Under the pieces are notes generated by a model that was given only the letters and a program-made list of their open reading frames with translations, searched no databases and was not told where the DNA came from. DNA of 64,000 nt, taken from NCBI RefSeq assembly GCF_010993965.1, contig NZ_WIXM01000001.1, forward strand, positions 186,001-250,000, read 5' to 3'. The translations under genes were made by a program, and so were the position numbers. This document shows positions 1 through 64,000 of the stretch, piece by piece (the stretch's first letter is position 1; each line of letters starts with the position of its first letter). Source of the stretch: Gracilibacillus sp. YIM 98692. GTDB lineage: Bacteria; Bacillota; Bacilli; Bacillales; Amphibacillaceae.

Positions 1-492
1 TCGCTCTTTTTCAGACGCATCTTTATGCTCTACGATCCGTAATACTTGTCCCTTCTCATCTCGAATGATGCGGCCATATCCCGAAGGATCTTCCGGAAGC
101 ATCGTTAAAATGGTAGCAGCTGCGTTCGTCGTTCTGTGATGTTCCAGACATTTTCTTAAGGTTTTTTCTGTGATTAATGGAGTATCTCCCGTAATAATCA
201 GCGTTGATCCTTGTTGATCGGCAAGTTGTTCATGGCACATTTTTACTGCATGTGCAGTACCTAGCTGCTCCTCTTGGTATGCATATTCTAAAGATGGTCC
301 TAAGTGTTGTTTGATCATTTCTGATTGATGACCTATAACGGTAATGATTCGATCCATCGAAATACGCTGCAATTGATCAATCACGTGCTGTACCATCGGT
401 TTACCACAAACATCGTGAAGAACCTTTGGTAAATCTGATTTCATTCTTGTACCTTTTCCAGCGGCTAATACAACAGCAAATGTTTGATTCAT
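1..492 (-). CDS. glmU: GlmU, UDP-GlcNAc pyrophosphorylase, 5' part
   Basis: Bifunctional GlmU makes UDP-N-acetylglucosamine from GlcN-1-P, acetyl-CoA and UTP. Only the first 164 codons of the gene lie in the window, and the rest runs off the left edge. The visible part is the N-terminal uridylyltransferase domain: it starts MNQTF, then has the nucleotide-binding signature LAAGKGTRM, followed by KPM and the TGDTP loop. The ATG at 492 is preceded by a GGGGG run at a usual distance. It is last in line behind glmS in the exopolysaccharide operon and not in the usual spoVG-glmU-prs setting. This suggests a second, pathway-dedicated copy, or a rearranged locus. The acetyltransferase half cannot be seen, so it could also be a single-domain nucleotidyltransferase. 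Confidence 0.85.
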   Translation of the reverse strand, partial: MNQTFAVVLAAGKGTRMKSDLPKVLHDVCGKPMVQHVIDQLQRISMDRIITVIGHQSEMIKQHLGPSLEYAYQEEQLGTAHAVKMCHEQLADQQGSTLIITGDTPLITEKTLRKCLEHHRTTNAAATILTMLPEDPSGYGRIIRDEKGQVLRIVEHKDASEKER

Positions 493-510
493 TTTTTTGT
501 CCCCCATTCT

Positions 511-566
511 TCATCATCGATAGATGGATGATGGAGGAAGGTCTTCATTCACCCGTCTCCACCATC
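511..566 (-). promoter_or_regulatory. Alternative hairpins in the glmS-glmU leader
   Basis: Read on the minus strand, the arm at 566-557 can pair with 536-527 (10 bp, one wobble). The same 3' arm can instead pair with GATGATG at 518-512, next to the glmU ribosome binding site. The two pairings exclude each other, which resembles an attenuator or translational switch. There is no U-tract, so it is not a simple terminator. Function is inference. Confidence 0.3.
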
Positions 567-651
567 ATTTGTTCATCGAGTTCTAGGTTTGTTCCTCACT
601 CTAACATCAATGATTCTATTCATCTAAAGTCTTTTTTCTAAGTGAAATAGT

Positions 652-2484
652 CTATTCAACGGTGACACTTTTGGCAAGGTTTCGCGGCTTATCCACATCG
701 TTTCCAAGAGCTAGGGATGTATAATAAGAGATTAATTGTAACGGGATAACCGTCAACAATGGAGTCAAGATAGACAAGGAATTAGGAATGTAGCAGCATT
801 CATCTACATATTCCCATATATCCATTTTTCCTTCACCAGCAACCCCGAGTACTTGAGCACCACGTGCTTTTACTTCTTTAATATTTCCTAACATCTTCTC
901 ACTGACTTCATCCTGAGTAATAAGGGCTATGATTGGAGTTCCTTCTTCAATTAAAGCAAGGGTTCCGTGCTTCAGCTCTCCAGCTGCATAAGCTTCCGAA
1001 TGAATATAGGAAATTTCTTTCAGCTTTAAAGACCCTTCCAGAGAAACTGGATAATCCAAACCTCTTCCAATAAAGAATACACTATTAGCATCCTTGATGG
1101 ATTCACTATACCAACGAATGCTGTTCGAATGGGTTAGAATTTCTTCAATCTTATTTGGAATCTCAGCAATAGATTGAAGCAACTGTTCGTGATAGTCATT
1201 GGAAATAGTTTGTTTTCTATCAGCAAGGTAAATACCTAACAAATAAAAGGTCAGAACTTGTGTGGTATAAGCTTTCGTAGAAGCAACTGCAATTTCTGGT
1301 CCTGCCATTGTCAAGATTACTTCATCTGCTTCACGGGCAATCGAGCTTCCGACCACATTTGTAATAGCAAGAACATGGGCCCCTAGATGTTTACTTTGAC
1401 GTAGTGCTGCCAAAGTATCAGCAGTTTCTCCTGATTGACTAACGACAATGACTAGTGTCTTCTCATTAACAATTGGGCGACGATAACGAAACTCAGAAGC
1501 TACCTCTACATCTACCGGAATTCGAGTTAATTCCTCAATAACATGCTTCCCGATTAAACCAGCGTGGTAAGCTGTTCCACAAGCTACGATGGTGATTTTA
1601 TCCCATTGTTTCACTTGTTGATCGGACCACTGTAATTCGTCAAATTCTACCGATACCTTATCCTTATTGAATCTTCCTGCCATCGTTTTTTGTAATGCTG
1701 TTGGCTGTTCATGAATTTCTTTCAACATAAAATGATCATAACCATTTTTCTCCGCTTGCTCCATATCCCAGTCTGGACGGAATAGATCACGGTTTAATTC
1801 TATTCCTGTCTCGGTTTCCAGAAGTGTCACATCTTCTTTTGTTAAAATAGCCATTTCTCCATCTTCTAAAATGTAAATGTCACGTGTATGTTCAAGAACA
1901 GCTGGAATATCTGAGCTTATCAATGCTTCTCCTTCTCCTGCTCCGATAATGAGAGGACTTGCTTCTCTTACCGCATAAAGGCGGTCTGGTTCATGCTCAG
2001 AAACAACTCCCAATGCGTAAGCCCCATCCAATCGTTTCACGACCCGTTGGATGGTGGAAACCATATCTCCGTTATAAAAAAAGGAGAATAAGTGGGAAAT
2101 AACCTCTGAGTCGGTTTCAGATTGAAACGTATATCCCTCTTCTATAAGCTCTCGTTTAATCTCTAAATAATTTTCGATAATGCCATTATGAACAATCGCA
2201 AATTCTTTGTTCGCATCTGTATGAGGATGAGAGTTTTCGTTGGAAGGTTCCCCGTGAGTAGCCCAACGTGTATGACCGATTCCTATACTGCCTAAAAGTG
2301 GTGTCTGATCTAGTTTTTGTTGTAATTCTTCTAGTCTTCCTTTGGACTTCTGGACTTGAACGGACTCACCGTTAAATACTGCGATTCCTACTGAATCATA
2401 CCCGCGATACTCTAATTTTCTTAGTCCTGTCGTTAATACCTGTTGTGTGTCTTTTTCTCCGATATAACCAATGATTCCGCACAT
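652..2484 (-). CDS. glmS: GlmS, glutamine--fructose-6-phosphate aminotransferase
   Basis: Makes glucosamine-6-phosphate from fructose-6-phosphate and glutamine, the committed step to UDP-GlcNAc. The 610-residue length is normal. The protein starts MCGIIGYIG with the Cys2 nucleophile of the class II glutaminase domain. Two SIS (sugar isomerase) domains follow, with SQSGETADT in the first, and the C-terminus KSVTVE is typical. A GGGAGAGG ribosome binding site precedes ATG 2484. It sits between the 126-bp repeat array and glmU, downstream of the dehydrogenase gene, so it probably feeds the exopolysaccharide pathway. I find no glmS ribozyme-like core in the roughly 40 bases before the start or in the repeat array. 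This differs from the usual housekeeping copy in Bacillaceae. Confidence 0.95.
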   Translation of the reverse strand: MCGIIGYIGEKDTQQVLTTGLRKLEYRGYDSVGIAVFNGESVQVQKSKGRLEELQQKLDQTPLLGSIGIGHTRWATHGEPSNENSHPHTDANKEFAIVHNGIIENYLEIKRELIEEGYTFQSETDSEVISHLFSFFYNGDMVSTIQRVVKRLDGAYALGVVSEHEPDRLYAVREASPLIIGAGEGEALISSDIPAVLEHTRDIYILEDGEMAILTKEDVTLLETETGIELNRDLFRPDWDMEQAEKNGYDHFMLKEIHEQPTALQKTMAGRFNKDKVSVEFDELQWSDQQVKQWDKITIVACGTAYHAGLIGKHVIEELTRIPVDVEVASEFRYRRPIVNEKTLVIVVSQSGETADTLAALRQSKHLGAHVLAITNVVGSSIAREADEVILTMAGPEIAVASTKAYTTQVLTFYLLGIYLADRKQTISNDYHEQLLQSIAEIPNKIEEILTHSNSIRWYSESIKDANSVFFIGRGLDYPVSLEGSLKLKEISYIHSEAYAAGELKHGTLALIEEGTPIIALITQDEVSEKMLGNIKEVKARGAQVLGVAGEGKMDIWEYVDECCYIPNSLSILTPLLTVIPLQLISYYTSLALGNDVDKPRNLAKSVTVE

Positions 2485-2509
2485 ATTATTTCCTCTCCCT
2501 TACAATTAT

Positions 2510-2897
2510 AGTTTTATTTACCCTATCATCATTAGTATCATGTTCCGCTGAAGTGATTCGACGTTGTTTACACGATAAAGTTGATAGATAAGCGCAACTA
2601 CGCTCTGACTTCGCCATAGGCTCGTCAATCGCCGAGTTTTATTTACCCTATCATCATTAGTATCGTGTTCCGCTGAAGTGATTCGACGTTGTTTACACGA
2701 TAAAGTTGATAGATAAGCGCAACTACGGCTCTGACTTCGCCATAGGCTCGTCAATCGCCGAGTTTTCTTTACCCTATCATCATTAGTATCGTGTTCCGCT
2801 GAAGTGATTCGACGTTGTTTACACGATAAAGTTGATAGATAAGCGCAACTACGGCTCTGACTTCGCCATAGGCTCGTCAATCGCCGAGTTTTCTTTA
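2510..2897. repeat. Three tandem copies of a 126-bp repeat
   Basis: The landmark CCCTATCATC recurs at 2521, 2646 and 2772, giving units of 125, 126 and about 126 bp that are nearly identical. Copy 1 lacks one G. The last unit ends on the stop codon of the dehydrogenase gene (2895-2897), and the first ends about 25 bp before the glmS start. 126 bp equals 42 codons, so a chance reading frame stays open through the array, but I do not regard it as a gene. The array forms the whole dehydrogenase-glmS spacer inside an operon. Confidence 0.9.
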
Positions 2898-4253
2898 CAA
2901 TGCAATGGATTCTTGGTGTTTTTTATTTACTTTTGATGTTGTACCCAGCTTGTGAATGTGTGGTTGATGGTAATCCTTAAAGGCATTTCGTGTATCGACA
3001 ATTGGAATATCTAGATTAGCAAGCTCATCATAATCGAAATCACTATGATTCGTCACTAACACCATGCAATCATACTGCTTCAACTCTTCTGCGCTGTATG
3101 AGATAGAATCTACGATAAAGCCATCATCATCAATGAAGCTATGAGCATGTGGATCATAATAGTCCACGTTCGCCCCGTGTTCTTTATACAATTCATACAG
3201 ATATAACCCTGGAGATTCACGCAAATCGCTAATATTAGGTTTATATGCCATGCCTAAAATAAGTATCTTAGAGCTATTGATAGATTTACCGTAGATATTC
3301 AATACTTGGGATGTTTTGCCAACGACAACATCAGGCATATTATTATTAATTGATTGAGCTAAATCGATGAATTTACTATAGAAACGAAAACCTTTTGCTT
3401 TCCATGATAGATACATAGGGTCAAGTGGAATGCAGTGGCCGCCGATTCCTGGGCCAGGTTGGAACTTCATAAAACCAAAAGGCTTCGTTGCTGCCGCATC
3501 AATCACCTCCCACACATCTATGTCCATTCGCTCACACATTAAAGCCATTTCGTTCACGAATGCGATATTGATACTACGGAACGTGTTTTCTAACAGCTTG
3601 GACATCTCAGCCACTTTCGGGGAGGATACTGGTACAACATTTTCGATATAATTGCTATAAAGCAGCTTACCAACTTTATTGCAGTTTTCTGTTATTCCGC
3701 CCATTACTTTAGGTACATTATTCGTATGGAATGACTCATTACCTGGGTCTACTCTCTCTGGTGAGTAGCAAAGGAAAATATCATTTCCAGGTTCATAACC
3801 CATTCGATGGAATTCTTTTAGGATTAACTCATCGGTTGTTCCTGGATAAGTGGTACTTTCTAAGGTAACAAGCATTCCTTTCTTCATATACGGTTTAATA
3901 CTTTCTATTACACTGGTAATGTATGAAGTATCTGGATCCTGATTTTCACTAAGTGGAGTTGGAACGCAAATGCTTATAGCATCTAGTTCCTTCACCATTT
4001 CATACTCATTAGTTGGAAAGAAACGGTTGGTATCTAAGCATTCTTGCAAATCTTGATCTGAAATATCATTAATGTAAGACTTCCCATTCGCTAAGGAGTG
4101 AATTTTTTCTTCATTTAAATCTATTCCACATACGGTAAATCCTGCTTTCACCATCTCAACAGCAAGTGGGAGCCCGACATATCCCATACCTATTACCCCA
4201 ATGCTAGCTTTCTTCATCTCAATCTTTTGACTTAACTGTTCATAAAAACCCAT
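2895..4253 (-). CDS. UDP-GlcNAc 6-dehydrogenase-like (WbpA/WecC family)
   Basis: NAD-dependent nucleotide-sugar dehydrogenase of 452 residues. It has an N-terminal Rossmann motif GVIGMGYVGLPLA (about residues 19-31), a central dimerisation domain and a C-terminal UDP-binding domain. The active-site segment reads GPGIGGHCIPLDP with the catalytic Cys. This pattern fits the UDP-GlcNAc/UDP-ManNAc dehydrogenases (WbpA type) better than UDP-glucose dehydrogenases, which have GFGGSCFPKD. The likely product is UDP-GlcNAc uronic acid. The gene lies just downstream of the pseudo-receiver gene and upstream of glmS-glmU, which would supply its substrate. Substrate assignment rests on the motif and the neighbours. 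It could also oxidise UDP-ManNAc. Confidence 0.8.
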   Translation of the reverse strand: MGFYEQLSQKIEMKKASIGVIGMGYVGLPLAVEMVKAGFTVCGIDLNEEKIHSLANGKSYINDISDQDLQECLDTNRFFPTNEYEMVKELDAISICVPTPLSENQDPDTSYITSVIESIKPYMKKGMLVTLESTTYPGTTDELILKEFHRMGYEPGNDIFLCYSPERVDPGNESFHTNNVPKVMGGITENCNKVGKLLYSNYIENVVPVSSPKVAEMSKLLENTFRSINIAFVNEMALMCERMDIDVWEVIDAAATKPFGFMKFQPGPGIGGHCIPLDPMYLSWKAKGFRFYSKFIDLAQSINNNMPDVVVGKTSQVLNIYGKSINSSKILILGMAYKPNISDLRESPGLYLYELYKEHGANVDYYDPHAHSFIDDDGFIVDSISYSAEELKQYDCMVLVTNHSDFDYDELANLDIPIVDTRNAFKDYHQPHIHKLGTTSKVNKKHQESIAL

Positions 4254-4290
4254 ATTGATATCCCTCTCTTTTCATAGAATTTAAATTGGA

Positions 4291-5109
4291 TTATCCCATT
4301 ACTTTAACGAGTCGTTTGATACGTGCTTCGAGTTCAATGAGTGAAAATGACTTCGTAATGTATTCTGCTACCCCAAATTCAAACGTTCGCTTAATATCTT
4401 GTTCCATCTGCTTATTGGTTAACACGATTATTTCGGAGTGACGATTCGATTGTTCGTCAATCTTTTTTAGTTCATTAATAAATTGGTATCCAGCTATAGC
4501 TGACAGATTAATTTCCGTAATGACGAGATCCGGCAGAAGTTTCTTATATTGATCTAGACCATCCTTTCCGTTTTTTGCAGTATGGACAATATATTCTTTA
4601 CTCTCCAAGTAATTTTTCAATAGCTGGCGGACGCTAACATCTGGATCGACAATAAGGATGGAGCGAGTTTCTGCTGTCTTTTTGGTTATATTTTCAAACA
4701 CTTTAATTTCTTTGGCGTCGCTATTGCTTTCTGTCATTTCCTTCATCATATTCATAAGCATTTGTTCAGCATCATTACTGTTTTCAGGAAAGCTGCCCAC
4801 TAATAGGAATCCTGTCAATCGATTGTGTTGTTCTAAGAATTCTTTTACATACAATGCGTAAAAGTGAGTATAAGCTAGATTACAATCATCTAATAATAGA
4901 CCTAGAATACCCAATTGTGCATCATAGTTGATTTGAAAAGCAGTATCTGGCTCTTCTTTTTCTAAATAGGCTTTTAACTTACTTAATTTTGATTGATCGA
5001 GGTCTGCATGTGCTACAATCACGCCACATGTTAACTGACTTGCTTGATAATAATGAAGAAAGTGATGAAAAGATTTTAAAATATTAGAATCTATTGGTGC
5101 TTTACTCAT
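4291..5109 (-). CDS. Pseudo-receiver protein of the EPS operon
   Basis: A 272-residue cytoplasmic protein. Residues 1-145 form an N-terminal domain I do not recognise. Residues about 150-272 are a CheY-like receiver domain with no output domain after it. The acidic pocket (VDPD, D155/D157), T231 and K253 are present. The phospho-acceptor position reads LVITEINL, with Glu199 where Asp is expected. Asp-to-Glu can mimic phosphorylation, so the domain may be locked on or act as a protein-binding module. It sits between the GT2 synthase and the nucleotide-sugar dehydrogenase, with gaps of under 40 bp, which suggests a role in controlling the synthase. That role is inferred from position only. Confidence 0.7.
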   Translation of the reverse strand: MSKAPIDSNILKSFHHFLHYYQASQLTCGVIVAHADLDQSKLSKLKAYLEKEEPDTAFQINYDAQLGILGLLLDDCNLAYTHFYALYVKEFLEQHNRLTGFLLVGSFPENSNDAEQMLMNMMKEMTESNSDAKEIKVFENITKKTAETRSILIVDPDVSVRQLLKNYLESKEYIVHTAKNGKDGLDQYKKLLPDLVITEINLSAIAGYQFINELKKIDEQSNRHSEIIVLTNKQMEQDIKRTFEFGVAEYITKSFSLIELEARIKRLVKVMG

Positions 5110-5136
5110 TTTCTAACTCCTCCTTGAAATATGGTT

Positions 5137-6564
5137 TTAAGCAGATTGTTTATTTTCATTACTGTCATTCCAACTAGTCCTTGTCATGGTTCCCCAAGTA
5201 TTGTTCTTGCGCATAAAATCAATGTGACCAAGGAACCTCCACAAAATACCAAGCTGTCGGTAACCAAAGAACATTAGAACGGTGTATAAAACCATTTTGA
5301 AATAGTCTCTAATTCTTGGATATCGTTGGAATGCCATTTCTTCGATTAATAAAGACCCTATCCCAAGCAATGTTCCGTACAATACATTAATAAGCATAAA
5401 TGTTGCTATTATTTCCCATCCTGACATATCTAACAAGCTATAACCTACCAGTGCTAGAAAACCAGTTATTCTAAAATAAGGACTTAATGTTTCAAAAATA
5501 ATATTATATGGGATGGTCAGCCAACCCATGATTTTGTATCTGGGACGCATGAACATATACATCCCTTCTTCCAGCATGTTTTTTAAATTCCCTCTGCCCC
5601 ATCGCTTCCGTTGACTACCGAGGATCTTGAAAGTATCAGGTGCTTGCGTCCAACAGACAGCATCCGGACAAAAGTCCACTTTATAAGGAAGTTTGTTATC
5701 TAACATATAACGATGTAGTTTGATAATAATATTCATATCCTCGCCCGGATAACCTCCGCGGTATCCTCCAACCTTAATAATATATTCTTTCTTAAATACA
5801 CCGAATGCACCAGATACAATAATCAATCCATTAATGTCACTCCAGCCTATTCTCCCCCCAAGGAATGCCTTTATATATTCAACAGTTTGCATCATTGGCA
5901 ACAGTTTCTTGGGCAGGTTCACTTTCTTAACCATCCCGTCAGAAATCTCACAGCCATTTGCAATTCGAACATTACCACCAATGGCTACGTATTCCTCAGG
6001 ATTTTCCATGTATTTCCTAGCAATTCGAATAAGTGCATCACTCTCTAACAGAGAATCGGCATCAATGGAAGAAACAAGCGGATAATGGGATAAGTTAATT
6101 CCGGCATTTAAAGCATCCGCTTTCCCTCCATTTTCTTTATCTACTAAATACAGATTAGGAAATTCCGGATTGTAGTAAATCCCCTTCACTTTTGCTGTGG
6201 GTATGGTATCTTTTATAAAAGTAGGCTTGTAATATTTCAGTTGAAATTCGTCAATTAAAACCCCCACCGTATCGTCGCTGGAACCATCATTGACCACAAT
6301 GACTTCGTGAGTTGGATAATGTAAAGCTAACAAAGAACGAACATTTTCTTTAACCGTCAATTCCTCGTTAAAAGCTGGAACAAGTATGGAAATGGGTGGT
6401 ACATGTTTAGAGCCTGATAAAGGTTCATACTTGGAATAAAAGGTTTCCTTTATAATTCCAGTGATTCTCTTGAAAGAGAACATAATAATCCCAAAATAAA
6501 TCGTGTTAATGGTAATAACGTAATACATAGCAAAAATTCCGTAAGCTAGTAATATCTCTCTCAA
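5137..6564 (-). CDS. Processive GT2 polysaccharide synthase
   Basis: Membrane glycosyltransferase of family 2, 475 residues, resembling PgaC/IcaA, cellulose and hyaluronan synthases. An N-terminal membrane segment (about 5-32) is followed by the GT-A domain. Visible motifs are VNDGSSDD (91-98), the DAD motif (168-170), the general-base motif GED (274-276) and QRKRW (318-322), the Q-x-x-R-W signature of processive enzymes. Several C-terminal membrane segments follow (about 360-450). It is probably the catalytic core that polymerises and exports the polymer. Neighbouring enzymes for UDP-GlcNAc and its uronic acid point to a GlcNAc-containing product. The exact linkage cannot be told from sequence. 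Confidence 0.85.
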   Translation of the reverse strand: MREILLAYGIFAMYYVITINTIYFGIIMFSFKRITGIIKETFYSKYEPLSGSKHVPPISILVPAFNEELTVKENVRSLLALHYPTHEVIVVNDGSSDDTVGVLIDEFQLKYYKPTFIKDTIPTAKVKGIYYNPEFPNLYLVDKENGGKADALNAGINLSHYPLVSSIDADSLLESDALIRIARKYMENPEEYVAIGGNVRIANGCEISDGMVKKVNLPKKLLPMMQTVEYIKAFLGGRIGWSDINGLIIVSGAFGVFKKEYIIKVGGYRGGYPGEDMNIIIKLHRYMLDNKLPYKVDFCPDAVCWTQAPDTFKILGSQRKRWGRGNLKNMLEEGMYMFMRPRYKIMGWLTIPYNIIFETLSPYFRITGFLALVGYSLLDMSGWEIIATFMLINVLYGTLLGIGSLLIEEMAFQRYPRIRDYFKMVLYTVLMFFGYRQLGILWRFLGHIDFMRKNNTWGTMTRTSWNDSNENKQSA

Positions 6565-6580
6565 GTTTTTCTCCTCCTTT

Positions 6581-7750
6581 CTATGTAGCTTTGATTAAAT
6601 AATCATGGCTTTTTCCAAAATACTTTTGATAGATATATACTTTTTGGTTATATTCCGTGATATCAGCTAAGTTTGAAAAACGATGAATGGATTGTTTTAA
6701 TTCTTCTTCCATAAACTCGTTAGCTACTTCTCTTCCACGATCCCCATCGTTACCAGAAGCTAATTCACAGAGAATTTCAAAACCTCTAGTCCCTAGCTGC
6801 ATAAGGCTTTTAGCACTAGATCGGGAAACCATCCAATTAAGATCCTGCACCCCCTCTCTTAAGTATTCAGCGTATTGTTTTAGTTCTGAATTGCCGATCC
6901 ACTCAGCAAAAAGCTGACGAACCTCCCAATCAGGAAACTGCAAATAGGCTTGAACATCTCTCTTGGTAAGAGCCATTGAGGATGTAAGAAGTTTAGCAGT
7001 AAGAATTCTTATTTCCTTATCCTTCGAATGTAAAAAGGAATGAATATCTTCTGATAAATGGTAATCAACCTGATCTTGCAAACCGATTAGCCCAACTTTC
7101 ACAAGTTCCAATTGGCTTTCATACAGAAAATCAACATACACGGACCTTAAATCTAAATACGATTCTTTTGATATATCTGCAATTAAGTGACTGTTTTGTT
7201 TTCCATTCTCCACAAGGTATTGAATGAGACTTTTTATTTCATTTACATCTTTAGATGTTTGTGCAATGGACCGTGCAATGATATAAATAGAAGCTTCAAA
7301 CTTTTTTTGATGCAACATGGACAATAATTCAGATGTGGATTCACTATCTCTTAATATGCCTAAGTGATAAGCTGCATCTATACGAATAATCGACCATGGA
7401 CTTTTCAAGCGTTTTCTGTTGTATGAAATTAATCCAATGTCTTCACACAATGTAAGAAGTTTCTGTCGGTGAATTCCCTCCAGACGATCAACCCATTGCA
7501 ACAAAGTTTTTTGTAATACCTTTTTTTCAAAAATCCGCAGTGGTTTAGCAGGTGGCCTCAAACGGTCTGCATTATCTAATTGAAGCTGCAAGTAATCAAA
7601 ATAGCTTCGAAATTCGGACAAACACTTTTTTTCTTTTTTCTCTAACCTTTTTTTATTCACTTTCATACTTAACGTAAGTGTTGCTAGGATGATCATAAGA
7701 ACGAGTAAAATACCTATCACCCAGTAAGCAGCTTGCAAATTTATAAACAA
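6581..7750 (-). CDS. HEAT-repeat membrane-anchored protein
   Basis: A 389-residue protein with one N-terminal transmembrane helix (about 9-30), a basic Lys/Glu-rich stretch and then an all-alpha domain. Segments such as IRIDAAYHLGIL, IRILTAKLLT and WEVRQLFAEWIG resemble HEAT or Armadillo repeats. It lies 16 bp upstream of the GT2 gene and 16 bp downstream of the glycosidase gene, so it is co-transcribed. Repeat scaffolds of this kind usually bind proteins. Here it could be a cytoplasmic partner of the synthase or of the pseudo-receiver. No catalytic motif was seen, and I know of no named homologue. Confidence 0.6.
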   Translation of the reverse strand: MFINLQAAYWVIGILLVLMIILATLTLSMKVNKKRLEKKEKKCLSEFRSYFDYLQLQLDNADRLRPPAKPLRIFEKKVLQKTLLQWVDRLEGIHRQKLLTLCEDIGLISYNRKRLKSPWSIIRIDAAYHLGILRDSESTSELLSMLHQKKFEASIYIIARSIAQTSKDVNEIKSLIQYLVENGKQNSHLIADISKESYLDLRSVYVDFLYESQLELVKVGLIGLQDQVDYHLSEDIHSFLHSKDKEIRILTAKLLTSSMALTKRDVQAYLQFPDWEVRQLFAEWIGNSELKQYAEYLREGVQDLNWMVSRSSAKSLMQLGTRGFEILCELASGNDGDRGREVANEFMEEELKQSIHRFSNLADITEYNQKVYIYQKYFGKSHDYLIKAT

Positions 7751-7766
7751 AGTTTATCCCCCTTCC

Positions 7767-9914
7767 TTAATCAACACTCTTGAAAGCATCTTGCATCATG
7801 TAATAACTTTGTTTTAGCTGTTCATCATATTCGACCTCCTGCCAGTTATCCCAGGTATAAAGGGGAAAATCAGTGACAGAAATAGGTTCAGATTCATTTT
7901 CTAGTCCTTCGACAGTCTGTGAACGATGATCAACGATCCATGGGATGAAGCGAATTCCTTCTATTTCCTCTCTTGGCATTTCTGTATCTCCCCTTTCTTT
8001 AGTGCCGTAACTCACTACCTGTTTGGAGCTAGGATCTGCAAACCCTAGTAATGACCAAGGAATTCTCATTTCTATTATTTCCCCTTGAACTGCCCAATCA
8101 GCTTGGGAATCTGTAGAGGAGGAAGCTCGTTCCATCTGGCCTGCAGGCACTTCTTCAAATGGTAATTCTACAGTCGAATCAGGAAACTCAAGTTTCCGGC
8201 TAACTGCTAATTTCCATGGGTGCATGGATTCAGTCTTATCACTTTTTGGTGCATTGACATACATACGTTGATGAAAATCATAGCTTGGAGCAATTAGCAC
8301 TTCACTTTCATTTTCCTTACCCAATCGAACGACCATCTCTAATCCTTCATCGAGTGTTTTATCTTGTAAGAAGTCCGGGTTTTTGATACCTCCTGAAAGT
8401 GTATGGATGCCTAGATAGAACGTATTTTCACCTGGATCAAAGTCTTTAGGTATGCGGCCAGCTACATAGATAAAACCTTCATCATTCGTTACCTTAAAAT
8501 CAGCAAGCGAAGGCGATAATTTTTGGATTTCCTCTTCTTCTAACTTGTTCCAATCTTCCAAACTCCCATCTATCGTTAAATCATTATGTTTGTGGGGATA
8601 CATACCCAACAGACCATAGGACATTTCCGGAGATAAATTGTTATACCAGAAAGGACGCCGGCTTGGATCTTCAAGTGCCATCGTATTCCATGTTCTCTTA
8701 AACCATTCATCCTGCCATGTGAAAACGACAGCTCCTGCATAATTTTCTTGGTAAATATGTTGAAGCATATCAGCATTATGTTTCCCTTGCTCTGATTCCG
8801 TGTGTCCCCCTTGGTTTCGATCGAGTGGTCCGATATGTGCATTTCCTCGGGATGATGGGACCCCAAATTCTGTGATCATAATTGGCATTTCTTTGTGATA
8901 ATTTTTAAGTTCACGGAGATACCCTTTATATGTATCTATCTGCCCCTTATCATTTTTTACATCATCATACTTGTCGGTATATCTTAAAAAATCCGGATAG
9001 TATGGATAAGCATGAAAAGAAGCAAAATATCCCGCCTCTCCTTTCGTCCTTTGAATATTAGTAGCGTCTACACTGACGATATCCTCCATTTGTAAAGGTT
9101 CATCTGGATGTTCCAGAGGGTCTGTTGTCACCCAATTCGTAAAGGTAATCGGATGCTGCCAGCCTTGTTCTTCTTCCTTTTTAGCTAAATGATTCATTAA
9201 CTCTGCCAACCAGCTTTCAAATGGCGAAGCTTCTCTTGTCGTCTTAAAAACATTCCCTTGGAAAAGGGGATCATCGAGGTGAACTTTATTTGTATTCACT
9301 ACCATTTCCGGATCCCATTCTGTCCCAATATGCCAAGCAACTAAGTATGAGCTTGCATCTGCTGTGTATTCACCGCTTGCTTTTCCAGGTTCAGCAGGAA
9401 GTGTTATCTCCCCGCTAACTGCTCCTATTGCATGGGATATTTCTTCTTTAAATTGTTTTGTCACTTCAGGTGACCAAGCATCATTCTTCTCACTTAGCAA
9501 GTTGACTGGTGACCATATCCCCTGCATAAAATAGAGAGGATCATCGATATTCTTTTGGTTGTATTCCACTAAGGCCTGATAGAAGACAGGATTATGAATC
9601 GTATATATACGAATCGTATTGGCTCCCATTTCTTGAATCATGTTAAACCAACGAAGATAATCCTCTTTCTTAATTGGCTGCTGACCCGGGAAATATCCAG
9701 GTAAAGTAGCTCCTATATTGACACCTTTCACCAAAAAGGGAGACCAGCTTTCATTTTTGTAAATTTCTAATTGATCTTCTTTCGTTCTGAATTTAATTTT
9801 TGTTCCATCCGCTAATTCTTTACTTTCTGCTTCGTTTGTTGTGTTTAATAATGCATATCCCCCCAAAATGGCCATAAAAAGTAAGATAAGCAGCCCTTTA
9901 CCCTTCCATTTCAT
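7767..9914 (-). CDS. Membrane-anchored TIM-barrel glycosidase with C-terminal domain
   Basis: A 715-residue exported protein with an N-terminal signal anchor (about 7-24). A clan GH-A-like TIM barrel follows (about 50-430). The putative acid/base is Glu199 in IGTEW and the putative nucleophile is Glu349 in ITEFG. Residues about 440-715 form a separate beta-rich domain starting near DLTIDGSLEDW, similar in style to CBM9/DOMON-like carbohydrate-binding domains. I chose ATG 9914 because an AGGAGG site precedes it. The frame is open for 36 more codons, but no better start lies there. It is the first gene of the synthase operon, so it may trim or release the growing polymer, as hydrolases in cellulose or PNAG operons do. 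Substrate unknown. Confidence 0.75.
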   Translation of the reverse strand: MKWKGKGLLILLFMAILGGYALLNTTNEAESKELADGTKIKFRTKEDQLEIYKNESWSPFLVKGVNIGATLPGYFPGQQPIKKEDYLRWFNMIQEMGANTIRIYTIHNPVFYQALVEYNQKNIDDPLYFMQGIWSPVNLLSEKNDAWSPEVTKQFKEEISHAIGAVSGEITLPAEPGKASGEYTADASSYLVAWHIGTEWDPEMVVNTNKVHLDDPLFQGNVFKTTREASPFESWLAELMNHLAKKEEEQGWQHPITFTNWVTTDPLEHPDEPLQMEDIVSVDATNIQRTKGEAGYFASFHAYPYYPDFLRYTDKYDDVKNDKGQIDTYKGYLRELKNYHKEMPIMITEFGVPSSRGNAHIGPLDRNQGGHTESEQGKHNADMLQHIYQENYAGAVVFTWQDEWFKRTWNTMALEDPSRRPFWYNNLSPEMSYGLLGMYPHKHNDLTIDGSLEDWNKLEEEEIQKLSPSLADFKVTNDEGFIYVAGRIPKDFDPGENTFYLGIHTLSGGIKNPDFLQDKTLDEGLEMVVRLGKENESEVLIAPSYDFHQRMYVNAPKSDKTESMHPWKLAVSRKLEFPDSTVELPFEEVPAGQMERASSSTDSQADWAVQGEIIEMRIPWSLLGFADPSSKQVVSYGTKERGDTEMPREEIEGIRFIPWIVDHRSQTVEGLENESEPISVTDFPLYTWDNWQEVEYDEQLKQSYYMMQDAFKSVD

Positions 9915-10201
9915 CTTTTCATCTCTCCTCCTCTCATTTTTTCTTTGAGGAAAAACATTTTCTTTCTTGAAATTTTTTGTCGAAACAGTTACTTTAAAAA
10001 TATGATTTGTCCTCCACGTCATTTACGTTAACATGGGGGATTCCAATGTTCATCGAAAACTATATTTCGGAAGAACGAATATTTATCTTCGGTACCACAG
10101 TATTTTTTCGTCACGAATAGACATCTAATCCGAAGTTTCGTTATCGTAATCCAATAGAAAAAGCGGTATTATGCGCTTTTTAAAGTGTTTTCGTGTTGAC
10201 T

Positions 10202-10217
10202 TTGCGGTCTCCCGCAA
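10202..10217. promoter_or_regulatory. ComA-box-like dyad
   Basis: The sequence TTGCGG-TCTC-CCGCAA is a perfect 6-4-6 inverted repeat. It matches the known B. subtilis ComA recognition element (TTGCGG-N4-CCGCAA). A ComA-type regulator is encoded 3.7 kb away at 13881-14543. The site is about 100 bp upstream of the ATG at 10318 and about 290 bp upstream of the synthase operon start. By eye I saw no second full match in the window. Confidence 0.65.
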
Positions 10218-10218
10218 A

Positions 10219-10244
10219 ATCCCTAGGTAGACACAACTAGGGAT
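10219..10244. promoter_or_regulatory. Second dyad next to the ComA box
   Basis: Two 8-bp arms, ATCCCTAG and CTAGGGAT, are separated by 10 bp and begin 1 bp after the ComA-like box. This could be an operator for a second regulator. The binding protein is unknown. Confidence 0.4.
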
Positions 10245-10317
10245 ACTTACTTTTTTACTTAAGCAGATAGAGATATCATCGAAATCTATCCATATTTAAA
10301 TCTTGGGAGGTCTATAA

Positions 10318-12006
10318 ATGAATCAAAAATTATTGTTGTTCATGCTGACATTTACCGTCTTCACATTTCTAACAGGGTTCTCTACTTCTAGTGAATTTAA
10401 GAGAGCTATGTGGGTTGAACACTTAGATATTAGCGAAAGTAGTGAAGCACTGTTAAAGAAAACAAAAGAAAATGAGTACAACGTCTTGTATGTAAAAACG
10501 GATCCAGATAAAAGTTTAGAAAGCTATTCTGATTTCATCCGAAAAGCTAATGAATTAGGAATTGAAATTCATGCTTTGGGAGGTGACCCATCCTGGGCAC
10601 TTGACGAGAACCAACAACAAATTCTCGGCTTTGTTGAGGGGGTACAAGATTACAACGAAAGTGTTGCTGAAGAGGAACAATTCACTGGAATTCATTTAAA
10701 AATACAGCCACAGTATCTCCCTGAGTGGTATGAAGATCAATCATCCGTAGTGAAACAATGGAAAAGTAATCTGACTGCTGCACTAGATGCTTTACCTGAA
10801 AATACTGCGCTGGAAACAAGTAGTTCCATGCCTTTTTGGTTAGACGAAGTGCATACACCTGGTGAACCAGATATGCCATTTCATTCATGGTTGATTCGAC
10901 AATTTGATCATACAACTATTCTTGCTTACCGTGATACTTTGGAAGGTCCCAATGGTATGGTGAACCTAACAAAAAATGAGTTCGAAGCTGCCGATCAATA
11001 CAATAAACAAATTGTCATTGGCGTATCATTAGCGGATACAGGGCAAGACCATACCACTTTTTTCGAAGAAGGCATTGCAGATATGAACATGCATCTGAAA
11101 CTGGTAGATAAGCACCTAGGTGAGTATGATTCCTATATAGGAACAGCAGTCGATGACTTTTCCAGTTGGGAGGCACAAGAAGAACAGCCTCCAACAGAGC
11201 AGGCAAAGGAAAAAAAATATCGAGGCACATACATTTGGGAAGCTGACACCCTTATCAATGAAAAAGAAAAAATCATTCAGTTTGCGAAAGAAAAAAATAT
11301 TAACCTATTATATACACGCTTAGATCTTACACAGCCTTTCAGTGCTTATACTGATTTTGTAGAAGAGGCCAATCAAGCAGGTATTGAAATCCATGCGATG
11401 GGAGGACATCCATCTTGGGCCCTTAAGGAAGAAGAAGCAAGGATGCTCAAACTAGTGGATTATGTTAAAGAGTATAACAATACAGTCGATGAGAACCAGC
11501 AGTTTACAGGAATTCACCTTGATGTGGAGCCATATGTAACACCTTCCTGGGCTGAAAATGAACAGGAAGTATTATCTCAATGGATGAATAATATTGAATT
11601 ATTCGTGAAAGAAACCAAACGAGAATCTAATTTAGAAGCAAGCATGGACTTAGCGATGTGGTTTGATGATACGAATACTCCTGGTCATCCTGACACCCCA
11701 TTTTATCAATGGGTCATCAACCAAATGGACCATACTTCCATAATGGCGTTTCGTGATTTCGCCAAAGGCTCAGGCGGTATCATTGATATGGCTCAAAATG
11801 AAATCGATTATGCGGAAAGCATCGATAAAAATATGATCATCTCTGTAGAAATAAAAGAAAACAAGCATAATCCATATATTTCTTTTCATGAAGAAGGGGC
11901 AGCTAAGATGGAAGAACAGTTAGACATTGTGGATGAAGAGCTAAGTTCTAATACCGCATATAACGGTTATACCGTTCATGCCTACCGTTATTGGAAAAAT
12001 CATTAG
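10318..12006 (+). CDS. Secreted protein with two tandem TIM-barrel-like domains
   Basis: A 562-residue protein with an N-terminal signal peptide (about 1-25) and two homologous domains (about 27-287 and 303-562) joined by a charged linker. Each domain has the landmark HAxGGxPSWAL. Domain 2 has GIHLDVEP with Asp402 and Glu404, a D-x-E arrangement like that of several TIM-barrel glycosidases. Domain 1 reads GIHLKIQP at the same place (Lys128, Gln130), so its putative catalytic acids are lost. Domain 1 may therefore only bind or regulate. Nucleotides 11175-12006 are nearly identical to the end of the next gene. GGGAGG precedes ATG 10318. The ComA-like box upstream and the divergent synthase operon suggest it acts on the exopolysaccharide. 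Family not recognised. Confidence 0.75.
   Translation: MNQKLLLFMLTFTVFTFLTGFSTSSEFKRAMWVEHLDISESSEALLKKTKENEYNVLYVKTDPDKSLESYSDFIRKANELGIEIHALGGDPSWALDENQQQILGFVEGVQDYNESVAEEEQFTGIHLKIQPQYLPEWYEDQSSVVKQWKSNLTAALDALPENTALETSSSMPFWLDEVHTPGEPDMPFHSWLIRQFDHTTILAYRDTLEGPNGMVNLTKNEFEAADQYNKQIVIGVSLADTGQDHTTFFEEGIADMNMHLKLVDKHLGEYDSYIGTAVDDFSSWEAQEEQPPTEQAKEKKYRGTYIWEADTLINEKEKIIQFAKEKNINLLYTRLDLTQPFSAYTDFVEEANQAGIEIHAMGGHPSWALKEEEARMLKLVDYVKEYNNTVDENQQFTGIHLDVEPYVTPSWAENEQEVLSQWMNNIELFVKETKRESNLEASMDLAMWFDDTNTPGHPDTPFYQWVINQMDHTSIMAFRDFAKGSGGIIDMAQNEIDYAESIDKNMIISVEIKENKHNPYISFHEEGAAKMEEQLDIVDEELSSNTAYNGYTVHAYRYWKNH
11175..12006 (+). repeat. 832-bp direct repeat, copy 1
   Basis: This segment matches 12707-13538 with no length change and only scattered substitutions. 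Both copies begin in the linker (QEEQPPTEQAKEKK) and end exactly at the stop codon. The sequence before and after is unrelated. It indicates recent duplication or gene conversion of the catalytic domain. Confidence 0.95.
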
Positions 12007-12095
12007 GGCTGTTTTCGAAAAGATTTTTTTATAAAAGATGTAAAGTGCTAGCATCCCCGCAATTTAAATAATTTAGGGGAAAAAGGAGAGGGAAC

Positions 12096-13538
12096 ATGAT
12101 GGAAAAAATAATCAAAGCTTTAAAATATGCATCTACTGGATTAGTTTTTACTGGTGCACTTTATATTTCACCTCAAATTGCACAAGCAGATGGATTTTCG
12201 GATGTCGATACAAGTGATTGGGCATATGAACACATTATGAAAATGGAACAATTAAACATTATTAATGGATATCCCGACGGTACTTTTAGAGGGAATAACT
12301 CTATTCGTCGTGAGCATGTAGCAGTGATGATGGATCGTGCTTTAGACTTGCCGATTCATCAATCTTACATACCGTTTGAGGATGTATCAGACTCCAATGA
12401 TTACCTTAATGCGATTAAGGCCGTTCAACAAGCTGGTATTTTTACCGGTGACAGAGGAAATTTTATGCCGAAAGCAAATTTGACAAGAGCACAAATGGCG
12501 AAGGTTATTGTAGAAGCTTTTAATCTGCCGATCAAGAAGGGGCACGCTTTTTCTGATGTAGCCGATTCTAATTGGGCAAAAGATTATATTTCTACGATTG
12601 CTTACTATGATATTTCTACAGGAAGCAAGGGCAATTATATGCCTGATAATGACGTTACACGCCGACAGTTTGCTACTCTCATCGATAGAGTTTTCAATTT
12701 GCAGTTACAAGAAGAACAGCCTCCAACAGAGCAGGCAAAGGAAAAAAAATATCGAGGCACATACATTTGGGAAGCTGAAACACTTATCAATGAAAAAGAA
12801 AAAATCATTCAGTTTGCGAAAGAAGAAAATATTAACCTATTATATACACGCTTAGATCTTACACAGCCTTTCAGTGCTTATTCTGATTTTGTGGCAGAGG
12901 CCAATCAAGCTGGTATTGAAATCCATGCGATGGGAGGACATCCATCTTGGGCCCTTAAGGAAGAAGAAGCAAGGATGCTCAAACTAGTGGATTATGTTAA
13001 AGAGTATAACAATACAGTCGATAAGAACCAGCAGTTTACGGGGATTCATCTTGATGTGGAGCCATATGTAACACCTTCCTGGGCTGAAAATGAACAGGAA
13101 GTATTATCTCAATGGATGAATAATATTGAATTATTCGTGAAAGAAACCAAACGAGAATCTAATTTAGAAGCAAGCATGGACTTAGCGATGTGGTTTGATG
13201 ATACGAAGACTCCTGGGCATCCTGACACCCCATTTTATCAATGGGTCATCAACCAAATGGACCATACGTCTATAATGGCTTTTCGTGATCAAGCGAAAGG
13301 CTCAGGCGGTATCATTGATATGGCTCAAAATGAAATCGATTATGCAGAAAGCACCGATAAAAATATGATCATCTCCGTAGAAATAAAAGAAAGTAAAAAT
13401 AATCCACATATTTCCTTCCACGAAGAAGGTGCAGCAGTGATGGAAGAACAATTAGACATTGTAGATGAAGAGCTTAGTTCTAATGCCGCATACAACGGTT
13501 ATATAGTTCATGCCTATCGTTATTGGAAAAATCATTAG
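12096..13538 (+). CDS. SLH-domain surface protein with TIM-barrel-like domain
   Basis: A 480-residue protein with a signal peptide ending near AQA (about residue 31) and three S-layer-homology domains (about 33-205; for example FSDVDTSDWAYEHI and YPDGTFRGNN). The charged linker follows, then the same domain as the second half of the upstream protein. The D-x-E pair is Asp320/Glu322. SLH domains bind pyruvylated secondary cell-wall polymers, so this is the cell-anchored counterpart of the secreted upstream protein. ATG 12096 has an AAGGAG site 7 nt upstream. The 90-bp gap from the upstream gene suggests co-transcription. An SLH anchor appears to have been joined to a copy of the hydrolase domain. 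Substrate unknown, probably the polymer of the divergent operon. Confidence 0.85.
   Translation: MMEKIIKALKYASTGLVFTGALYISPQIAQADGFSDVDTSDWAYEHIMKMEQLNIINGYPDGTFRGNNSIRREHVAVMMDRALDLPIHQSYIPFEDVSDSNDYLNAIKAVQQAGIFTGDRGNFMPKANLTRAQMAKVIVEAFNLPIKKGHAFSDVADSNWAKDYISTIAYYDISTGSKGNYMPDNDVTRRQFATLIDRVFNLQLQEEQPPTEQAKEKKYRGTYIWEAETLINEKEKIIQFAKEENINLLYTRLDLTQPFSAYSDFVAEANQAGIEIHAMGGHPSWALKEEEARMLKLVDYVKEYNNTVDKNQQFTGIHLDVEPYVTPSWAENEQEVLSQWMNNIELFVKETKRESNLEASMDLAMWFDDTKTPGHPDTPFYQWVINQMDHTSIMAFRDQAKGSGGIIDMAQNEIDYAESTDKNMIISVEIKESKNNPHISFHEEGAAVMEEQLDIVDEELSSNAAYNGYIVHAYRYWKNH
12707..13538 (+). repeat. 832-bp direct repeat, copy 2
   Basis: Partner of 11175-12006 at a constant offset of 1532 bp. 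It covers linker and TIM-barrel-like domain and ends at the stop codon. Confidence 0.95.
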
Positions 13539-13557
13539 AAATTTTTCCCTCACTCGT

Positions 13558-13800
13558 CTCACGCATAGTGCTTAATCGACGCTGCGGAAAACTTCCCGCT
13601 TTCACCCAAGGGCAAAAGTGAGACATCATTCCAGCGAAGGCAATACACGAAGACTCCTGTGGGAAAGCGAAGACGTTGAGCCCCCACAGGGAGCGATAAT
13701 CGCGAGCGAGGAGGCTCAACGCGAGCCCACGGAAAGCGTAGTCTATTGCCGGAACGACTATAGACCACCATATAAAATGTTCCATAGGTAGTCATTTATA
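13558..13800. repeat. GC-rich intergenic repeat-like element
   Basis: This stretch is clearly richer in G+C than its surroundings. It carries internal partial inverted repeats such as GAGCCCCCACAGGGAGCG and the related CTCAACGCGAGCCCACGG, and AGTCTATTGCCGG facing its start. Similar elements scattered between genes are familiar from Bacillaceae genomes. Open frames on the minus strand through it have no protein-like features, so I call it non-coding. Whether it is repeated elsewhere cannot be seen from this window. Confidence 0.5.
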
Positions 13801-13834
13801 GCAACTGTTTAGAAAAAAAACAACAAAGCATACG

Positions 13835-13879
13835 AAAAAAGCAGCCGAGGGGAGATAGTTTTCTCCTCTGGCTGCTTTT
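13835..13879. terminator. Bidirectional terminator between SLH gene and comA
   Basis: A strong stem (AAAAGCAGCC...GGGGAGA with TCTCCTC...GGCTGCTTTT) with T-runs on both sides lies between convergent genes, 45 bp or less from the comA stop. It can end transcripts from both strands. Confidence 0.9.
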
Positions 13880-13880
13880 G

Positions 13881-14543
13881 TTATTTTATTTCTTCTGTAA
13901 TGATACCTAGTTGTTTTGATTTCAATACAGCTTCTGCTCTTGTTTTTACTCGAAGCTTTTTAAAAATTTCTGTCAAATGGTATTCAATCGTTCGAGGGCT
14001 CTTAAAAAAGGTCTGTGCAATTTCTTTATTACTCTTCCCTTTCGCTACTTCCATTAGAATTTCTTGTTCTTTTGAATTGATCGATACTTCACTTGCTTCT
14101 TCCAAATCTTTTTTTTCCGATTCATGAACACGCACTTCCGTTTTACGTAATTGCTCAAACAAAGAAACCGGAATAATGGCTTTTCCTTCTACTCCATACC
14201 GAATAGCTTGAATGAGTTCTTCTCTTGAAGCTGTTTTACTAATAAAACCGCTCACCCCAGCTTCCACTAATGTATTAAAATAAGGACCAACTTCATGGCC
14301 TGTATAAATTAAGATAGGTGCCGTCTTCCCCATGGAACGAACCTGCTTGGTTAACTCAATCCCATTCATTCCATCCATACGTAAATCAAACAGCATAATG
14401 GTAAAGTCCTCATCTTTTAATATATCAATCGCTTTGCCTGGACTATCAGCAATCGTTACTTGCATATCTTCCTCTTTCTCAATGATTAATTTAGAACCCT
14501 CTCCTATCACTGGATGATCATCCACTAACATAATTGAAATCAA
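13881..14543 (-). CDS. comA: ComA-type response regulator (LuxR family)
   Basis: A 220-residue response regulator with an N-terminal receiver (acidic DD at 8-9, phospho-acceptor Asp53 in LFDLRMDG) and a C-terminal LuxR-type helix-turn-helix (about 150-215, with GKSNKEIAQ and PRTIEYHL). I chose TTG 14543 because GGGAGG lies 7 nt before it. The longer frame starts at GTG 14558, inside that binding site. The comP stop overlaps this region, so the two are translationally coupled. As last gene of comQXPA it should be phosphorylated by ComP and bind ComA boxes. A perfect candidate site lies at 10202. Orthology rests on gene order and domain layout. Confidence 0.85.
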   Translation of the reverse strand: MISIMLVDDHPVIGEGSKLIIEKEEDMQVTIADSPGKAIDILKDEDFTIMLFDLRMDGMNGIELTKQVRSMGKTAPILIYTGHEVGPYFNTLVEAGVSGFISKTASREELIQAIRYGVEGKAIIPVSLFEQLRKTEVRVHESEKKDLEEASEVSINSKEQEILMEVAKGKSNKEIAQTFFKSPRTIEYHLTEIFKKLRVKTRAEAVLKSKQLGIITEEIK

Positions 14544-14557
14544 TACTATTCCTCCCA

Positions 14558-16882
14558 CTACATAACTTCAGAATAATTTTTTATTTCTAAATCTGTTTGA
14601 AGTAAAATGGCCACTTCTACGCCTGCATTTTCTGAAGAAAATACCTCCATACTGCCTTGAATACTATTGACGCGTTGCCTAATACCTACAAGTCCCATGT
14701 TTTGACCCGAACTGTATGGTGTTTTCGGCGGAAAACCTACCCCGTTATCTTTATAAGATAAAAATACAGCATGACCTTCACTTTTTACCTCTATAACAAT
14801 GTGGCTTGCTTCGGAATGCTTGGAGGCATTATTTAGTAATTCTTGAACCACACGGTAAATCACCAGAGCTTGATCATCTCCAAGATTCGCCTTAAATTCT
14901 TGTGAAATAAATTCTATATCAAAACTTTCGCGAGAACGATATTGCTGAATTAAATAGGATAATGCTTCTACAATTCCTGTTTCCTTTAAAAAAGGTGGCC
15001 TTAATAACGTGCATGTTTCACGAATTTGCTCCACAACTCCTAGTAAACCTTTTTGCAATTCTATTAATGGTTCTCTTATGGATTTAGACAACTGATCGTT
15101 TTCCAATAAATCCTCCACTTTTCTATACCATACCAATTGTTCTTGTAAGGCAGAATCATGCAAGTCAGAAGATAACCTTGTCCGTTCTTTTTCCGAAAGT
15201 CTAAATAATAATCGCAACATCCAGGAAGGCATGGCCTGATCATTATCCAACGATTGTTTCATATCTTCTGTTACACCTTCAATCAATTGGAAGTTTTCAT
15301 ACACAATACTCGCATAATGAACAAGCATCTTTAGCCAACTCTGTTCGTCTTGGTTAAATGGTGTATAATTCGCCTTTTGCTGGACCCATAGAACATGAAT
15401 AGAATCATGCTGTTCACTAATGATATAGCACAATCCACCTTCAATAGAGAATTGAGAACCAATCGATAACATAGAGTCATAATATTTGATATACATCTCG
15501 ATTAATTCTTTTGGATATACTTCATCTCCAGCAGATAAGCTTGTACTTTCTTGCTCTTTGTTAAAACTTACAAGAGAGACATTTCTGATCGGAAGTACCT
15601 CTCTTACCTCTTTTATTAACCTTTTATCTAATTCCTCTCTCTTTACTATTTTAGCTATATCATAAGAGAAATGATCGAGATTAAATTGTTTCTGAAATAA
15701 TCGATGCCGAACATTTAATTTCTCTTCTAAATAAAAAATGATAATAAGTGATCCATAGGTTAATATGGTAAGCCTAGCCCATTCTAAATAGGATAAATTG
15801 GTAAAGAACAACACTAACCCAATAATGATACCTGTGAGTATTAGTGAGATCAAAGCATAGTACCTCAGACGGCTATTAATAAAATCAATGTCAAAAACTT
15901 GATTCATAATAACTAAGTAAAGAAAGAACACTGGTAGAAAAATAAGACATGCAGCCGATAAAGAAGCAGGAATCAATTCAACACCAAATATGATATTAGG
16001 TAATGCAGTTAAAAAGATAAACGGGAAAAAGGATACCACAATACCAAAAATTGCATTTTGTAAAATAGGTCTTTGAACCGTTTTTCGGAACTTCATATAA
16101 TGATAAATAAGGACAACAAAGCTCAGTAAAAATTCCAGAGAAAATAAGAGTAATTGTGCATTTCTAATAGAAGCATACAAATTACCAATATAAACAAAGA
16201 TCGATAACATACCGAGTAAAACCACGAATACATTTACCGCATAAATCATAACCAAATACTTCTTTTTCATGAATTGGATCTGGTAATTAAAAAAATATCG
16301 ATAATGAAAATGAATAAAAAAGGAAGGGACCATCATCATCGATAAACTATTAATAATACGCGCAAACGAATCTGTCCGAGCTGAAGCCCCTGCGCTCAAA
16401 TAACCGAGTCCAACAGCAACAAAAAAGGCCACTAAAATGAAAACCACTTTATCCTCTCGTTTTTTCCAATAAATATAAACGGAGAACCCAATAAGCACTA
16501 AAAATACGAGCATTGGCAATAACGTATGATATAAAAGGGTATTATAATTCCGTGGTGCTTGCACCTCGTATTCCAGTTGATAACCATTACGCAGCACTGT
16601 CATTTGATCAAGGTGGCCAACCACTCCGTACTGCTTAATAAAATGAAAGGAATCAGGGGTTTTTCCATTAATTTCTGTAATGATATCGCCAGTCTGAATC
16701 TTTCTTTGGGCTGCCCAGCCTATCGAGTCTACCTTTGTGATTTCCCATTGCCCATAATTGTTTTCTTTTACATCAAGTCCTACATACGTTTCAGTCATGG
16801 TGACATAAGCCATATATAAACCGATTAGCATGATAATGGCTAAAAAAAAACAAACCACTTCTTCATGTAAATCCCCTTTCAT
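14558..16882 (-). CDS. comP: ComP-type membrane sensor histidine kinase
   Basis: A 774-residue sensor, close to the length of B. subtilis ComP. It has an N-terminal membrane helix, a PDZ-like extracytoplasmic segment (about 45-105), some eight further membrane helices (about 115-390), a HisKA_3 domain with His575 in LHDSALQEQ, and an HATPase_c domain (N-box near 682-690, KDNGVGF, GLVGIRQR). It should sense the ComX pheromone and phosphorylate ComA. The in-frame ATG at 16882 has no ribosome binding site. A second ATG at 16866 has AAAGGGG at good spacing but is out of frame because of a run of nine T (coding strand, 16860-16852). One added T would give a typical MKKWF start. The gene may thus be slipped or phase-variable. 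Confidence 0.85.
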   Translation of the reverse strand: MKGDLHEEVVCFFLAIIMLIGLYMAYVTMTETYVGLDVKENNYGQWEITKVDSIGWAAQRKIQTGDIITEINGKTPDSFHFIKQYGVVGHLDQMTVLRNGYQLEYEVQAPRNYNTLLYHTLLPMLVFLVLIGFSVYIYWKKREDKVVFILVAFFVAVGLGYLSAGASARTDSFARIINSLSMMMVPSFFIHFHYRYFFNYQIQFMKKKYLVMIYAVNVFVVLLGMLSIFVYIGNLYASIRNAQLLLFSLEFLLSFVVLIYHYMKFRKTVQRPILQNAIFGIVVSFFPFIFLTALPNIIFGVELIPASLSAACLIFLPVFFLYLVIMNQVFDIDFINSRLRYYALISLILTGIIIGLVLFFTNLSYLEWARLTILTYGSLIIIFYLEEKLNVRHRLFQKQFNLDHFSYDIAKIVKREELDKRLIKEVREVLPIRNVSLVSFNKEQESTSLSAGDEVYPKELIEMYIKYYDSMLSIGSQFSIEGGLCYIISEQHDSIHVLWVQQKANYTPFNQDEQSWLKMLVHYASIVYENFQLIEGVTEDMKQSLDNDQAMPSWMLRLLFRLSEKERTRLSSDLHDSALQEQLVWYRKVEDLLENDQLSKSIREPLIELQKGLLGVVEQIRETCTLLRPPFLKETGIVEALSYLIQQYRSRESFDIEFISQEFKANLGDDQALVIYRVVQELLNNASKHSEASHIVIEVKSEGHAVFLSYKDNGVGFPPKTPYSSGQNMGLVGIRQRVNSIQGSMEVFSSENAGVEVAILLQTDLEIKNYSEVM

Positions 16883-16935
16883 GTTGAAATAAAAAAACCA
16901 GAGAAGCTCTGGCTTTTAATTGAATGTATGATATT

Positions 16936-17112
16936 TTACTGCCAGTAACAATTCTTTACATTAACACGCTGATCATTATTATCTTTAGTTAATACATCCA
17001 TTACTGCTGCTTTTTCCATTTCGGAAACACCTGCTAATTCAAGCTTGCCCTCTTTTAATTTTTCGATAAGGTCGGGATTTTTTACTAATTTTTCAACTAT
17101 ATTCTGTAACAT
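16936..17112 (-). CDS. comX: ComX pheromone precursor
   Basis: A 58-residue peptide between comQ and comP. It starts at ATG 17112 with GAGGAAAACAT upstream, and it reads MLQNIVEKLVKNP at the N-terminus, like known ComX precursors. It ends in CYWQ with Trp57 one residue from the C-terminus. ComX peptides are cleaved from the C-terminal part and isoprenylated by ComQ on a conserved Trp. The position, size, N-terminal pattern and single terminal Trp all fit. The mature peptide is probably the last 5-10 residues. The Cys two residues before the Trp is noteworthy. Downstream ComP should be its receptor. Confidence 0.9.
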   Translation of the reverse strand: MLQNIVEKLVKNPDLIEKLKEGKLELAGVSEMEKAAVMDVLTKDNNDQRVNVKNCYWQ

Positions 17113-17140
17113 ATGTTTTCCTCCTCATTTTTTCATAATT

Positions 17141-18034
17141 TTATATTTTTTCTATATATTCCCGCATGTCATGCTTCCATTCTTGTCTAACTTGCAGGTC
17201 TAACATTCTATCTAATGCTTTTCTTTGGTAAAAACGCTTTAGTACTTTGACATATGACACAACTGGAGAGTGATGAATCCATCGAAATAAGACCTCTTCT
17301 CTTTTGACCATAAACGCTTTGTCTACCTTTCCAGCATAATAATCTCGGATCCAATCCGCTTCTTGATCCCTCTCCTTCGTAAGTAACAGGATAGGAAGTG
17401 TCCATTGCTTATGCAGTAAATCATTCTTGACATCCAATCGGAGCAATCCGTCGATATCATTTGCTAATTGTGCTGCCATTCCGAAGCTTTCCGAGTAATC
17501 CTTAATAATTTCCTTTTGTGTGGAACGTTGGAGTATTGCTCCAATAAGCGTTGCACAAACCATTAGGGACCCTGACTTTTCTTTCATCATGCATAAAAAT
17601 TCTTTTTCGGTAGCACAGGAACTCTGAAGATCTTGGTGTTGCCCTTTTACTGCTCGCAAAACCTGTTCATCTACATACTGAAGTGCTTCCAACTTTAAGT
17701 CGTCGTCAAAACGAGATTGTCTGAGTACAAGCTTACTTAACATTAAAAAACCCGTTGATATATTCATGGAAGTAGAAAAAGAATTCATAGACCAAGGTTT
17801 TTCCTTGTCATCTTGATCCTGTAAATCATCCAGTATATCCAAGGCCAACATTAAAAACTCTACTGCTGCTGAAGCATGAACAATGCCTTTGCATTTTTCC
17901 TCATCGTCCATATGATAATGGAACTGAGTTAACGAGGAGAAAGAAAATCCTTCTTGCCTCTTATATAATATGTAGGAAATAGCATGCTCTTGGAGGTCAT
18001 TATCATCCAAATGTGTATTCACCACCTTAAGCAT
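17141..18034 (-). CDS. comQ: ComQ-type isoprenyl transferase
   Basis: A 297-residue polyprenyl-synthase-like protein. The first aspartate-rich motif DDLQD is at 69-73 (within LDILDDLQDQDD), and a second, weaker one lies near QLANDIDG. ComQ attaches a farnesyl or geranyl group to the ComX Trp. The gene order comQ-comX-comP-comA on one strand, with 28 bp between comQ and comX, is that of the known quorum-sensing locus. ATG 18034 has no clear ribosome binding site. An in-frame TTG at 18010 lies about 9 nt after AAGGTGGTG and may be the true start, but the longer form aligns better in my memory with B. subtilis ComQ. Confidence 0.88.
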   Translation of the reverse strand: MLKVVNTHLDDNDLQEHAISYILYKRQEGFSFSSLTQFHYHMDDEEKCKGIVHASAAVEFLMLALDILDDLQDQDDKEKPWSMNSFSTSMNISTGFLMLSKLVLRQSRFDDDLKLEALQYVDEQVLRAVKGQHQDLQSSCATEKEFLCMMKEKSGSLMVCATLIGAILQRSTQKEIIKDYSESFGMAAQLANDIDGLLRLDVKNDLLHKQWTLPILLLTKERDQEADWIRDYYAGKVDKAFMVKREEVLFRWIHHSPVVSYVKVLKRFYQRKALDRMLDLQVRQEWKHDMREYIEKI

Positions 18035-18763
18035 TAATTCTATTATTTCATCACATGGATAATCTGGAATGGGAATGAGGCGTCACCTCTCTCTTTCTAT
18101 TAAATTCAGAATTAGCTTATCATAGTCTATTATCCAAAAAAAGGTTCTTTAGTAGTGTGTAAATAATCATAAAAAGTCCAATCTGCGCTTGCTTCATTTG
18201 TCCTTTTTACTAGATGAAATTGCTCTTATGCCTGCTTATATTAACCAGGCGTAATATAATTGTAACAATGAATGGAAGGAGGAACATATAAAGGGAAAGA
18301 GTGATTATGAAGTAAAATAGAGATCAGAACATGCATGAAATAACATTTTCACTCTCTTACATAATTTACCACTATTTTATTCGTTTTACAATTAGATATC
18401 AATTATTTTAAATTCTATTTACTCTTATTGATAATAAAGAGAGTTTTTATCCTCGATTAGAATGAATGAATAGATTGTGTAAAATTTTCTATATAATTTC
18501 CAATTTATGTATATAAATGAGTATTTTATCATGTTTTTAGATAACATTACAGAAGTGTTAATTTTTTGTTAAATCATTAGAACAACATAGTTTCCGCTGT
18601 CGTTGTAAGAACCTTTCTATCTACTGAAAAAGGTGTGCCTCTCCCTCTCATCGAAAATCCTCAACAAAATAACCAAACCTTTGTTTTTAATAAAGCCATT
18701 TGGTGCATCATAATATAATATAAAGGAATCGATTTCGTACCAATCACAAAGGGGGGATCTGCC
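18035..18763. other. AT-rich gene-free stretch upstream of comQ
   Basis: About 730 bp with no convincing gene. It contains a TATAAT-like hexamer near 18250 followed by AAGGAGG (18279-18285) with only a few codons after it, and an imperfect hairpin with a T-run near 18418-18446. A TATAAT-like hexamer also lies near 18712, before the DUF2515 gene. I looked for a degQ-like gene and did not find one. Confidence 0.5.
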
Positions 18764-19885
18764 ATCTTTCATCTCATCCCGAAACGTTCGCCCGACTTAA
18801 AAGCAATCAAAAAAGAATTGAAAAAGAAAGCCGGCCAATCCAGCCAAAGTCCATACGAAGCTTCGCTATCCAAAGAAGAGCGGCAAATCGTACATGACAT
18901 AAAGCAGGAAATCAAACAGAAAAATCTCAATAACGTGGTGCGGACTAATGCCTACATCGCATTCTATAACAAATACCCAGAAATCGAATGGGCATTTCTC
19001 GCCCATATGGTGTCCAGAAATGCAGGATGGAATATGACCGATTTAAAAGGAAGCTACTTATCAAAGCTGCTAACAGAGCAAAATCAAGAAGACTTTTTCC
19101 TCTTCTTAGAACGAGGTAATTGGCTGATTTTTCAAGATGCGTATCCGCAGCTAAGATTATATGAAGAAAGCAGGAAGAAAAAGCAAAATCTATTCCACCT
19201 CCTCCCTTTATTTGGGGTATCTTCCTTTATGGAGGTGATGTGGAATCATTTTTATGATAACCGCAACCATTATTTAATCTCGACCGCCCTGATCATCAAT
19301 GAACAAACCTATATCGAAAAAAGAATGGTGCAGCATACCCAATATCAACTAGAAGTATTAAAGTCCTTAGAATTCCAACTTCAAGACTTACTAGGTCTTA
19401 ATCAAATCCTTTTTCCTGTACCAAAAGAGGAAAAAGTCAAGGTTGTTGGGCAATCAGTGCATCACTTCGCTTCTTTACACGACCGAATTTTGTTAGGCAA
19501 ACGATTATATCAATTGCTCTTTGACAAAGACTATTATGATCACATTTATCAGTGGGCCGTGAGACAACCACATACCGGCTCCAGACAAGATTTTTGGCCG
19601 GATATCTTTCACTCAGTCAACGAAGCAGCACCACACACTGTACCCGAGGTGGAAAAATGCCAATTGAAAGAAAACTCCCCTCGCATATACAGTCCTTTTT
19701 TAGAAGATGTGTGGGATAATACCCAACAAAAGCCAGCTGAACAAGGCGATTGGTATACCAATTCAAAAGTTGTCCGTTATTTAAAAAAGAACGAATTAAA
19801 ATTAAACGCCGATATGCAAAAAGAATACTGCAACACCTTAGAAAAACTGCACTTCGCTGTTGTCGCAAAAGGAGTCTTTTCTTAA
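18764..19885 (+). CDS. DUF2515 family protein (YppC-like)
   Basis: A protein of about 373 residues matching the DUF2515/YppC family of Bacillales. The landmark segment is NAYIAFYNKYPEIEWAFLA followed by HMVSRNAGWNMTDLKG. No function is established. There is no signal peptide. The first conventional in-frame start is TTG 18818, which has no ribosome binding site. The frame is open upstream to an ATC at 18764, exactly 7 nt after AAAGGGGGG. I give 18764 as the likely start, on the view that ATC initiates here. A conservative annotation would use 18818 (355 residues). It is a single gene with no evident operon partner. Confidence 0.75.
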   Translation: MFHLIPKRSPDLKAIKKELKKKAGQSSQSPYEASLSKEERQIVHDIKQEIKQKNLNNVVRTNAYIAFYNKYPEIEWAFLAHMVSRNAGWNMTDLKGSYLSKLLTEQNQEDFFLFLERGNWLIFQDAYPQLRLYEESRKKKQNLFHLLPLFGVSSFMEVMWNHFYDNRNHYLISTALIINEQTYIEKRMVQHTQYQLEVLKSLEFQLQDLLGLNQILFPVPKEEKVKVVGQSVHHFASLHDRILLGKRLYQLLFDKDYYDHIYQWAVRQPHTGSRQDFWPDIFHSVNEAAPHTVPEVEKCQLKENSPRIYSPFLEDVWDNTQQKPAEQGDWYTNSKVVRYLKKNELKLNADMQKEYCNTLEKLHFAVVAKGVFS

Positions 19886-19962
19886 ACTTTTATAAAAAAA
19901 ACGAAAGAGAAAGGCCTAAAACAGTGCACCTAAAGGCCATCCATTAGAGCCTCTCCCCAAAA

Positions 19963-21291
19963 CTAGACTTTCCTTGCCATCTTCTGCACCGGATCCCATG
20001 CCCCATTGTATGGCGGGGCATATGCAAGATCGAGGTCGGTGAGTTGCTGCATCGTCATGCGATTATAAAGCGCAGTAGCTAACACATCGATTCGCTTATC
20101 CACACTCTGCTTGCCAATCACTTGTCCTCCAAGCAGTTGGTTATTTTTTTTATGGTATACGAGCTTGATATGCAGCTTTTCACTGCCAGGATAATAACCG
20201 GCATGATCCCTTGCAGTCGTTTCCTCCACCGCATAAGGTAGCTTTAATCGTTTCGCTTCCTTTTCTGTCAAACCTGTACGCCCCAAGGTGAGATCAAAAA
20301 ATTTAATGATCGAAGTACCGACAATGCCTTTAAATGTTAACGGATTTCCAGCCATGTTCGCACCTGCAATTCTGCCTTGTTTGTTAGACGTTGTGCCAAG
20401 CGGGATATGATCCTCTAACTGTTTCACGATGTGATAATGGGTAGAACAATCACCCGCAGCATAAATATTAGGAAGGGATGTTTTCATATAGGCATTTACA
20501 TGGATCGCACCTTGCGGATTCATATGGATGCCCGTCCCCTCTAAAAACTTGGTACTTGGCCGCACGCCAACACTTAAAAGCACCAAATCGGTTGGATAGG
20601 TTCCTTTATCTGTCGTGACAGCTTGAACTCGCTTATCGCCTGAAAAACTTTCGACTTCTTCTCCTATTAGAACATTAATGCCATGATCTTTCGCTTCTTT
20701 CTCAATCAACTCTGCCATATCTGCATCAAATATCTTGGCAAGCTGATCTCCCCGTTGAATCAATGTCACTTTTTTACCAAGGGATTGAAAAACTTCTGCC
20801 ATCTCCAACCCTACATATCCTGCCCCAACGACTGTCACATGCCGAACATCATCGGTAACATCTTGCTTAATGCTTTCCGTATCCGGCATGGTTTTCAATG
20901 TATGAATCCCGTCCAACTCGACTCCTTTCCAGTCAGGCACAATCGGATCAGCCCCAGTGGCGATCAGTAATCGGTCATACGTTATATGAAAGGGTTCTTT
21001 AGTTTCTGTATCCATGCCTCTCACCTGTTGCCTCTCCACATCCACATGCTTTACTGTGGTATGTATTCTTGCATCAATGCCATATTTTTCTCTAAACGTT
21101 TCCACGGTTCGAGCAATCACATGCTCAGTAGATGGCACCACCCCATTAATCACATAAGGTAAACCACATTGCCCATAAGAATAATCTTCTCCACGTTCTA
21201 GCACCGTAATATCCGCTGACTCATCGGTGCGGGTAATCTCCATCGCAGCACTCATCCCAGCTGCAACACCGCCGATAATCACATACTTCAT
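19963..21291 (-). CDS. CoA-disulfide reductase-like flavoprotein
   Basis: A 442-residue pyridine nucleotide-disulfide oxidoreductase. It has an N-terminal FAD motif (IIGGVAAGMSAA), a single active-site Cys42 in SYGQCGLPY, an NAD(P) motif (VVGAGYVGLEMAE, about 153-165), an FAD-binding AAGDCS segment and a C-terminal dimerisation domain. The lone Cys followed by GLPY is typical of CoA-disulfide reductases and related NADH oxidases or persulfide reductases. The role is probably thiol redox balance. GGAGGGATGTCGG precedes ATG 21291. It is monocistronic, with a minisatellite upstream. No rhodanese domain is fused. Confidence 0.85.
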   Translation of the reverse strand: MKYVIIGGVAAGMSAAMEITRTDESADITVLERGEDYSYGQCGLPYVINGVVPSTEHVIARTVETFREKYGIDARIHTTVKHVDVERQQVRGMDTETKEPFHITYDRLLIATGADPIVPDWKGVELDGIHTLKTMPDTESIKQDVTDDVRHVTVVGAGYVGLEMAEVFQSLGKKVTLIQRGDQLAKIFDADMAELIEKEAKDHGINVLIGEEVESFSGDKRVQAVTTDKGTYPTDLVLLSVGVRPSTKFLEGTGIHMNPQGAIHVNAYMKTSLPNIYAAGDCSTHYHIVKQLEDHIPLGTTSNKQGRIAGANMAGNPLTFKGIVGTSIIKFFDLTLGRTGLTEKEAKRLKLPYAVEETTARDHAGYYPGSEKLHIKLVYHKKNNQLLGGQVIGKQSVDKRIDVLATALYNRMTMQQLTDLDLAYAPPYNGAWDPVQKMARKV

Positions 21292-21384
21292 CCGACATCC
21301 CTCCTTGCTCTTATTTTACCCTATATTAGAAACTTCTAACGGTAGCTTTACCTTTGATTTTGATTCGATCCTATAGTTAGAATT

Positions 21385-22385
21385 ATTTTATAAGCAGTTT
21401 TTATGGAAATTCCGTTCCATACTGCGGTTAGGCGTCTTCTATTAGCAGTTTTATCCGAGATTTTATTCCATACTGCGATTAGGCGTCTTCTATTAGCAGT
21501 TTTATCCGAGATTTCATTCCATACTGCAGTTAGACTCCTTCTATTAGCAGTTTTATCCGGGATTTTCATTCCATACTGCGATTAAACACCTTCTATTAGC
21601 AGTTTTATCCGAGATTTCATTCCATACTGCAGTTAGACGCCTTCTATTAGCAGTTTTATCCGAGATTTCATTCCATACTGCAGTTAGACTCCTTCTGTTA
21701 GCAGTTTTATCCGAGATTTCATTCCATACTGCAGTTAGACTCCTTCTATTAGCAGTTTTACCCGAGATTTCATTCCATAATGCAGTTAGACTCCTTCTAT
21801 TAGCAGTTTTATCCGGGATTTTCATTCCATACTGCGATTAAACACCTTCTATTAGCAGTTTTATCCGAGATTTCATTCCATACTGCAGTTAGACGCCTTC
21901 TATTAGCAGTTTTATCCGAGATTTCATTCCATACTGCAGTTAGACTCCTTCTATTAGCAGTTTTATCCGGGATTTTCATTCCATGCTGCAGTTAGGCGCC
22001 TTCTATTAGCAGTTTTATCCGAGATTTCATTCCATACTGCGGTTTAACGCCTTCTATTAGCAGTTTTACCCGAGATTTCATTCCATACTGCAGTTAGGCG
22101 CCTTCTATTAGCAGTTTTATCCGAGATTTTATTCCATACTGCGATTAGGCGTCTCCTATTAGCAGTTTTATCCGAGATTTCATTCCATACTGCGGTTTAA
22201 CGCCTTCTATTAGCAGTTTTACCCGAGATTTCATTCCATACTGCAGTTAGGCGCCTTCTATTAGCAGTTTTATCCGAGATTTCATTCCATACTGCAGTTA
22301 GGCGCCTTCTATTAGCAGTTTTATCCGAGATTTCATTCCATACTGCAGTTAGACATCTTCTATTCGTAGATTTATCTGAAATTCC
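21385..22385. repeat. Minisatellite of about nineteen 51-bp units
   Basis: Units carry TTAGCAGTTTTATCCGAG, then ATTTCATTCCATACTGC and TTAGxCxCCTTCTA. The usual period is 51 bp, with some 52-bp units (GATTTTC for GATTTC). Each unit has a PstI-like palindrome ACTGCAGT or a variant. Blocks of several units are themselves duplicated: the variant with CCGGGATTTTC and GATTAAACACC occurs near 21557 and 21816, and the GGTTTAACGCC-TTTTACCCGAG pair occurs near 22040 and 22192. 51 bp is 17 codons, so chance frames stay open until a 52-bp unit. There are no spacers, so it is not CRISPR. Confidence 0.95.
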
Positions 22386-22396
22386 ATTTCATATTA

Positions 22397-22525
22397 TTAT
22401 GAGTCTCTGCCTTCACTGCATGCAGAACAAAAAAGCATACCATCCTCATGCACGCCGTCTAAAAATCCATCTTTGCAATAAACTGCTGCCCCGCACTCCG
22501 AGCATTCTCCAACGAATTCTTTCAT
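22397..22525 (-). CDS. Small zinc-ribbon protein (42 residues)
   Basis: A 42-residue protein starting at ATG 22525 with GGAGG 7 nt upstream, a strong initiation signal. Cys8-x2-Cys11 and Cys33-x2-Cys36 form a typical four-Cys zinc ribbon, and there is one more Cys at 17. It is acidic at the C-terminus. The stop codon lies about 12 bp from the end of the 51-bp repeat array. It is 34 bp downstream of the GH43 gene on the same strand and may be co-transcribed with it. I do not recognise a named family. Confidence 0.7.
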   Translation of the reverse strand: MKEFVGECSECGAAVYCKDGFLDGVHEDGMLFCSACSEGRDS

Positions 22526-22559
22526 ACATTCGCCTCCTTACAAAATGTCATCGAAAAAC

Positions 22560-23543
22560 CTATTCCCATTTGTTGATCACCCGAAAAGTGTCTGATGTTT
22601 CTTCCATGAGATAAAGATGACAGCGCGATTCTGGCATCGGAAACGGCTGATGCAAGATTAACATCCATTGTCCCTCAAAAGTCTGAAACAACATACCATG
22701 CCCGCTGTCGCCTTTCACAAGAGGTTGAAGCTGTTCCCATGGTCCACCTAACTTATCAGAAGTAGAACGAGCAATCGATTGAACATATTTTCCCCGCTCG
22801 TAGCTTGACCACAGCATAATGAGCCTTCCGCTATTGGTACGATAAAGCTGACAACCATCCGATACATAGATCGTCCCATCATATCCATCAGGCTTTTCCC
22901 CTGTCACCCATGAAGCCTCTGAAGCACTAAACAAATGAACCGACTCACCATCTACGTCCGATAAATTATCCGTTAGCGGAACGGCTTCGATTGTACCATC
23001 CACTGTTTGAATCCATTCGTGACAAAAAACCATCCATGGCTTTTCAACCTCATCGATATACAGAGTACCATCTAGCGTCATGCGTTCCGCAGAAACCACC
23101 GGACCATCTTTCTTGATAAGCTGATAAGGGCCTGCTGGATGATCACTAACCGCAATACAAGTACCGCGCCAATGCTTTGGTAAGGGGATATCATTGATAT
23201 CATCGAGCTTCTTATCTTGATGATGTAAAGTAACAAACAAAAAATATTTACCGTTATACAGGTGAACTTCTGGCGCCCAAGCACCGTGCTGCGGATGAGC
23301 CCAAGCTCCATCAGGAATGGTAAACACAACATATGGGCCCTCCCATTCGATTAAATCATTGCTTTTATATGTTATCACCCCATAACGTTCCATACCGTGA
23401 ATGTTCGGAGCACCACTTGTAAACAAATAATAAACTTTTTCTTCTGGATGAGAATAGATAAAAGGATCATGCGCTGGAATATCTTTCAAACGATGACCCT
23501 TCTTAGGATTCGCCACATCCGAAGCATCATTAAAAATAGACAT
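22560..23543 (-). CDS. GH43-like glycosidase
   Basis: A 327-residue protein without a signal peptide that looks like a five-bladed beta-propeller glycosidase of family 43 or a close relative. Supporting segments are IPAHDPFIY (likely catalytic-base Asp), WAPEVH, and LDGTLYID followed by KPWMVFCHEW (likely pKa-modulating Asp and acid region). I chose ATG 23543 because AGGAGGT lies 7 nt before it. The frame extends ten codons further without a start signal. Family members act on arabinans, xylans or galactans. The cytoplasmic location implies action on imported oligosaccharides. A perfect 12-bp hairpin lies just before the ribosome binding site. Confidence 0.75.
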   Translation of the reverse strand: MSIFNDASDVANPKKGHRLKDIPAHDPFIYSHPEEKVYYLFTSGAPNIHGMERYGVITYKSNDLIEWEGPYVVFTIPDGAWAHPQHGAWAPEVHLYNGKYFLFVTLHHQDKKLDDINDIPLPKHWRGTCIAVSDHPAGPYQLIKKDGPVVSAERMTLDGTLYIDEVEKPWMVFCHEWIQTVDGTIEAVPLTDNLSDVDGESVHLFSASEASWVTGEKPDGYDGTIYVSDGCQLYRTNSGRLIMLWSSYERGKYVQSIARSTSDKLGGPWEQLQPLVKGDSGHGMLFQTFEGQWMLILHQPFPMPESRCHLYLMEETSDTFRVINKWE

Positions 23544-23560
23544 AAAATACCTCCTATAAA

Positions 23561-23715
23561 GTGAGACTTCCATCAGTGGGGGTGTCCTTTATCCCCACTG
23601 ATGGTTAGCGAAACTTATCAGGGTGCTAACGGCCGTCTTCCCCCCACTTCTACTTCTTTTATTTTTCTAAAGTCTTGAAGTGGGTGCTTACGGACGATTG
23701 TTCACCGTGAAAATA
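23561..23715. mobile_element. Palindromic element, possibly a non-autonomous IS relic
   Basis: The segment contains a perfect 12-bp stem (CCATCAGTGGGG at 23570-23581 with CCCCACTGATGG at 23593-23604). A second stem has arms CCCACTTC and GAAGTGGG (about 23643-23681), and there is a direct repeat of GGTGCTAACGGCCG/GGTGCTTACGGACG. It begins with CTATAAAG-GAGACTTCCAT and ends with GATTGTTCACCGTGA. Both ends recur at 31905-31963. Hairpin-bearing short elements of this type resemble IS200/IS605-derived palindromic elements, but no transposase is present. It separates GH43 from its likely promoter. Confidence 0.4.
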
Positions 23716-23779
23716 GTGTTTTTTTGACATTATCCGCCCATTATTTCCCGGGACATAATTATTTCACAAAAAATCTAGG

Positions 23780-23920
23780 ATGAAGGAAACGATAGATTTG
23801 ATGACACATGCTAGAGTAAATGAAAATATCTATCACATAATACAAGTTACGGATCATGATATCGCTTTCTTAAAGAGAGTATATCCGTCTTTTATTCACT
23901 GTGTCAATTTACCTGATTAA
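23780..23920 (+). CDS. Possible 46-residue ORF
   Basis: ATG 23780 to TAA 23920 encodes 46 residues with mixed, protein-like composition (starts MKETIDLMTH, ends FIHCVNLPD). There is no good ribosome binding site. No family recognised. It may be a fragment of a lost gene or chance. The rest of 23716-24011 shows nothing clear. Confidence 0.2.
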   Translation: MKETIDLMTHARVNENIYHIIQVTDHDIAFLKRVYPSFIHCVNLPD

Positions 23921-24011
23921 CTTATTACTCATTAAAATATGGATCGAATAATAAGTCATCCCATTCCCAAAATAGAAATATAAGAAGCCATGCAAATGTT
24001 ATAAAAGAAGA

Positions 24012-24060
24012 TTGAAAACACATGCCAGTTTATGGTACTGTATTTATGTAACCGGTTACT
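24012..24060 (+). promoter_or_regulatory. Promoter and LacI-type operator of the GH30 gene
   Basis: A -35 TTGAAA (24012-24017) and -10 TACTGT (24036-24041) are separated by 18 bp. The perfect palindrome GTAACCGGTTAC (24048-24059) sits at the expected transcription start. Flanked as TGTAACCGGTTACT, it has the form of LacI/GalR-family operators and is a two-mismatch relative of cre sites. Binding there would block initiation, so repression released by a sugar is likely. Confidence 0.55.
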
Positions 24061-24156
24061 ATTTTGTTTTACCTTCACAAATCCTTATGTCATCAAAGTA
24101 AAACACAGGCGAAATACCGTAAGATCCAAATCATAGTGAAAAGGAGAAATTCGGTA

Positions 24157-25755
24157 ATGAATAAGAAGTTATTATGGTTATTAGCAATATCGCTTGGTTT
24201 TTTATTGATTGGCTCGATTAGCTATGCAAAAGTTAATAATTTAGCAACACCGAATAAAGAAAATGCCCAAGAGATTAATATCAATGTGGACAAAAAGCAG
24301 CAAGAAATTGATGGATTTGGCGCCTCTGGTGCTTGGTCGTTAGATCCTATTGGTGCGGAATGGTCAGAAGAAAACAAGGACAAATTGGCTGATTTACTGT
24401 TCTCACAAGACAAGGGAATTGGTTTGTCGATGTGGCGCTTTAACATTGGTGCCGGTAGTGAAGAAACCGATAAAGAGATTGTGACAGACCGCTTTAGAAG
24501 AGCTGAAAGTTTTAAATCAGGGGCAGATGAGCCCTATGATTGGTCCAAACAATCCGGTCAGCAATGGTTTCTCCAAGCAGCAAAAGAACGGGGTGTGGAA
24601 GAATTTATTGCATTTGTAAACAGTCCTCCTGTCTGGATGACAAAGAATGGACATGGACAGCCTGACCCGAATGTTGGCAGCACCAATCTAAAAGAAGAAA
24701 ATGTAGATGATTTTGCTGTCTTTTTAGCTGATGTACTAGAACATTTTGAAGAAGAACAATTACCATTCCACTACATTAGTCCGATCAATGAACCAACATG
24801 GGATTGGAATTATGCTGGGCAAGAAGGAAACCGCTACAATATAGAAGATATAAAAAAGGTGATCACAGCACTACATCAAGAGATAGAAAACCGTGGACTT
24901 GAAACCGAAATTGATGCACCGGAAGCTGTAGAATATACATCACTGCTTGATGATGATATATATGCCTCGTTTACCGGAAGTGATAGCCAATATAGCAGCG
25001 GGAATGCTGGTGGAGCTTATCCTGGGAAATACCGTGAATATATAAAAGAACTTTTAGGAGATTCGGACATAAAAGAAATGGTCAGTAACAAAATTAGCGC
25101 TCACGCCTATTGGTCTGACCTTTTTACTGGAGAAGACCGTCTTATTCCTTTAAGAGAATCTGTAAGAGAGAATATGGATCGATATGATCCCAATGCAAAA
25201 ATTTGGATGTCAGAATACTGTGTGTTGGGAGATCATGGTCATGGCCGAGACTTATCTATGGAAACAGCACTGGATGTTGCTCGATTGATCCACTTTGACA
25301 TGGTAGAAACCCAAGCTTCTGCCTGGCAATGGTGGTTGGCTGTATCACCGTATGATTACAAAGACGGGCTAATCTATACAGATTACTCAGAGCAAGGTGA
25401 TGAAGAAACGGTGATAGAATCTAAGTTACTATGGGCTTTAGGAAATTACAGCCGTTTTGTTAGACCGGGAGCATATAGAGTAGAGTTAGAAGGAGCAAAT
25501 GATAAAGACGGCCTTATGGGGTCTGCCTATTATCAAGAAGAAGATGACCAACTCTCTGTAGTCCTAGTCAATGACAGTGATGAAACAAAACCCGTTCACA
25601 TTAATACAGATAATTTACCTGGGAATAAAGGAGCTATCCAATTCCAACCATACGTAACTTCTGAAGAATACGATTTAGAATCTAAAAACTTATTCCCTGC
25701 TCATAAAGTCTTTCAAGTACCACCTAAATCCGTTGTCACCTTAGTCGCACAATAA
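24157..25755 (+). CDS. Secreted GH30 family glycosidase
   Basis: A 532-residue protein with an N-terminal signal peptide (about 1-24, ISYA), the GH30 start signature IDGFGASGAW, the acid/base Glu212 in SPINEPTWDW and the nucleophile Glu353 in WMSEYCV. A C-terminal beta-domain follows (about 430-532). GH30 includes endo-beta-1,6-galactanases, glucuronoxylanases and beta-1,6-glucanases. The sequence looks closest to the galactanase-type subgroup, but I cannot fix the substrate. ATG 24157 is chosen because of AAGGAG upstream; 31 more open codons lie before it. The gene stands alone, with its own operator upstream and terminator downstream. Confidence 0.85.
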   Translation: MNKKLLWLLAISLGFLLIGSISYAKVNNLATPNKENAQEININVDKKQQEIDGFGASGAWSLDPIGAEWSEENKDKLADLLFSQDKGIGLSMWRFNIGAGSEETDKEIVTDRFRRAESFKSGADEPYDWSKQSGQQWFLQAAKERGVEEFIAFVNSPPVWMTKNGHGQPDPNVGSTNLKEENVDDFAVFLADVLEHFEEEQLPFHYISPINEPTWDWNYAGQEGNRYNIEDIKKVITALHQEIENRGLETEIDAPEAVEYTSLLDDDIYASFTGSDSQYSSGNAGGAYPGKYREYIKELLGDSDIKEMVSNKISAHAYWSDLFTGEDRLIPLRESVRENMDRYDPNAKIWMSEYCVLGDHGHGRDLSMETALDVARLIHFDMVETQASAWQWWLAVSPYDYKDGLIYTDYSEQGDEETVIESKLLWALGNYSRFVRPGAYRVELEGANDKDGLMGSAYYQEEDDQLSVVLVNDSDETKPVHINTDNLPGNKGAIQFQPYVTSEEYDLESKNLFPAHKVFQVPPKSVVTLVAQ

Positions 25756-25784
25756 AAGAAAAACGGAAAATAGAAGTAATACGG

Positions 25785-25817
25785 AAAACCGGCCTTTCTA
25801 AAAAGGTCGGTTTTTTT
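25785..25817. terminator. Terminator after the GH30 gene
   Basis: Stem AAAACCGGCCTTT / AAAGGTCGGTTTTTTT followed by a T-run, 30 bp after the GH30 stop and 12 bp before the convergent SDR gene. Likely bidirectional. Confidence 0.9.
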
Positions 25818-25828
25818 CCAAACAATAA

Positions 25829-26701
25829 TTAATTGGTTTGTGAATTTTCAGGTAAAACTTGTTGGATTGCCTCACTCACCAGTGTCGCCGGACGGCCGAG
25901 AATTTTTTCAAAATCCTGACTTTCTATGTCTAATGTACCTTCTCGAATTCCTTTTTGAACCTGAACGACAAAAGGAACGATAGACTCTGGTAAACCAGCA
26001 TCCTTCATCACTCTAGCATAAGTATCATCATCCACATGCTGCACTGGAATTTCCTTTCTAATCACTTTGCCAAGCACCGCTACAAATTCATCCTGACTCA
26101 AAGGTTTACCAGACAATTCATAAACCGTGTTCTCATGCCCATCTTCCGCTAAAACGGTTGCCGCTGCTTCCGCATAATCTTGCTGAAGCGCCCAGCCAAC
26201 CTTTCCATTTCCTGCAGAAGTAACCCATGGCGCACCTGCTAAAACGCCTTGAATACTCGGAATTTCATTTTCTAAATACCAATTGTTTCGCAAAAAGGAA
26301 TACGGAATCCCCGTTTTTAAGATAGCTGCTTCTGCTGCCTGATGCGGCGGAGCAAGAAAGTTTTCGCTCTCCTTTGCATTAGCAATGCTCGTATACGCCA
26401 AGAATTTTACCCCTGCACGCTCTGCCGCTTCTACCGCATTCGTATGCTGTTTCACACGAACTCCATTCTCACCATCCGTCGAAATAATAAGCAATCGATC
26501 CACTCCAGCAAAAGCATCATCCAAACTTTTTGGATCATCAAAATTCCCTTGTCGTACCTCTACCCCACGAGTACGCAACCCCTCAGCCTTCTCCGGATCA
26601 CGAACACTAACAGCCAACTGATCGGCTGGTACCTTATTCAAAAGAACCTCCACAATTTTGAAACCTAACTTCCCCGTCGCACCAGTCACTAATATTTTCA
26701 T
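25829..26701 (-). CDS. NmrA-like SDR, quinone oxidoreductase (QorB type)
   Basis: A 290-residue atypical short-chain dehydrogenase. The N-terminal NAD(P) motif is TGATGKLG, and SVRDPEKAEGL and the segment FLRNNWYLEN are typical of NmrA-like NAD(P)H:quinone oxidoreductases (QorB/YtfG). The likely role is reduction of quinones or reactive carbonyls. ATG 26701 has GGAGGT 9 nt upstream; an earlier ATG at 26716 overlaps that site and is unlikely. No active-site Tyr-x3-Lys of classical SDRs stands out. A regulator of the HxlR family, which often controls such genes, is encoded divergently 500 bp away. Confidence 0.8.
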   Translation of the reverse strand: MKILVTGATGKLGFKIVEVLLNKVPADQLAVSVRDPEKAEGLRTRGVEVRQGNFDDPKSLDDAFAGVDRLLIISTDGENGVRVKQHTNAVEAAERAGVKFLAYTSIANAKESENFLAPPHQAAEAAILKTGIPYSFLRNNWYLENEIPSIQGVLAGAPWVTSAGNGKVGWALQQDYAEAAATVLAEDGHENTVYELSGKPLSQDEFVAVLGKVIRKEIPVQHVDDDTYARVMKDAGLPESIVPFVVQVQKGIREGTLDIESQDFEKILGRPATLVSEAIQQVLPENSQTN

Positions 26702-26933
26702 CTGCACAACCTCCATTGTATATATATCTTAATTGTAACAACAATGGTTACATTATAATTCTAGATACAACGAGAAACATTGTCAATTCTTTAAACTCGT
26801 AAAAATGAAGGTGTCCTTCTAAACATAAGTAGTTCACTTAGCGTAGAGAAAAGAAAAAATCACAAAACAAATAGCATATTATTGCACTTAAATTGACACA
26901 CAAAAAAGCTTGGTTAAAAATAAAAACTCTATT

Positions 26934-27091
26934 CTAAAAGCAAGCCTTGAATACGTTCTAGATTACCCGTCTTCTTTATCGAACCTCCTCCAATGACTAA
27001 CGCTGCATTTCTTACCCTCTAATTCTTTTAACTTATCAAGTGAATTTTCTCCAAAATAAATCTCGCGTGGAATAGTAAAACGATTCATCAT
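26934..27091 (-). pseudogene. Iron-containing alcohol dehydrogenase remnant
   Basis: ATG 27091 follows a GGAGGGGG site. The reading starts MMNRFTIPREIYFGENSLDKL, typical of the N-terminus of iron-containing alcohol dehydrogenases (YugJ/BDH type). After KELEGKK the frame breaks. In the next frame it continues AALVIGGGSIKK, the expected NAD-binding loop, and then stops at 26934. About 340 C-terminal codons are missing, so the gene is frameshifted and truncated. It lies divergent to the HxlR gene and was probably its former target. Confidence 0.7.
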
Positions 27092-27202
27092 TTTGCCCCC
27101 TCCAGTTTTGATTGGTTTACATTAAGAAGTATAAAGTAGTATAGTTTAATAGAAGAACTTACTTGAAAGTGGTATAGTATCAAAAAAGGAACTAAAGGCG
27201 GG

Positions 27203-27568
27203 GTGATACCAATCGTACGTGATTTTAACCAGACGTTTAATTGTGAAAAAGAGCTAACGCTTACTGTAATTGGTGGTAAGTGGAAAATGATCATTTTGTG
27301 GTATTTAGGAAAAGAAGGAACAAAAAGATTTAGCGAATTGAAAGCACTCCTTCCAAATATCACACAAAAAATGCTAACAAATCAGTTAAGAGAATTAGAA
27401 GCCGATCAAATTATTCATCGCGAAGTGTATCCTGTCGTCCCTCCGAAGGTAGAATATTCACTTACAGAACATGGGGAAACCTTGATACCTATTCTTGAAT
27501 CGATGTACGAATGGGGAAAGAACTATATAAATACTGTCGTTCATGAAAAAGCCTCCGTCGAAAAGTAA
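27203..27568 (+). CDS. HxlR-family transcriptional regulator
   Basis: A protein of about 120 residues with the HxlR winged helix: [38 protein letters not shown] and [12 protein letters not shown]. The early Cys in FNCEKE corresponds to the redox-sensing Cys of YodB/CatR/HypR-type members. Such regulators sense quinones, aldehydes or disulfide stress, which fits the nearby quinone-reductase-like SDR and the dehydrogenase remnant. The frame opens at GTG 27203, which overlaps a GGGGTGAT ribosome binding site. ATC at 27212 has better spacing and may be the real start. A -10-like TATAGT lies at 27171-27176. Confidence 0.85.
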
Positions 27569-27668
27569 AAGTTGTATTGGGATCACTTAGAAGCTTTAGG
27601 ATTCATTTCAATGTAAACCCCTTGTCAAATCAAGATTTTTTATAAAATAACCTCGTATTAAATATAAA

Positions 27669-27709
27669 AAAGCCTAATTTCTCGGTGTGTAGGTGAGAAA
27701 TTAGGCTTT
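27669..27709. terminator. 15-bp perfect hairpin after HxlR gene
   Basis: AAAGCCTAATTTCTC pairs perfectly with GAGAAATTAGGCTTT around an 11-nt loop. The T-run is better on the minus strand, but a plus-strand role after the HxlR gene, 100 bp away, is plausible. Confidence 0.7.
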
Positions 27710-27872
27710 AGTTTAAAACCCCATTTATTGAAGAGTAGCACTTATAATTTGATATTATTATTCTTTGTCTTTAATCAGCTTGTCTATAACTACATGTATA
27801 CAAAGAATATGTCATTTTAAATGCTAGAACAAAGCGGAATTATATCCAAACATTGATATATCAACGAAAAAC

Positions 27873-27904
27873 AGCATACCAATAACTATACGACTTGGTA
27901 TGCT
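27873..27904 (-). terminator. Terminator downstream of Cof-type HAD gene
   Basis: AGCATACCAA pairs with TTGGTATGCT. On the minus strand it is followed by GTTTTTCG. It lies 130 bp after the HAD gene stop. Confidence 0.65.
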
Positions 27905-28033
27905 ATTTCACTTGTTTTCCACCAAAAGTGAACTGCTTATAACAAACAGGATACTTTTTAAAAAAATAATTGTACTTCCTATCCCCAGCCCATTCGCCAA
28001 ATAAAAAAGCATGAGGAAAAAGCTTATGCTCTG

Positions 28034-28813
28034 CTACAGTAATCCTACCGTTAGAAGACCTTTCTTAATACCATCGTTTTCAACTGAGTTGGTGGTATAT
28101 CTCGCCACTTTTTTCACTTCTTCTCTCGCATTGCCCATAGCCACACTATTTTGGACAGTAGAGAGCATCTCGATATCATTAAGACCATCTCCAAACGCAT
28201 ATCGGTGTTCTTCCGGAATACCTAGCTCTTGAGCGATCTTCTCAATACCTATCGCTTTGGAACCGCCTTTTGGAAGAATATCAACAGATAGAGGGTGCCA
28301 CCTTACAAAATCAAAGTCCTCGAAATCCTGCTTATATTGTATTTCCTCTCCTTCTGTACAAAATAGCAGAGACTGATACAATTCACGTCCTTTGTAATAA
28401 TCAGGATCATGAGTTGGGAATTGCTTAATCTTTAATGAAGCAATACTTTCCGTAATATGAGCATGTTCTGGAACATTCGCTTTCATATCTTCATGGTCCA
28501 TAAAAACAACGGGATGATCTTGATGAACAGCCGTTTCCGTTAATTTTTCAAGGGATCCCATGTTCAATGGATTGGTAAATATCACCTCTCCATTTAGCAC
28601 CACATACTGCCCGTTGTAGCTGACAAATGTGTCAATTTCTAATTCCTTTCGCAAATCTTCAAACATAAAAGGCGCTCGACCTGTGGCAATCGCCACGATA
28701 TGTCCTTGTGCCTTTAGTTTAAAAACCGCTTCTTTCGTGGTAGGCGGTAACTTTTTGTCATGATTTAATAAAGTGCCGTCAATATCGAAGAAAATAACGC
28801 TCTGGTTTGTCAA
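28034..28813 (-). CDS. Cof-type HAD-IIB phosphatase
   Basis: A 259-residue cytoplasmic HAD phosphatase of the Cof subfamily. Motif I is FFDIDGTLL, motif II AIATGR, the Lys of motif III is in KGGSKAIG and motif IV is GDGLNDIEML. The cap domain of type IIB lies between about 80 and 190. Members dephosphorylate sugar phosphates and similar metabolites. The start is TTG 28813 behind TAGGAA; no ATG lies upstream in frame. It is a single gene with a sigma-A type promoter that overlaps a palindromic operator, with a second copy of the operator 62 bp upstream. It is therefore regulated, probably by a sugar-responsive repressor. Confidence 0.9.
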   Translation of the reverse strand: MTNQSVIFFDIDGTLLNHDKKLPPTTKEAVFKLKAQGHIVAIATGRAPFMFEDLRKELEIDTFVSYNGQYVVLNGEVIFTNPLNMGSLEKLTETAVHQDHPVVFMDHEDMKANVPEHAHITESIASLKIKQFPTHDPDYYKGRELYQSLLFCTEGEEIQYKQDFEDFDFVRWHPLSVDILPKGGSKAIGIEKIAQELGIPEEHRYAFGDGLNDIEMLSTVQNSVAMGNAREEVKKVARYTTNSVENDGIKKGLLTVGLL

Positions 28814-28856
28814 TTTAATTCCTACTTTCTATATATAATCGCCATTGCTCGCTATG

Positions 28857-28887
28857 ATTGTACTTCATGAAACGCGTTCCATGTCAA
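28857..28887 (-). promoter_or_regulatory. Promoter of the HAD gene with operator in the spacer
   Basis: On the minus strand TTGACA (28887-28882) and TACAAT (28862-28857) are 19 bp apart. The spacer holds the palindrome TGGAACGCGTTTCA (28881-28868), extended to 18 bp as CATG...CATG. An operator between -35 and -10 means repression. Confidence 0.65.
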
Positions 28888-28929
28888 ACCAAAAGCATTT
28901 CTTTTCCCTTCAACATTTTATCCTTGATC

Positions 28930-28943
28930 TGAAACGCGTTCCA
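28930..28943. promoter_or_regulatory. Second copy of the HAD operator
   Basis: TGAAACGCGTTCCA is identical to the copy at 28868-28881 and lies 62 bp further upstream, about six helical turns, which would allow looping by a tetrameric or paired repressor. The centre is GC and not CG, so it is not a standard cre site. Confidence 0.6.
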
Positions 28944-29028
28944 TACATTATGCTAATTGTTGGAAGGTGTCATGGCACATTCTGATCATAATGGGCGTAA
29001 CGCATAAGCGGCGTAACCATTATTTTTC

Positions 29029-29078
29029 AAAAGACTGTCCCATTTGTTTGATTCAGCAAACATAGGGGCAGTCTTTTT
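29029..29078. terminator. Terminator downstream of AEC transporter gene
   Basis: AAAAGACTGTCCC pairs with GGGGCAGTCTTTT, with an inner TGTTTG/CAAACA stem and T-runs on both sides. It lies 33 bp after the AEC stop codon and serves the minus strand. Confidence 0.85.
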
Positions 29079-29110
29079 GGATTTTTAATTTCATATACAG
29101 ATATGTTCTG

Positions 29111-30166
29111 CTATATATACCGAACGATCCCATACATAATGGGTAACAAAAGAATCCATAGGACCGTATTTAAAAGCCAACTTGAATTTGCTAAATCCAC
29201 ATCCAGTTTATAAAGTTGCGGCGGGATCAACGACATGAATGCAGGAGGCATAACAGCCATAATAAGAATAACGTTAATGACAATACCATTATTTAGATCA
29301 TCTAATCCAAATAAGAAACCAATTGTAACAACAATAAGCGGAACCACTATAAATTTAATCGTTGATATAACAAATGATTCTTTCACATATCCTTTAACTG
29401 CTCTAAATTTCATATTATATCCCGTTGAAACCACTAGTATAAACGTTAATAAAGGAACTAAGACTTCGTTCAACGTTGAATAAAACTCTGGTCTTGACAA
29501 TTTAAATACATTTAATATAATTCCTATTACAATTGCTGAGAAAGAGGCTACAATCAAGGGGTCCGTTATTAACCTCAATATAATCTCACTCCACTTTTTA
29601 ACTGTATCTTTACTTTCACCTAAAAATTTTGCAATTGGAAAAAAGGTTGAATAATAAAGAAATTGTTCGAACAACATAAACATCGCAACATATGCTAAAC
29701 TCTCCTCACCTAAAAATACAAAACATATAAACACACCAAAGCTGCCCCAATTCGAAAAAGCACCAGACGTAAACATTGATCCTATTTTTGGGCGAGTTAG
29801 CTTTAAAACTTTTGATGCTAGAAATGAAAACAAACCTCCTAAGACTAAAGTGAGAACTCCTAGGAGTGGTAATAAAATCAATTTTATATGATTTAAATCT
29901 ACTAACCAGACAGCCCCTATAACAATAACCGGACTGAAAATAATGATTGCCAATTTTGCAGACCATTGCAAAATTCGTGCTAAAGGAACAGACTCTACAA
30001 TAATGTTTTTCCTTTCTAAAGCTTTTAACTGCTTTCCAAGAGCTAATCCAACAATGATAAGTGTGATAGTAAATAAAAAATCCGTGTAAATACAAAATCC
30101 TCCCACTCTACTCATAACTACTTTTATCAAATTGCCTATTCTCATTTCATCTTTAAAATAATTCAA
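29111..30166 (-). CDS. AEC-family membrane transporter
   Basis: An integral membrane protein of up to 351 residues with about ten hydrophobic segments in a two-times-five layout, as in auxin-efflux-carrier (AEC) family transporters (PF03547). The segment TSGAFSNWGSFGVFICF resembles the conserved NxGxxG-type region of helix 4/5. Substrates of bacterial members are mostly carboxylates such as malate. The start is unsure: TTG 30166 gives the longest frame but has no ribosome binding site. GGGAGG lies exactly 7 nt before an in-frame ATT at 30091, which begins just before the first helix. Base composition is lower in GC than in neighbours. Confidence 0.75.
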   Translation of the reverse strand: MNYFKDEMRIGNLIKVVMSRVGGFCIYTDFLFTITLIIVGLALGKQLKALERKNIIVESVPLARILQWSAKLAIIIFSPVIVIGAVWLVDLNHIKLILLPLLGVLTLVLGGLFSFLASKVLKLTRPKIGSMFTSGAFSNWGSFGVFICFVFLGEESLAYVAMFMLFEQFLYYSTFFPIAKFLGESKDTVKKWSEIILRLITDPLIVASFSAIVIGIILNVFKLSRPEFYSTLNEVLVPLLTFILVVSTGYNMKFRAVKGYVKESFVISTIKFIVVPLIVVTIGFLFGLDDLNNGIVINVILIMAVMPPAFMSLIPPQLYKLDVDLANSSWLLNTVLWILLLPIMYGIVRYI

Positions 30167-30348
30167 TATTTAGCATTTTGTCTAGATATACCCATTTTAA
30201 TTAACGTAAGAATAGCATTCTACTATAATTATTACCAATTTTATCATGTATTTTTAAACTAATATTACAAATCATCATTTTACACATTTTCTCCATAATT
30301 TCTATTTACAATTAGTAATATAAATAGATTAGTTTTAGGAGAGTAAAA

Positions 30349-31557
30349 ATGATAAAATTCATATTATTTATTTCAACTTTCATTACTGTTAATACGATTT
30401 TTATTTCAAATGCTTTCGGTGAAACTAATCCTTCTCCACCAACAGTTGTAAGTGAATCTGCCATATTATTAGAAGCAAATTCAGGACAAGTTCTCTATGA
30501 GAAAAACACTAACTCACAAATGTATCCTGCAAGTTTAACAAAAATAGCTACAGCGATCTACGCGATTGAAACAGGAAATCTCAATAATACAGTTAGTATT
30601 AGTAGTAATGCCAGCGCTCGAAATGTAGAAGGTACAACAGTGTTTTTGGAAGAGGGGGAGGAAATACCTTTACACAAACTGGTTCAAGGACTATTAATTA
30701 ACTCAGGTAATGATGCAGGGATAGCAATTGCAGAGCATTTGAGTGGAAGTGTAGAAAAGTTTTCTGAAGAAATAAATGCTTATCTTAAAAGCGTTATTGG
30801 TGTAAAAAATACTAACTTTACAAATCCTCACGGTCTCTATGATCCAAAGCATACTACTACTGCAGAAGATTTAGCAAAGATAACACAGTATGCTGTCAAG
30901 AACAAAACTTTCAAACAAATATACGGGACAAAAAAATTAAATTGGGATGGAAAATCATGGGATACTACACTAATCACCCATCACAAATTATTAAAAGGAG
31001 AAATTCCCTATGAAGGAATAACTGGTGGAAAAACTGGGTTTGTAAATAAAGCAGGTTATACGCTAGCAACAACAGCAGAAAGAGATAAATTAAGTTTAAT
31101 AGTTATTACTCTAAAAAGCGATAGGAAAAATGAAGCATATGATGACACTATTAAGTTATTAGACTATGGCTTTAATCATTATCAAACCTCTTATATGAAA
31201 GAAGGCAAAACATTTACGATTGGCGGTAAAAAATTCATTACTCCTGAAAAATTAGCTTATACACATCCTTTAGAATCGCAATTAGAAAAACAAGTCAATT
31301 TAGATGGGAAATTGAATGTTGTGAATAAAGAAGGAACCATTATCAACTCTTATCAATTAAAGAACGTTCCTAAGAAAAATAACATAAATAAAGAAGTAGC
31401 AGAGATTAAAAATATTCGTAATAATAATAAAGATGTGGATACAAAAACAAATTTTGAAATGGATTATATTTTGTTAGCTCAAATCTATTTATTTGAAGCC
31501 TTATCATTAACTGCTTTTGGATTGATATATAGGAAAATGAGGAAATTCTACCCTTAA
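30349..31557 (+). CDS. D-alanyl-D-alanine carboxypeptidase (S11, DacF-like)
   Basis: A 402-residue penicillin-binding protein of peptidase family S11 that trims the terminal D-Ala of peptidoglycan stem peptides. It has a signal peptide (about 1-24), SLTK with Ser62/Lys65, SGN (119-121), KTG in TGGKTGFVNKAGYT, and a C-terminal hydrophobic helix (about 370-392) that should anchor it to the membrane. AGGAGAG precedes ATG 30349. It is a single gene in a particularly AT-rich stretch. It could also be a spore-cortex type enzyme such as DacF; the length fits either. Confidence 0.9.
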   Translation: MIKFILFISTFITVNTIFISNAFGETNPSPPTVVSESAILLEANSGQVLYEKNTNSQMYPASLTKIATAIYAIETGNLNNTVSISSNASARNVEGTTVFLEEGEEIPLHKLVQGLLINSGNDAGIAIAEHLSGSVEKFSEEINAYLKSVIGVKNTNFTNPHGLYDPKHTTTAEDLAKITQYAVKNKTFKQIYGTKKLNWDGKSWDTTLITHHKLLKGEIPYEGITGGKTGFVNKAGYTLATTAERDKLSLIVITLKSDRKNEAYDDTIKLLDYGFNHYQTSYMKEGKTFTIGGKKFITPEKLAYTHPLESQLEKQVNLDGKLNVVNKEGTIINSYQLKNVPKKNNINKEVAEIKNIRNNNKDVDTKTNFEMDYILLAQIYLFEALSLTAFGLIYRKMRKFYP

Positions 31558-31960
31558 TTAAATCATCTTTAATGTAAGATGAACAAAACTGCGATAAAGT
31601 AAAAATTTTAATCCTTAAAATGAGCTCTGAATACTACCAGTGGTGGAAAGAGAGTATCCCCCTTCCACCACTGAAAACTATACCCGGAGAATTGGTTTGA
31701 AAACTTGTATTAAACTTTTAGACAATATTGTTTGACTCCTTTGAGGCCTCTCGCACGCTGTTCCCATAGCAACATCTTGCCTTCACTCCAATCAAAATAA
31801 TCCCATTCCATGTGTTTTTCTTTTTCGATGTAAATCCTTATCTATACGGAAAAAATTCTCAAAAAAAATTTTTTTAAATGTAGTACTTTTATAGATTTCT
31901 ATCGTCTATAAAGAGAGACTTCCATTTCTAAGCTTGAATTGGAGTCTTTGATTGTTCACC
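31558..31960. other. Gene-free stretch with palindromic element parts
   Basis: The stretch contains a perfect 11-bp hairpin (CAGTGGTGGAA / TTCCACCACTG, about 31641-31672). It also has a second copy of the element ends seen at 23561-23715: CTATAAAG-GAGACTTCCAT near 31905 and GATTGTTCACCGTGA at 31949-31963. A 33-codon open frame on the minus strand (31811-31710, beginning MEWDYFDWSEGK) may be the tail of a lost transposase or other gene, but I cannot place it. Confidence 0.4.
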
Positions 31961-32539
31961 GTGATAAATGAGAGAAACATAAGAGAGGGGGGAGAGCATA
32001 TTCAAGAGGATCAACTTATACGAAGAGTTAAAGCAGGAAATAATCAGGCATTACGAATATTAATCGAACGATACAAACATCATGTTTTTAAAGTGACCTA
32101 CAGTGTCATTCACGATCAAAAAGAAGCAGAAGATTTAGCGCAAGAAACATTTATTAAAATGATGGACGCTCTCCCATCCTATCAATTTCAAGGGTTTAAA
32201 ACATGGATAAGCCGTATTGCCTTACATAAAGCAATAGACTTTAAACGTAAAAAACAACGTCAAAAAGAGGATTTAACCTCTTTTAATCAAGATTATCAGA
32301 TTACCCAATGTGATAATGTCGAGACGGAAGTCATGAAAAAAGAAAAGATAGAAAAAGTCAGAAATGCTATTCATCGCATGCCAAAAAAATTTCATGATGT
32401 TATCAAATGCTATTACCTTGAAGAATTATCGTATAAACAGATAGCTAAAAAATTAAAAGTGGAAGAATCCACGGTGAAAATGCGTTTATTCCGCGCAAGA
32501 AAATGGATGAAAACCAATTGGAAGGAGGATGATTTTTGA
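31952..32539 (+). CDS. ECF-type RNA polymerase sigma factor
   Basis: A group IV sigma factor of about 180-195 residues. Region 2 is HDQKEAEDLAQETFIKM, and region 4 is LEELSYKQIAKKLKVEES followed by TVKMRLFRARKWM. The coordinate given is the outer bound, a TTG at 31952. It has no ribosome binding site and lies within a mobile-element-like end sequence. AGAGGGGGG stands exactly 7 nt before an in-frame ATT at 32000, which would give an N-terminus QEDQLIRRVKAGN right at region 2 and is the more likely start. The stop codon overlaps the ATG of the anti-sigma gene, so the pair is translationally coupled. Confidence 0.9.
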   Translation: MFTVINERNIREGGEHIQEDQLIRRVKAGNNQALRILIERYKHHVFKVTYSVIHDQKEAEDLAQETFIKMMDALPSYQFQGFKTWISRIALHKAIDFKRKKQRQKEDLTSFNQDYQITQCDNVETEVMKKEKIEKVRNAIHRMPKKFHDVIKCYYLEELSYKQIAKKLKVEESTVKMRLFRARKWMKTNWKEDDF

Positions 32540-32973
32540 TGGAACATCTAAGCAAAGATATATTGAAGCTCTATATGAACCATGAGTTAGATGTAGAAGA
32601 ACAAGAAAGAACAGAGTCACATCTTTATGATTGCGATGATTGCTTAAATGTCTACCTTGCATTAATAGAATCTCAAACGCTAAAGCATTCCGTTTCAGAT
32701 GATTTCACAGATCAGACCGTTTCCAAAATATATTCACAAACAAAATCTCATCAAAAATCAAAGAAACCTTATTCATCCAAAAATAGAAAGCTTATCACTC
32801 ATTATTTTCTTGCAGCAGGTTTAACCATTGTGCTGATGTTAACTGGCATATTTCAAACTGTTTTAGATGTGACAAATGATTATCAAGTAGAAACAAGCAC
32901 TTCCATTACCGATCAGCTAATGCAAAAGACAAATACTTTATTAGATTACATGAAAGGGGATCATAAACAATGA
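32539..32973 (+). CDS. Membrane anti-sigma factor with zinc-binding motif
   Basis: A 144-residue protein starting at ATG 32539 behind GGAGG and overlapping the sigma gene by one base. The N-terminal cytoplasmic part has the His-x3-Cys-x2-Cys pattern (HLYDCDDC, about 29-36) of zinc-binding anti-sigma domains. One transmembrane helix follows at about 87-108 and a short extracytoplasmic tail ends the protein. It should hold the upstream ECF sigma factor inactive at the membrane until a signal arrives. The stop codon overlaps the start of the next gene by four bases. Confidence 0.85.
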   Translation: MEHLSKDILKLYMNHELDVEEQERTESHLYDCDDCLNVYLALIESQTLKHSVSDDFTDQTVSKIYSQTKSHQKSKKPYSSKNRKLITHYFLAAGLTIVLMLTGIFQTVLDVTNDYQVETSTSITDQLMQKTNTLLDYMKGDHKQ

Positions 32974-34052
32974 ATAAGTCACCAATATTAGCACTTTTCT
33001 TAGCCTTTTTTCCTGGATTTGGACATTTGTACTTAGGTCTGAAAATTCGAGGAGTTCTCTATCCATTTTTCTTTCTAGGTGCACTCGGATTGGCATTTGT
33101 TACAGGTGTATATGTATATGATGATTTTGTGTTTATTTTCTTCTTTTTGGCAGCCGCGTTTATTTGGATTGTGAATATGCTGGATATCGTTATCACGTTA
33201 ATTAATCGATCGCATATTAAAGTTTCCAACCCGCATCATGACAGCCACATAGAAACTAAACCGCTGCAAAATGAACGTTTCTCTACGATTTTATTATCTT
33301 TCATTCCAGGAGTCGGACATTTTTACATGGGATTAACCCATCGAGGCTTAACCTTTTTAGCTGGTTTTTTCGGGATTATCACAATGATATTCTTCGTTAG
33401 TGTCATCACAAGCAGTGTCTTTTTAATATTTCTGTTAGCCTTGCCTATTATTTGGGTATACAGCTTATTTGATGCTATTCAATTGTTAAACAAAAAACAA
33501 GCAGGTGAATTATTAGAGGATAAAACGATTATGGATGATCTTGAAAAGTTTCGTGAAGATGGCAAGAAAAGCAAAATGTTAGCTACCGCCTTGTCGATCT
33601 TTCCTGGTGCTGGACATATGTATTTAAGCTTACAAAAAAGAGGACTCCAATTAATGGCAGCCTTTTTGTTGTCCATATATATCTTAGATGTGTTACACCT
33701 GTCCCTTTTCTTCTTTCTTATTCCAATTATTTGGTTCTTTAGTTTTTTTGATGCCTTACAACTCACTAATCGAATGGATGATGAAGAGGTAGAAGATGTC
33801 CCGGTGATAAAACACTTAGCCAATCACCAAAAGTGGCTTGGAATAGGCTTGTTATTGTTAGGCCTCTTTTACTTATTTGATTCTGTGTTATTTCCTGTTT
33901 TAGCAGATAATATAAGAGCTGCATTGGATATTAATTTATGGCATTACTATAATAGATATTTTCAAGTCTCTATCGTTTCTCTATTGCTAATCGGCGGAGG
34001 CCTTAAACTAATCAGCGGCTCTAAAAAAATAAAACAGGAGAATTTGGAATGA
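32970..34052 (+). CDS. Membrane protein with three TM2-like repeats
   Basis: A 360-residue polytopic membrane protein coupled to the anti-sigma gene (ATGA-type overlap). It consists of three repeats of about 110 residues. Each begins with a glycine turn: FFPGFGHLYLGLKIRG, FIPGVGHFYMGLTHRG and IFPGAGHMYLSLQKRG. These match the TM2 domain signature, and each repeat ends with a hydrophobic pair and an F/LDA motif. Two further helices close the C-terminus. Its place in a sigma/anti-sigma operon suggests that it senses or carries out the envelope response. No transport or enzyme motif was seen. Confidence 0.75.
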   Translation: MNKSPILALFLAFFPGFGHLYLGLKIRGVLYPFFFLGALGLAFVTGVYVYDDFVFIFFFLAAAFIWIVNMLDIVITLINRSHIKVSNPHHDSHIETKPLQNERFSTILLSFIPGVGHFYMGLTHRGLTFLAGFFGIITMIFFVSVITSSVFLIFLLALPIIWVYSLFDAIQLLNKKQAGELLEDKTIMDDLEKFREDGKKSKMLATALSIFPGAGHMYLSLQKRGLQLMAAFLLSIYILDVLHLSLFFFLIPIIWFFSFFDALQLTNRMDDEEVEDVPVIKHLANHQKWLGIGLLLLGLFYLFDSVLFPVLADNIRAALDINLWHYYNRYFQVSIVSLLLIGGGLKLISGSKKIKQENLE

Positions 34053-34082
34053 GACAATAGTGCGCAGGATTCTGTCTCAATG
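34049..34082 (+). terminator. Weak hairpin after the TM2-repeat gene
   Basis: TGAGACA pairs with TGTCTCA, starting at the stop codon. There is no T-run, so termination is uncertain. A stronger candidate is at 34192-34230. Confidence 0.35.
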
Positions 34083-34191
34083 ACGGGGGATTTCTGGGAT
34101 ATCGTAACTTCAAGCATTCTCTAACATTGGGACATATGAATACATCTAAAAGAAAAAGAATATATGGATGGATATTTGTTTTTAGGAGGAA

Positions 34192-34230
34192 AGACCTCGC
34201 CTATTCGCTTGGCATTTAATAGGGAGGTCT
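34192..34230 (+). terminator. Long hairpin, probable terminator
   Basis: AGACCTCGCCTATT pairs with AATAGGGAGGTCT with one bulged base and is followed by ACTTTCT. It may end the sigma-factor operon. Confidence 0.5.
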
Positions 34231-34293
34231 ACTTTCTACTACTGGCATGAACCCATTATATTCTTTTGCAGGTCATTCTGAGCTTCTAATTAT

Positions 34294-34562
34294 TTAACAG
34301 GGTTACTAAATATTCTTATCAATGGAAGATTATAATACCAAGGCTTGGGAAACAATATCATCATATTTCTGCATGGGGAAATGACCCACATGATGATCCG
34401 GAAACTCCCAAAAAATTACAAGTGGGATCAGAACCTCACCATCATTATCACGTACCAGGCGATTGACAACACCGGAAAGAGAATTGGAGTGTGTGGACTC
34501 TCGAAGATGCCTTTTCCTTTGTTGCCCATTACATACGGAGTGAGGAAGAATATCAACCTTAA
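34294..34562 (+). pseudogene. Decayed gene with in-frame stop
   Basis: One plus-strand frame reads like a protein: KQYHHISAWGNDPHDDP, then SEPHHHYHVPGD, a TGA, and then WTLEDAFSFVAHYIRSEEEY up to TAA 34562. The text after the stop keeps the same frame and style, so this looks like a recent nonsense mutation in a small His-rich protein. There is no clear start codon or ribosome binding site. I do not recognise the family. The rest of 34053-34816 shows only the hairpins noted. Confidence 0.4.
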
Positions 34563-34816
34563 TCAATAGGAGTAGTGAATGGAAATCCATAGACAATAAA
34601 ATAATGAATGGTAATTTATATTCTAAGGATGCTGAAAAACTCCTTAAACTCTTTGCTCACTTTAACTACAAATTCAAATGTAATTAATACCATCCTCCCA
34701 TATAAAGTTTTTACATACAACAATATGTCCGTACCCTGGAAACATTAAAGAAAAACAAACAATCAATAATGGATTTTTATAATGTAAATAGTTTGATGTA
34801 AAAGAATTGGTGCTCT

Positions 34817-37800
34817 CTAACCATTACTCAACTGTTTTATCTTCTGATCGATTCGTTCGATTTCTGCATAGGCATCTTTCCACCAATTGCGACTCCAAAT
34901 CCTTTCTATTTCCCAACCTTTTTGCTCTAAGAAACGTTGACGATACACATCTCGTTCCCTTGCTGCTGGTGCACTGTGATACATCGCACCATCACATTCA
35001 ATCCCTAACACATATTTGCTCGGATCATTGGGATCGACGACTGCTAGATCAATTCGATAGCCGGACATCCCGACTTGTGTATCCACCTGGTATCCAATCT
35101 CTCTTAACTTATCATAAACCTCTTCCTCGAATACCGAATCAAAGGTCAAGCTCCCCTCTTGTCTTGTTGTATTTACCTCACCACTCAAGTCTGTGACGGT
35201 CGCTTCGATTCTTTCCTTGTTCAAGTTCGAAACAGCTTGTGCATATTCCATATAGGCCTTTAACAATTTAGGACCGATATTTTTCGAATTCGTCACATTC
35301 AATTCATTTGGTTCAATACTTGAAACAAGGTGAATCTCTTCCTTTGCACGAGTCACCGCAACATTCAAGCGGTTCTCGCCGCCCTCATGCCCAAGTGTAC
35401 CAAAGCGATTATATACTTTCCCTTCCTCATTCTTTGCATAGGCTATCGAAAAAATAATGATGTCACGCTCGTCCCCTTGCACATTTTCAATATTTTTCAC
35501 AAAAATACGCTCATCCAAGTCACGACTCATGACCTGATCATAGACGACACCAAATTCTGAATCCTCTTCACTTGTATGATCAATCGCATCTTCAATAGCC
35601 GTTTGCTGCTTCGCATTAAACGTCATAATCCCAATCGATTTGGAAGAATCCTCGATTAGTTTTTGTTTTAATAATTGAACGACATCTTCTGCTTCTACTG
35701 TGTTTCGTTGATTAACCCAGCGCCCGTTGGATTTATGCCATTGAATCGCAGCAGGATCCTGCAAGTGATTCACATTCGGTGCAATTTGCATTTGCCCATG
35801 ATAAAAGGCATGGTTGGAAAAGTTAATCAGCTCTTCTGATTTCGAGCGATAATGCCATTCTAATAGTCTGCTTGGCAAAACACGCTTGGCAAGATTAAGC
35901 AAGCTTTGTGACTCCTCATATTCTTCCTGTTCCTCATCGATATCCGATTCCACTGCTCCTTTAAACAAGGAAGATGGCGGCAATTGCTGCTCATCCCCAG
36001 CAACGACAATCTTGTTCCCTCTGTAAATGGCCGGCATACCATTTTCCACTGTACATTGAGATGCTTCATCAAAAATGACTAAATCAAACATCTTTTCTTC
36101 TAATGGAAAAATCGCAGAAGCAATTTCAGGAGATATCAGCCATACCGGCATTACGTCAAGCAACCCATTCAAAGCAAACTCATTAACTAAGCGACGTACC
36201 GGCCAAATTTGCCGTTTCTTTCCTGTTTGATAGATAATATCTTTCACAGCCTTTGGATTGGTTTCTTTTACTTCGTGAATCATCTGCCTCATCTGATTTT
36301 GCAGCAATTCAATCGCTAACTGTTGTTTTTTCTTCAAGAACTCTTCTAGTTCTTCCGTCAATACTTGAAAATTACCTGTTCCAATTGTGGCGATTTCGGG
36401 ATATTTCCTCTCAATTTCATCAATCCAATGAATATAAGCCGATTGCCTCGCCACTTCTTCCCATTCCTTCGCTAAGTTACCGGAATCAGATAAGTTCCGC
36501 TCAATCAAACGATCAATCATCATTTGAACCATTTCCGCACTATCATCATACAATCGATCCATTTCTCTTAATTCATCAAAAAACTCTTTGATGTAATCTT
36601 GCTTCTTTTGTAACGTTGACAGCGGGATATCTCCTTTGGAAACAAGATGCTTCATCTCTTTCAGAGAATCATTCGTAAAATAAGCATCCATTTTGTCCAA
36701 GTGTTGGAATAATCCTTCCGTAGCTTTCGATAAATCATATAGGATAGTGAGACTTTCTTGTAACTTTGGCCATTCTTTAGATGATAGACCTTTAAATTTT
36801 TCCCCATCTAATAATTCTTCCATAATCGTTTTCCCTGTAAAAGATGTCCACAGCCATAAACGTAATTTCTTTAACGTTTTCTTATCATCTGTATTCAAAT
36901 CATCATAGATTTTGGACAGCTTTCCATCAATTTGACGGCTATAGGATGGTGTAATGTCTTCATCATCAAAATGTGCTAAATAATCTATGCTTTTTTCCGC
37001 TTCTTCAATCGCTTGGCCAAGCTGTTCAATCATTTGAATTCGGTCCTTCAATTCCATTTCACTAAAGGATTTTCGATCATAAACTGGGGTGTCCTCTCCG
37101 CCAAACGTATCGTAATACCTCCCATAGGTGCTCACTTTTCTTAAAGTATCCTCTAAATTATTTTTATCTAGTTCATTTAAAATATCATCTAAACCAATCA
37201 TCCGATCTTGTTCTTTTGCTGGCTTACTGTAACCATATAAATCATAGGCTCTAAATCCATGGTTTTGCACTTCAAACAAGGCTTGCGCAATCTGATCTAA
37301 TTTATTTTCCGCTTTGATAATTTGTTCAGACAACATGTCAAATTCCTGTGCTAAATCCTTATAGGAATGGTTTTGATTCAGCTGCACATTTAGCTTTTGA
37401 TATAAAGAATTGCGATCATTTTTTTCATCGTGCAGTAAAGCAACATTCGAAGATAATCCTAAACTATCCAAGCGTTGATAAACCACATCAAGTGCAGCAC
37501 GTTTCTGCGTCACAAGCATCACACGTTCATCATTTGCCATCGCATTGGAGATCATATTGACAATGACCTGCGATTTTCCTGTGCCAGGCGGCCCATGTAC
37601 GACCATCCCTTTCTCAGAGGCGAGGGAATCGATAATTCGTTCCTGCGACGCATCCGTATCTAATACAAAAAATTTACGTTTTTCCTGTTCCAGCTTTTCC
37701 TGATAGGATTGATCCTTATGCGCAGGAAGATTATCAACAGATTGGCTGCCTGCTTGTACTTCGACATCTAAAAATTCAGAAACTACTCCTAAATCCTCTT

Positions 37801-38557
37801 CCCCTTGTTCCAGTAACTCGATAAATTCTTCATAATCTCGCAGAATAGCTGAATCCCCTTGAGGAAAATGACCAATCACTGCTTGATGATTTAATTGAAA
37901 GCTCCCTTTTGAAAAGGTTGGGATTTCGGATTTGGTATATGGCTCAACAGGTTCTAACTCCTCTGCCTCATTTACCGAAACGGAAATCGCATTATCTGTT
38001 AGCCACTTTGCCCAGCTTTCAAGATCAGCTGTATCCGCTTGGCTTTCCGCTTCATCAAATAAAGCATCCGGAACATATAAATTGCTTAACTTTTGCATTG
38101 CTAAAAACAATGTTCGATTCAATTGCGGTGCTTGATCAATTAAAGGCTCCACCTGCCACTCAATCCCATTCTTCTTGTTACGATGTAATCGAATTGGGTA
38201 CAAAAAAAGCGGTGCACGTACATAAGTCCCGTCCGTCATCGCCCCTTCTAAAAAGGGATAACCTAAATATAAATCATAAAGACCTGTTTCTTCTTCGATC
38301 GATTTTATATTTCGATATAGCGTTGTTAGTTTTCTAGAAAGAGTGAATGATGCATCTAGATCCGCTTTTTCTTTCACTATACTTTTCGTTTTTTTATCGA
38401 TAAAATCATCAAGGACTTGATCCGGATCTTTGTCTATTTTAAGTAATTCATTTAAATCAAACGTCCATTTATTATAGAGCTTTAACAATCGAATCGATCG
38501 ATTGCTCCGGCTAATATTATTTAAACGATCTCGTAAGACCGTTAATTTTTCTATCAT
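34817..38557 (-). CDS. DUF4011-type SF1 helicase with Vsr-like nuclease domain
   Basis: A 1246-residue protein. The N-terminal part (about 1-240) resembles DUF4011. A superfamily 1 helicase follows, with Walker A GPPGTGKS (322-329), a long coiled insertion (about 400-780), a DEAS Walker B, GDEQQLPPSSLF, and C-terminal motifs QGDERDIIIFS and NVAVTRAK. The last about 110 residues (GYRIDLAVVDP and GIECDGAMYHSAPAARERD) form a Vsr/DUF559-like endonuclease fold of the PD-(D/E)xK type. Helicases of this layout have been reported among candidate antiphage systems. Here it stands alone, with a terminator on its upstream side (38665-38698), so defence is a possibility and not shown. It could also be a repair enzyme. 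Confidence 0.85.
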   Translation of the reverse strand: MIEKLTVLRDRLNNISRSNRSIRLLKLYNKWTFDLNELLKIDKDPDQVLDDFIDKKTKSIVKEKADLDASFTLSRKLTTLYRNIKSIEEETGLYDLYLGYPFLEGAMTDGTYVRAPLFLYPIRLHRNKKNGIEWQVEPLIDQAPQLNRTLFLAMQKLSNLYVPDALFDEAESQADTADLESWAKWLTDNAISVSVNEAEELEPVEPYTKSEIPTFSKGSFQLNHQAVIGHFPQGDSAILRDYEEFIELLEQGEEDLGVVSEFLDVEVQAGSQSVDNLPAHKDQSYQEKLEQEKRKFFVLDTDASQERIIDSLASEKGMVVHGPPGTGKSQVIVNMISNAMANDERVMLVTQKRAALDVVYQRLDSLGLSSNVALLHDEKNDRNSLYQKLNVQLNQNHSYKDLAQEFDMLSEQIIKAENKLDQIAQALFEVQNHGFRAYDLYGYSKPAKEQDRMIGLDDILNELDKNNLEDTLRKVSTYGRYYDTFGGEDTPVYDRKSFSEMELKDRIQMIEQLGQAIEEAEKSIDYLAHFDDEDITPSYSRQIDGKLSKIYDDLNTDDKKTLKKLRLWLWTSFTGKTIMEELLDGEKFKGLSSKEWPKLQESLTILYDLSKATEGLFQHLDKMDAYFTNDSLKEMKHLVSKGDIPLSTLQKKQDYIKEFFDELREMDRLYDDSAEMVQMMIDRLIERNLSDSGNLAKEWEEVARQSAYIHWIDEIERKYPEIATIGTGNFQVLTEELEEFLKKKQQLAIELLQNQMRQMIHEVKETNPKAVKDIIYQTGKKRQIWPVRRLVNEFALNGLLDVMPVWLISPEIASAIFPLEEKMFDLVIFDEASQCTVENGMPAIYRGNKIVVAGDEQQLPPSSLFKGAVESDIDEEQEEYEESQSLLNLAKRVLPSRLLEWHYRSKSEELINFSNHAFYHGQMQIAPNVNHLQDPAAIQWHKSNGRWVNQRNTVEAEDVVQLLKQKLIEDSSKSIGIMTFNAKQQTAIEDAIDHTSEEDSEFGVVYDQVMSRDLDERIFVKNIENVQGDERDIIIFSIAYAKNEEGKVYNRFGTLGHEGGENRLNVAVTRAKEEIHLVSSIEPNELNVTNSKNIGPKLLKAYMEYAQAVSNLNKERIEATVTDLSGEVNTTRQEGSLTFDSVFEEEVYDKLREIGYQVDTQVGMSGYRIDLAVVDPNDPSKYVLGIECDGAMYHSAPAARERDVYRQRFLEQKGWEIERIWSRNWWKDAYAEIERIDQKIKQLSNG

Positions 38558-38664
38558 TTATATCACCTAATTTTAAAAATAAGTTTCGTTGCTATTATAC
38601 AACAAAACTTATGATGGATAAAAAGTATGGGGTTCTATCAATAAGACGAATATCAATAAGAGCA

Positions 38665-38698
38665 AAATCCCTCATGCCGGATAAGACATGAGGGATTT
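38665..38698. terminator. Terminator between RNase H-like and helicase genes
   Basis: AAATCCCTCATG pairs perfectly with CATGAGGGATTT. It lies downstream of the RNase H-like gene on the minus strand. Confidence 0.85.
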
Positions 38699-38711
38699 GT
38701 TTGAACTATTT

Positions 38712-39368
38712 CTAATCTAATGTCACAGTACTAGACACTTCTACTTCCTGAACAGCTTGAGCGGCTAAGCGGTCGGCCTCTCGATTTTTCTTACGGCTGA
38801 CATACTCGTAGGAGGGCACGATTCCTAATTGATCGATTTTATCTTCAATCCGATCGATCCATTTTGATAAAGATTCTTCCAGGCACGGCCATTCATCATT
38901 CAATTGATTGATCACCACTTTCGAATCCCCTTTTATCCAAACATCTAAGTGATCAATCCCTAATTGCTCTGCTGCTTCCAGTGCCAAGTGAAGAGCGGCA
39001 TATTCCGATTCATTGTTATTATCTAACCCATCGATTAGTGCATTTTTTCGCAATCGAAAAGAAGAGCCATTTTGGTCATAATAGATGACACAACCAAGGC
39101 CGGATTGGTTCGTTTCTAAATCAAAACTGCCGTCAAAATATATCACCACGTTATGAGGTTCTGTCTCTAGTTCTTTCAAATATTGCGTTAACTCTTTCTT
39201 TGTCCAGCTCGTTTCATATCGATCGATAAACGTGATATGTTTGGCTCTGTTTGTCCGTTCCAAATCCTCTGCAATATTTAACGCTTTTTCTATATCCATT
39301 TCCTCGGTATTGAAAAACGCCTCATGCCCACCAGGAGTGCGATACGTTATGTCCATCTTTATCTGCAC
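38712..39368 (-). CDS. RNase H-fold protein (RNase HI-like)
   Basis: A 218-residue protein. The first 65 residues are an unrelated N-terminal region. An RNase H fold follows, with the four acidic residues Asp79 (YFDGSF), Glu120 (NNNESEY), Asp148 (KGDSK) and Asp199 (NREADRLAA) in the expected order. The catalytic set is complete, so nuclease activity on RNA in RNA:DNA hybrids is likely. Similar two-part proteins occur across Bacillales (YpeP type). The start is GTG 39368 with AAAGGTGG 8 nt upstream; the ATG at 39356 is worse placed. It has its own terminator and appears monocistronic. Confidence 0.85.
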   Translation of the reverse strand: MQIKMDITYRTPGGHEAFFNTEEMDIEKALNIAEDLERTNRAKHITFIDRYETSWTKKELTQYLKELETEPHNVVIYFDGSFDLETNQSGLGCVIYYDQNGSSFRLRKNALIDGLDNNNESEYAALHLALEAAEQLGIDHLDVWIKGDSKVVINQLNDEWPCLEESLSKWIDRIEDKIDQLGIVPSYEYVSRKKNREADRLAAQAVQEVEVSSTVTLD

Positions 39369-39544
39369 AATTCAGTCCACCTTTTGGCTTTTTCATTATT
39401 GTAACCGATTGTGGAGGTAAGATGCATGGTGAAGTTATGGACATTCTGATACTAGAATAAAAAGTGGATACCCCATTAACATCCAAAAAATCTGACTTTT
39501 TGCAACAATAATGGAACGAATGTCCGCTTCATAAATGTGCTCAC

Positions 39545-40246
39545 TTATGTCAAAAAATACCTCATAAGCTCTTCCGCACTATGAACTTCTTTATCTGGGT
39601 AAAACGCACTGTCCTGATCCATCTCTCTTGTCCGGTGATTTATCCAAATGGCCTGCCATCCCGCTTGTTTGGCACCAATGACATCTTTTTCAAAAGAATC
39701 CCCTACATAAACGGTTTGCGCTGGATCGCATGCCAGCTTTTTTTCTATCAGATCAAAAATTTCCCTTTTAGGTTTGGCATAGCCGTAGCTTCCAGAAATA
39801 AAAATATTCTCTTCTGGGATCCACTTGTTTAGCTGTAATTGTTTGATTTTCATCGACTGATGATGTTCTTCCCCGTTTGTCAGAATCGCAAGCTGCTTGC
39901 CCTCACGTTGAAGTGCATCTAACAATTCTATCACCTCAGGAAATAGCGTGATTTTTCCCTGTTCTTCCTTATACACTTCATGAAAGGCAGCTGCTTTCTT
40001 TTCATCCATCGGAATATCATAATCTTGGCATGCTCTAATTATTCGTCCGGTTTGCCATTCAAATGCCGTGATCTCCCCTGCCTCGCTCTGATCAAACAAT
40101 ATCTCACTATATTTTCTGCTCGAGCGATAAATTTGATCGATTTCATCATAGGTAAACGTTCCATCTATCATTTTTCGAAATGTGTGATGAAAAGACATTG
40201 CCTGATCATACAACGTATCATCCACATCTAAAATAATCGTATTCAA
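39545..40246 (-). CDS. HAD-IA family hydrolase (YjjG-like)
   Basis: A 233-residue HAD phosphatase. Motif I is LDVDDTLYD, motif II LTNGE, the Lys of motif III lies in YAKPKREIF and motif IV is GDSFEKDVIGAK. The helical cap of subfamily IA spans about 15-95. Relatives act on nucleotides (YjjG-type 5'-nucleotidase) or small sugar phosphates. ATG 40246 follows AGGAGG. It is not part of the downstream operon and stands alone between two terminators. Confidence 0.85.
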   Translation of the reverse strand: MNTIILDVDDTLYDQAMSFHHTFRKMIDGTFTYDEIDQIYRSSRKYSEILFDQSEAGEITAFEWQTGRIIRACQDYDIPMDEKKAAAFHEVYKEEQGKITLFPEVIELLDALQREGKQLAILTNGEEHHQSMKIKQLQLNKWIPEENIFISGSYGYAKPKREIFDLIEKKLACDPAQTVYVGDSFEKDVIGAKQAGWQAIWINHRTREMDQDSAFYPDKEVHSAEELMRYFLT

Positions 40247-40375
40247 TCATTTCTCCTCCTTATCTACAGTTGCAAGTCTATTATAACAAATGAAGAATGG
40301 AATGGTTTTAAGTAATCCTTCGAAAGGACAGATGGCTCTGTTTCTTTAAATTGATATTTTCCACAACATAAAAAA

Positions 40376-40404
40376 GGCTGCCTATTTTATCTGAATAGAC
40401 AACC
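40376..40404 (-). terminator. Terminator of the glycan-catabolic operon
   Basis: On the minus strand GGTTGTCTAT pairs with ATAGGCAGCC (two G-U pairs), followed by a T-run. It lies just after the beta-mannosidase stop codon. Confidence 0.8.
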
Positions 40405-40415
40405 CTTTCAGCTCG

Positions 40416-42950
40416 TTAAATAAGATCATACATGGATACAACACGAATATTTTCCATGTTTTCTTTTTGAAAGGCTTCTTTTTCTGTGCTTGTCCGCTTA
40501 TAAAAAGGGATTATTTTTTTCATACCTGGTATTAAATGAAAATTATTTTCTGTAAAATACCCTTCTATATCTGTTTCCAGCCAAACATGACTAGCAAACT
40601 TTTGTGATTCGACAACTATACCTTGCTCACTATACTCTAAATGGATTTCGGGATTCTCAAAAGTTAGATGCTTTGGCTTGTCCAATAAATGCACGATATT
40701 ATCTATTAATCTACCTTGTTCTTCTATTTCTGCATACAACACTATATCTTCGTCATGTCGATAAGCAATCAGATCTTCAAGCACCTGCTCCTTCACTTTG
40801 GTAGAAGTGTTTGCTTTCATGGTGATTTCCTTTGTTTCTGTATATAACGCCTCACCTGAAAAAGTATAGATGGAAATATGCAGGTTAACTGATTTTGACT
40901 GCAGCTGGTCTGAAACCGTATAAAAGTGAACACCCTTTTCCGTTTGATCCACTATTAATACATTTGGTTTAAACCTGTCTTTTATCACATACTGCAACGC
41001 TTTCCACCTGCCGAAATAATCCATACTCGACCAAGAAGCTACTGGCCAACAGTCATTCAATTGCCAATATAAAGTGCCCATACAATAGGGCATATTTAAT
41101 CGATGTGCTTCCACTGCGGATTTAATCGCATCTGCCTGCAAAATATGACTTATACGCAGAAAAGATGAGAAGTCTTTCGGCGGATGATAATACATTTCCA
41201 TATAATTTTTGATCAAGCGATTTCCAGCCCCATTTTTTTGATGATGGAGCATGATATCAGACTCTAACGCTAAGCCTTCCTCTTCAGCATAAGTTAAAAC
41301 CGTCTTTTTCTCAGGGAAGGATTGAAAGCCATACTCACTCATAAAACGGCCAACTTTATCTTTATATGCTTCTACTGGTTTTTGCCCATGCCATACATCC
41401 CAATAATGAACGTCTCCTCTTTGTACCGTATCAAATGTGGCATGCTGCTCCTTCGTATAAGATAATTCCTGCATGGGTGAACTTGGCCAGTAATCTACAT
41501 TAGCATCATATTTTTCTAACACGGAAGGCAAAATATGATGGAAAATGTCATCATATGCTTTCCAAATCTCTTGGCGCTGCGTATTGTTGTATCGCTGTTT
41601 CCATCCCCAGCCACCTTGCTCCTCATACTCTGACCATGCTGCATCCATTTCATTATTTCCACACCATAGCGCTATACATGCATAGTTCCTTAGTCGCTTC
41701 ACATTATCTATGGCTTCTTTTTTAACACTTTCTATAAACGCTTCATCGCCAGGGTACATACTGCATGCGAACATAAAATCTTGCCACACTAGGATGCCGT
41801 ATTCGTCACATAGTTTATAAAATTCGTCATACTCGTAAATACCGCCACCCCAAACACGAAGCATATTCATATTCGAATGCGCTGCGGTGGCAATCTCATG
41901 ACGATATCGTTCTCGGGTAATGCTTGTTTGAAAGCTATCATTTGGGATATGGTTTGCTCCTTTCGCAAATACCGGTACCCCATTTAGTTCAAAATAGAAA
42001 CTTTGCCCATACTTGTCGGAATCTCTCACTAAACGAATCGAACGTAAACCAGTTCTAACATAATGAGAAGCACGAACATCATCATTAAGTATCAAATCTA
42101 TTTGAAAATGATACAAATACGGCTCCCCTAAGCCGTTACTCCACCATAACTTTGGGTTATCAATCGTTATCGGGATATGAAGATGTTGTACTCCCTTTTT
42201 CAATCGGAAATTTTGCTCTTTTCCCATAGAATGTTGATCTGAAATGTTAAAAATCACTTCTGTTTCATTTGTCGCTTCCACTTCTATTTCAGCCACAAGA
42301 TCGGCTCTATTTTCCGAAACAAATGGCTGTTTTATGTGGACATCAAGTACTCTTGCCTCTGACCAAGCTTCTAAATAAACCTCTTTCCAAATACCACTCG
42401 TAACAAAGCGTGGTCCCCAATCCCATCCATAATGGTAAGGAGCTTTTCGAGCAAATACGCTTAATTTCTTTTCCCCTACTCCACCGTCCTCTGAATGGTC
42501 GTTATCTGCCGGCAGATTATAACCTAACTGATCAGGCTTGTGCAGATCATGTTGAATAGGAGAATGGAAATATACGGTTAATTGATTATCTCCCTGCTGT
42601 AAGTGTGACTTTACATCTGCTTTCCATATTCGAAACATATTATCTGCTTCTAATATTTTATTTCCATTTACATATACATCTGCATAGGTATCTAACCCTT
42701 CAAAACTAAGTTCCACCTTTTCATGTTCCAACACATCATCTCTTACCAAAAAAGTCGTTTGATATTCCCAATCTGTTTTATCTATCCATTGCATATCCAA
42801 CTCGTTTTTCCCATAAAACGGATCTTCTATTGCTCCATTGTTAAGTAAATCTGTATGGACACAACCTGGTACGGTTGCCCGTTTCCAATCATTCGCTGTC
42901 GCTTCTTTAAAAAACCAATCTTTTAATGTCTGTTTGATCGGATTCCTCAC
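40416..42950 (-). CDS. GH2 beta-mannosidase
   Basis: An 844-residue cytoplasmic exo-beta-mannosidase of family GH2 that removes terminal beta-mannose, as in Man-beta-1,4-GlcNAc. Domains are an N-terminal sugar-binding jelly roll (about 1-200), an immunoglobulin-like domain (about 200-300), a TIM barrel with acid/base Glu434 (WCGNNEMDAAW) and nucleophile Glu539 (MSEYGFQSFPE), and C-terminal beta-domains. The barrel segment LRVWGGGIYE is typical. It is the last gene of the long minus-strand operon, and a terminator follows. With the alpha-mannosidases upstream it would finish breakdown of a mannose-rich core. Exo-beta-glucosaminidase is a less likely alternative. Confidence 0.9.
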   Translation of the reverse strand: MRNPIKQTLKDWFFKEATANDWKRATVPGCVHTDLLNNGAIEDPFYGKNELDMQWIDKTDWEYQTTFLVRDDVLEHEKVELSFEGLDTYADVYVNGNKILEADNMFRIWKADVKSHLQQGDNQLTVYFHSPIQHDLHKPDQLGYNLPADNDHSEDGGVGEKKLSVFARKAPYHYGWDWGPRFVTSGIWKEVYLEAWSEARVLDVHIKQPFVSENRADLVAEIEVEATNETEVIFNISDQHSMGKEQNFRLKKGVQHLHIPITIDNPKLWWSNGLGEPYLYHFQIDLILNDDVRASHYVRTGLRSIRLVRDSDKYGQSFYFELNGVPVFAKGANHIPNDSFQTSITRERYRHEIATAAHSNMNMLRVWGGGIYEYDEFYKLCDEYGILVWQDFMFACSMYPGDEAFIESVKKEAIDNVKRLRNYACIALWCGNNEMDAAWSEYEEQGGWGWKQRYNNTQRQEIWKAYDDIFHHILPSVLEKYDANVDYWPSSPMQELSYTKEQHATFDTVQRGDVHYWDVWHGQKPVEAYKDKVGRFMSEYGFQSFPEKKTVLTYAEEEGLALESDIMLHHQKNGAGNRLIKNYMEMYYHPPKDFSSFLRISHILQADAIKSAVEAHRLNMPYCMGTLYWQLNDCWPVASWSSMDYFGRWKALQYVIKDRFKPNVLIVDQTEKGVHFYTVSDQLQSKSVNLHISIYTFSGEALYTETKEITMKANTSTKVKEQVLEDLIAYRHDEDIVLYAEIEEQGRLIDNIVHLLDKPKHLTFENPEIHLEYSEQGIVVESQKFASHVWLETDIEGYFTENNFHLIPGMKKIIPFYKRTSTEKEAFQKENMENIRVVSMYDLI

Positions 42951-42973
42951 TTCCAGTCCCTCATTTCATCAAA

Positions 42974-44041
42974 TTAATCAAAATGCACCTCAGCCTTTTC
43001 TGTACTTGATTGATATACACCTGTTAATATTTTCATCATTTCGACCCCATCTTCCACCGGACAAATCGTGGTCTCCTCTCCTTTGACACATGAAATGAAA
43101 TGATCCACCTCATGTTGGAACCCTTTTTCAAAATCAAAGGTTAAATCATCAATTTGCGGCGTGCTATTTAACATAATGTTATTTTTCTCTGTGAAAATTT
43201 CTAGCTGTGGCTCGATTTCCGCTCCACCTTTATCACCGTGTAAACTAACACGCATTTTTTCTTTCTTCGCATGTAGTGAAAAGCTCACATCAACCATTAA
43301 GGAAGCACCATTTTCAAAACGAATAATAGCATTTGCCAAATCTTCTACATTATTTTTTTCTGCATCATAATCAGCCGCTTTATAAAAAGACTTATATTCT
43401 ATATTGGAGCGATTTCCTAACTTATGATACGTATTCCCACTAACAGACTTTACTTTGGGCTTGCCCATTAAATACCAGCATAAATCAATCACATGTACAC
43501 CGATGTCGATTAAAGGACCGCCGCCAGAACGTTCCATATCTGCAAACCATCCACCTGGATTACCTAGGACACGAATACAAGAAGACTTCGCATAATAAAT
43601 ATCTCCAAGCTCTCCATTATCAATAAATCTCTTTAAAACCTGTGTATTTGTCCCAAATCTCCTTACATAACCTATTTGTAAAAACTGATCCGGATTATTT
43701 TCCACAGCCTCTTGAATCGCTAATGCTTCCTCTACCGTTTTACAGAGTGGCTTTTCAATCAATACATTTTTACCAGCATTCAATGCCGCAATAGCAATTT
43801 CGGCATGGGAATTGTTCCATGTACAAATACTCACTGCATCAATTTCATCATTATCTAACAAATCTTTATAGTTCGTATAATAGTGCGAAACCCCATACTC
43901 TTCTGCTTTTTGTTGCGCTCTTTCTTCATTAAAATCACTTACTGCATAAATTTCCGCATCATTATGTTGAAGATACCCTTGAATGTGCATTTCCGAAATG
44001 GAACCTAAACCGATAATACCTACCTTTACTTTCCCCATCAT
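42974..44041 (-). CDS. Gfo/Idh/MocA oxidoreductase 1
   Basis: A 355-residue NAD(P)-dependent sugar oxidoreductase. The Rossmann motif VGIIGLGSISEMH opens the protein, EKP is present in IEKPLCKTVEEA, and the catalytic His/Asp region is GGPLIDIGVHVIDLCWYL. It is the most canonical of the three Gfo/Idh proteins in the operon. GGAGG precedes ATG 44041. It follows the isomerase gene by 14 bp. It may oxidise or reduce a released sugar or a glycoside. Paired Gfo/Idh and isomerase genes are known from 3-keto-glycoside pathways, so oxidative glycoside cleavage is possible. Confidence 0.85.
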   Translation of the reverse strand: MMGKVKVGIIGLGSISEMHIQGYLQHNDAEIYAVSDFNEERAQQKAEEYGVSHYYTNYKDLLDNDEIDAVSICTWNNSHAEIAIAALNAGKNVLIEKPLCKTVEEALAIQEAVENNPDQFLQIGYVRRFGTNTQVLKRFIDNGELGDIYYAKSSCIRVLGNPGGWFADMERSGGGPLIDIGVHVIDLCWYLMGKPKVKSVSGNTYHKLGNRSNIEYKSFYKAADYDAEKNNVEDLANAIIRFENGASLMVDVSFSLHAKKEKMRVSLHGDKGGAEIEPQLEIFTEKNNIMLNSTPQIDDLTFDFEKGFQHEVDHFISCVKGEETTICPVEDGVEMMKILTGVYQSSTEKAEVHFD

Positions 44042-44055
44042 TTATTTCCTCCTTT

Positions 44056-44922
44056 TTATAATTGATCCCAAAGATTTTGAACATTATTTAACGATATCTC
44101 ACTTGCCTTCTTACATTCTTCCATTCCTTCAAATTCAATTGATAGATATCCATCATAGCCGCTCTCTTTAATGACTTTTAACACTGTCTGTAAATCGATA
44201 TCTCCATGTCCCGTAATAGCTCCGCGTAAATAATGACCACCTGCAGATTGAAACCATCCTTCGCCAGGATGATAAGAGGCTCCATTCCGAATATAGAAAT
44301 CCTTCACATGAATCATCGAAGCATGATCTATGCACTTTTTGATCGCTACAATTGGATCCTCATCTACACATAAGAAGTTTCCGGTATCTAATGTATGTTT
44401 AAAATTAGGCCGATTCACTTTGGAAACCAAGAGATTAATCCGATCACTGGCTTGAATATAAAAGCCATGGTTTTCAATGCTTGTTACGATATCGTATTGT
44501 TTCGCATAATCAGCAATTTCCTGACATCCCTGAATAAGTCTTGGTAAATCTTCTTCAAACTGTTCAATACTCGCTTCTTCTGGGGGTTTAAAGGAAACAT
44601 CATGCCGCATTCTTTTCACACCAAGTTGATAAGCAATATCTACTTCTTGTTTTACTCGTTCCATTTCCTTGGCAAAATCCTTTTCATCACTAGCTAAAAA
44701 ATCTGCACCAATGGCATAATTGGAAATCTCAATATTTACTTCTTTAGCCTTTGCCACAATATCTTTAACCAATTGTTGATTATTCGTTAAAGTGTAGCCA
44801 ATTGGAACAATCTCTATATGTGCTCCACCGTGATCTGCCGTCCATTGGATCACGTCTAATATCGACATTTCTCCTGAATGAATGGCATTGGCCAAACTGT
44901 AAGAGCTCATACCTAATTTCAT
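44056..44922 (-). CDS. Sugar phosphate isomerase/epimerase-like TIM-barrel protein
   Basis: A 288-residue protein of the AP endonuclease 2/xylose isomerase-like TIM-barrel superfamily (IolE/IolI/DTE type). Metal-ligand segments are visible: SIENHGFY, LDTGNFLC, MIHVKDFY and LSIEFEG. ATG 44922 has GGAGGT 9 nt upstream; an earlier in-frame GTG overlaps that site. It sits between two Gfo/Idh genes. The combination suggests isomerisation or cleavage of an oxidised sugar made by these dehydrogenases. Substrate unknown. Confidence 0.85.
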   Translation of the reverse strand: MKLGMSSYSLANAIHSGEMSILDVIQWTADHGGAHIEIVPIGYTLTNNQQLVKDIVAKAKEVNIEISNYAIGADFLASDEKDFAKEMERVKQEVDIAYQLGVKRMRHDVSFKPPEEASIEQFEEDLPRLIQGCQEIADYAKQYDIVTSIENHGFYIQASDRINLLVSKVNRPNFKHTLDTGNFLCVDEDPIVAIKKCIDHASMIHVKDFYIRNGASYHPGEGWFQSAGGHYLRGAITGHGDIDLQTVLKVIKESGYDGYLSIEFEGMEECKKASEISLNNVQNLWDQL

Positions 44923-44942
44923 TTCGATAACCTCCACTCACA

Positions 44943-45926
44943 TTATGATGATAACGATGTCGGTGATTTTTTCTCATTTGATAAATAAGCAGCTTTTACT
45001 ACTTCAAGCGTTTTCAATCCATCGTAACCTGATATAAAAGGAGAACGATTTTCTTGCACACACTGAATAAAATCTTGTATTAATCCCTCGTCCATATCAT
45101 CTGACCAAACCTTATGTTCTAATCGATTGTCATGATCGTTATAGAACAAGGAATGCTGTTTAAACGCATCTACTTCCAATACGCCTTTTTCACCGAAAAA
45201 TTCCAAAGTCACATCTCCCCAAGTTGGGAAAGTCTTTGGCCGTGACCAGCTCGGATCGATGGTAACCACCATACCAGATTCAAACTCTAGCAAGACATGT
45301 CCACAGTCTTCTACATCAATGTCATAAAATCTAGTATCAAATTCTGCATATACACTTGTCACTTCTTCATCGAACATCCACCTCAACACATCCACAAGAT
45401 GGACAATATGATCTGTAGCACAGCCTCCACCGGATAATTCTCGATTGATAAACCATCCACCTGGCATTTGACCATGGTTTGTCGTATTCACTGCTAATAC
45501 TTCCCCTATTTCTCCTTTGCTCATGAGTTCTTTGACTTCTTGAATGGCAGGGGCAAACCTTACCGGAAATGCTACTTGTAACAATACTTCATTTTGTTCA
45601 CAAGCTTTTATCATATCAATGGCATCCTCTACTTCGGTTGCGATTGGCTTTTCACATAAAATATGTTTCTTGTAACTGGCTGATTTGATCACATGTTCTT
45701 TATGACATGCATTTTCCGAACAGACAATGACCGCATCTATATCTGATGCTAAAAAATCATCTAAGTCGTGGAAGTAGTTCGTATCATACTCTTCAGCCAT
45801 TTCTAAACCTCTCTTTTCTTCCTCATCCCAAATACTAACCAATGCAGCGCTTTTGCTTTTTTGCAGTGCATGAGCATAACTAACCGCATGCATATGGGCA
45901 AAACTAATAATTCCGATCTTCAACAA
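44943..45926 (-). CDS. Gfo/Idh/MocA oxidoreductase 2
   Basis: A 327-residue Gfo/Idh-type protein. The dinucleotide loop is the variant GIISFAHMHAVSYA. The EKP motif (LCEKPIATEVEDAI) and SGGGCATDHIVHLVDVLRW are present. I chose TTG 45926, 9 nt after AAAGGAG; the ATG at 45935 follows the binding site directly and cannot be used. The start overlaps the end of the upstream gene by 23 bp. Together with the neighbours it probably acts on sugars or keto-sugars released by the glycosidases. Confidence 0.85.
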   Translation of the reverse strand: MLKIGIISFAHMHAVSYAHALQKSKSAALVSIWDEEEKRGLEMAEEYDTNYFHDLDDFLASDIDAVIVCSENACHKEHVIKSASYKKHILCEKPIATEVEDAIDMIKACEQNEVLLQVAFPVRFAPAIQEVKELMSKGEIGEVLAVNTTNHGQMPGGWFINRELSGGGCATDHIVHLVDVLRWMFDEEVTSVYAEFDTRFYDIDVEDCGHVLLEFESGMVVTIDPSWSRPKTFPTWGDVTLEFFGEKGVLEVDAFKQHSLFYNDHDNRLEHKVWSDDMDEGLIQDFIQCVQENRSPFISGYDGLKTLEVVKAAYLSNEKKSPTSLSS

Positions 45927-46824
45927 GGTTGTCATCTCCTTTCGTAACAGGCATCTGTTGTTGTAGTGACTTCTCAATAGCATCTGCAAAATACAGCACA
46001 TGCTCCATTTCTATGGAACGGTCCAATGTCTCTTGTTTGTTGAATAGTTTTTGATAAAGGGATTCTAATTGTCGTGTGGCCAATGATTTACCTGTTGGAT
46101 TTATACTGACTCTACCTTCCTCTGCTAGATTCATCGTGATCGGAATGGTCTCGCCACTTTTATTGGATAGCATCCCTTTTGCACCTGCAAATTCCAGGTT
46201 TAATTCTTCCTTTCCAAACCCTTGTGCCATTTCTAAATGAGTAAAACTACCATCGACATGTCTAATATGAATGATTTTATATTCTAGGTTTTTGGTGTCC
46301 GTCTTCTTATCTATTTGTTTGGCATAAATCGTCTGGAAATCACCAAATGTTCGATAGATCCAATCTAATAGGTTCATCCCTTGTTCTAGCATTCTATCTT
46401 TATGATCAGATTTTAATGAAATACGATTCACACCACTTTTCCCCAATTGCTGATTGGCAATAATGGCATGAGCCTGTGAGAATTCGGGCGAAGCCATCAA
46501 AGGGGTCGTAATAAATACCTGCATCTGTTGTTCTTTTATAAAGGCTAGTACATCTTTTATTTTATGGATAATTGGTGCAATAGGTGATGCCACCACAATC
46601 GGTATACTTCCTCTTAACTTTTTTAGGATGATAGGTTTTAATTCTGTTGAAACACAAATATCGATTAGATCCACATGGTCTTCTAAAGCGAAGGGATTTG
46701 GCAGCAGATCTATCTTCTTTTCATCCATGACAATCGTACGTTCGACGATGACATCCTCTTTTGTTTCCCAAAAGGAGAGATGTTCTTGTGTTTCTGCTTC
46801 ATTGCCAATTACAATGACCTTCAT
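45904..46824 (-). CDS. Divergent Gfo/Idh-like protein
   Basis: A 306-residue protein with the overall layout of Gfo/Idh/MocA enzymes, but its key motifs are lost. The N-terminus reads VIVIGNEAETQEH where GxGxxG is expected, and ASPIAP stands where EKP is expected. The C-terminal half still resembles the substrate-binding domain (GMNLLDWIYRTFGDF). It may not bind NAD and could act as a partner or structural subunit of one of the two normal oxidoreductases downstream. It is 9 bp downstream of the GH38 gene, with an ATG at 46824 and a weak AGGAG upstream. Confidence 0.65.
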   Translation of the reverse strand: MKVIVIGNEAETQEHLSFWETKEDVIVERTIVMDEKKIDLLPNPFALEDHVDLIDICVSTELKPIILKKLRGSIPIVVASPIAPIIHKIKDVLAFIKEQQMQVFITTPLMASPEFSQAHAIIANQQLGKSGVNRISLKSDHKDRMLEQGMNLLDWIYRTFGDFQTIYAKQIDKKTDTKNLEYKIIHIRHVDGSFTHLEMAQGFGKEELNLEFAGAKGMLSNKSGETIPITMNLAEEGRVSINPTGKSLATRQLESLYQKLFNKQETLDRSIEMEHVLYFADAIEKSLQQQMPVTKGDDNLVEDRNY

Positions 46825-46833
46825 TCGTATTCT

Positions 46834-49800
46834 TCACTCCTTATCTGTTATCAGTTGATGCGTGCAGATTTCATATGGCTTTAATTTGGTTTGATAATAA
46901 TCAGTACTTACTGAAGGAGAGTCTGTTGGTTTCTCAAGCAAGTTTGTTTCTTGGATTCTACTTTTTTCAGGTAAAGTGATAGCGGTAGATACTTCATTTC
47001 CCTCTGATTCATATAATCGAACTATAATACCTTTTTCATCTTCTGATTGTTTAATCGTATCAAGTATGGCACTGTCGCTATCTACTTGAATAAAAGATTG
47101 CGAACTTTGTAAGCTGCCATCATGCTGCTTAGTAAAATAGACAGCATCCGTTGTATTCACTTCCAACCCTTTTTTAACCGTTTGTCCTGTTCTCCAATCC
47201 CCTTGATGCGGGTATAAGGAATACATAAATGAATGAGTATGCCTGTCTGCATTCTGATCAGGCCATTTTGGAGATCTTAGGAGAGACAACCTCATCTTTT
47301 TCCCTTTGATATCATATCCGTATTTACTATCATTTAATAGACTTACGCCATAATTGCCTTCCGATAGATCTGCCCATCTTTGACCACATACTTCATATTG
47401 AGCTTGTTCCCAGCTCGTATTATGATGGGTTGGACGTTCAATAGAACCAAATGGTATTTCATAAGTTGCTTTGGCGGAATAAATATTAACAGGAAATGCG
47501 ACTTTTAATAGTTTATTCGTTTCCTGCCAATCTACTTCTGTAACGAAATCGATCACCTTAGAATGATGATAAAAAATGATTCGCTGTGTCACATACGATT
47601 GGTTCAACTTCCATTCAAATTGTAATTCATCGGTTAATTCCCCTGTATAGTTAACCTTGGCATCAACCCATTCCATATTATTTAATTTTTGAGAGTCAAA
47701 ATTCGGATCAATATCCCATGCATCCCAATCAGTAGGCAGATCATCAAATAACTCTAATTCATTAGCTATTTTACCTTCCTGTATAATTTCCTTATCCGCT
47801 TGTTTATCATAAAGTCTTCTCATAAAACCTTGTTCAGAAAACTCTACGATATAATGGGCTGTTTCCCATTTCCCATTAAACGAAGTAGTGAGTGCAAATG
47901 TCTGTTCATTAGCCTCTTTTAACCAAACTGTTTTATAACCAAATGATGGCACATTTTCAATCAATATATGCATATCGATTGTGTCTTTCTCTACTTCCAC
48001 ATACTCAACGGGATATGCTGTTCCCTTTTCATCTACCACTTCTTTGCCAAGTAACTCTTGATTGCCTGTCAATGTAACGAAACGGCTCCTATCCCATCCT
48101 AAACTATTAAAAACAATAATTGGTTCTCCCGGGCCTGCAGTATTCACTCGCTGTACGATATGTTCAATGGCACTTTTTTGTAATGATTCTCCGTTCGTTA
48201 TCACCTCTTCATATTGTTGATCTGAAAGCTTGTAGACAGGCTCAATCGAGGTGCCTGGTACGATATCATGAAACTGATTGAACATGATGAGTTTCCATAG
48301 TTCTTTTATTTTTTGAGCAGGATAGATTGCACCAGTTATAAGATGTGCGAAAGTATTCCATATCTCTACATTTCGTAATAGGGCTTCTGCTTGACGATTA
48401 TATTTTTTCGTTTTGGCATGGGTCGTATAAGTACCGCGGTGGAGTTCTAAATACAAATCCCCATACCATTTGGGCAGCTTAGGATCCTTCTGAGTCACCC
48501 GGTCAAAGAAATCATGCACTTTACTAAATTTCACATTTGGTAAACCCGGTAAAGAATCCGACCGTTTAATCGTTTCCACCATTTCTCTCGTTACTCCGCC
48601 ACCACCATCACCGAAGCCATATACAAGCATTCTTTCGTCATATTCTTTCTTTTGTATATAATCTTGCCAAGTGTCTTTCACATCTTTCGGATTCGTTTGT
48701 TGTCCAAGAATGGTGTGTAAATAAGATAGGATGCTCGTACCATCAATGCCTTCCCAATAAAATAAATCATAAGGAAAACGATTGGTATCATTCCAATTCA
48801 ATTTCGTCGTCATAAAATAGTCTGTATCAGCCTTTTTCAAAATCTGTGGTAATGAAGCACAGTATCCGAATGTATCTGGCAACCACTCTACCCTAGGCTC
48901 CTGATTAAACTCTTTCTGGAAATATTGCTTCCCATATAACAACTGCCTTACTAAAGACTCACCTGAAGGGATATTTAAATCTGGTTCCACCCACATACCG
49001 CCAATAATCTCAAATCGGCCTGCATCTATATGGCGTTTGACTCGTTCAAACACCTTAGGGTGATAATCTTTAAGATACTCAAATAATTGCGGCTGGCTCT
49101 GTGCATACTCAAAATCTTCGTATTCATCTAATAAGGTACAAGCTGTAGAAAATGTCCTTGATGCTTTCCGTATCGTTTCTTTTAAAGGCCATAACCAAGC
49201 AAGATCGATATGGGATTGACCTATAGCACGTATCGTTCCTTCGCGATAACCTGCAAGATCATGTAATACAGATTTTAATGTCGCTTCATGTTTCTCCGCC
49301 TTAGATGGATTGTGGAAATCTTCCTCGGTTCCAAGCTTCCATTCGTTTGCGATATCTTCTAATGATTGATATAAAATATGATACCGAGTATCTTCAGAAT
49401 CAAGTAACTCTAATGTTTTACAAGCTGTTTCCACCGTATATAAGAAGCTTTGTATTGCTCTATTGACTAATAGAAGCTTACTATTAGTTAAATAAATAGG
49501 TGGCGGTGATGTTTCCGCACTCGCTACTTGGTTAAAGCCGCGCAATGAATCCTCTGGTATACCAACAGGATTAAATAATTCTATATGGATCTCTAAGGTT
49601 TTTTGATTACGCAAATGTTTTGGCAAAAAACAAAATGCTCGGTTACGGTCAAACCCTTGAATAGGTTCTCCATTGATACTGAATAATCCTTCATAATGTG
49701 ACGATATGCCGCCTGGTCCTGAAGCCTGGAAAAATAAACCGACATCTTCATTGTGCCATTGAGCAGGAATTTCCATCTTATTTGATAAAATGGCGGTAAT

Positions 49801-49980
49801 GCCTGAATCAATCAAATGATCACCAATATGAACCGTTTGGTGCTGACTTTCGGTCTGTAATGGCTGATATTGGTTCGGATCATGATAAATAAACGTTTTC
49901 ATTTTCCAATTATCGATTGGCTGACTAGCAAGATATTGATTATTTCTTAGCATTCTAATTAGTCGATGTATTCTCTGCAT
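46834..49980 (-). CDS. GH38 alpha-mannosidase (1)
   Basis: A 1048-residue alpha-mannosidase. The metal site motif is GQSHIDLAWLWPLKET, and the nucleophile Asp is in WLPDTFGYCASLPQIL. The GH38 middle domain (FHRGTYTTHAKTKKYNR-like segment) and C-terminal beta-domains follow. Size and layout fit the ManA/vacuolar-type GH38 enzymes that cut alpha-1,2, -1,3 or -1,6 mannosides. There is no signal peptide, so it acts in the cytoplasm on imported glycans. It closely resembles the gene product at 58812-61934 and is probably a paralogue. It lies between GH3 and the Gfo/Idh genes, about 10 bp from each. Confidence 0.92.
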   Translation of the reverse strand: MQRIHRLIRMLRNNQYLASQPIDNWKMKTFIYHDPNQYQPLQTESQHQTVHIGDHLIDSGITAILSNKMEIPAQWHNEDVGLFFQASGPGGISSHYEGLFSINGEPIQGFDRNRAFCFLPKHLRNQKTLEIHIELFNPVGIPEDSLRGFNQVASAETSPPPIYLTNSKLLLVNRAIQSFLYTVETACKTLELLDSEDTRYHILYQSLEDIANEWKLGTEEDFHNPSKAEKHEATLKSVLHDLAGYREGTIRAIGQSHIDLAWLWPLKETIRKASRTFSTACTLLDEYEDFEYAQSQPQLFEYLKDYHPKVFERVKRHIDAGRFEIIGGMWVEPDLNIPSGESLVRQLLYGKQYFQKEFNQEPRVEWLPDTFGYCASLPQILKKADTDYFMTTKLNWNDTNRFPYDLFYWEGIDGTSILSYLHTILGQQTNPKDVKDTWQDYIQKKEYDERMLVYGFGDGGGGVTREMVETIKRSDSLPGLPNVKFSKVHDFFDRVTQKDPKLPKWYGDLYLELHRGTYTTHAKTKKYNRQAEALLRNVEIWNTFAHLITGAIYPAQKIKELWKLIMFNQFHDIVPGTSIEPVYKLSDQQYEEVITNGESLQKSAIEHIVQRVNTAGPGEPIIVFNSLGWDRSRFVTLTGNQELLGKEVVDEKGTAYPVEYVEVEKDTIDMHILIENVPSFGYKTVWLKEANEQTFALTTSFNGKWETAHYIVEFSEQGFMRRLYDKQADKEIIQEGKIANELELFDDLPTDWDAWDIDPNFDSQKLNNMEWVDAKVNYTGELTDELQFEWKLNQSYVTQRIIFYHHSKVIDFVTEVDWQETNKLLKVAFPVNIYSAKATYEIPFGSIERPTHHNTSWEQAQYEVCGQRWADLSEGNYGVSLLNDSKYGYDIKGKKMRLSLLRSPKWPDQNADRHTHSFMYSLYPHQGDWRTGQTVKKGLEVNTTDAVYFTKQHDGSLQSSQSFIQVDSDSAILDTIKQSEDEKGIIVRLYESEGNEVSTAITLPEKSRIQETNLLEKPTDSPSVSTDYYQTKLKPYEICTHQLITDKE

Positions 49981-49992
49981 TCCTATCCCTCT

Positions 49993-52278
49993 CTATTCTC
50001 CATCAATCACTAGTTTTTTTGTTTCTAATTGATTGGAAGATTCTCCAACCATCAGTAAAACATTACCTGGTTCTACTACCTGTTCCATTTGAACATTCCA
50101 AACCGATAACTCTTCGAATCCTAATTCCAAATTCACCTGTTTCGATTGACCAGCTTCCAGCCATATTTTTTTAAATGCTTTTAATTCTTTGATCCGTCGA
50201 GTGACAGATGCCTCCATGTCTTGAATATATAGTTGGACAACCGCATACCCATCATACGATCCTTTATTTAAAATATTCACAGAAATCTTAACTCTCTCTC
50301 CCTTTTCCAATGATTTAAGATTAATGGATTCAATCTCCTCCGTTGAAAAAGAGCACTCAAAAGAAGTGTAGGATAAACCATAACCAAAACGGTATATCGC
50401 ATGACCTACTTCATCATAGTAATCTTGCTTTGCTCCACTATTTTTATAATTGTAATAAACAGGAAGTTGATCAGCAGAATATGGGATGGAAATGGGCAGC
50501 TTCCCACTAGGATTCACATCCCCGAAAATTACTTCAGCAATCGCTTGTCCCCCAAGTTGACCCGGGTACCACCCAATTAATATCGCATCAAGATAAGATT
50601 CAATATTCTTCAAACTGTATGGTCTCCCTTGAATCAGTACCCCTATCATCGGGATGTTGAAAGATGCTAACTCTTGTACTAACCTTTCTTGGACTCCGCC
50701 AAGCTTCAAGTTTGCCACATCTATATTTTCACCACAATCCATTTCAGCTTGGGCATCATGTTCCACTGCACCGTTATTCTGAAATTCCATCCCAAACTCT
50801 CTAGCACTAGATCCTCCTAAAGCTAGAATGATCACATCTGCCTTTTCGGCTAACGTTTTTGCCTGCTTAAAATCTGAAGTATCTTTTGACCGAATACCGC
50901 AGCCCTTCGTGTAAAAAATTTCTGTATCTTTTTCGACGATGGATGCAATACCATCTTTTATGGTTACAACGGCTTCTCTTCTTTGAGGGGGCGTATAGTC
51001 ACCTAACATGTTATAAACATTGTCCGCACTCGGTCCGATAATGGCTATTCTTTTCTGTTTCTTACTTAAAGGCAATAGATGATGATTGTTTTTGATGAGA
51101 GTTATCGATTGCCTTGCCATTTCTAGATTAACCTGCTTACTTTCCAGTCGCTTATATTGAGGTTTATTCGCCCTACCAGCCGGCTTTCCAGACATGATTC
51201 CTAACCGGAATTTTAGATATAATACGCGTTTTACTGCTAAATCGACCAATGACTCGTCCACTTTCCCGTTTGTAACCGCTGCTTCTATTTTTGTATAAAT
51301 ATCATCCCATAAGCTTAAATCGACTCCTGCATTCAAGGCATATGCAGCAGCTAATTCTTCATCACCTGTAAGTAAAAGCAAACGATCTAAGGCAGTTCCA
51401 TCAGCCATCACGATCCCTTTAAAATTCCATTCTTCTCGTAAAATATCCGTAAGTAATTTTCTATTTACATGACATGGGATGCCATCTATTTCATTGTACG
51501 CTGCCATACATGCCAATGCTCCAGCTTCAATCCCCGCCTTCATTGGCGGTAAATAAATTTCTCTTAGTTCCCGCTCTCCTATTAAAGCTGGCCCTGCATT
51601 ATGGCCGCCAACAGCCGCTCCTTGTGCCGCAAAGTGTTTTAATACTGGTAAAACATGAGGAGAATCGTTAACACTTCCTTGCATGCCATGGACAACCGCT
51701 TTAGTCATTTGAGAAGCTAAATAAGGGTCTTCACTGAAACACTCTTCTGTTCTTCCCCAGCGCGGATCTCTAGCTATATCTAATGTTGAGACTAACCCTA
51801 GATGGACTCCTTTATCCATTAATTCAGAAGCTACATGAGAAGATGCTGATTGTTGTAAATCTGGATTCCAAGTTGCCCCTGCCCCTATATGAGTAGGAAA
51901 AACAGTGCTATCCAATGCTTGATGCCCATGCGGACATTCTTCTGACAATAAAGCAGGAATTCCTAGTCTGGTATGTTCTTTTAAATATTGCTTGATCATA
52001 TTCGTAACTTGAAAGCAATCTTCTAAAGGTATTCCATTTTCAAAATTTATTCCAGACCATGGATCGGCGCGAAATAATCCATATAATGCACCAATCCCTC
52101 CAAATTGATCGACATGATTCTTAAAAGTGTCGGTTAACTCATATCCATCATCCGTTTTTTTGTATACTTGCCACCCATATAACTTTTGATTCAGTTGACC
52201 TACTTTTTCTTTTAAAGTCATGCTTTTGATTAAATCATTGATTTGTTTTTCCATTTGGCTATCACACGTTTTATACAT
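49993..52278 (-). CDS. GH3 beta-glycosidase
   Basis: A 761-residue family GH3 enzyme with an N-terminal TIM barrel (KHFAAQGAAVGGHN and the nucleophile Asp293 in VMADG), an alpha/beta sandwich (about 400-620) and a fibronectin-like C-terminal domain. The KHFA-type motif fits beta-glucosidases and beta-xylosidases better than NagZ-type beta-N-acetylglucosaminidases, which have KHFPGHG. I chose ATG 52278 because GGAGG precedes it; 18 more open codons overlap the previous gene. In this operon it might remove beta-xylose or beta-glucose from a glycan. Confidence 0.88.
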   Translation of the reverse strand: MYKTCDSQMEKQINDLIKSMTLKEKVGQLNQKLYGWQVYKKTDDGYELTDTFKNHVDQFGGIGALYGLFRADPWSGINFENGIPLEDCFQVTNMIKQYLKEHTRLGIPALLSEECPHGHQALDSTVFPTHIGAGATWNPDLQQSASSHVASELMDKGVHLGLVSTLDIARDPRWGRTEECFSEDPYLASQMTKAVVHGMQGSVNDSPHVLPVLKHFAAQGAAVGGHNAGPALIGERELREIYLPPMKAGIEAGALACMAAYNEIDGIPCHVNRKLLTDILREEWNFKGIVMADGTALDRLLLLTGDEELAAAYALNAGVDLSLWDDIYTKIEAAVTNGKVDESLVDLAVKRVLYLKFRLGIMSGKPAGRANKPQYKRLESKQVNLEMARQSITLIKNNHHLLPLSKKQKRIAIIGPSADNVYNMLGDYTPPQRREAVVTIKDGIASIVEKDTEIFYTKGCGIRSKDTSDFKQAKTLAEKADVIILALGGSSAREFGMEFQNNGAVEHDAQAEMDCGENIDVANLKLGGVQERLVQELASFNIPMIGVLIQGRPYSLKNIESYLDAILIGWYPGQLGGQAIAEVIFGDVNPSGKLPISIPYSADQLPVYYNYKNSGAKQDYYDEVGHAIYRFGYGLSYTSFECSFSTEEIESINLKSLEKGERVKISVNILNKGSYDGYAVVQLYIQDMEASVTRRIKELKAFKKIWLEAGQSKQVNLELGFEELSVWNVQMEQVVEPGNVLLMVGESSNQLETKKLVIDGE

Positions 52279-52300
52279 AATACATCCTCCAAAACAATCA

Positions 52301-53668
52301 TTACATTGATGAAAACCGAAAAACTTGAGCAATAGGTGTATCCTTTTCTGACGCAGCAGGAATGTCTAAAGTTATTCCATTTTGGTCTTGAAAGAAATGT
52401 AAACCATCACTTACACCGATTAAATCAATCCGATGAACGGTTTCATGGTACGGGATAACAATTTTTTCTTTTTGAAATGAGTTATCCCCTTCTTTCAATA
52501 AACGGAAGCAATATACTACATCATCTTTTTTCGTAAAAGCATAATTTTGTTGATAATAAGGGGATGTGATTCTCGTTCCATATATGCCTTCCCCGTAAAT
52601 GTCTAACCACTTTCCTAATTCCTCCATTTGTTCAATCGCTTTTCTTGGCAGCCTGCCATCCGGTTGCGGCGGAACATTCAGTGCTAAATTCCCCCCTTTT
52701 GCTACAATTTCAATGAGGGTGTGAATAATTTCTCTCAATGATTTATAGTCATCTTCATACTTATACGAAAATGATGTACCAATCGTGATACAACTTTCCC
52801 ATGGTACCTCCATGGCATGATCGGGAATCGTTTGTTCAGGCGTCACGTAATTCTCGTATAACCCTCCTACTGTTCGATCTGCAGTCAATAGCCAAGGCTG
52901 CTTTTGACGAGCTTTTTCAACGACTTCTCCTAAGCGAATATCTTGGTTGCGCTTACCAACCCAACCAGCATCTAACCACAAGATATCGATGCGGCCGTAT
53001 TTCGTCATTAATTCCATAATCTGATTATGGGTAAATGAAATAAATTTCTCCCACACCCATGGATATTGATCAGGATCATATGAAGGACCTCTCCACATCT
53101 TCCTTTTTCTTTCCATCCCAGGTGCCCAATAATATGGGTTATGCCAATCTGCCTTTGAAAAGTAAGCAGCTATTGCTATCCCCTTTTCTCTGAAAGCATC
53201 AAACACATTTTTACAAATATCTGCATACTTATGTGTATGAAAAGGACAAGTTTTTGCCGTAATACGATAATCTGTTTCCTGCGTATCCCACATAGAAAAA
53301 CCGTCATGATGCTTCGTAGTAAAAATCAAATATTTAAAGCCTGCTCTACTAGCAAGTTCCGCCCATTTGTCAGGCTGAAAACGGATCGGATTAAAGGTTC
53401 GATTCAAATCAAAATATTGTCTTTTAAATTCTTCCATGTCTTCTTCCCAATCAATATCATCACGTGACCACTCCCCATCTTCATCACTTAAAGCCCATGA
53501 TTCTACGAGCCCTAACTGTGAGTATGGTCCCCAGTGCATCATTAAAGCTAACTTTTGATCTTTAAACCATTCCAATCTTTCTAATAATAGAGGATCATCT
53601 GGTTGCACCCAATTCTCTTCTGAACTGTAATTATGGACACCTTTTTCCAATTCATTACTTTCTCCCAT
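52301..53668 (-). CDS. GH29 alpha-L-fucosidase
   Basis: A 455-residue family GH29 protein. The signature TTKHHDGFSMWDT (117-129), the nucleophile Asp233 in LWLDAGW and the segment GGNLALNVPPQPDGRLP are all present. It has no signal peptide. Retaining alpha-fucosidases of this family remove fucose linked alpha-1,2, -1,3, -1,4 or -1,6. The C-terminal general-acid region is less conserved in the family and cannot be judged here. ATG 53668 has GAGGAG upstream. With the mannosidases around it, core or antenna fucose of N-glycans is a sensible target. Confidence 0.9.
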   Translation of the reverse strand: MGESNELEKGVHNYSSEENWVQPDDPLLLERLEWFKDQKLALMMHWGPYSQLGLVESWALSDEDGEWSRDDIDWEEDMEEFKRQYFDLNRTFNPIRFQPDKWAELASRAGFKYLIFTTKHHDGFSMWDTQETDYRITAKTCPFHTHKYADICKNVFDAFREKGIAIAAYFSKADWHNPYYWAPGMERKRKMWRGPSYDPDQYPWVWEKFISFTHNQIMELMTKYGRIDILWLDAGWVGKRNQDIRLGEVVEKARQKQPWLLTADRTVGGLYENYVTPEQTIPDHAMEVPWESCITIGTSFSYKYEDDYKSLREIIHTLIEIVAKGGNLALNVPPQPDGRLPRKAIEQMEELGKWLDIYGEGIYGTRITSPYYQQNYAFTKKDDVVYCFRLLKEGDNSFQKEKIVIPYHETVHRIDLIGVSDGLHFFQDQNGITLDIPAASEKDTPIAQVFRFSSM

Positions 53669-53686
53669 ATTGCATAACTCCTCTGT

Positions 53687-54703
53687 TTATCTTTTTTTAA
53701 CTTTCAATTTAAAAACCGTTTTTTTCTGGCCAACTACCTTCTTGTTATCATTTACAATAAGTTGAGAAGTTAGTGAATCTAGCTTTTGTATCGTTTGTTC
53801 ATTACCGTAATTGATTTGCCTTAGGATCTCAGCAACAATGAGTGGCCAAACCTCTTCTGAACCATTCAATACCTTTAAGGAAAAGGCGATTCCTTCTTTT
53901 TTTAAGACAAAGCAATAGACACCCTGTGCGCCGCCTTTGGCAAAAATATTTGGATCTTGTAATAGTATCGAACATATTGCTGAAGTGCCCGATATCATTT
54001 CTGCGTGTTCATTCATTAATTGACTAATCGTGAATAGAGTTTCTTGTAATTTTTGATCTTCAAAACTACTCGTAAAAATAAAATTCAAATATAACTGTGC
54101 TATTAAGGATAGTGGAAAGGCATATACTGGTGTGCCACATCCATCCACTGCAATATTTTTTGAGTTACTTATTGGTTGATCAGCCAAAATAGAGATGAAC
54201 TTACGAATTTCTTCCTGAACTGGATGATTCAGATTATCATAATGACGTATATCTGCTTTTAAAACTTTTGCCAGGGCTATCATACCTAAATGCTTACCAG
54301 AACAGTTATGATAGATTTGCCTTTTAGGCTTGTTTTGCCTCATTAGTTCATCACGAGCATCAGGATTCAGTGGATATGTTGGCGAACATAGTAAATCATC
54401 TTCTGTAACACCTATTTTTCTCATTAATTGTATTAGTTGTTCGACATGGAAGTCTTCTCCACGATGTGAAGCCATCAATAACGCTGTTTCTTTTTTAGTT
54501 AATTGGAAGGCTTCTGGTACTCTGTGATATATGGCTGGAATAGCTTGAAATGGTTTTAATGCGGACCTTAATAATGTTAGGTGTTTCCTATTTCCAACTT
54601 GAAAAGTTTTTTGGTGATCTTTAGTAACGCCATATATATGTCCGATATGAATGTTTTCTAATATAGAATTTCTTGATTCTTCTACCAATACTTTAAAATT
54701 CAT
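53687..54703 (-). CDS. Asparaginase II family protein
   Basis: A protein of about 338 residues of the L-asparaginase II family (PF06089, Rhizobium etli type), unrelated to the classical EcA-II enzymes. Key segments are RSALKPFQAIP, SHRGEDFHV, HNCSGKHLGM and DGCGTPVYAFPLS, which carry the Ser/Lys/Cys active-site set known from the family. It should hydrolyse Asn to Asp and ammonia. Its place between GH125 and GH29 in a glycosidase operon is unusual and suggests that Asn is a product of the degraded compound, as with Asn-linked glycans. ATG 54703 or the GTG just before it is the start, behind AGGAGAG. Confidence 0.85.
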   Translation of the reverse strand: MNFKVLVEESRNSILENIHIGHIYGVTKDHQKTFQVGNRKHLTLLRSALKPFQAIPAIYHRVPEAFQLTKKETALLMASHRGEDFHVEQLIQLMRKIGVTEDDLLCSPTYPLNPDARDELMRQNKPKRQIYHNCSGKHLGMIALAKVLKADIRHYDNLNHPVQEEIRKFISILADQPISNSKNIAVDGCGTPVYAFPLSLIAQLYLNFIFTSSFEDQKLQETLFTISQLMNEHAEMISGTSAICSILLQDPNIFAKGGAQGVYCFVLKKEGIAFSLKVLNGSEEVWPLIVAEILRQINYGNEQTIQKLDSLTSQLIVNDNKKVVGQKKTVFKLKVKKR

Positions 54704-54715
54704 CACGTTTCTCTC

Positions 54716-56050
54716 CTATGACTTTATGTGATGATGATGGATATGCATCCAATCGTATAATGGACTCTCCTTCACAGCGTAACCGACTTGGCTTAACAAA
54801 AATTCGCTAAACATCGAGTTAGCCCATGAGAACCAAGGTCTTGTAAATTGTTTCGGATCATCCACATGAAATCCTTCGTGCATCAAGTTTGTATTTGCAT
54901 CTGTTTTTTTAAATAATTGGGTGATTGTTTCCTTTTCACTACCATCTAGAGAAGTTAAGCCTTGAATAGCCAGTGCAATATGCCAAATATATTGATCTGG
55001 TGTATGTGGACTGCCAACTCCACTAGCAACTTTTCCGTTAAAATAATACGGGTTGTCTTCACTTAAAATAAACTTCCTCGTATTTTGATAGATTTCATCA
55101 TCAAATGAACAGTAACCTAAGTAAGGGATAGATAATAAGCTAGGTACATTGGCGTCGTCCATTAAATGGTAATGACCTAACCCATCTGTTTCATACGCAT
55201 ATATAGAACCATACTTCGGATGATTTACTATTCCATATTGTTGGATTCCTTGATCGATTTCATTTGCTAATTCTTTTGCATGATTTTCTAATTCTTCATT
55301 TTTCCATACCGACGTAGCTATCTCAGATAATTGATGCAGAGATACGACAGCAAACATATTCGATGGGATTAAATAGCCATATTTGCAGGCATCATCACTT
55401 GGACGAAAACCGCTCCAAGTCATTCCTGTATACCCAACAGGTGCACCATATCCTTCATGAGATAAGGTATCCTGAGGCGGGCAATGATCTCGGATAAAAT
55501 GATAATTTGATGCTTCCGTATGACGTTGTTCTTTTTTCCATACATCTAATATTTTCTTCATCGCATCCAAAAAAGATTGATTAAAATGATCCGTGTTACC
55601 TGTTGCCTTCCAATACAAGTAAGCAAGCTGGATCGGATAACATAGTGAATCAACCTCATATTTTCTCTCCCAAATCCAATCCGTCATCTCGGTCTGATCA
55701 TCATGGTATCGCTTTCCATTAGGGGACTCGTTAAAGGCATTCGCATATGGATCGTGATTAATAAAAAATAGTTGTTTTGCAATGACACCTTTAATCATAT
55801 TCGCTATTTCAGCATCTTGATCTGCTAACATTAAATAAGGACGTACCTGCGCTGCCGAATCCCGTAACCACATTGCTGGAATATCTCCTGTTATAACAAA
55901 AGTGGTTCCGTCTAATTGCGGACGAATGGTTGTTTGGTAGGTGTTGATAAAACATTGCTCAAACATCTCTTGCAGTTTAGGATCGTCTTGATAAAAGTTC
56001 TTCACTTTTTTAATGAATGTATCGATACTTGGTGGTAGCTTTTTGGTCAT
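54716..56050 (-). CDS. GH125 exo-alpha-1,6-mannosidase
   Basis: A 444-residue (alpha/alpha)6-barrel enzyme of family GH125 (formerly DUF1237). Typical segments are GDIPAMWLRDSAAQVRPYL and AFNESPNG, then YEVDSLCYPIQLAYLYWK and TWSGFRPSDDACKYGYLIPSNMF-like text. The family hydrolyses terminal alpha-1,6-mannose by inversion and commonly sits with GH38 genes in N-glycan loci of Firmicutes. It lies 1 bp downstream of the GH38 gene and 12 bp upstream of the asparaginase gene, so all three are co-translated. Cytoplasmic. Confidence 0.93.
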   Translation of the reverse strand: MTKKLPPSIDTFIKKVKNFYQDDPKLQEMFEQCFINTYQTTIRPQLDGTTFVITGDIPAMWLRDSAAQVRPYLMLADQDAEIANMIKGVIAKQLFFINHDPYANAFNESPNGKRYHDDQTEMTDWIWERKYEVDSLCYPIQLAYLYWKATGNTDHFNQSFLDAMKKILDVWKKEQRHTEASNYHFIRDHCPPQDTLSHEGYGAPVGYTGMTWSGFRPSDDACKYGYLIPSNMFAVVSLHQLSEIATSVWKNEELENHAKELANEIDQGIQQYGIVNHPKYGSIYAYETDGLGHYHLMDDANVPSLLSIPYLGYCSFDDEIYQNTRKFILSEDNPYYFNGKVASGVGSPHTPDQYIWHIALAIQGLTSLDGSEKETITQLFKKTDANTNLMHEGFHVDDPKQFTRPWFSWANSMFSEFLLSQVGYAVKESPLYDWMHIHHHHIKS

Positions 56051-56051
56051 T

Positions 56052-58796
56052 TCATTCTCCCTTCTTTCTCCTCGCTTTACATCCGAGTGTCATGATTTCA
56101 TAAGGTGCAGGTGGTAATTCAATCCGTTGATTAGAAGCTAGTGGACTTAGCTTCTCCTCTAACACATTACTTTGATAATAGTCTTCAAAATATTCGCTAT
56201 CTATTACCTGTACTTTTCCTTTGCCATCTGACATATTAAAAAATCGCATAAAGATATCATTTGAAGCTGCAGAAACTTTTAACGAAGTCAATGCCACTTC
56301 CTGTGACACATCTAACGCCACATATTGATGATTAGCATGCATTATTCCTTCTTGCACTGGTAGCTGAATAACAGACCATGGGATTCGATATTGGTATGCT
56401 TGCTGATACACTTCGGTCGGTTGATCGTGATCAACGTGTGGGAAAATTTTAAAAGAAGCATGTTGATCTCCTTGGCATTGTGCTTCCGGTGTAGGAAAGT
56501 ACCCCCAATCCCCTAATTCTCCCACCGATCTAACTAATGTAATAGCAATAGTGTTTTTCCCATCCCTTAATACTTCATATTCATTCAACCCTTTATTCGC
56601 AATCGTTAATCCTTTTTCGTTATCGTGCAAACTTACAAAGGCTTGTTGATGTTGGGAGTGATCTGGATTTGTCCACTCTTCTGATGGCTGGTTCGCTCTT
56701 TTCGCTACTTCAAATATGGAATCTGCATAATGCCACTCACTCTTAATATTGGTAGGGAAAAGTACTCGTAAACGATGGTCTTTCGCTATATTACGATAGG
56801 ATACTTGAACATCTACACCTTTACTGTTTCTAGCTAAACTCACAAGTGTTTTGATTTTAAATAATACAGTTTTTTTACTACGCTTCGCCTTTCTCCCTGT
56901 AAACCAAACGAGTTCTTGTTGTTCTTTCTTTAGCAGTTCTTCTGCACTCTCTGGAATTTCGAATTCATGAATGATTTCATAGGTTGCCCGAAATGGATTG
57001 TCTTCTATTAGTGTAATAGTTGCTTGAACTTCTTCTGATGTAATAGGGAAATCTTCATTTGCTTGTTTGTACATATACTCATTGCCAATATCACCAGAAT
57101 CCTCATAAACTAATACTTGTTGGAATTCCTGTTTAGTAGTTTTATTAAAGATATTTAATGATCCGTTCTCATTAATTTGAATACGTATATATTCATTTTC
57201 AAGACTATTACTGAATGCAGCTACTCTTTTCTTTTCTTGCCTTTCTTCTTCACCAATAACGAGTGCAAATGTTTGATGACTCAATCCTGCAACCTCTTTT
57301 GCCTCGAATGACAATTTAACTCTTTTCGCTAAATAGGGTTTCCTGAATCGATTCTCTGGTAAATCATAATCAAAAACTACACCTAAATCTTCTAAATCAT
57401 AGTCAATCGTATTTCCCTGTGTATCTATTAAAAGACGATTATCTAAGGCAATACGCTCTAATTGCTTTCGATTCACGCCATTTGCAAAATATTCTCGCTT
57501 CACATCTAATTCAACCGTCACAACCCCAGTTCGCTTATTGGCGGTTGTATTAAAAAGGGTAAAAGGGATCGGTTCTTTTCCAAATGGCTCAAATAATGTG
57601 GTATCTATTTTATTCGCCAACTTTTCTAACACAGATTGCTTCAGGCTTTCTGCTATATGCTTACTTTTTTCAAATCGAGTGACCATTTCTCGATGCACTT
57701 CATCCACACTGCAGCCACAGATACTATCATGGGGGTGATTTTTCATTAACGTTTTCCATGCGTATTCCAATACTTCATGATCATACTTTTCCCCCAGCAT
57801 ATATGCAAAAGTAGCTAAGGGCTCTACTTCACTTTCTAATAATGTTTGCACTTCTTGATTCATTTGCTTTAAATAAACCCTTGATGAGGCTGTATTGACT
57901 AATGTCCCCCATCCATCCGTATGTTGGCTGCGCAATTCTCCATCGACCGTTTTCAATTTACTGTTTTCTAATTGTTCATCTAGCTGCTTAACATAATCAT
58001 TAAAATTAGAATGAACAAACTCGATCTCAGGATATAATTCTTTTGCTAGTTCGATTGCTTTTGATAAATCTTTCTGTACTGGTTGATGATCACAGCCATT
58101 TAACATCAATAAATGATTGGAAGAAGCATACTTTTCCATTGCTTCTATATGGCCATCCCAGTACTTTTTCGCTGCTTCTCGTTCAGACGGGATTTCATTT
58201 CCATTACAATACCAATTTGCAAATAAAATACCGACAACTTCCGAACCATCTGGTGATCTCCAAGTCATTTCAGAATATGGCGATTCATACATATCCGCTT
58301 CACTGACTAGATTATTAAATCCAGTCGGCTTTACACCACGTCCAAATGCCGCATGCTTGATTCCAGCTTGTTTTAATATTTGTGGAGCTTGACCTATATT
58401 TCCGAATGAATCAGGAAAATATCCAATTCTAGATACATGCCCCCACTTTTGAGCGTCCTTCATTCCGTATTGCAAATTTCTTATATTCGCCTCACTGCTC
58501 GTTAAAAATTCATCTTGCAATATATACCAAGGTCCTACATAGATCCTTCCTTTATCTACTAGCCTCTTTATTTTTTCTTTCTTTTCGGGACGCACTTCTA
58601 AATAATCATCCAAAATTATTGTCTGGCCATCTAAATGGAAACTTTTATAATTCGGATCAGTATCTAATGTATCGATTAAATGATCCATAAATTCTACTAG
58701 TAGAAAGTGATGTTTCTCATAAGGCAAATACCATTCACGATCCCAGTGAGTGTGTGAAATAATATGAACTTGCTTTTTATTTTCTGATATATTCAC
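56052..58796 (-). CDS. GH38 alpha-mannosidase (2), MngB-like
   Basis: A 914-residue GH38 enzyme of the shorter MngB/streptococcal type. The metal site is HIISHTHWDREW (residues about 11-22), and the nucleophile Asp is in YFPDSFGNIGQAPQIL. NHPHDSICGCSVDEVH is the downstream metal-ligand region. It differs clearly from the two longer GH38 proteins of the operon, suggesting another linkage (alpha-1,3 or alpha-2-O-glyceryl type). It lacks a signal peptide. It is tightly packed between GH38 (3) and GH125. Confidence 0.93.
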   Translation of the reverse strand: MNISENKKQVHIISHTHWDREWYLPYEKHHFLLVEFMDHLIDTLDTDPNYKSFHLDGQTIILDDYLEVRPEKKEKIKRLVDKGRIYVGPWYILQDEFLTSSEANIRNLQYGMKDAQKWGHVSRIGYFPDSFGNIGQAPQILKQAGIKHAAFGRGVKPTGFNNLVSEADMYESPYSEMTWRSPDGSEVVGILFANWYCNGNEIPSEREAAKKYWDGHIEAMEKYASSNHLLMLNGCDHQPVQKDLSKAIELAKELYPEIEFVHSNFNDYVKQLDEQLENSKLKTVDGELRSQHTDGWGTLVNTASSRVYLKQMNQEVQTLLESEVEPLATFAYMLGEKYDHEVLEYAWKTLMKNHPHDSICGCSVDEVHREMVTRFEKSKHIAESLKQSVLEKLANKIDTTLFEPFGKEPIPFTLFNTTANKRTGVVTVELDVKREYFANGVNRKQLERIALDNRLLIDTQGNTIDYDLEDLGVVFDYDLPENRFRKPYLAKRVKLSFEAKEVAGLSHQTFALVIGEEERQEKKRVAAFSNSLENEYIRIQINENGSLNIFNKTTKQEFQQVLVYEDSGDIGNEYMYKQANEDFPITSEEVQATITLIEDNPFRATYEIIHEFEIPESAEELLKKEQQELVWFTGRKAKRSKKTVLFKIKTLVSLARNSKGVDVQVSYRNIAKDHRLRVLFPTNIKSEWHYADSIFEVAKRANQPSEEWTNPDHSQHQQAFVSLHDNEKGLTIANKGLNEYEVLRDGKNTIAITLVRSVGELGDWGYFPTPEAQCQGDQHASFKIFPHVDHDQPTEVYQQAYQYRIPWSVIQLPVQEGIMHANHQYVALDVSQEVALTSLKVSAASNDIFMRFFNMSDGKGKVQVIDSEYFEDYYQSNVLEEKLSPLASNQRIELPPAPYEIMTLGCKARRKKGE

Positions 58797-58811
58797 GACA
58801 ATTCCTCCACT

Positions 58812-61800
58812 CTAATCATCAAAATCTATTAAGAATGTTTTTATTTCATATGGTTGAATATGACATGTTATTTCATTCAAAGCATGCTTTTGCCCTATAG
58901 GTCTTTCCATTAAATCGCACTCTTGCCAAGAAGTGATTTTTAGATCACTATGTAAAGTGATTTCCCCACGTTGGCCATGAAACTCATGAAGACGAACAAG
59001 GATCGCATCTTTCTCTTCCGCTTTTTTAATCGCATCGATTTCAATATTGGAAGAAGAACTATATAAGAATGATTGTTCTGCTAATTGTTTTTGCCCTTCT
59101 ACAATCCTTAATGGATGGTTGATATTGAAGGCATACTCCTGAACTTTCCCTTCTCTCCAGTCCTTTTGGTGTGGTAGTAAAGAGTACGTAAATTGATGTT
59201 GTCCTTTATCTGCTTCAGGATCAGGATATGTAGCAGATTTTAACAAGGATAACCTCATTACATTATCTTTAATGTCATAACCATATTTACTATCATTTAT
59301 TAAACTGACCCCATAGTTTGCCTCCGACAAATCAGACCACCTATGACCTACACTTTCAAATCTTGCGTAATCCCAACTCGTATTCCAGTGAGTTGGTCGT
59401 TTCACATTTCCGTATTGAATATCATAGGTTGCTTCAGTTGAGCGGATATTAACAGGGAATGCTACCTTTAGTAAACGTTGTCTTTCCTGCCAATCTACTG
59501 AAGTATGAAAGTCGATTCTTGGATGATCTGCGTATAGAATCATATCTTGTTTGATTATCGATTCCCCATATTTCCATTCGAAATGTACCTTTGTATACAA
59601 ATCTCCTGTATCTGTTTGTTCGACTTTTAATAGGTTATCAACATGTTCCATCTTTTCTTGATAAAAAATATCAATATCCCATGCATCAAACATTAATGGT
59701 TTATCTTCAAATATTTGCAAATCATTTCCGACTTCGCCTTTCTGTAATACTTCTCTATCTTCTCTCCGGTCCCATATGCTGATTAATTGCCCTTTATCAT
59801 TCCATTGAATCTTATAAAATGGCGATTCAACACTATGTGATAGTTTCGTAAATTTCTCTCTTTTACCCATTACGGATGGTTTTGATTCGAAATAAATCGT
59901 TTTATAGCCTAATGCTGGAATATTCTTCACTTCAATATGACAACCATCATGGTCATACTGCGTTCGCAACTCTTTACCTTGGCCATCCATCCAGATTCCT
60001 TCTGTCACATGAGGAACAAGAACCTTATCATCTCTTTCCCATGAAGAGGTATTGAAGACAGTCCATGCATGATCCGATGATGTGCTTACATGTGCATTCA
60101 TTGCATGATCTAATGTCTCATTTACAATCCCTTCTGCTTCTTTATATTCTTCCCTAGCATCTTCATATACTTCTTTAATCGATGATCCAGGTATAATATC
60201 ATGGAATTGATTTCTTAATATCACTTTCCATCCATCTGTTAATGATTGATTTGGGTAGAAATCAAAACCTTCTTTTATACTTGCCCAGCTATTCAGCCAT
60301 TCACTTTCTCGATACAATAACTCGAGCTTTCTATTCATCTGTTTCATAAATGCTTGGGATGTATAGGTACCTCTGTGAAATTCTAGATATAACTCGCCAT
60401 CCCATGTATGAACATATTCATCCGTTTTTTCGATAGTTTTCTGCAATTTTTTAAAGTATTGACTTGCTGTAGTTGGCTTAACATGTGGCAGCCCTGGAAT
60501 TTTATCCATTCGACGACGCATCTCTAGCATTTCTCGATTAACACCGCCACCTCCATCACCATAACCATAAGCTAACAGTAGGTCTTGGTTCACATTTTTA
60601 TCTTTATAAGCTTCCCATGATTCCAATAAGATTTGTGGCTGCATAAAGCCATTGTATGTATAATAAGTAGATGCAGGCCAAGGTTCTGTTGTGGTGATAA
60701 AATGTGTGAGTATTTCGCTTCCATCAATACCTCTCCACATGAACGTATCATGAGGCATTCTATTAAATTGATTCCAACTAATTTTCGTAGTCATAAATGA
60801 TGTAAATCCAGATTTTTTTAAAATCTGCGGTAATGCCCAGCTATAGCCAAATACATCTGGAAGCCATAGCACTTCATTTTCTTTACCAAATTCCTCTCTA
60901 AAAAACATTGTCCCTAAAAGCAATTGGCGAACTAATGATTCCCCTGAAGGAATGTTACAATCAGCTTCCACCCACATACCGCCTTCTACTTCCCATTTCC
61001 CTGCTCTAACTTTCTTCTTGATTTCTTCATAAATAGAAGGATAGTCTTCTTTAATATATTCATATAATTGAGGTTGACTTTGTAAAAATAGATATTCAGG
61101 GTATTGTTCCATTAATCGTAGGACAGTACTGAAAGATCTAGCAGATTTTTCACGAGTATGTTTTAAGCGCCATAGCCACGCCACATCAATATGGGTATGT
61201 CCAATACAATGGAAAAGCACATCACTATATTTATCCGAAGCTTGAAGGCTTTCAGACAGATAATGATTTGCTTCATAAATCGATTGATAAAAACTTTCCG
61301 AACCAGGATTTAACCAATTAATGTAGTTCATTGATTTATTTAACATTTGTGTTAGTTTAGATTTTTCTGGTTGTGTGTCATGAAGATGTTTAATCGTTTC
61401 AAGAATCACTTTTGCGTCAAAATAAAAATGATCCACAAGTTCATCCAAACAGGCTAAGCTTGCATGTTCAAATCGATAAAACTGATCTCTTGGCTGCCCT
61501 CCACCTTCAAGTCCAGACCATAAACGAAAATCTAACCGGATCGTATCCCCTGTTACTTCACTAGAAAAGAATACCTCTTTATGATTGGAATCGACACCTT
61601 GATATGGTTGCCGATCTACAAATAATAGGGATTCGAATCCAGAGTTATTTCCAGCTCCTGTATTACCAAAGTCAAATATACCAACCACTTTTTCTTTATC
61701 CCAATGTTCAGGCACTTTGATATCTTTAGAAAGCCAAATATACAAATCTCTGCCTTGCCATGTATCACCTATGTACATCGTTTTTTGATCACTGTATTCT

Positions 61801-61934
61801 ATTGGAGGATATACCCCAACTTGACCTTCTTGATCTTCTTGATAAGACCATTCGTTAAGGGGAATGATTTCTCTATATCGATACTTTTCTAATTCGGTAA
61901 TTCTGGCATTTAACTTATCTGTTGTTAAAAACAT
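58812..61934 (-). CDS. GH38 alpha-mannosidase (3)
   Basis: A 1040-residue GH38 enzyme. The metal site reads GHTHIDVAWLWRLKHT and the nucleophile Asp lies in WLPDVFGYSWALPQIL. RNQFHDIIPGSSIKEVY is the downstream ligand region. It is a paralogue of the protein at 46834-49980, with matching text over the whole length (for example YGDGGGGVNREM and LSEANYGVSLINDSKYGYDIK). It is the first enzyme gene after the ABC binding-protein gene, behind an intercistronic hairpin. Cytoplasmic. Confidence 0.93.
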   Translation of the reverse strand: MFLTTDKLNARITELEKYRYREIIPLNEWSYQEDQEGQVGVYPPIEYSDQKTMYIGDTWQGRDLYIWLSKDIKVPEHWDKEKVVGIFDFGNTGAGNNSGFESLLFVDRQPYQGVDSNHKEVFFSSEVTGDTIRLDFRLWSGLEGGGQPRDQFYRFEHASLACLDELVDHFYFDAKVILETIKHLHDTQPEKSKLTQMLNKSMNYINWLNPGSESFYQSIYEANHYLSESLQASDKYSDVLFHCIGHTHIDVAWLWRLKHTREKSARSFSTVLRLMEQYPEYLFLQSQPQLYEYIKEDYPSIYEEIKKKVRAGKWEVEGGMWVEADCNIPSGESLVRQLLLGTMFFREEFGKENEVLWLPDVFGYSWALPQILKKSGFTSFMTTKISWNQFNRMPHDTFMWRGIDGSEILTHFITTTEPWPASTYYTYNGFMQPQILLESWEAYKDKNVNQDLLLAYGYGDGGGGVNREMLEMRRRMDKIPGLPHVKPTTASQYFKKLQKTIEKTDEYVHTWDGELYLEFHRGTYTSQAFMKQMNRKLELLYRESEWLNSWASIKEGFDFYPNQSLTDGWKVILRNQFHDIIPGSSIKEVYEDAREEYKEAEGIVNETLDHAMNAHVSTSSDHAWTVFNTSSWERDDKVLVPHVTEGIWMDGQGKELRTQYDHDGCHIEVKNIPALGYKTIYFESKPSVMGKREKFTKLSHSVESPFYKIQWNDKGQLISIWDRREDREVLQKGEVGNDLQIFEDKPLMFDAWDIDIFYQEKMEHVDNLLKVEQTDTGDLYTKVHFEWKYGESIIKQDMILYADHPRIDFHTSVDWQERQRLLKVAFPVNIRSTEATYDIQYGNVKRPTHWNTSWDYARFESVGHRWSDLSEANYGVSLINDSKYGYDIKDNVMRLSLLKSATYPDPEADKGQHQFTYSLLPHQKDWREGKVQEYAFNINHPLRIVEGQKQLAEQSFLYSSSSNIEIDAIKKAEEKDAILVRLHEFHGQRGEITLHSDLKITSWQECDLMERPIGQKHALNEITCHIQPYEIKTFLIDFDD

Positions 61935-61967
61935 TTACGATCACCTCTAAATAACTCAATATGTAAG

Positions 61968-62016
61968 AATGGCTCGCTCTTTTCACCTAATGTACGGATG
62001 TAAAAAACGAGCCATT
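61968..62016 (-). promoter_or_regulatory. Intercistronic hairpin between binding-protein and GH38 genes
   Basis: AATGGCTCG and CGAGCCATT form a 9-bp stem with a loop of about 31 nt between the binding-protein stop and the GH38 gene. It may stabilise the upstream message or attenuate the enzymes, so that more binding protein is made than hydrolase. Confidence 0.5.
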
Positions 62017-62036
62017 TCATTAATTATCCATTACAA

Positions 62037-63653
62037 CTAGCTATCTGCCCATCGGTCATATGCAACTTGGTGAATTTGAATATATTTCTTAATATTCATG
62101 TTCTCAATGGTTTGAATATATTCATCCCAATTCGAGAGCGGTTCCACTCCAGTAATAAACTTAGCTTCCATTTGTTCAACATAGGATTCTAAATCTACTT
62201 CAATTGTATTGATTGTATCTTGCTCTTCATCTGTTAAATAGACTAAAGGAAATGCTGTTTCTGCATATGGATCTACTTTTTCTTGGGTTTCTTCTTCAAT
62301 AAATAAATCAAAATCTGATCTTGGTGCATCCTCAACTAAGTCAACTAGCATAGGTGCAGTAATGCCATATGCTGGTGTTAAGGTTCCACGATAGTCTTCA
62401 GAACTATCATACTCTTCCGGAACTTCCAAGAACTCTCTTTGTCCATCTTCTCCTTCTTCCCATAAGTAACCTTCAGGACCTTGATCAAAGTAATCTCTAC
62501 CTTCCTGTGAATACAAATAATCGATCCATCTCATAGAGGCTTCAGGATGTTCATTATTATGAGTGATGGCAAAAGCACCTCTACTTATTCCTGGGTTACC
62601 TGGTAACACTATTTCCGGAGATACATCACTCGTTAATGGGTGAAACATTGGATTATTCATTGCTTCATCCTCAGTCTCACCCGTTGTAAAGAAAGAGAAC
62701 CAATCTGGAAATAGTCCTAAACGATTTTCTTGTCCTTTTGCTTTCTTTTGCTCATCAGCCTGTGAGAATGTTTCAGGGTCGAGCAATTCTTCCTCATATA
62801 ATTTATTCATATATGTTAAGTATTCTTTATAATTATCCGTCATGGGAGCATAACGAACATCACCATTTACTTCCTCAATTCCCCATTCTTTCATACCAAA
62901 TGCTGCCAAAAGCCATCTTCTTGTACTATTCATTTGAACATCGATTAATGGTATTTCATCCGCTTTACCATTGCCATTTGGATCTTCTGTTTTAAAACGA
63001 ACTAATAAATCATATAACTCCTCTGTTGTTTTAGGTACCTCTTCTACCCCTAATGCATCTAACCAAGTTCCGTTATACCACATTGGACCAGCAGGCCATG
63101 CCGCAGTAGGATGTTGGTTTATAGCAGGAAGCGCATATATATGCCCATCTGTAGTGGTAATGGACTTTTTAATTTCAGGGTTTTCTTCCATTAGTGCTTT
63201 AAAATTAGGTGCATACTCATCAATTAAATCTTCAAGGGGTAATAAAATGCCTTGTTGTCCATAATCCACTTCCATACCTGGTGTTAAATTGGCAGTTCCA
63301 GCTCCAAAAATAATATCAGCAATGTCACCGCTAGCAAATGCTAAGTTCAATTTTGTTTGAAAATCACTTAATGGAGGTGTATCATATTCAAATTGGATAT
63401 TTGTCTTTTCTGAGTATTCTGTCAGAGTCGGCATATCTTCCCATTCTGCCAATCCCGTCCCAGGTGCCATAAGTGACAATGTAATTTCTTCATCTACGAT
63501 TGGATAACCTTCTTTATTAACTTCTACATCTGAAGATGATGTTTCATTACTTTCCTCCTCTGTATCTTCACCTGATGATTCACTGTCATTACATGCCACA
63601 AGTAACGCAAAACATATGAAGCTAATTAATAAATACCACCATTTTTCACTCAT
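62037..63653 (-). CDS. ABC sugar-binding lipoprotein (LplA-like)
   Basis: A 538-residue extracellular solute-binding protein with a lipoprotein signal (lipobox LLVAC, Cys21), an acidic Ser-rich linker and a family-1-type sugar-binding fold. Length and segments such as LPAINQHPTAAWPAGPMWY and GDVRYAPM are like LplA/YtcQ proteins that serve MalG/LplC-type permeases and often bind complex oligosaccharides. It delivers its ligand to the permease encoded upstream. Ligand not known; the operon points to mannose-rich oligosaccharides. Confidence 0.9.
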   Translation of the reverse strand: MSEKWWYLLISFICFALLVACNDSESSGEDTEEESNETSSSDVEVNKEGYPIVDEEITLSLMAPGTGLAEWEDMPTLTEYSEKTNIQFEYDTPPLSDFQTKLNLAFASGDIADIIFGAGTANLTPGMEVDYGQQGILLPLEDLIDEYAPNFKALMEENPEIKKSITTTDGHIYALPAINQHPTAAWPAGPMWYNGTWLDALGVEEVPKTTEELYDLLVRFKTEDPNGNGKADEIPLIDVQMNSTRRWLLAAFGMKEWGIEEVNGDVRYAPMTDNYKEYLTYMNKLYEEELLDPETFSQADEQKKAKGQENRLGLFPDWFSFFTTGETEDEAMNNPMFHPLTSDVSPEIVLPGNPGISRGAFAITHNNEHPEASMRWIDYLYSQEGRDYFDQGPEGYLWEEGEDGQREFLEVPEEYDSSEDYRGTLTPAYGITAPMLVDLVEDAPRSDFDLFIEEETQEKVDPYAETAFPLVYLTDEEQDTINTIEVDLESYVEQMEAKFITGVEPLSNWDEYIQTIENMNIKKYIQIHQVAYDRWADS

Positions 63654-63756
63654 TATTTAACCCCTCTCTTTGTAATATTGTTCTCACTTTAATAATAGAT
63701 TGACATACTAGATTGTTTCTATCACCCCCTTCAAATAAACTTAAATACACTATCTC

Positions 63757-64000
63757 TTAGCCTTTTAGTGAACCAATCATAACACCTTTAACAAAATACT
63801 TTTGTAAAAATGGATACACAATGATAACCGGTAATGATGAAACAATCATAACACCATATTTAATAATAGCTGCTAGTTGTTGGTTGCTATGAATGAGTTG
63901 CGCTGTCTCTCCAGTCATATTGGTGCTGTTAGAAGACATATCTTGTAAGACAAGTATCTCTCTTAAAACTAACTGTAATGGAAATAAATCTCGATCGGAT
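63757..64000 (-). CDS. ABC sugar permease, C-terminal part (LplC/MalG type)
   Basis: The frame is open from the stop at 63757 to the window edge, so only the last about 80 residues are visible. They include LFPLQLVLREILV, a hydrophobic helix (YGVMIVSSLPVIIVYPFLQ) and the family-typical ending KYFVKGVMIGSLKG of LplC/YtcP-like MalG permeases. It is the inner-membrane partner of the downstream binding protein. The rest of the operon, and its promoter and regulator, lie outside the window. Confidence 0.9.
   Translation of the reverse strand, partial: SDRDLFPLQLVLREILVLQDMSSNSTNMTGETAQLIHSNQQLAAIIKYGVMIVSSLPVIIVYPFLQKYFVKGVMIGSLKG

Follow-up and report, generated by a model that had tools for sequence, protein, structure and literature searches.

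A comQXPA quorum-sensing locus adjoining a probable surface-polymer operon in Gracilibacillus and related genomes, with a candidate ComA operator between divergent genes

The stretch of DNA analyzed here (the window) comprises 64,000 nucleotides from the genome of Gracilibacillus sp. YIM 98692 (G000; 4.37 Mb in 69 contigs, 98.77% complete). Its leftmost genes of interest lie on the minus strand. The first gene of what we call the polymer operon encodes p751 (7767-9914), a protein with a hydrophobic N-terminus and without a match in Pfam, NCBIfam or, by profile search, the PDB; the frame is open to 10022, and comparison with shorter relatives indicates that the start is probably at 9914. The genes that follow encode a HEAT-repeat protein (6581-7750), a family 2 glycosyltransferase that is presumably the polymer synthase (5137-6564), a 272-aa protein with a C-terminal receiver domain (4291-5109), a nucleotide-sugar dehydrogenase (2895-4253) and GlmS, the glutamine-fructose-6-phosphate transaminase (652-2484). 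The glycosyltransferase resembles both the PgaC/IcaA and the XrtG-associated enzymes and falls under both curated cut-offs. The dehydrogenase scores over the TIGR03026 cut-off, and its next-best models are those of UDP-ManNAc dehydrogenase, under their cut-offs. The N-terminal part of the 272-aa protein has no assignment, and structure prediction from the one sequence gave a pLDDT of 33. This set of genes (GlmS, dehydrogenase, receiver, glycosyltransferase, HEAT and p751) fits polysaccharide synthesis, and the leftward operon probably makes a surface polymer. Like PgaC/IcaA poly-GlcNAc operons, it has a family 2 synthase, here with GlmS and nucleotide-sugar dehydrogenase genes nearby, but the synthase is far under the PgaC/IcaA cut-off (140.2 of 422.3 bits) and, PgaC/IcaA operons are not known to have HEAT, p751 or receiver companions.

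Divergent from the polymer operon on the plus strand is the gene for a 562-aa protein (10318-12006), followed by that of an SLH-domain protein (12096-13538). Beyond these lies, on the minus strand, comA (LuxR-type response regulator, 13881-14558), comP (histidine kinase sensor, 14558-16882), comX (pheromone precursor with a penultimate Trp, 16936-17112) and comQ (isoprenyl transferase of the polyprenyl synthetase family, 17141-18034). These four adjacent genes of the expected families on one strand identify the locus as comQXPA. The ComA protein, given in the preliminary description as 220 residues, is 225 residues long when read from its GTG start. Such loci are best known from B. subtilis, in which ComA drives surfactin, rap and other genes, with sites at srfA, rapA, rapC, pel, lutP and others. 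Between the SLH gene and comA, the segment 13559-13800 contains a 12-nt imperfect inverted repeat and is perhaps a dispersed repeat, and a 10-nt perfect inverted repeat (AAAAGCAGCC/GGCTGCTTTT, 13837-13879) just past comA is terminator-like.

The distribution of these genes was determined in two genome sets. Of 159 genomes of the family, four have the 562-aa gene (E <= 1e-60); just these four also have the HEAT gene (E <= 1e-20), and all of them are among the eight with ComX. An order sample of 397 genomes, which did not include G002, G012 and G027, had the 562-aa gene in 12. Pooling the family and order scans gave 15 genomes of three families, the present one included. In all 15 (the window plus 14 fetched loci) the polymer operon adjoins the 562-aa gene, and comAPXQ lies on the far side of that gene in 14, the remaining locus (G338) stopping at a contig edge. 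Each of the 14 linked ComX proteins has the penultimate Trp. Note that the genomes with this block are related, so that the number of independent events is less than 15. The four adjacent genes on one strand are also the arrangement of comQXPA-like loci outside the B. subtilis clade, as described in the available part of a census (PMC4008528), in which we found no text on neighborhood, flanking or polysaccharide genes. Our literature search found no report of comQXPA linked to this operon, which is no proof of absence.

Between the polymer operon and the 562-aa gene lies the sequence TTGCGGTCTCCCGCAA (TTGCGG-TCTC-CCGCAA, 10202-10217), which agrees with the ComA inverted repeat at 12 of 12 positions. 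The exact match and the divergent placing put forward in the preliminary description were both confirmed; the comQXPA locus, which it had called complete and 4 kb away, is intact and 3.7 kb from the box. The exact box TTGCGG-N4-CCGCAA occurs only here in the 4.37 Mb scanned (expectation from base composition, 0.0009 per window and 0.06 per genome), and in 1000 shuffled versions of the 295-nt intergenic sequence a 12/12 score never arose. With up to two mismatches the window has one site versus 1.17 expected. Six sites in the genome, the box counted in, are within one mismatch of the strict consensus versus one in the control; of the other five, three overlap a long reading frame. A genome-wide ComA regulon defined by the strict consensus was rejected, as near matches were no commoner than in the control (54 sites with up to two mismatches versus 52 in the reversed control). 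Most B. subtilis ComA targets have an accompanying direct repeat, TTGCGG-N5-TTGCGG; the best such match in the intergenic region was 9/12, a score reached by 92 of 1000 shuffles.

The preliminary description had taken absence of the box from relatives that keep both loci to speak against its proposal, and such absence is what was found: none of the 14 relatives that hold the polymer operon and the 562-aa gene has the exact box between the two (comQXPA was seen adjoining in 13; in G338 the contig ends first). The genomes of G002, G012 and G027 have no exact box anywhere (one-mismatch sites 1, 4 and 1 versus 5, 4 and 2 in the control), nor have four genomes with unlinked comQXPA (8 sites versus 13 in the control). 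What is kept at the box position, in 6 of the 14 relatives, is a TTGCG half-site without the other half. In families f1 and f35 all seven genomes have TTGCG, G000 included, and only G000 has the right half; nothing comparable was seen aligned at this position in the third family. The best fit at the box position has a 6-nt spacer in G002, G012, G427 and G338, a spacing not accepted by B. subtilis ComA in vitro according to the available text of PMC4797271, and G027 gives 10/12 against the strict consensus at n=4. It is thus quite conceivable, if less so than the reading we prefer, that the box is not a functional ComA site and that a TTGCG stretch kept in the two families for another purpose became a perfect dyad by chance, in a window where perfect 6-4-6 dyads, whatever their sequence, number 19. 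The rarity of an exact 12/12 match argues the other way, as do the second inverted repeats of the relaxed half-site TTKCGG that two other lineages have on the 562-aa side, perfect with n=5 in G290 and G232 (n=4 in G000) and matching at 11/12 in G027; in the other 11 block genomes they were no better than shuffles. The occurrence of such repeats in a few lineages allows the box to be read as one of few lineage-specific extra sites, which is weaker evidence than conservation would be. We judge the chances somewhat better than even that the box is a functional ComA site, in which case it may be a second, accessory one towards the 562-aa gene.

A second element of the same divergent region, 110 bp from the box, is conserved. 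This candidate operator (10053-10092) consists of half-sites a (TCGAAA, 10053-10058), b (TTTCGG, 10065-10070), c (ACGAAT, 10075-10080) and d (CTTCGG, 10087-10092). The layout TCGAAA-N6-nTTCGG-N4-nCGAAn-N5/6-TTKCGG-like is present in all 15 block genomes of the three families, and the core TCGAAAA-N6-TTCGGA-N4-CGAA (10053-10079 in the window), with its fixed a-b-c spacing, was found in 15 of 15 aligned blocks. When an operator profile was run over the loci, sites above 12 bits outside the blocks were found only before the copies of the 562-aa gene that G232 and G290 carry unlinked to the block (27-29 bits versus 49-66 for the block copies). A search pattern, TCGAAAA-N6-TTCGG-N5-CGAA, which was written from the block copies and relaxed at one base so as to include the two unlinked copies, had 17 exact matches in 25 genomes, these being one per block (15, by construction) plus the two unlinked copies. 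No exact match occurs in the 10 genomes that lack the block, among them four with unlinked comQXPA, and two of the 10 have a one-mismatch site. With up to two mismatches the 25 genomes gave 86 sites versus 118 in the reversed control, and therefore no wider operator regulon is visible. In both G290 and G232 the copy lies upstream of the unlinked 562-aa gene with half-site a facing that gene, as half-site a faces the polymer operon in the blocks. The element is thus probably read in trans as a signal rather than being a mere trace of synteny.

The half-sites were compared over the 17 copies. Half-site a reads TTTCGA in all of them, 6 nt beyond b, and b and c, which follow [TCG]TTCGG and [AT]TTCG[TCG], form an inverted repeat with a 4-nt spacer in all 17. 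Half-site b is within one base of TTKCGG and c departs from it at one or two positions in every copy. Position 3 is T in both b and c in 17 of 17, and strict TTGCGG at both halves was not found. Half-site d is TTTCGG in seven blocks, TTGCGG in three and one base off in five of the 15, and is TAACGG in the two unlinked copies; it lies 5 nt beyond c in 11 of 15 blocks and 6 nt in four, with the better of N5 and N6 taken, this choice and the T at position 3 both having been allowed after the data were seen. Against strict TTGCGG-N4-CCGCAA the b/c repeat scores 8/12 in G002 and 9/12 in G012; scores at least as high arose in 398 and 95 of 1000 shuffles, respectively, and the likeness of the operator to the strict ComA consensus, taken alone, is not significant. 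A TGTTAA on the minus strand (10028-10033) is a possible -35 element of the polymer operon. TGTTA lies 19 nt from a in 12 of 15 blocks and 20 nt in two, with TGATA in G339, and is 20 nt from a in both unlinked copies. A promoter scan of 9900-10400 detected no promoter-like site on the minus strand and two weak hits on the plus strand, versus a shuffle mean of 1.1.

How far this element agrees with ComA recognition can be judged from published data. The available text of PMC4797271 states that n=4 is the spacing of inverted repeats preferred by B. subtilis ComA and that n=5 is tolerated, that further half-sites lie downstream of the inverted repeat in ComA promoters, the last of them with a consensus T at position 3, and that cooperative binding to several half-sites compensates for degenerate sites. 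The same text reports that a G-to-T change at position 3 of the second half of an isolated inverted repeat abolished binding of B. subtilis ComA in vitro up to 9.6 uM (PMC4797271), which implies that the ComA of the block differs or that cooperativity among several half-sites compensates. The srfA region, as read here from one published primer in the accessible part of PMC4578258 and reverse-complemented, is CCGCAT-N6-TTTCAC-N5-TTTCGG; by this primer 6 nt separate the second and third half-sites, the fourth is TTTCGG, and the distance from the third half-site to TTGACA is 11 nt versus 19-20 nt from a to TGTTAR here. The DNA-contact residues of ComA are given as Arg183, Tyr187 and Thr190 in the part of PMC3246441 available. 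Using a B. subtilis ComA sequence checked against PDB 2krf, we found the equivalents of all three residues in 14 of 14 block-linked ComAs, whereas the Tyr187 position is Arg or Gln in four of four unlinked ComAs. In a small tree, B. subtilis ComA clusters with the four unlinked proteins (support 0.989), separately from those of the blocks; the support for the placement of G339 is 0.499. The unlinked ComAs (loci L111, L112, L113 and L114) may read a different DNA site.

From the directly observed block and operator, their association and the retained DNA-contact residues, we infer that ComA would be the binder, that binding would activate and that each half-site would have a role of its own. 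The polymer operon, the divergent 562-aa gene and comQXPA would be one co-inherited quorum-response module. As ComX builds up, ComP would phosphorylate ComA, and ComA~P would bind at 10053-10092 and from there control the polymer operon and the 562-aa gene together. Half-sites b and c would form a canonical-type inverted repeat with a 4-nt spacer at the center, and the third element recognized would be a on the side of the polymer operon and d on that of the 562-aa gene. This would give two overlapping tripartite ComA sites with one inverted repeat in common, by which both genes would be switched on together. The half-site TTKCGG would be the B. subtilis TTGCGG with T permitted at position 3. 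The box at 10202-10217 would be an additional ComA site peculiar to this lineage, and would strengthen the promoter of the 562-aa gene in the present species. In the unlinked copies d is TAACGG and the next long frame on the d side is co-directional with the gene, which fits a role of d in serving the 562-aa side, an argument drawn from two related cases. Taken as a whole, this explanation (quorum module, ComA~P at shared tripartite sites, box as an extra site) is the one we favor, with moderate confidence. The preliminary description had proposed quorum control of a switch between making and remodeling the polymer. Quorum control of these genes is supported, by inference from the synteny, the conserved element of ComA-like layout and the contact residues; no support was found for a switch that opposes synthesis and remodeling, and one nearly symmetric element common to both sides fits co-regulation better.

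The operator could instead be read by another regulator (LuxR/NarL-type, Spo0A or another factor), with comQXPA linked to the block for some other reason, such as joint transfer, and acting elsewhere. The insignificant likeness to the strict consensus by shuffling and the T at position 3, which should weaken ComA binding in the inverted repeat, would agree with this, as would TTTGTCGAAAC on the polymer-operon side (9976-9986), identical in G002 and G012 and altered in G027, which resembles a Spo0A box. We nevertheless consider such a regulator rather unlikely, given that exact operators occur in the 15 block genomes and in none of the 10 others, that position 3 of d is T in some genomes and G in others and that the ComA Tyr is kept in the linked proteins and in none of the unlinked ones. 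Moreover, the sole further regulator-like protein of the block, the 272-aa protein, has no DNA-binding domain by Pfam, and its relatives in two of the 15 blocks (G364 and G407; L104:16691-17155 and L105:16291-16755) end before the receiver domain.

The second dyad said to follow the box at once is indeed there (ATCCCTAG-N10-CTAGGGAT, 10219-10226 and 10237-10244). Short hairpins of differing sequence fold at its place in G002, G012 and G027; the other three TTGCG-bearing relatives were inspected at this place by eye only. An RNA role for the neighboring dyads, as paired hairpins in the 562-aa mRNA leader, is very improbable, since the good folding of the G000 stretch (z -4.89 for 65 nt and -2.35 for 122 nt) is not shared by the same stretch of G002, G012 and G027 (z -0.03, +0.50 and -0.67, no better than shuffles) and an Rfam search of window positions 1-24000 had no match at the gathering score.

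The ComA-operator reading may be set beside the B. subtilis system, which the present one resembles in the adjacent comQ-X-P-A genes on one strand, the penultimate Trp of ComX, the ComA contact residues, and sites composed of TTGCGG-type half-sites with a 4-nt-spaced inverted repeat and further half-sites. It differs in its proposed targets, a polysaccharide operon and a divergent 562-aa gene adjoining comQXPA, and in an operator that is nearly symmetric between divergent genes and has half-sites mostly with T at position 3. Whether there exists a family-spanning module, in which comQXPA is dedicated to the adjoining polymer operon and one nearly symmetric operator, with overlapping tripartite TTKCGG sites around a common inverted repeat, drives the divergent polymer-synthesis and hydrolase-like genes, an unlinked paralog being preceded by the same operator and lineages adding second sites such as the box, seems to us evenly balanced on present sequence comparisons. 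If it does, comQXPA would serve, in members of three other families, to gate an extracellular polymer from an adjoining site, and half-sites that drift, appear and disappear over 15 genomes would amount to a natural experiment in DNA recognition by ComA and in the building of quorum regulons. The operator sequence is ready for testing, and under the proposal two genomes would have one unlinked target each.

As to the proteins of the rightward genes, the two halves of the 562-aa protein look related by eye, and its profile had a sole, distant match in the PDB, 10yv, a putative glycoside hydrolase. A remodeling role of the 562-aa and SLH proteins would be a guess. The SLH gene was seen at this place in three of the 15 blocks (G338 being cut), namely here and in G290 and G232 (43% identity to the present one). 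The C-terminal part of the SLH protein shares 92% identity with the C-terminal half of its 562-aa neighbor, which suggests recent duplication or conversion. Beyond glmS, downstream of the polymer operon, loci L012, L010 and L011 have open frames of 349-359 aa that are paralogous (35% identical) to the N-terminal half of the 562-aa protein.
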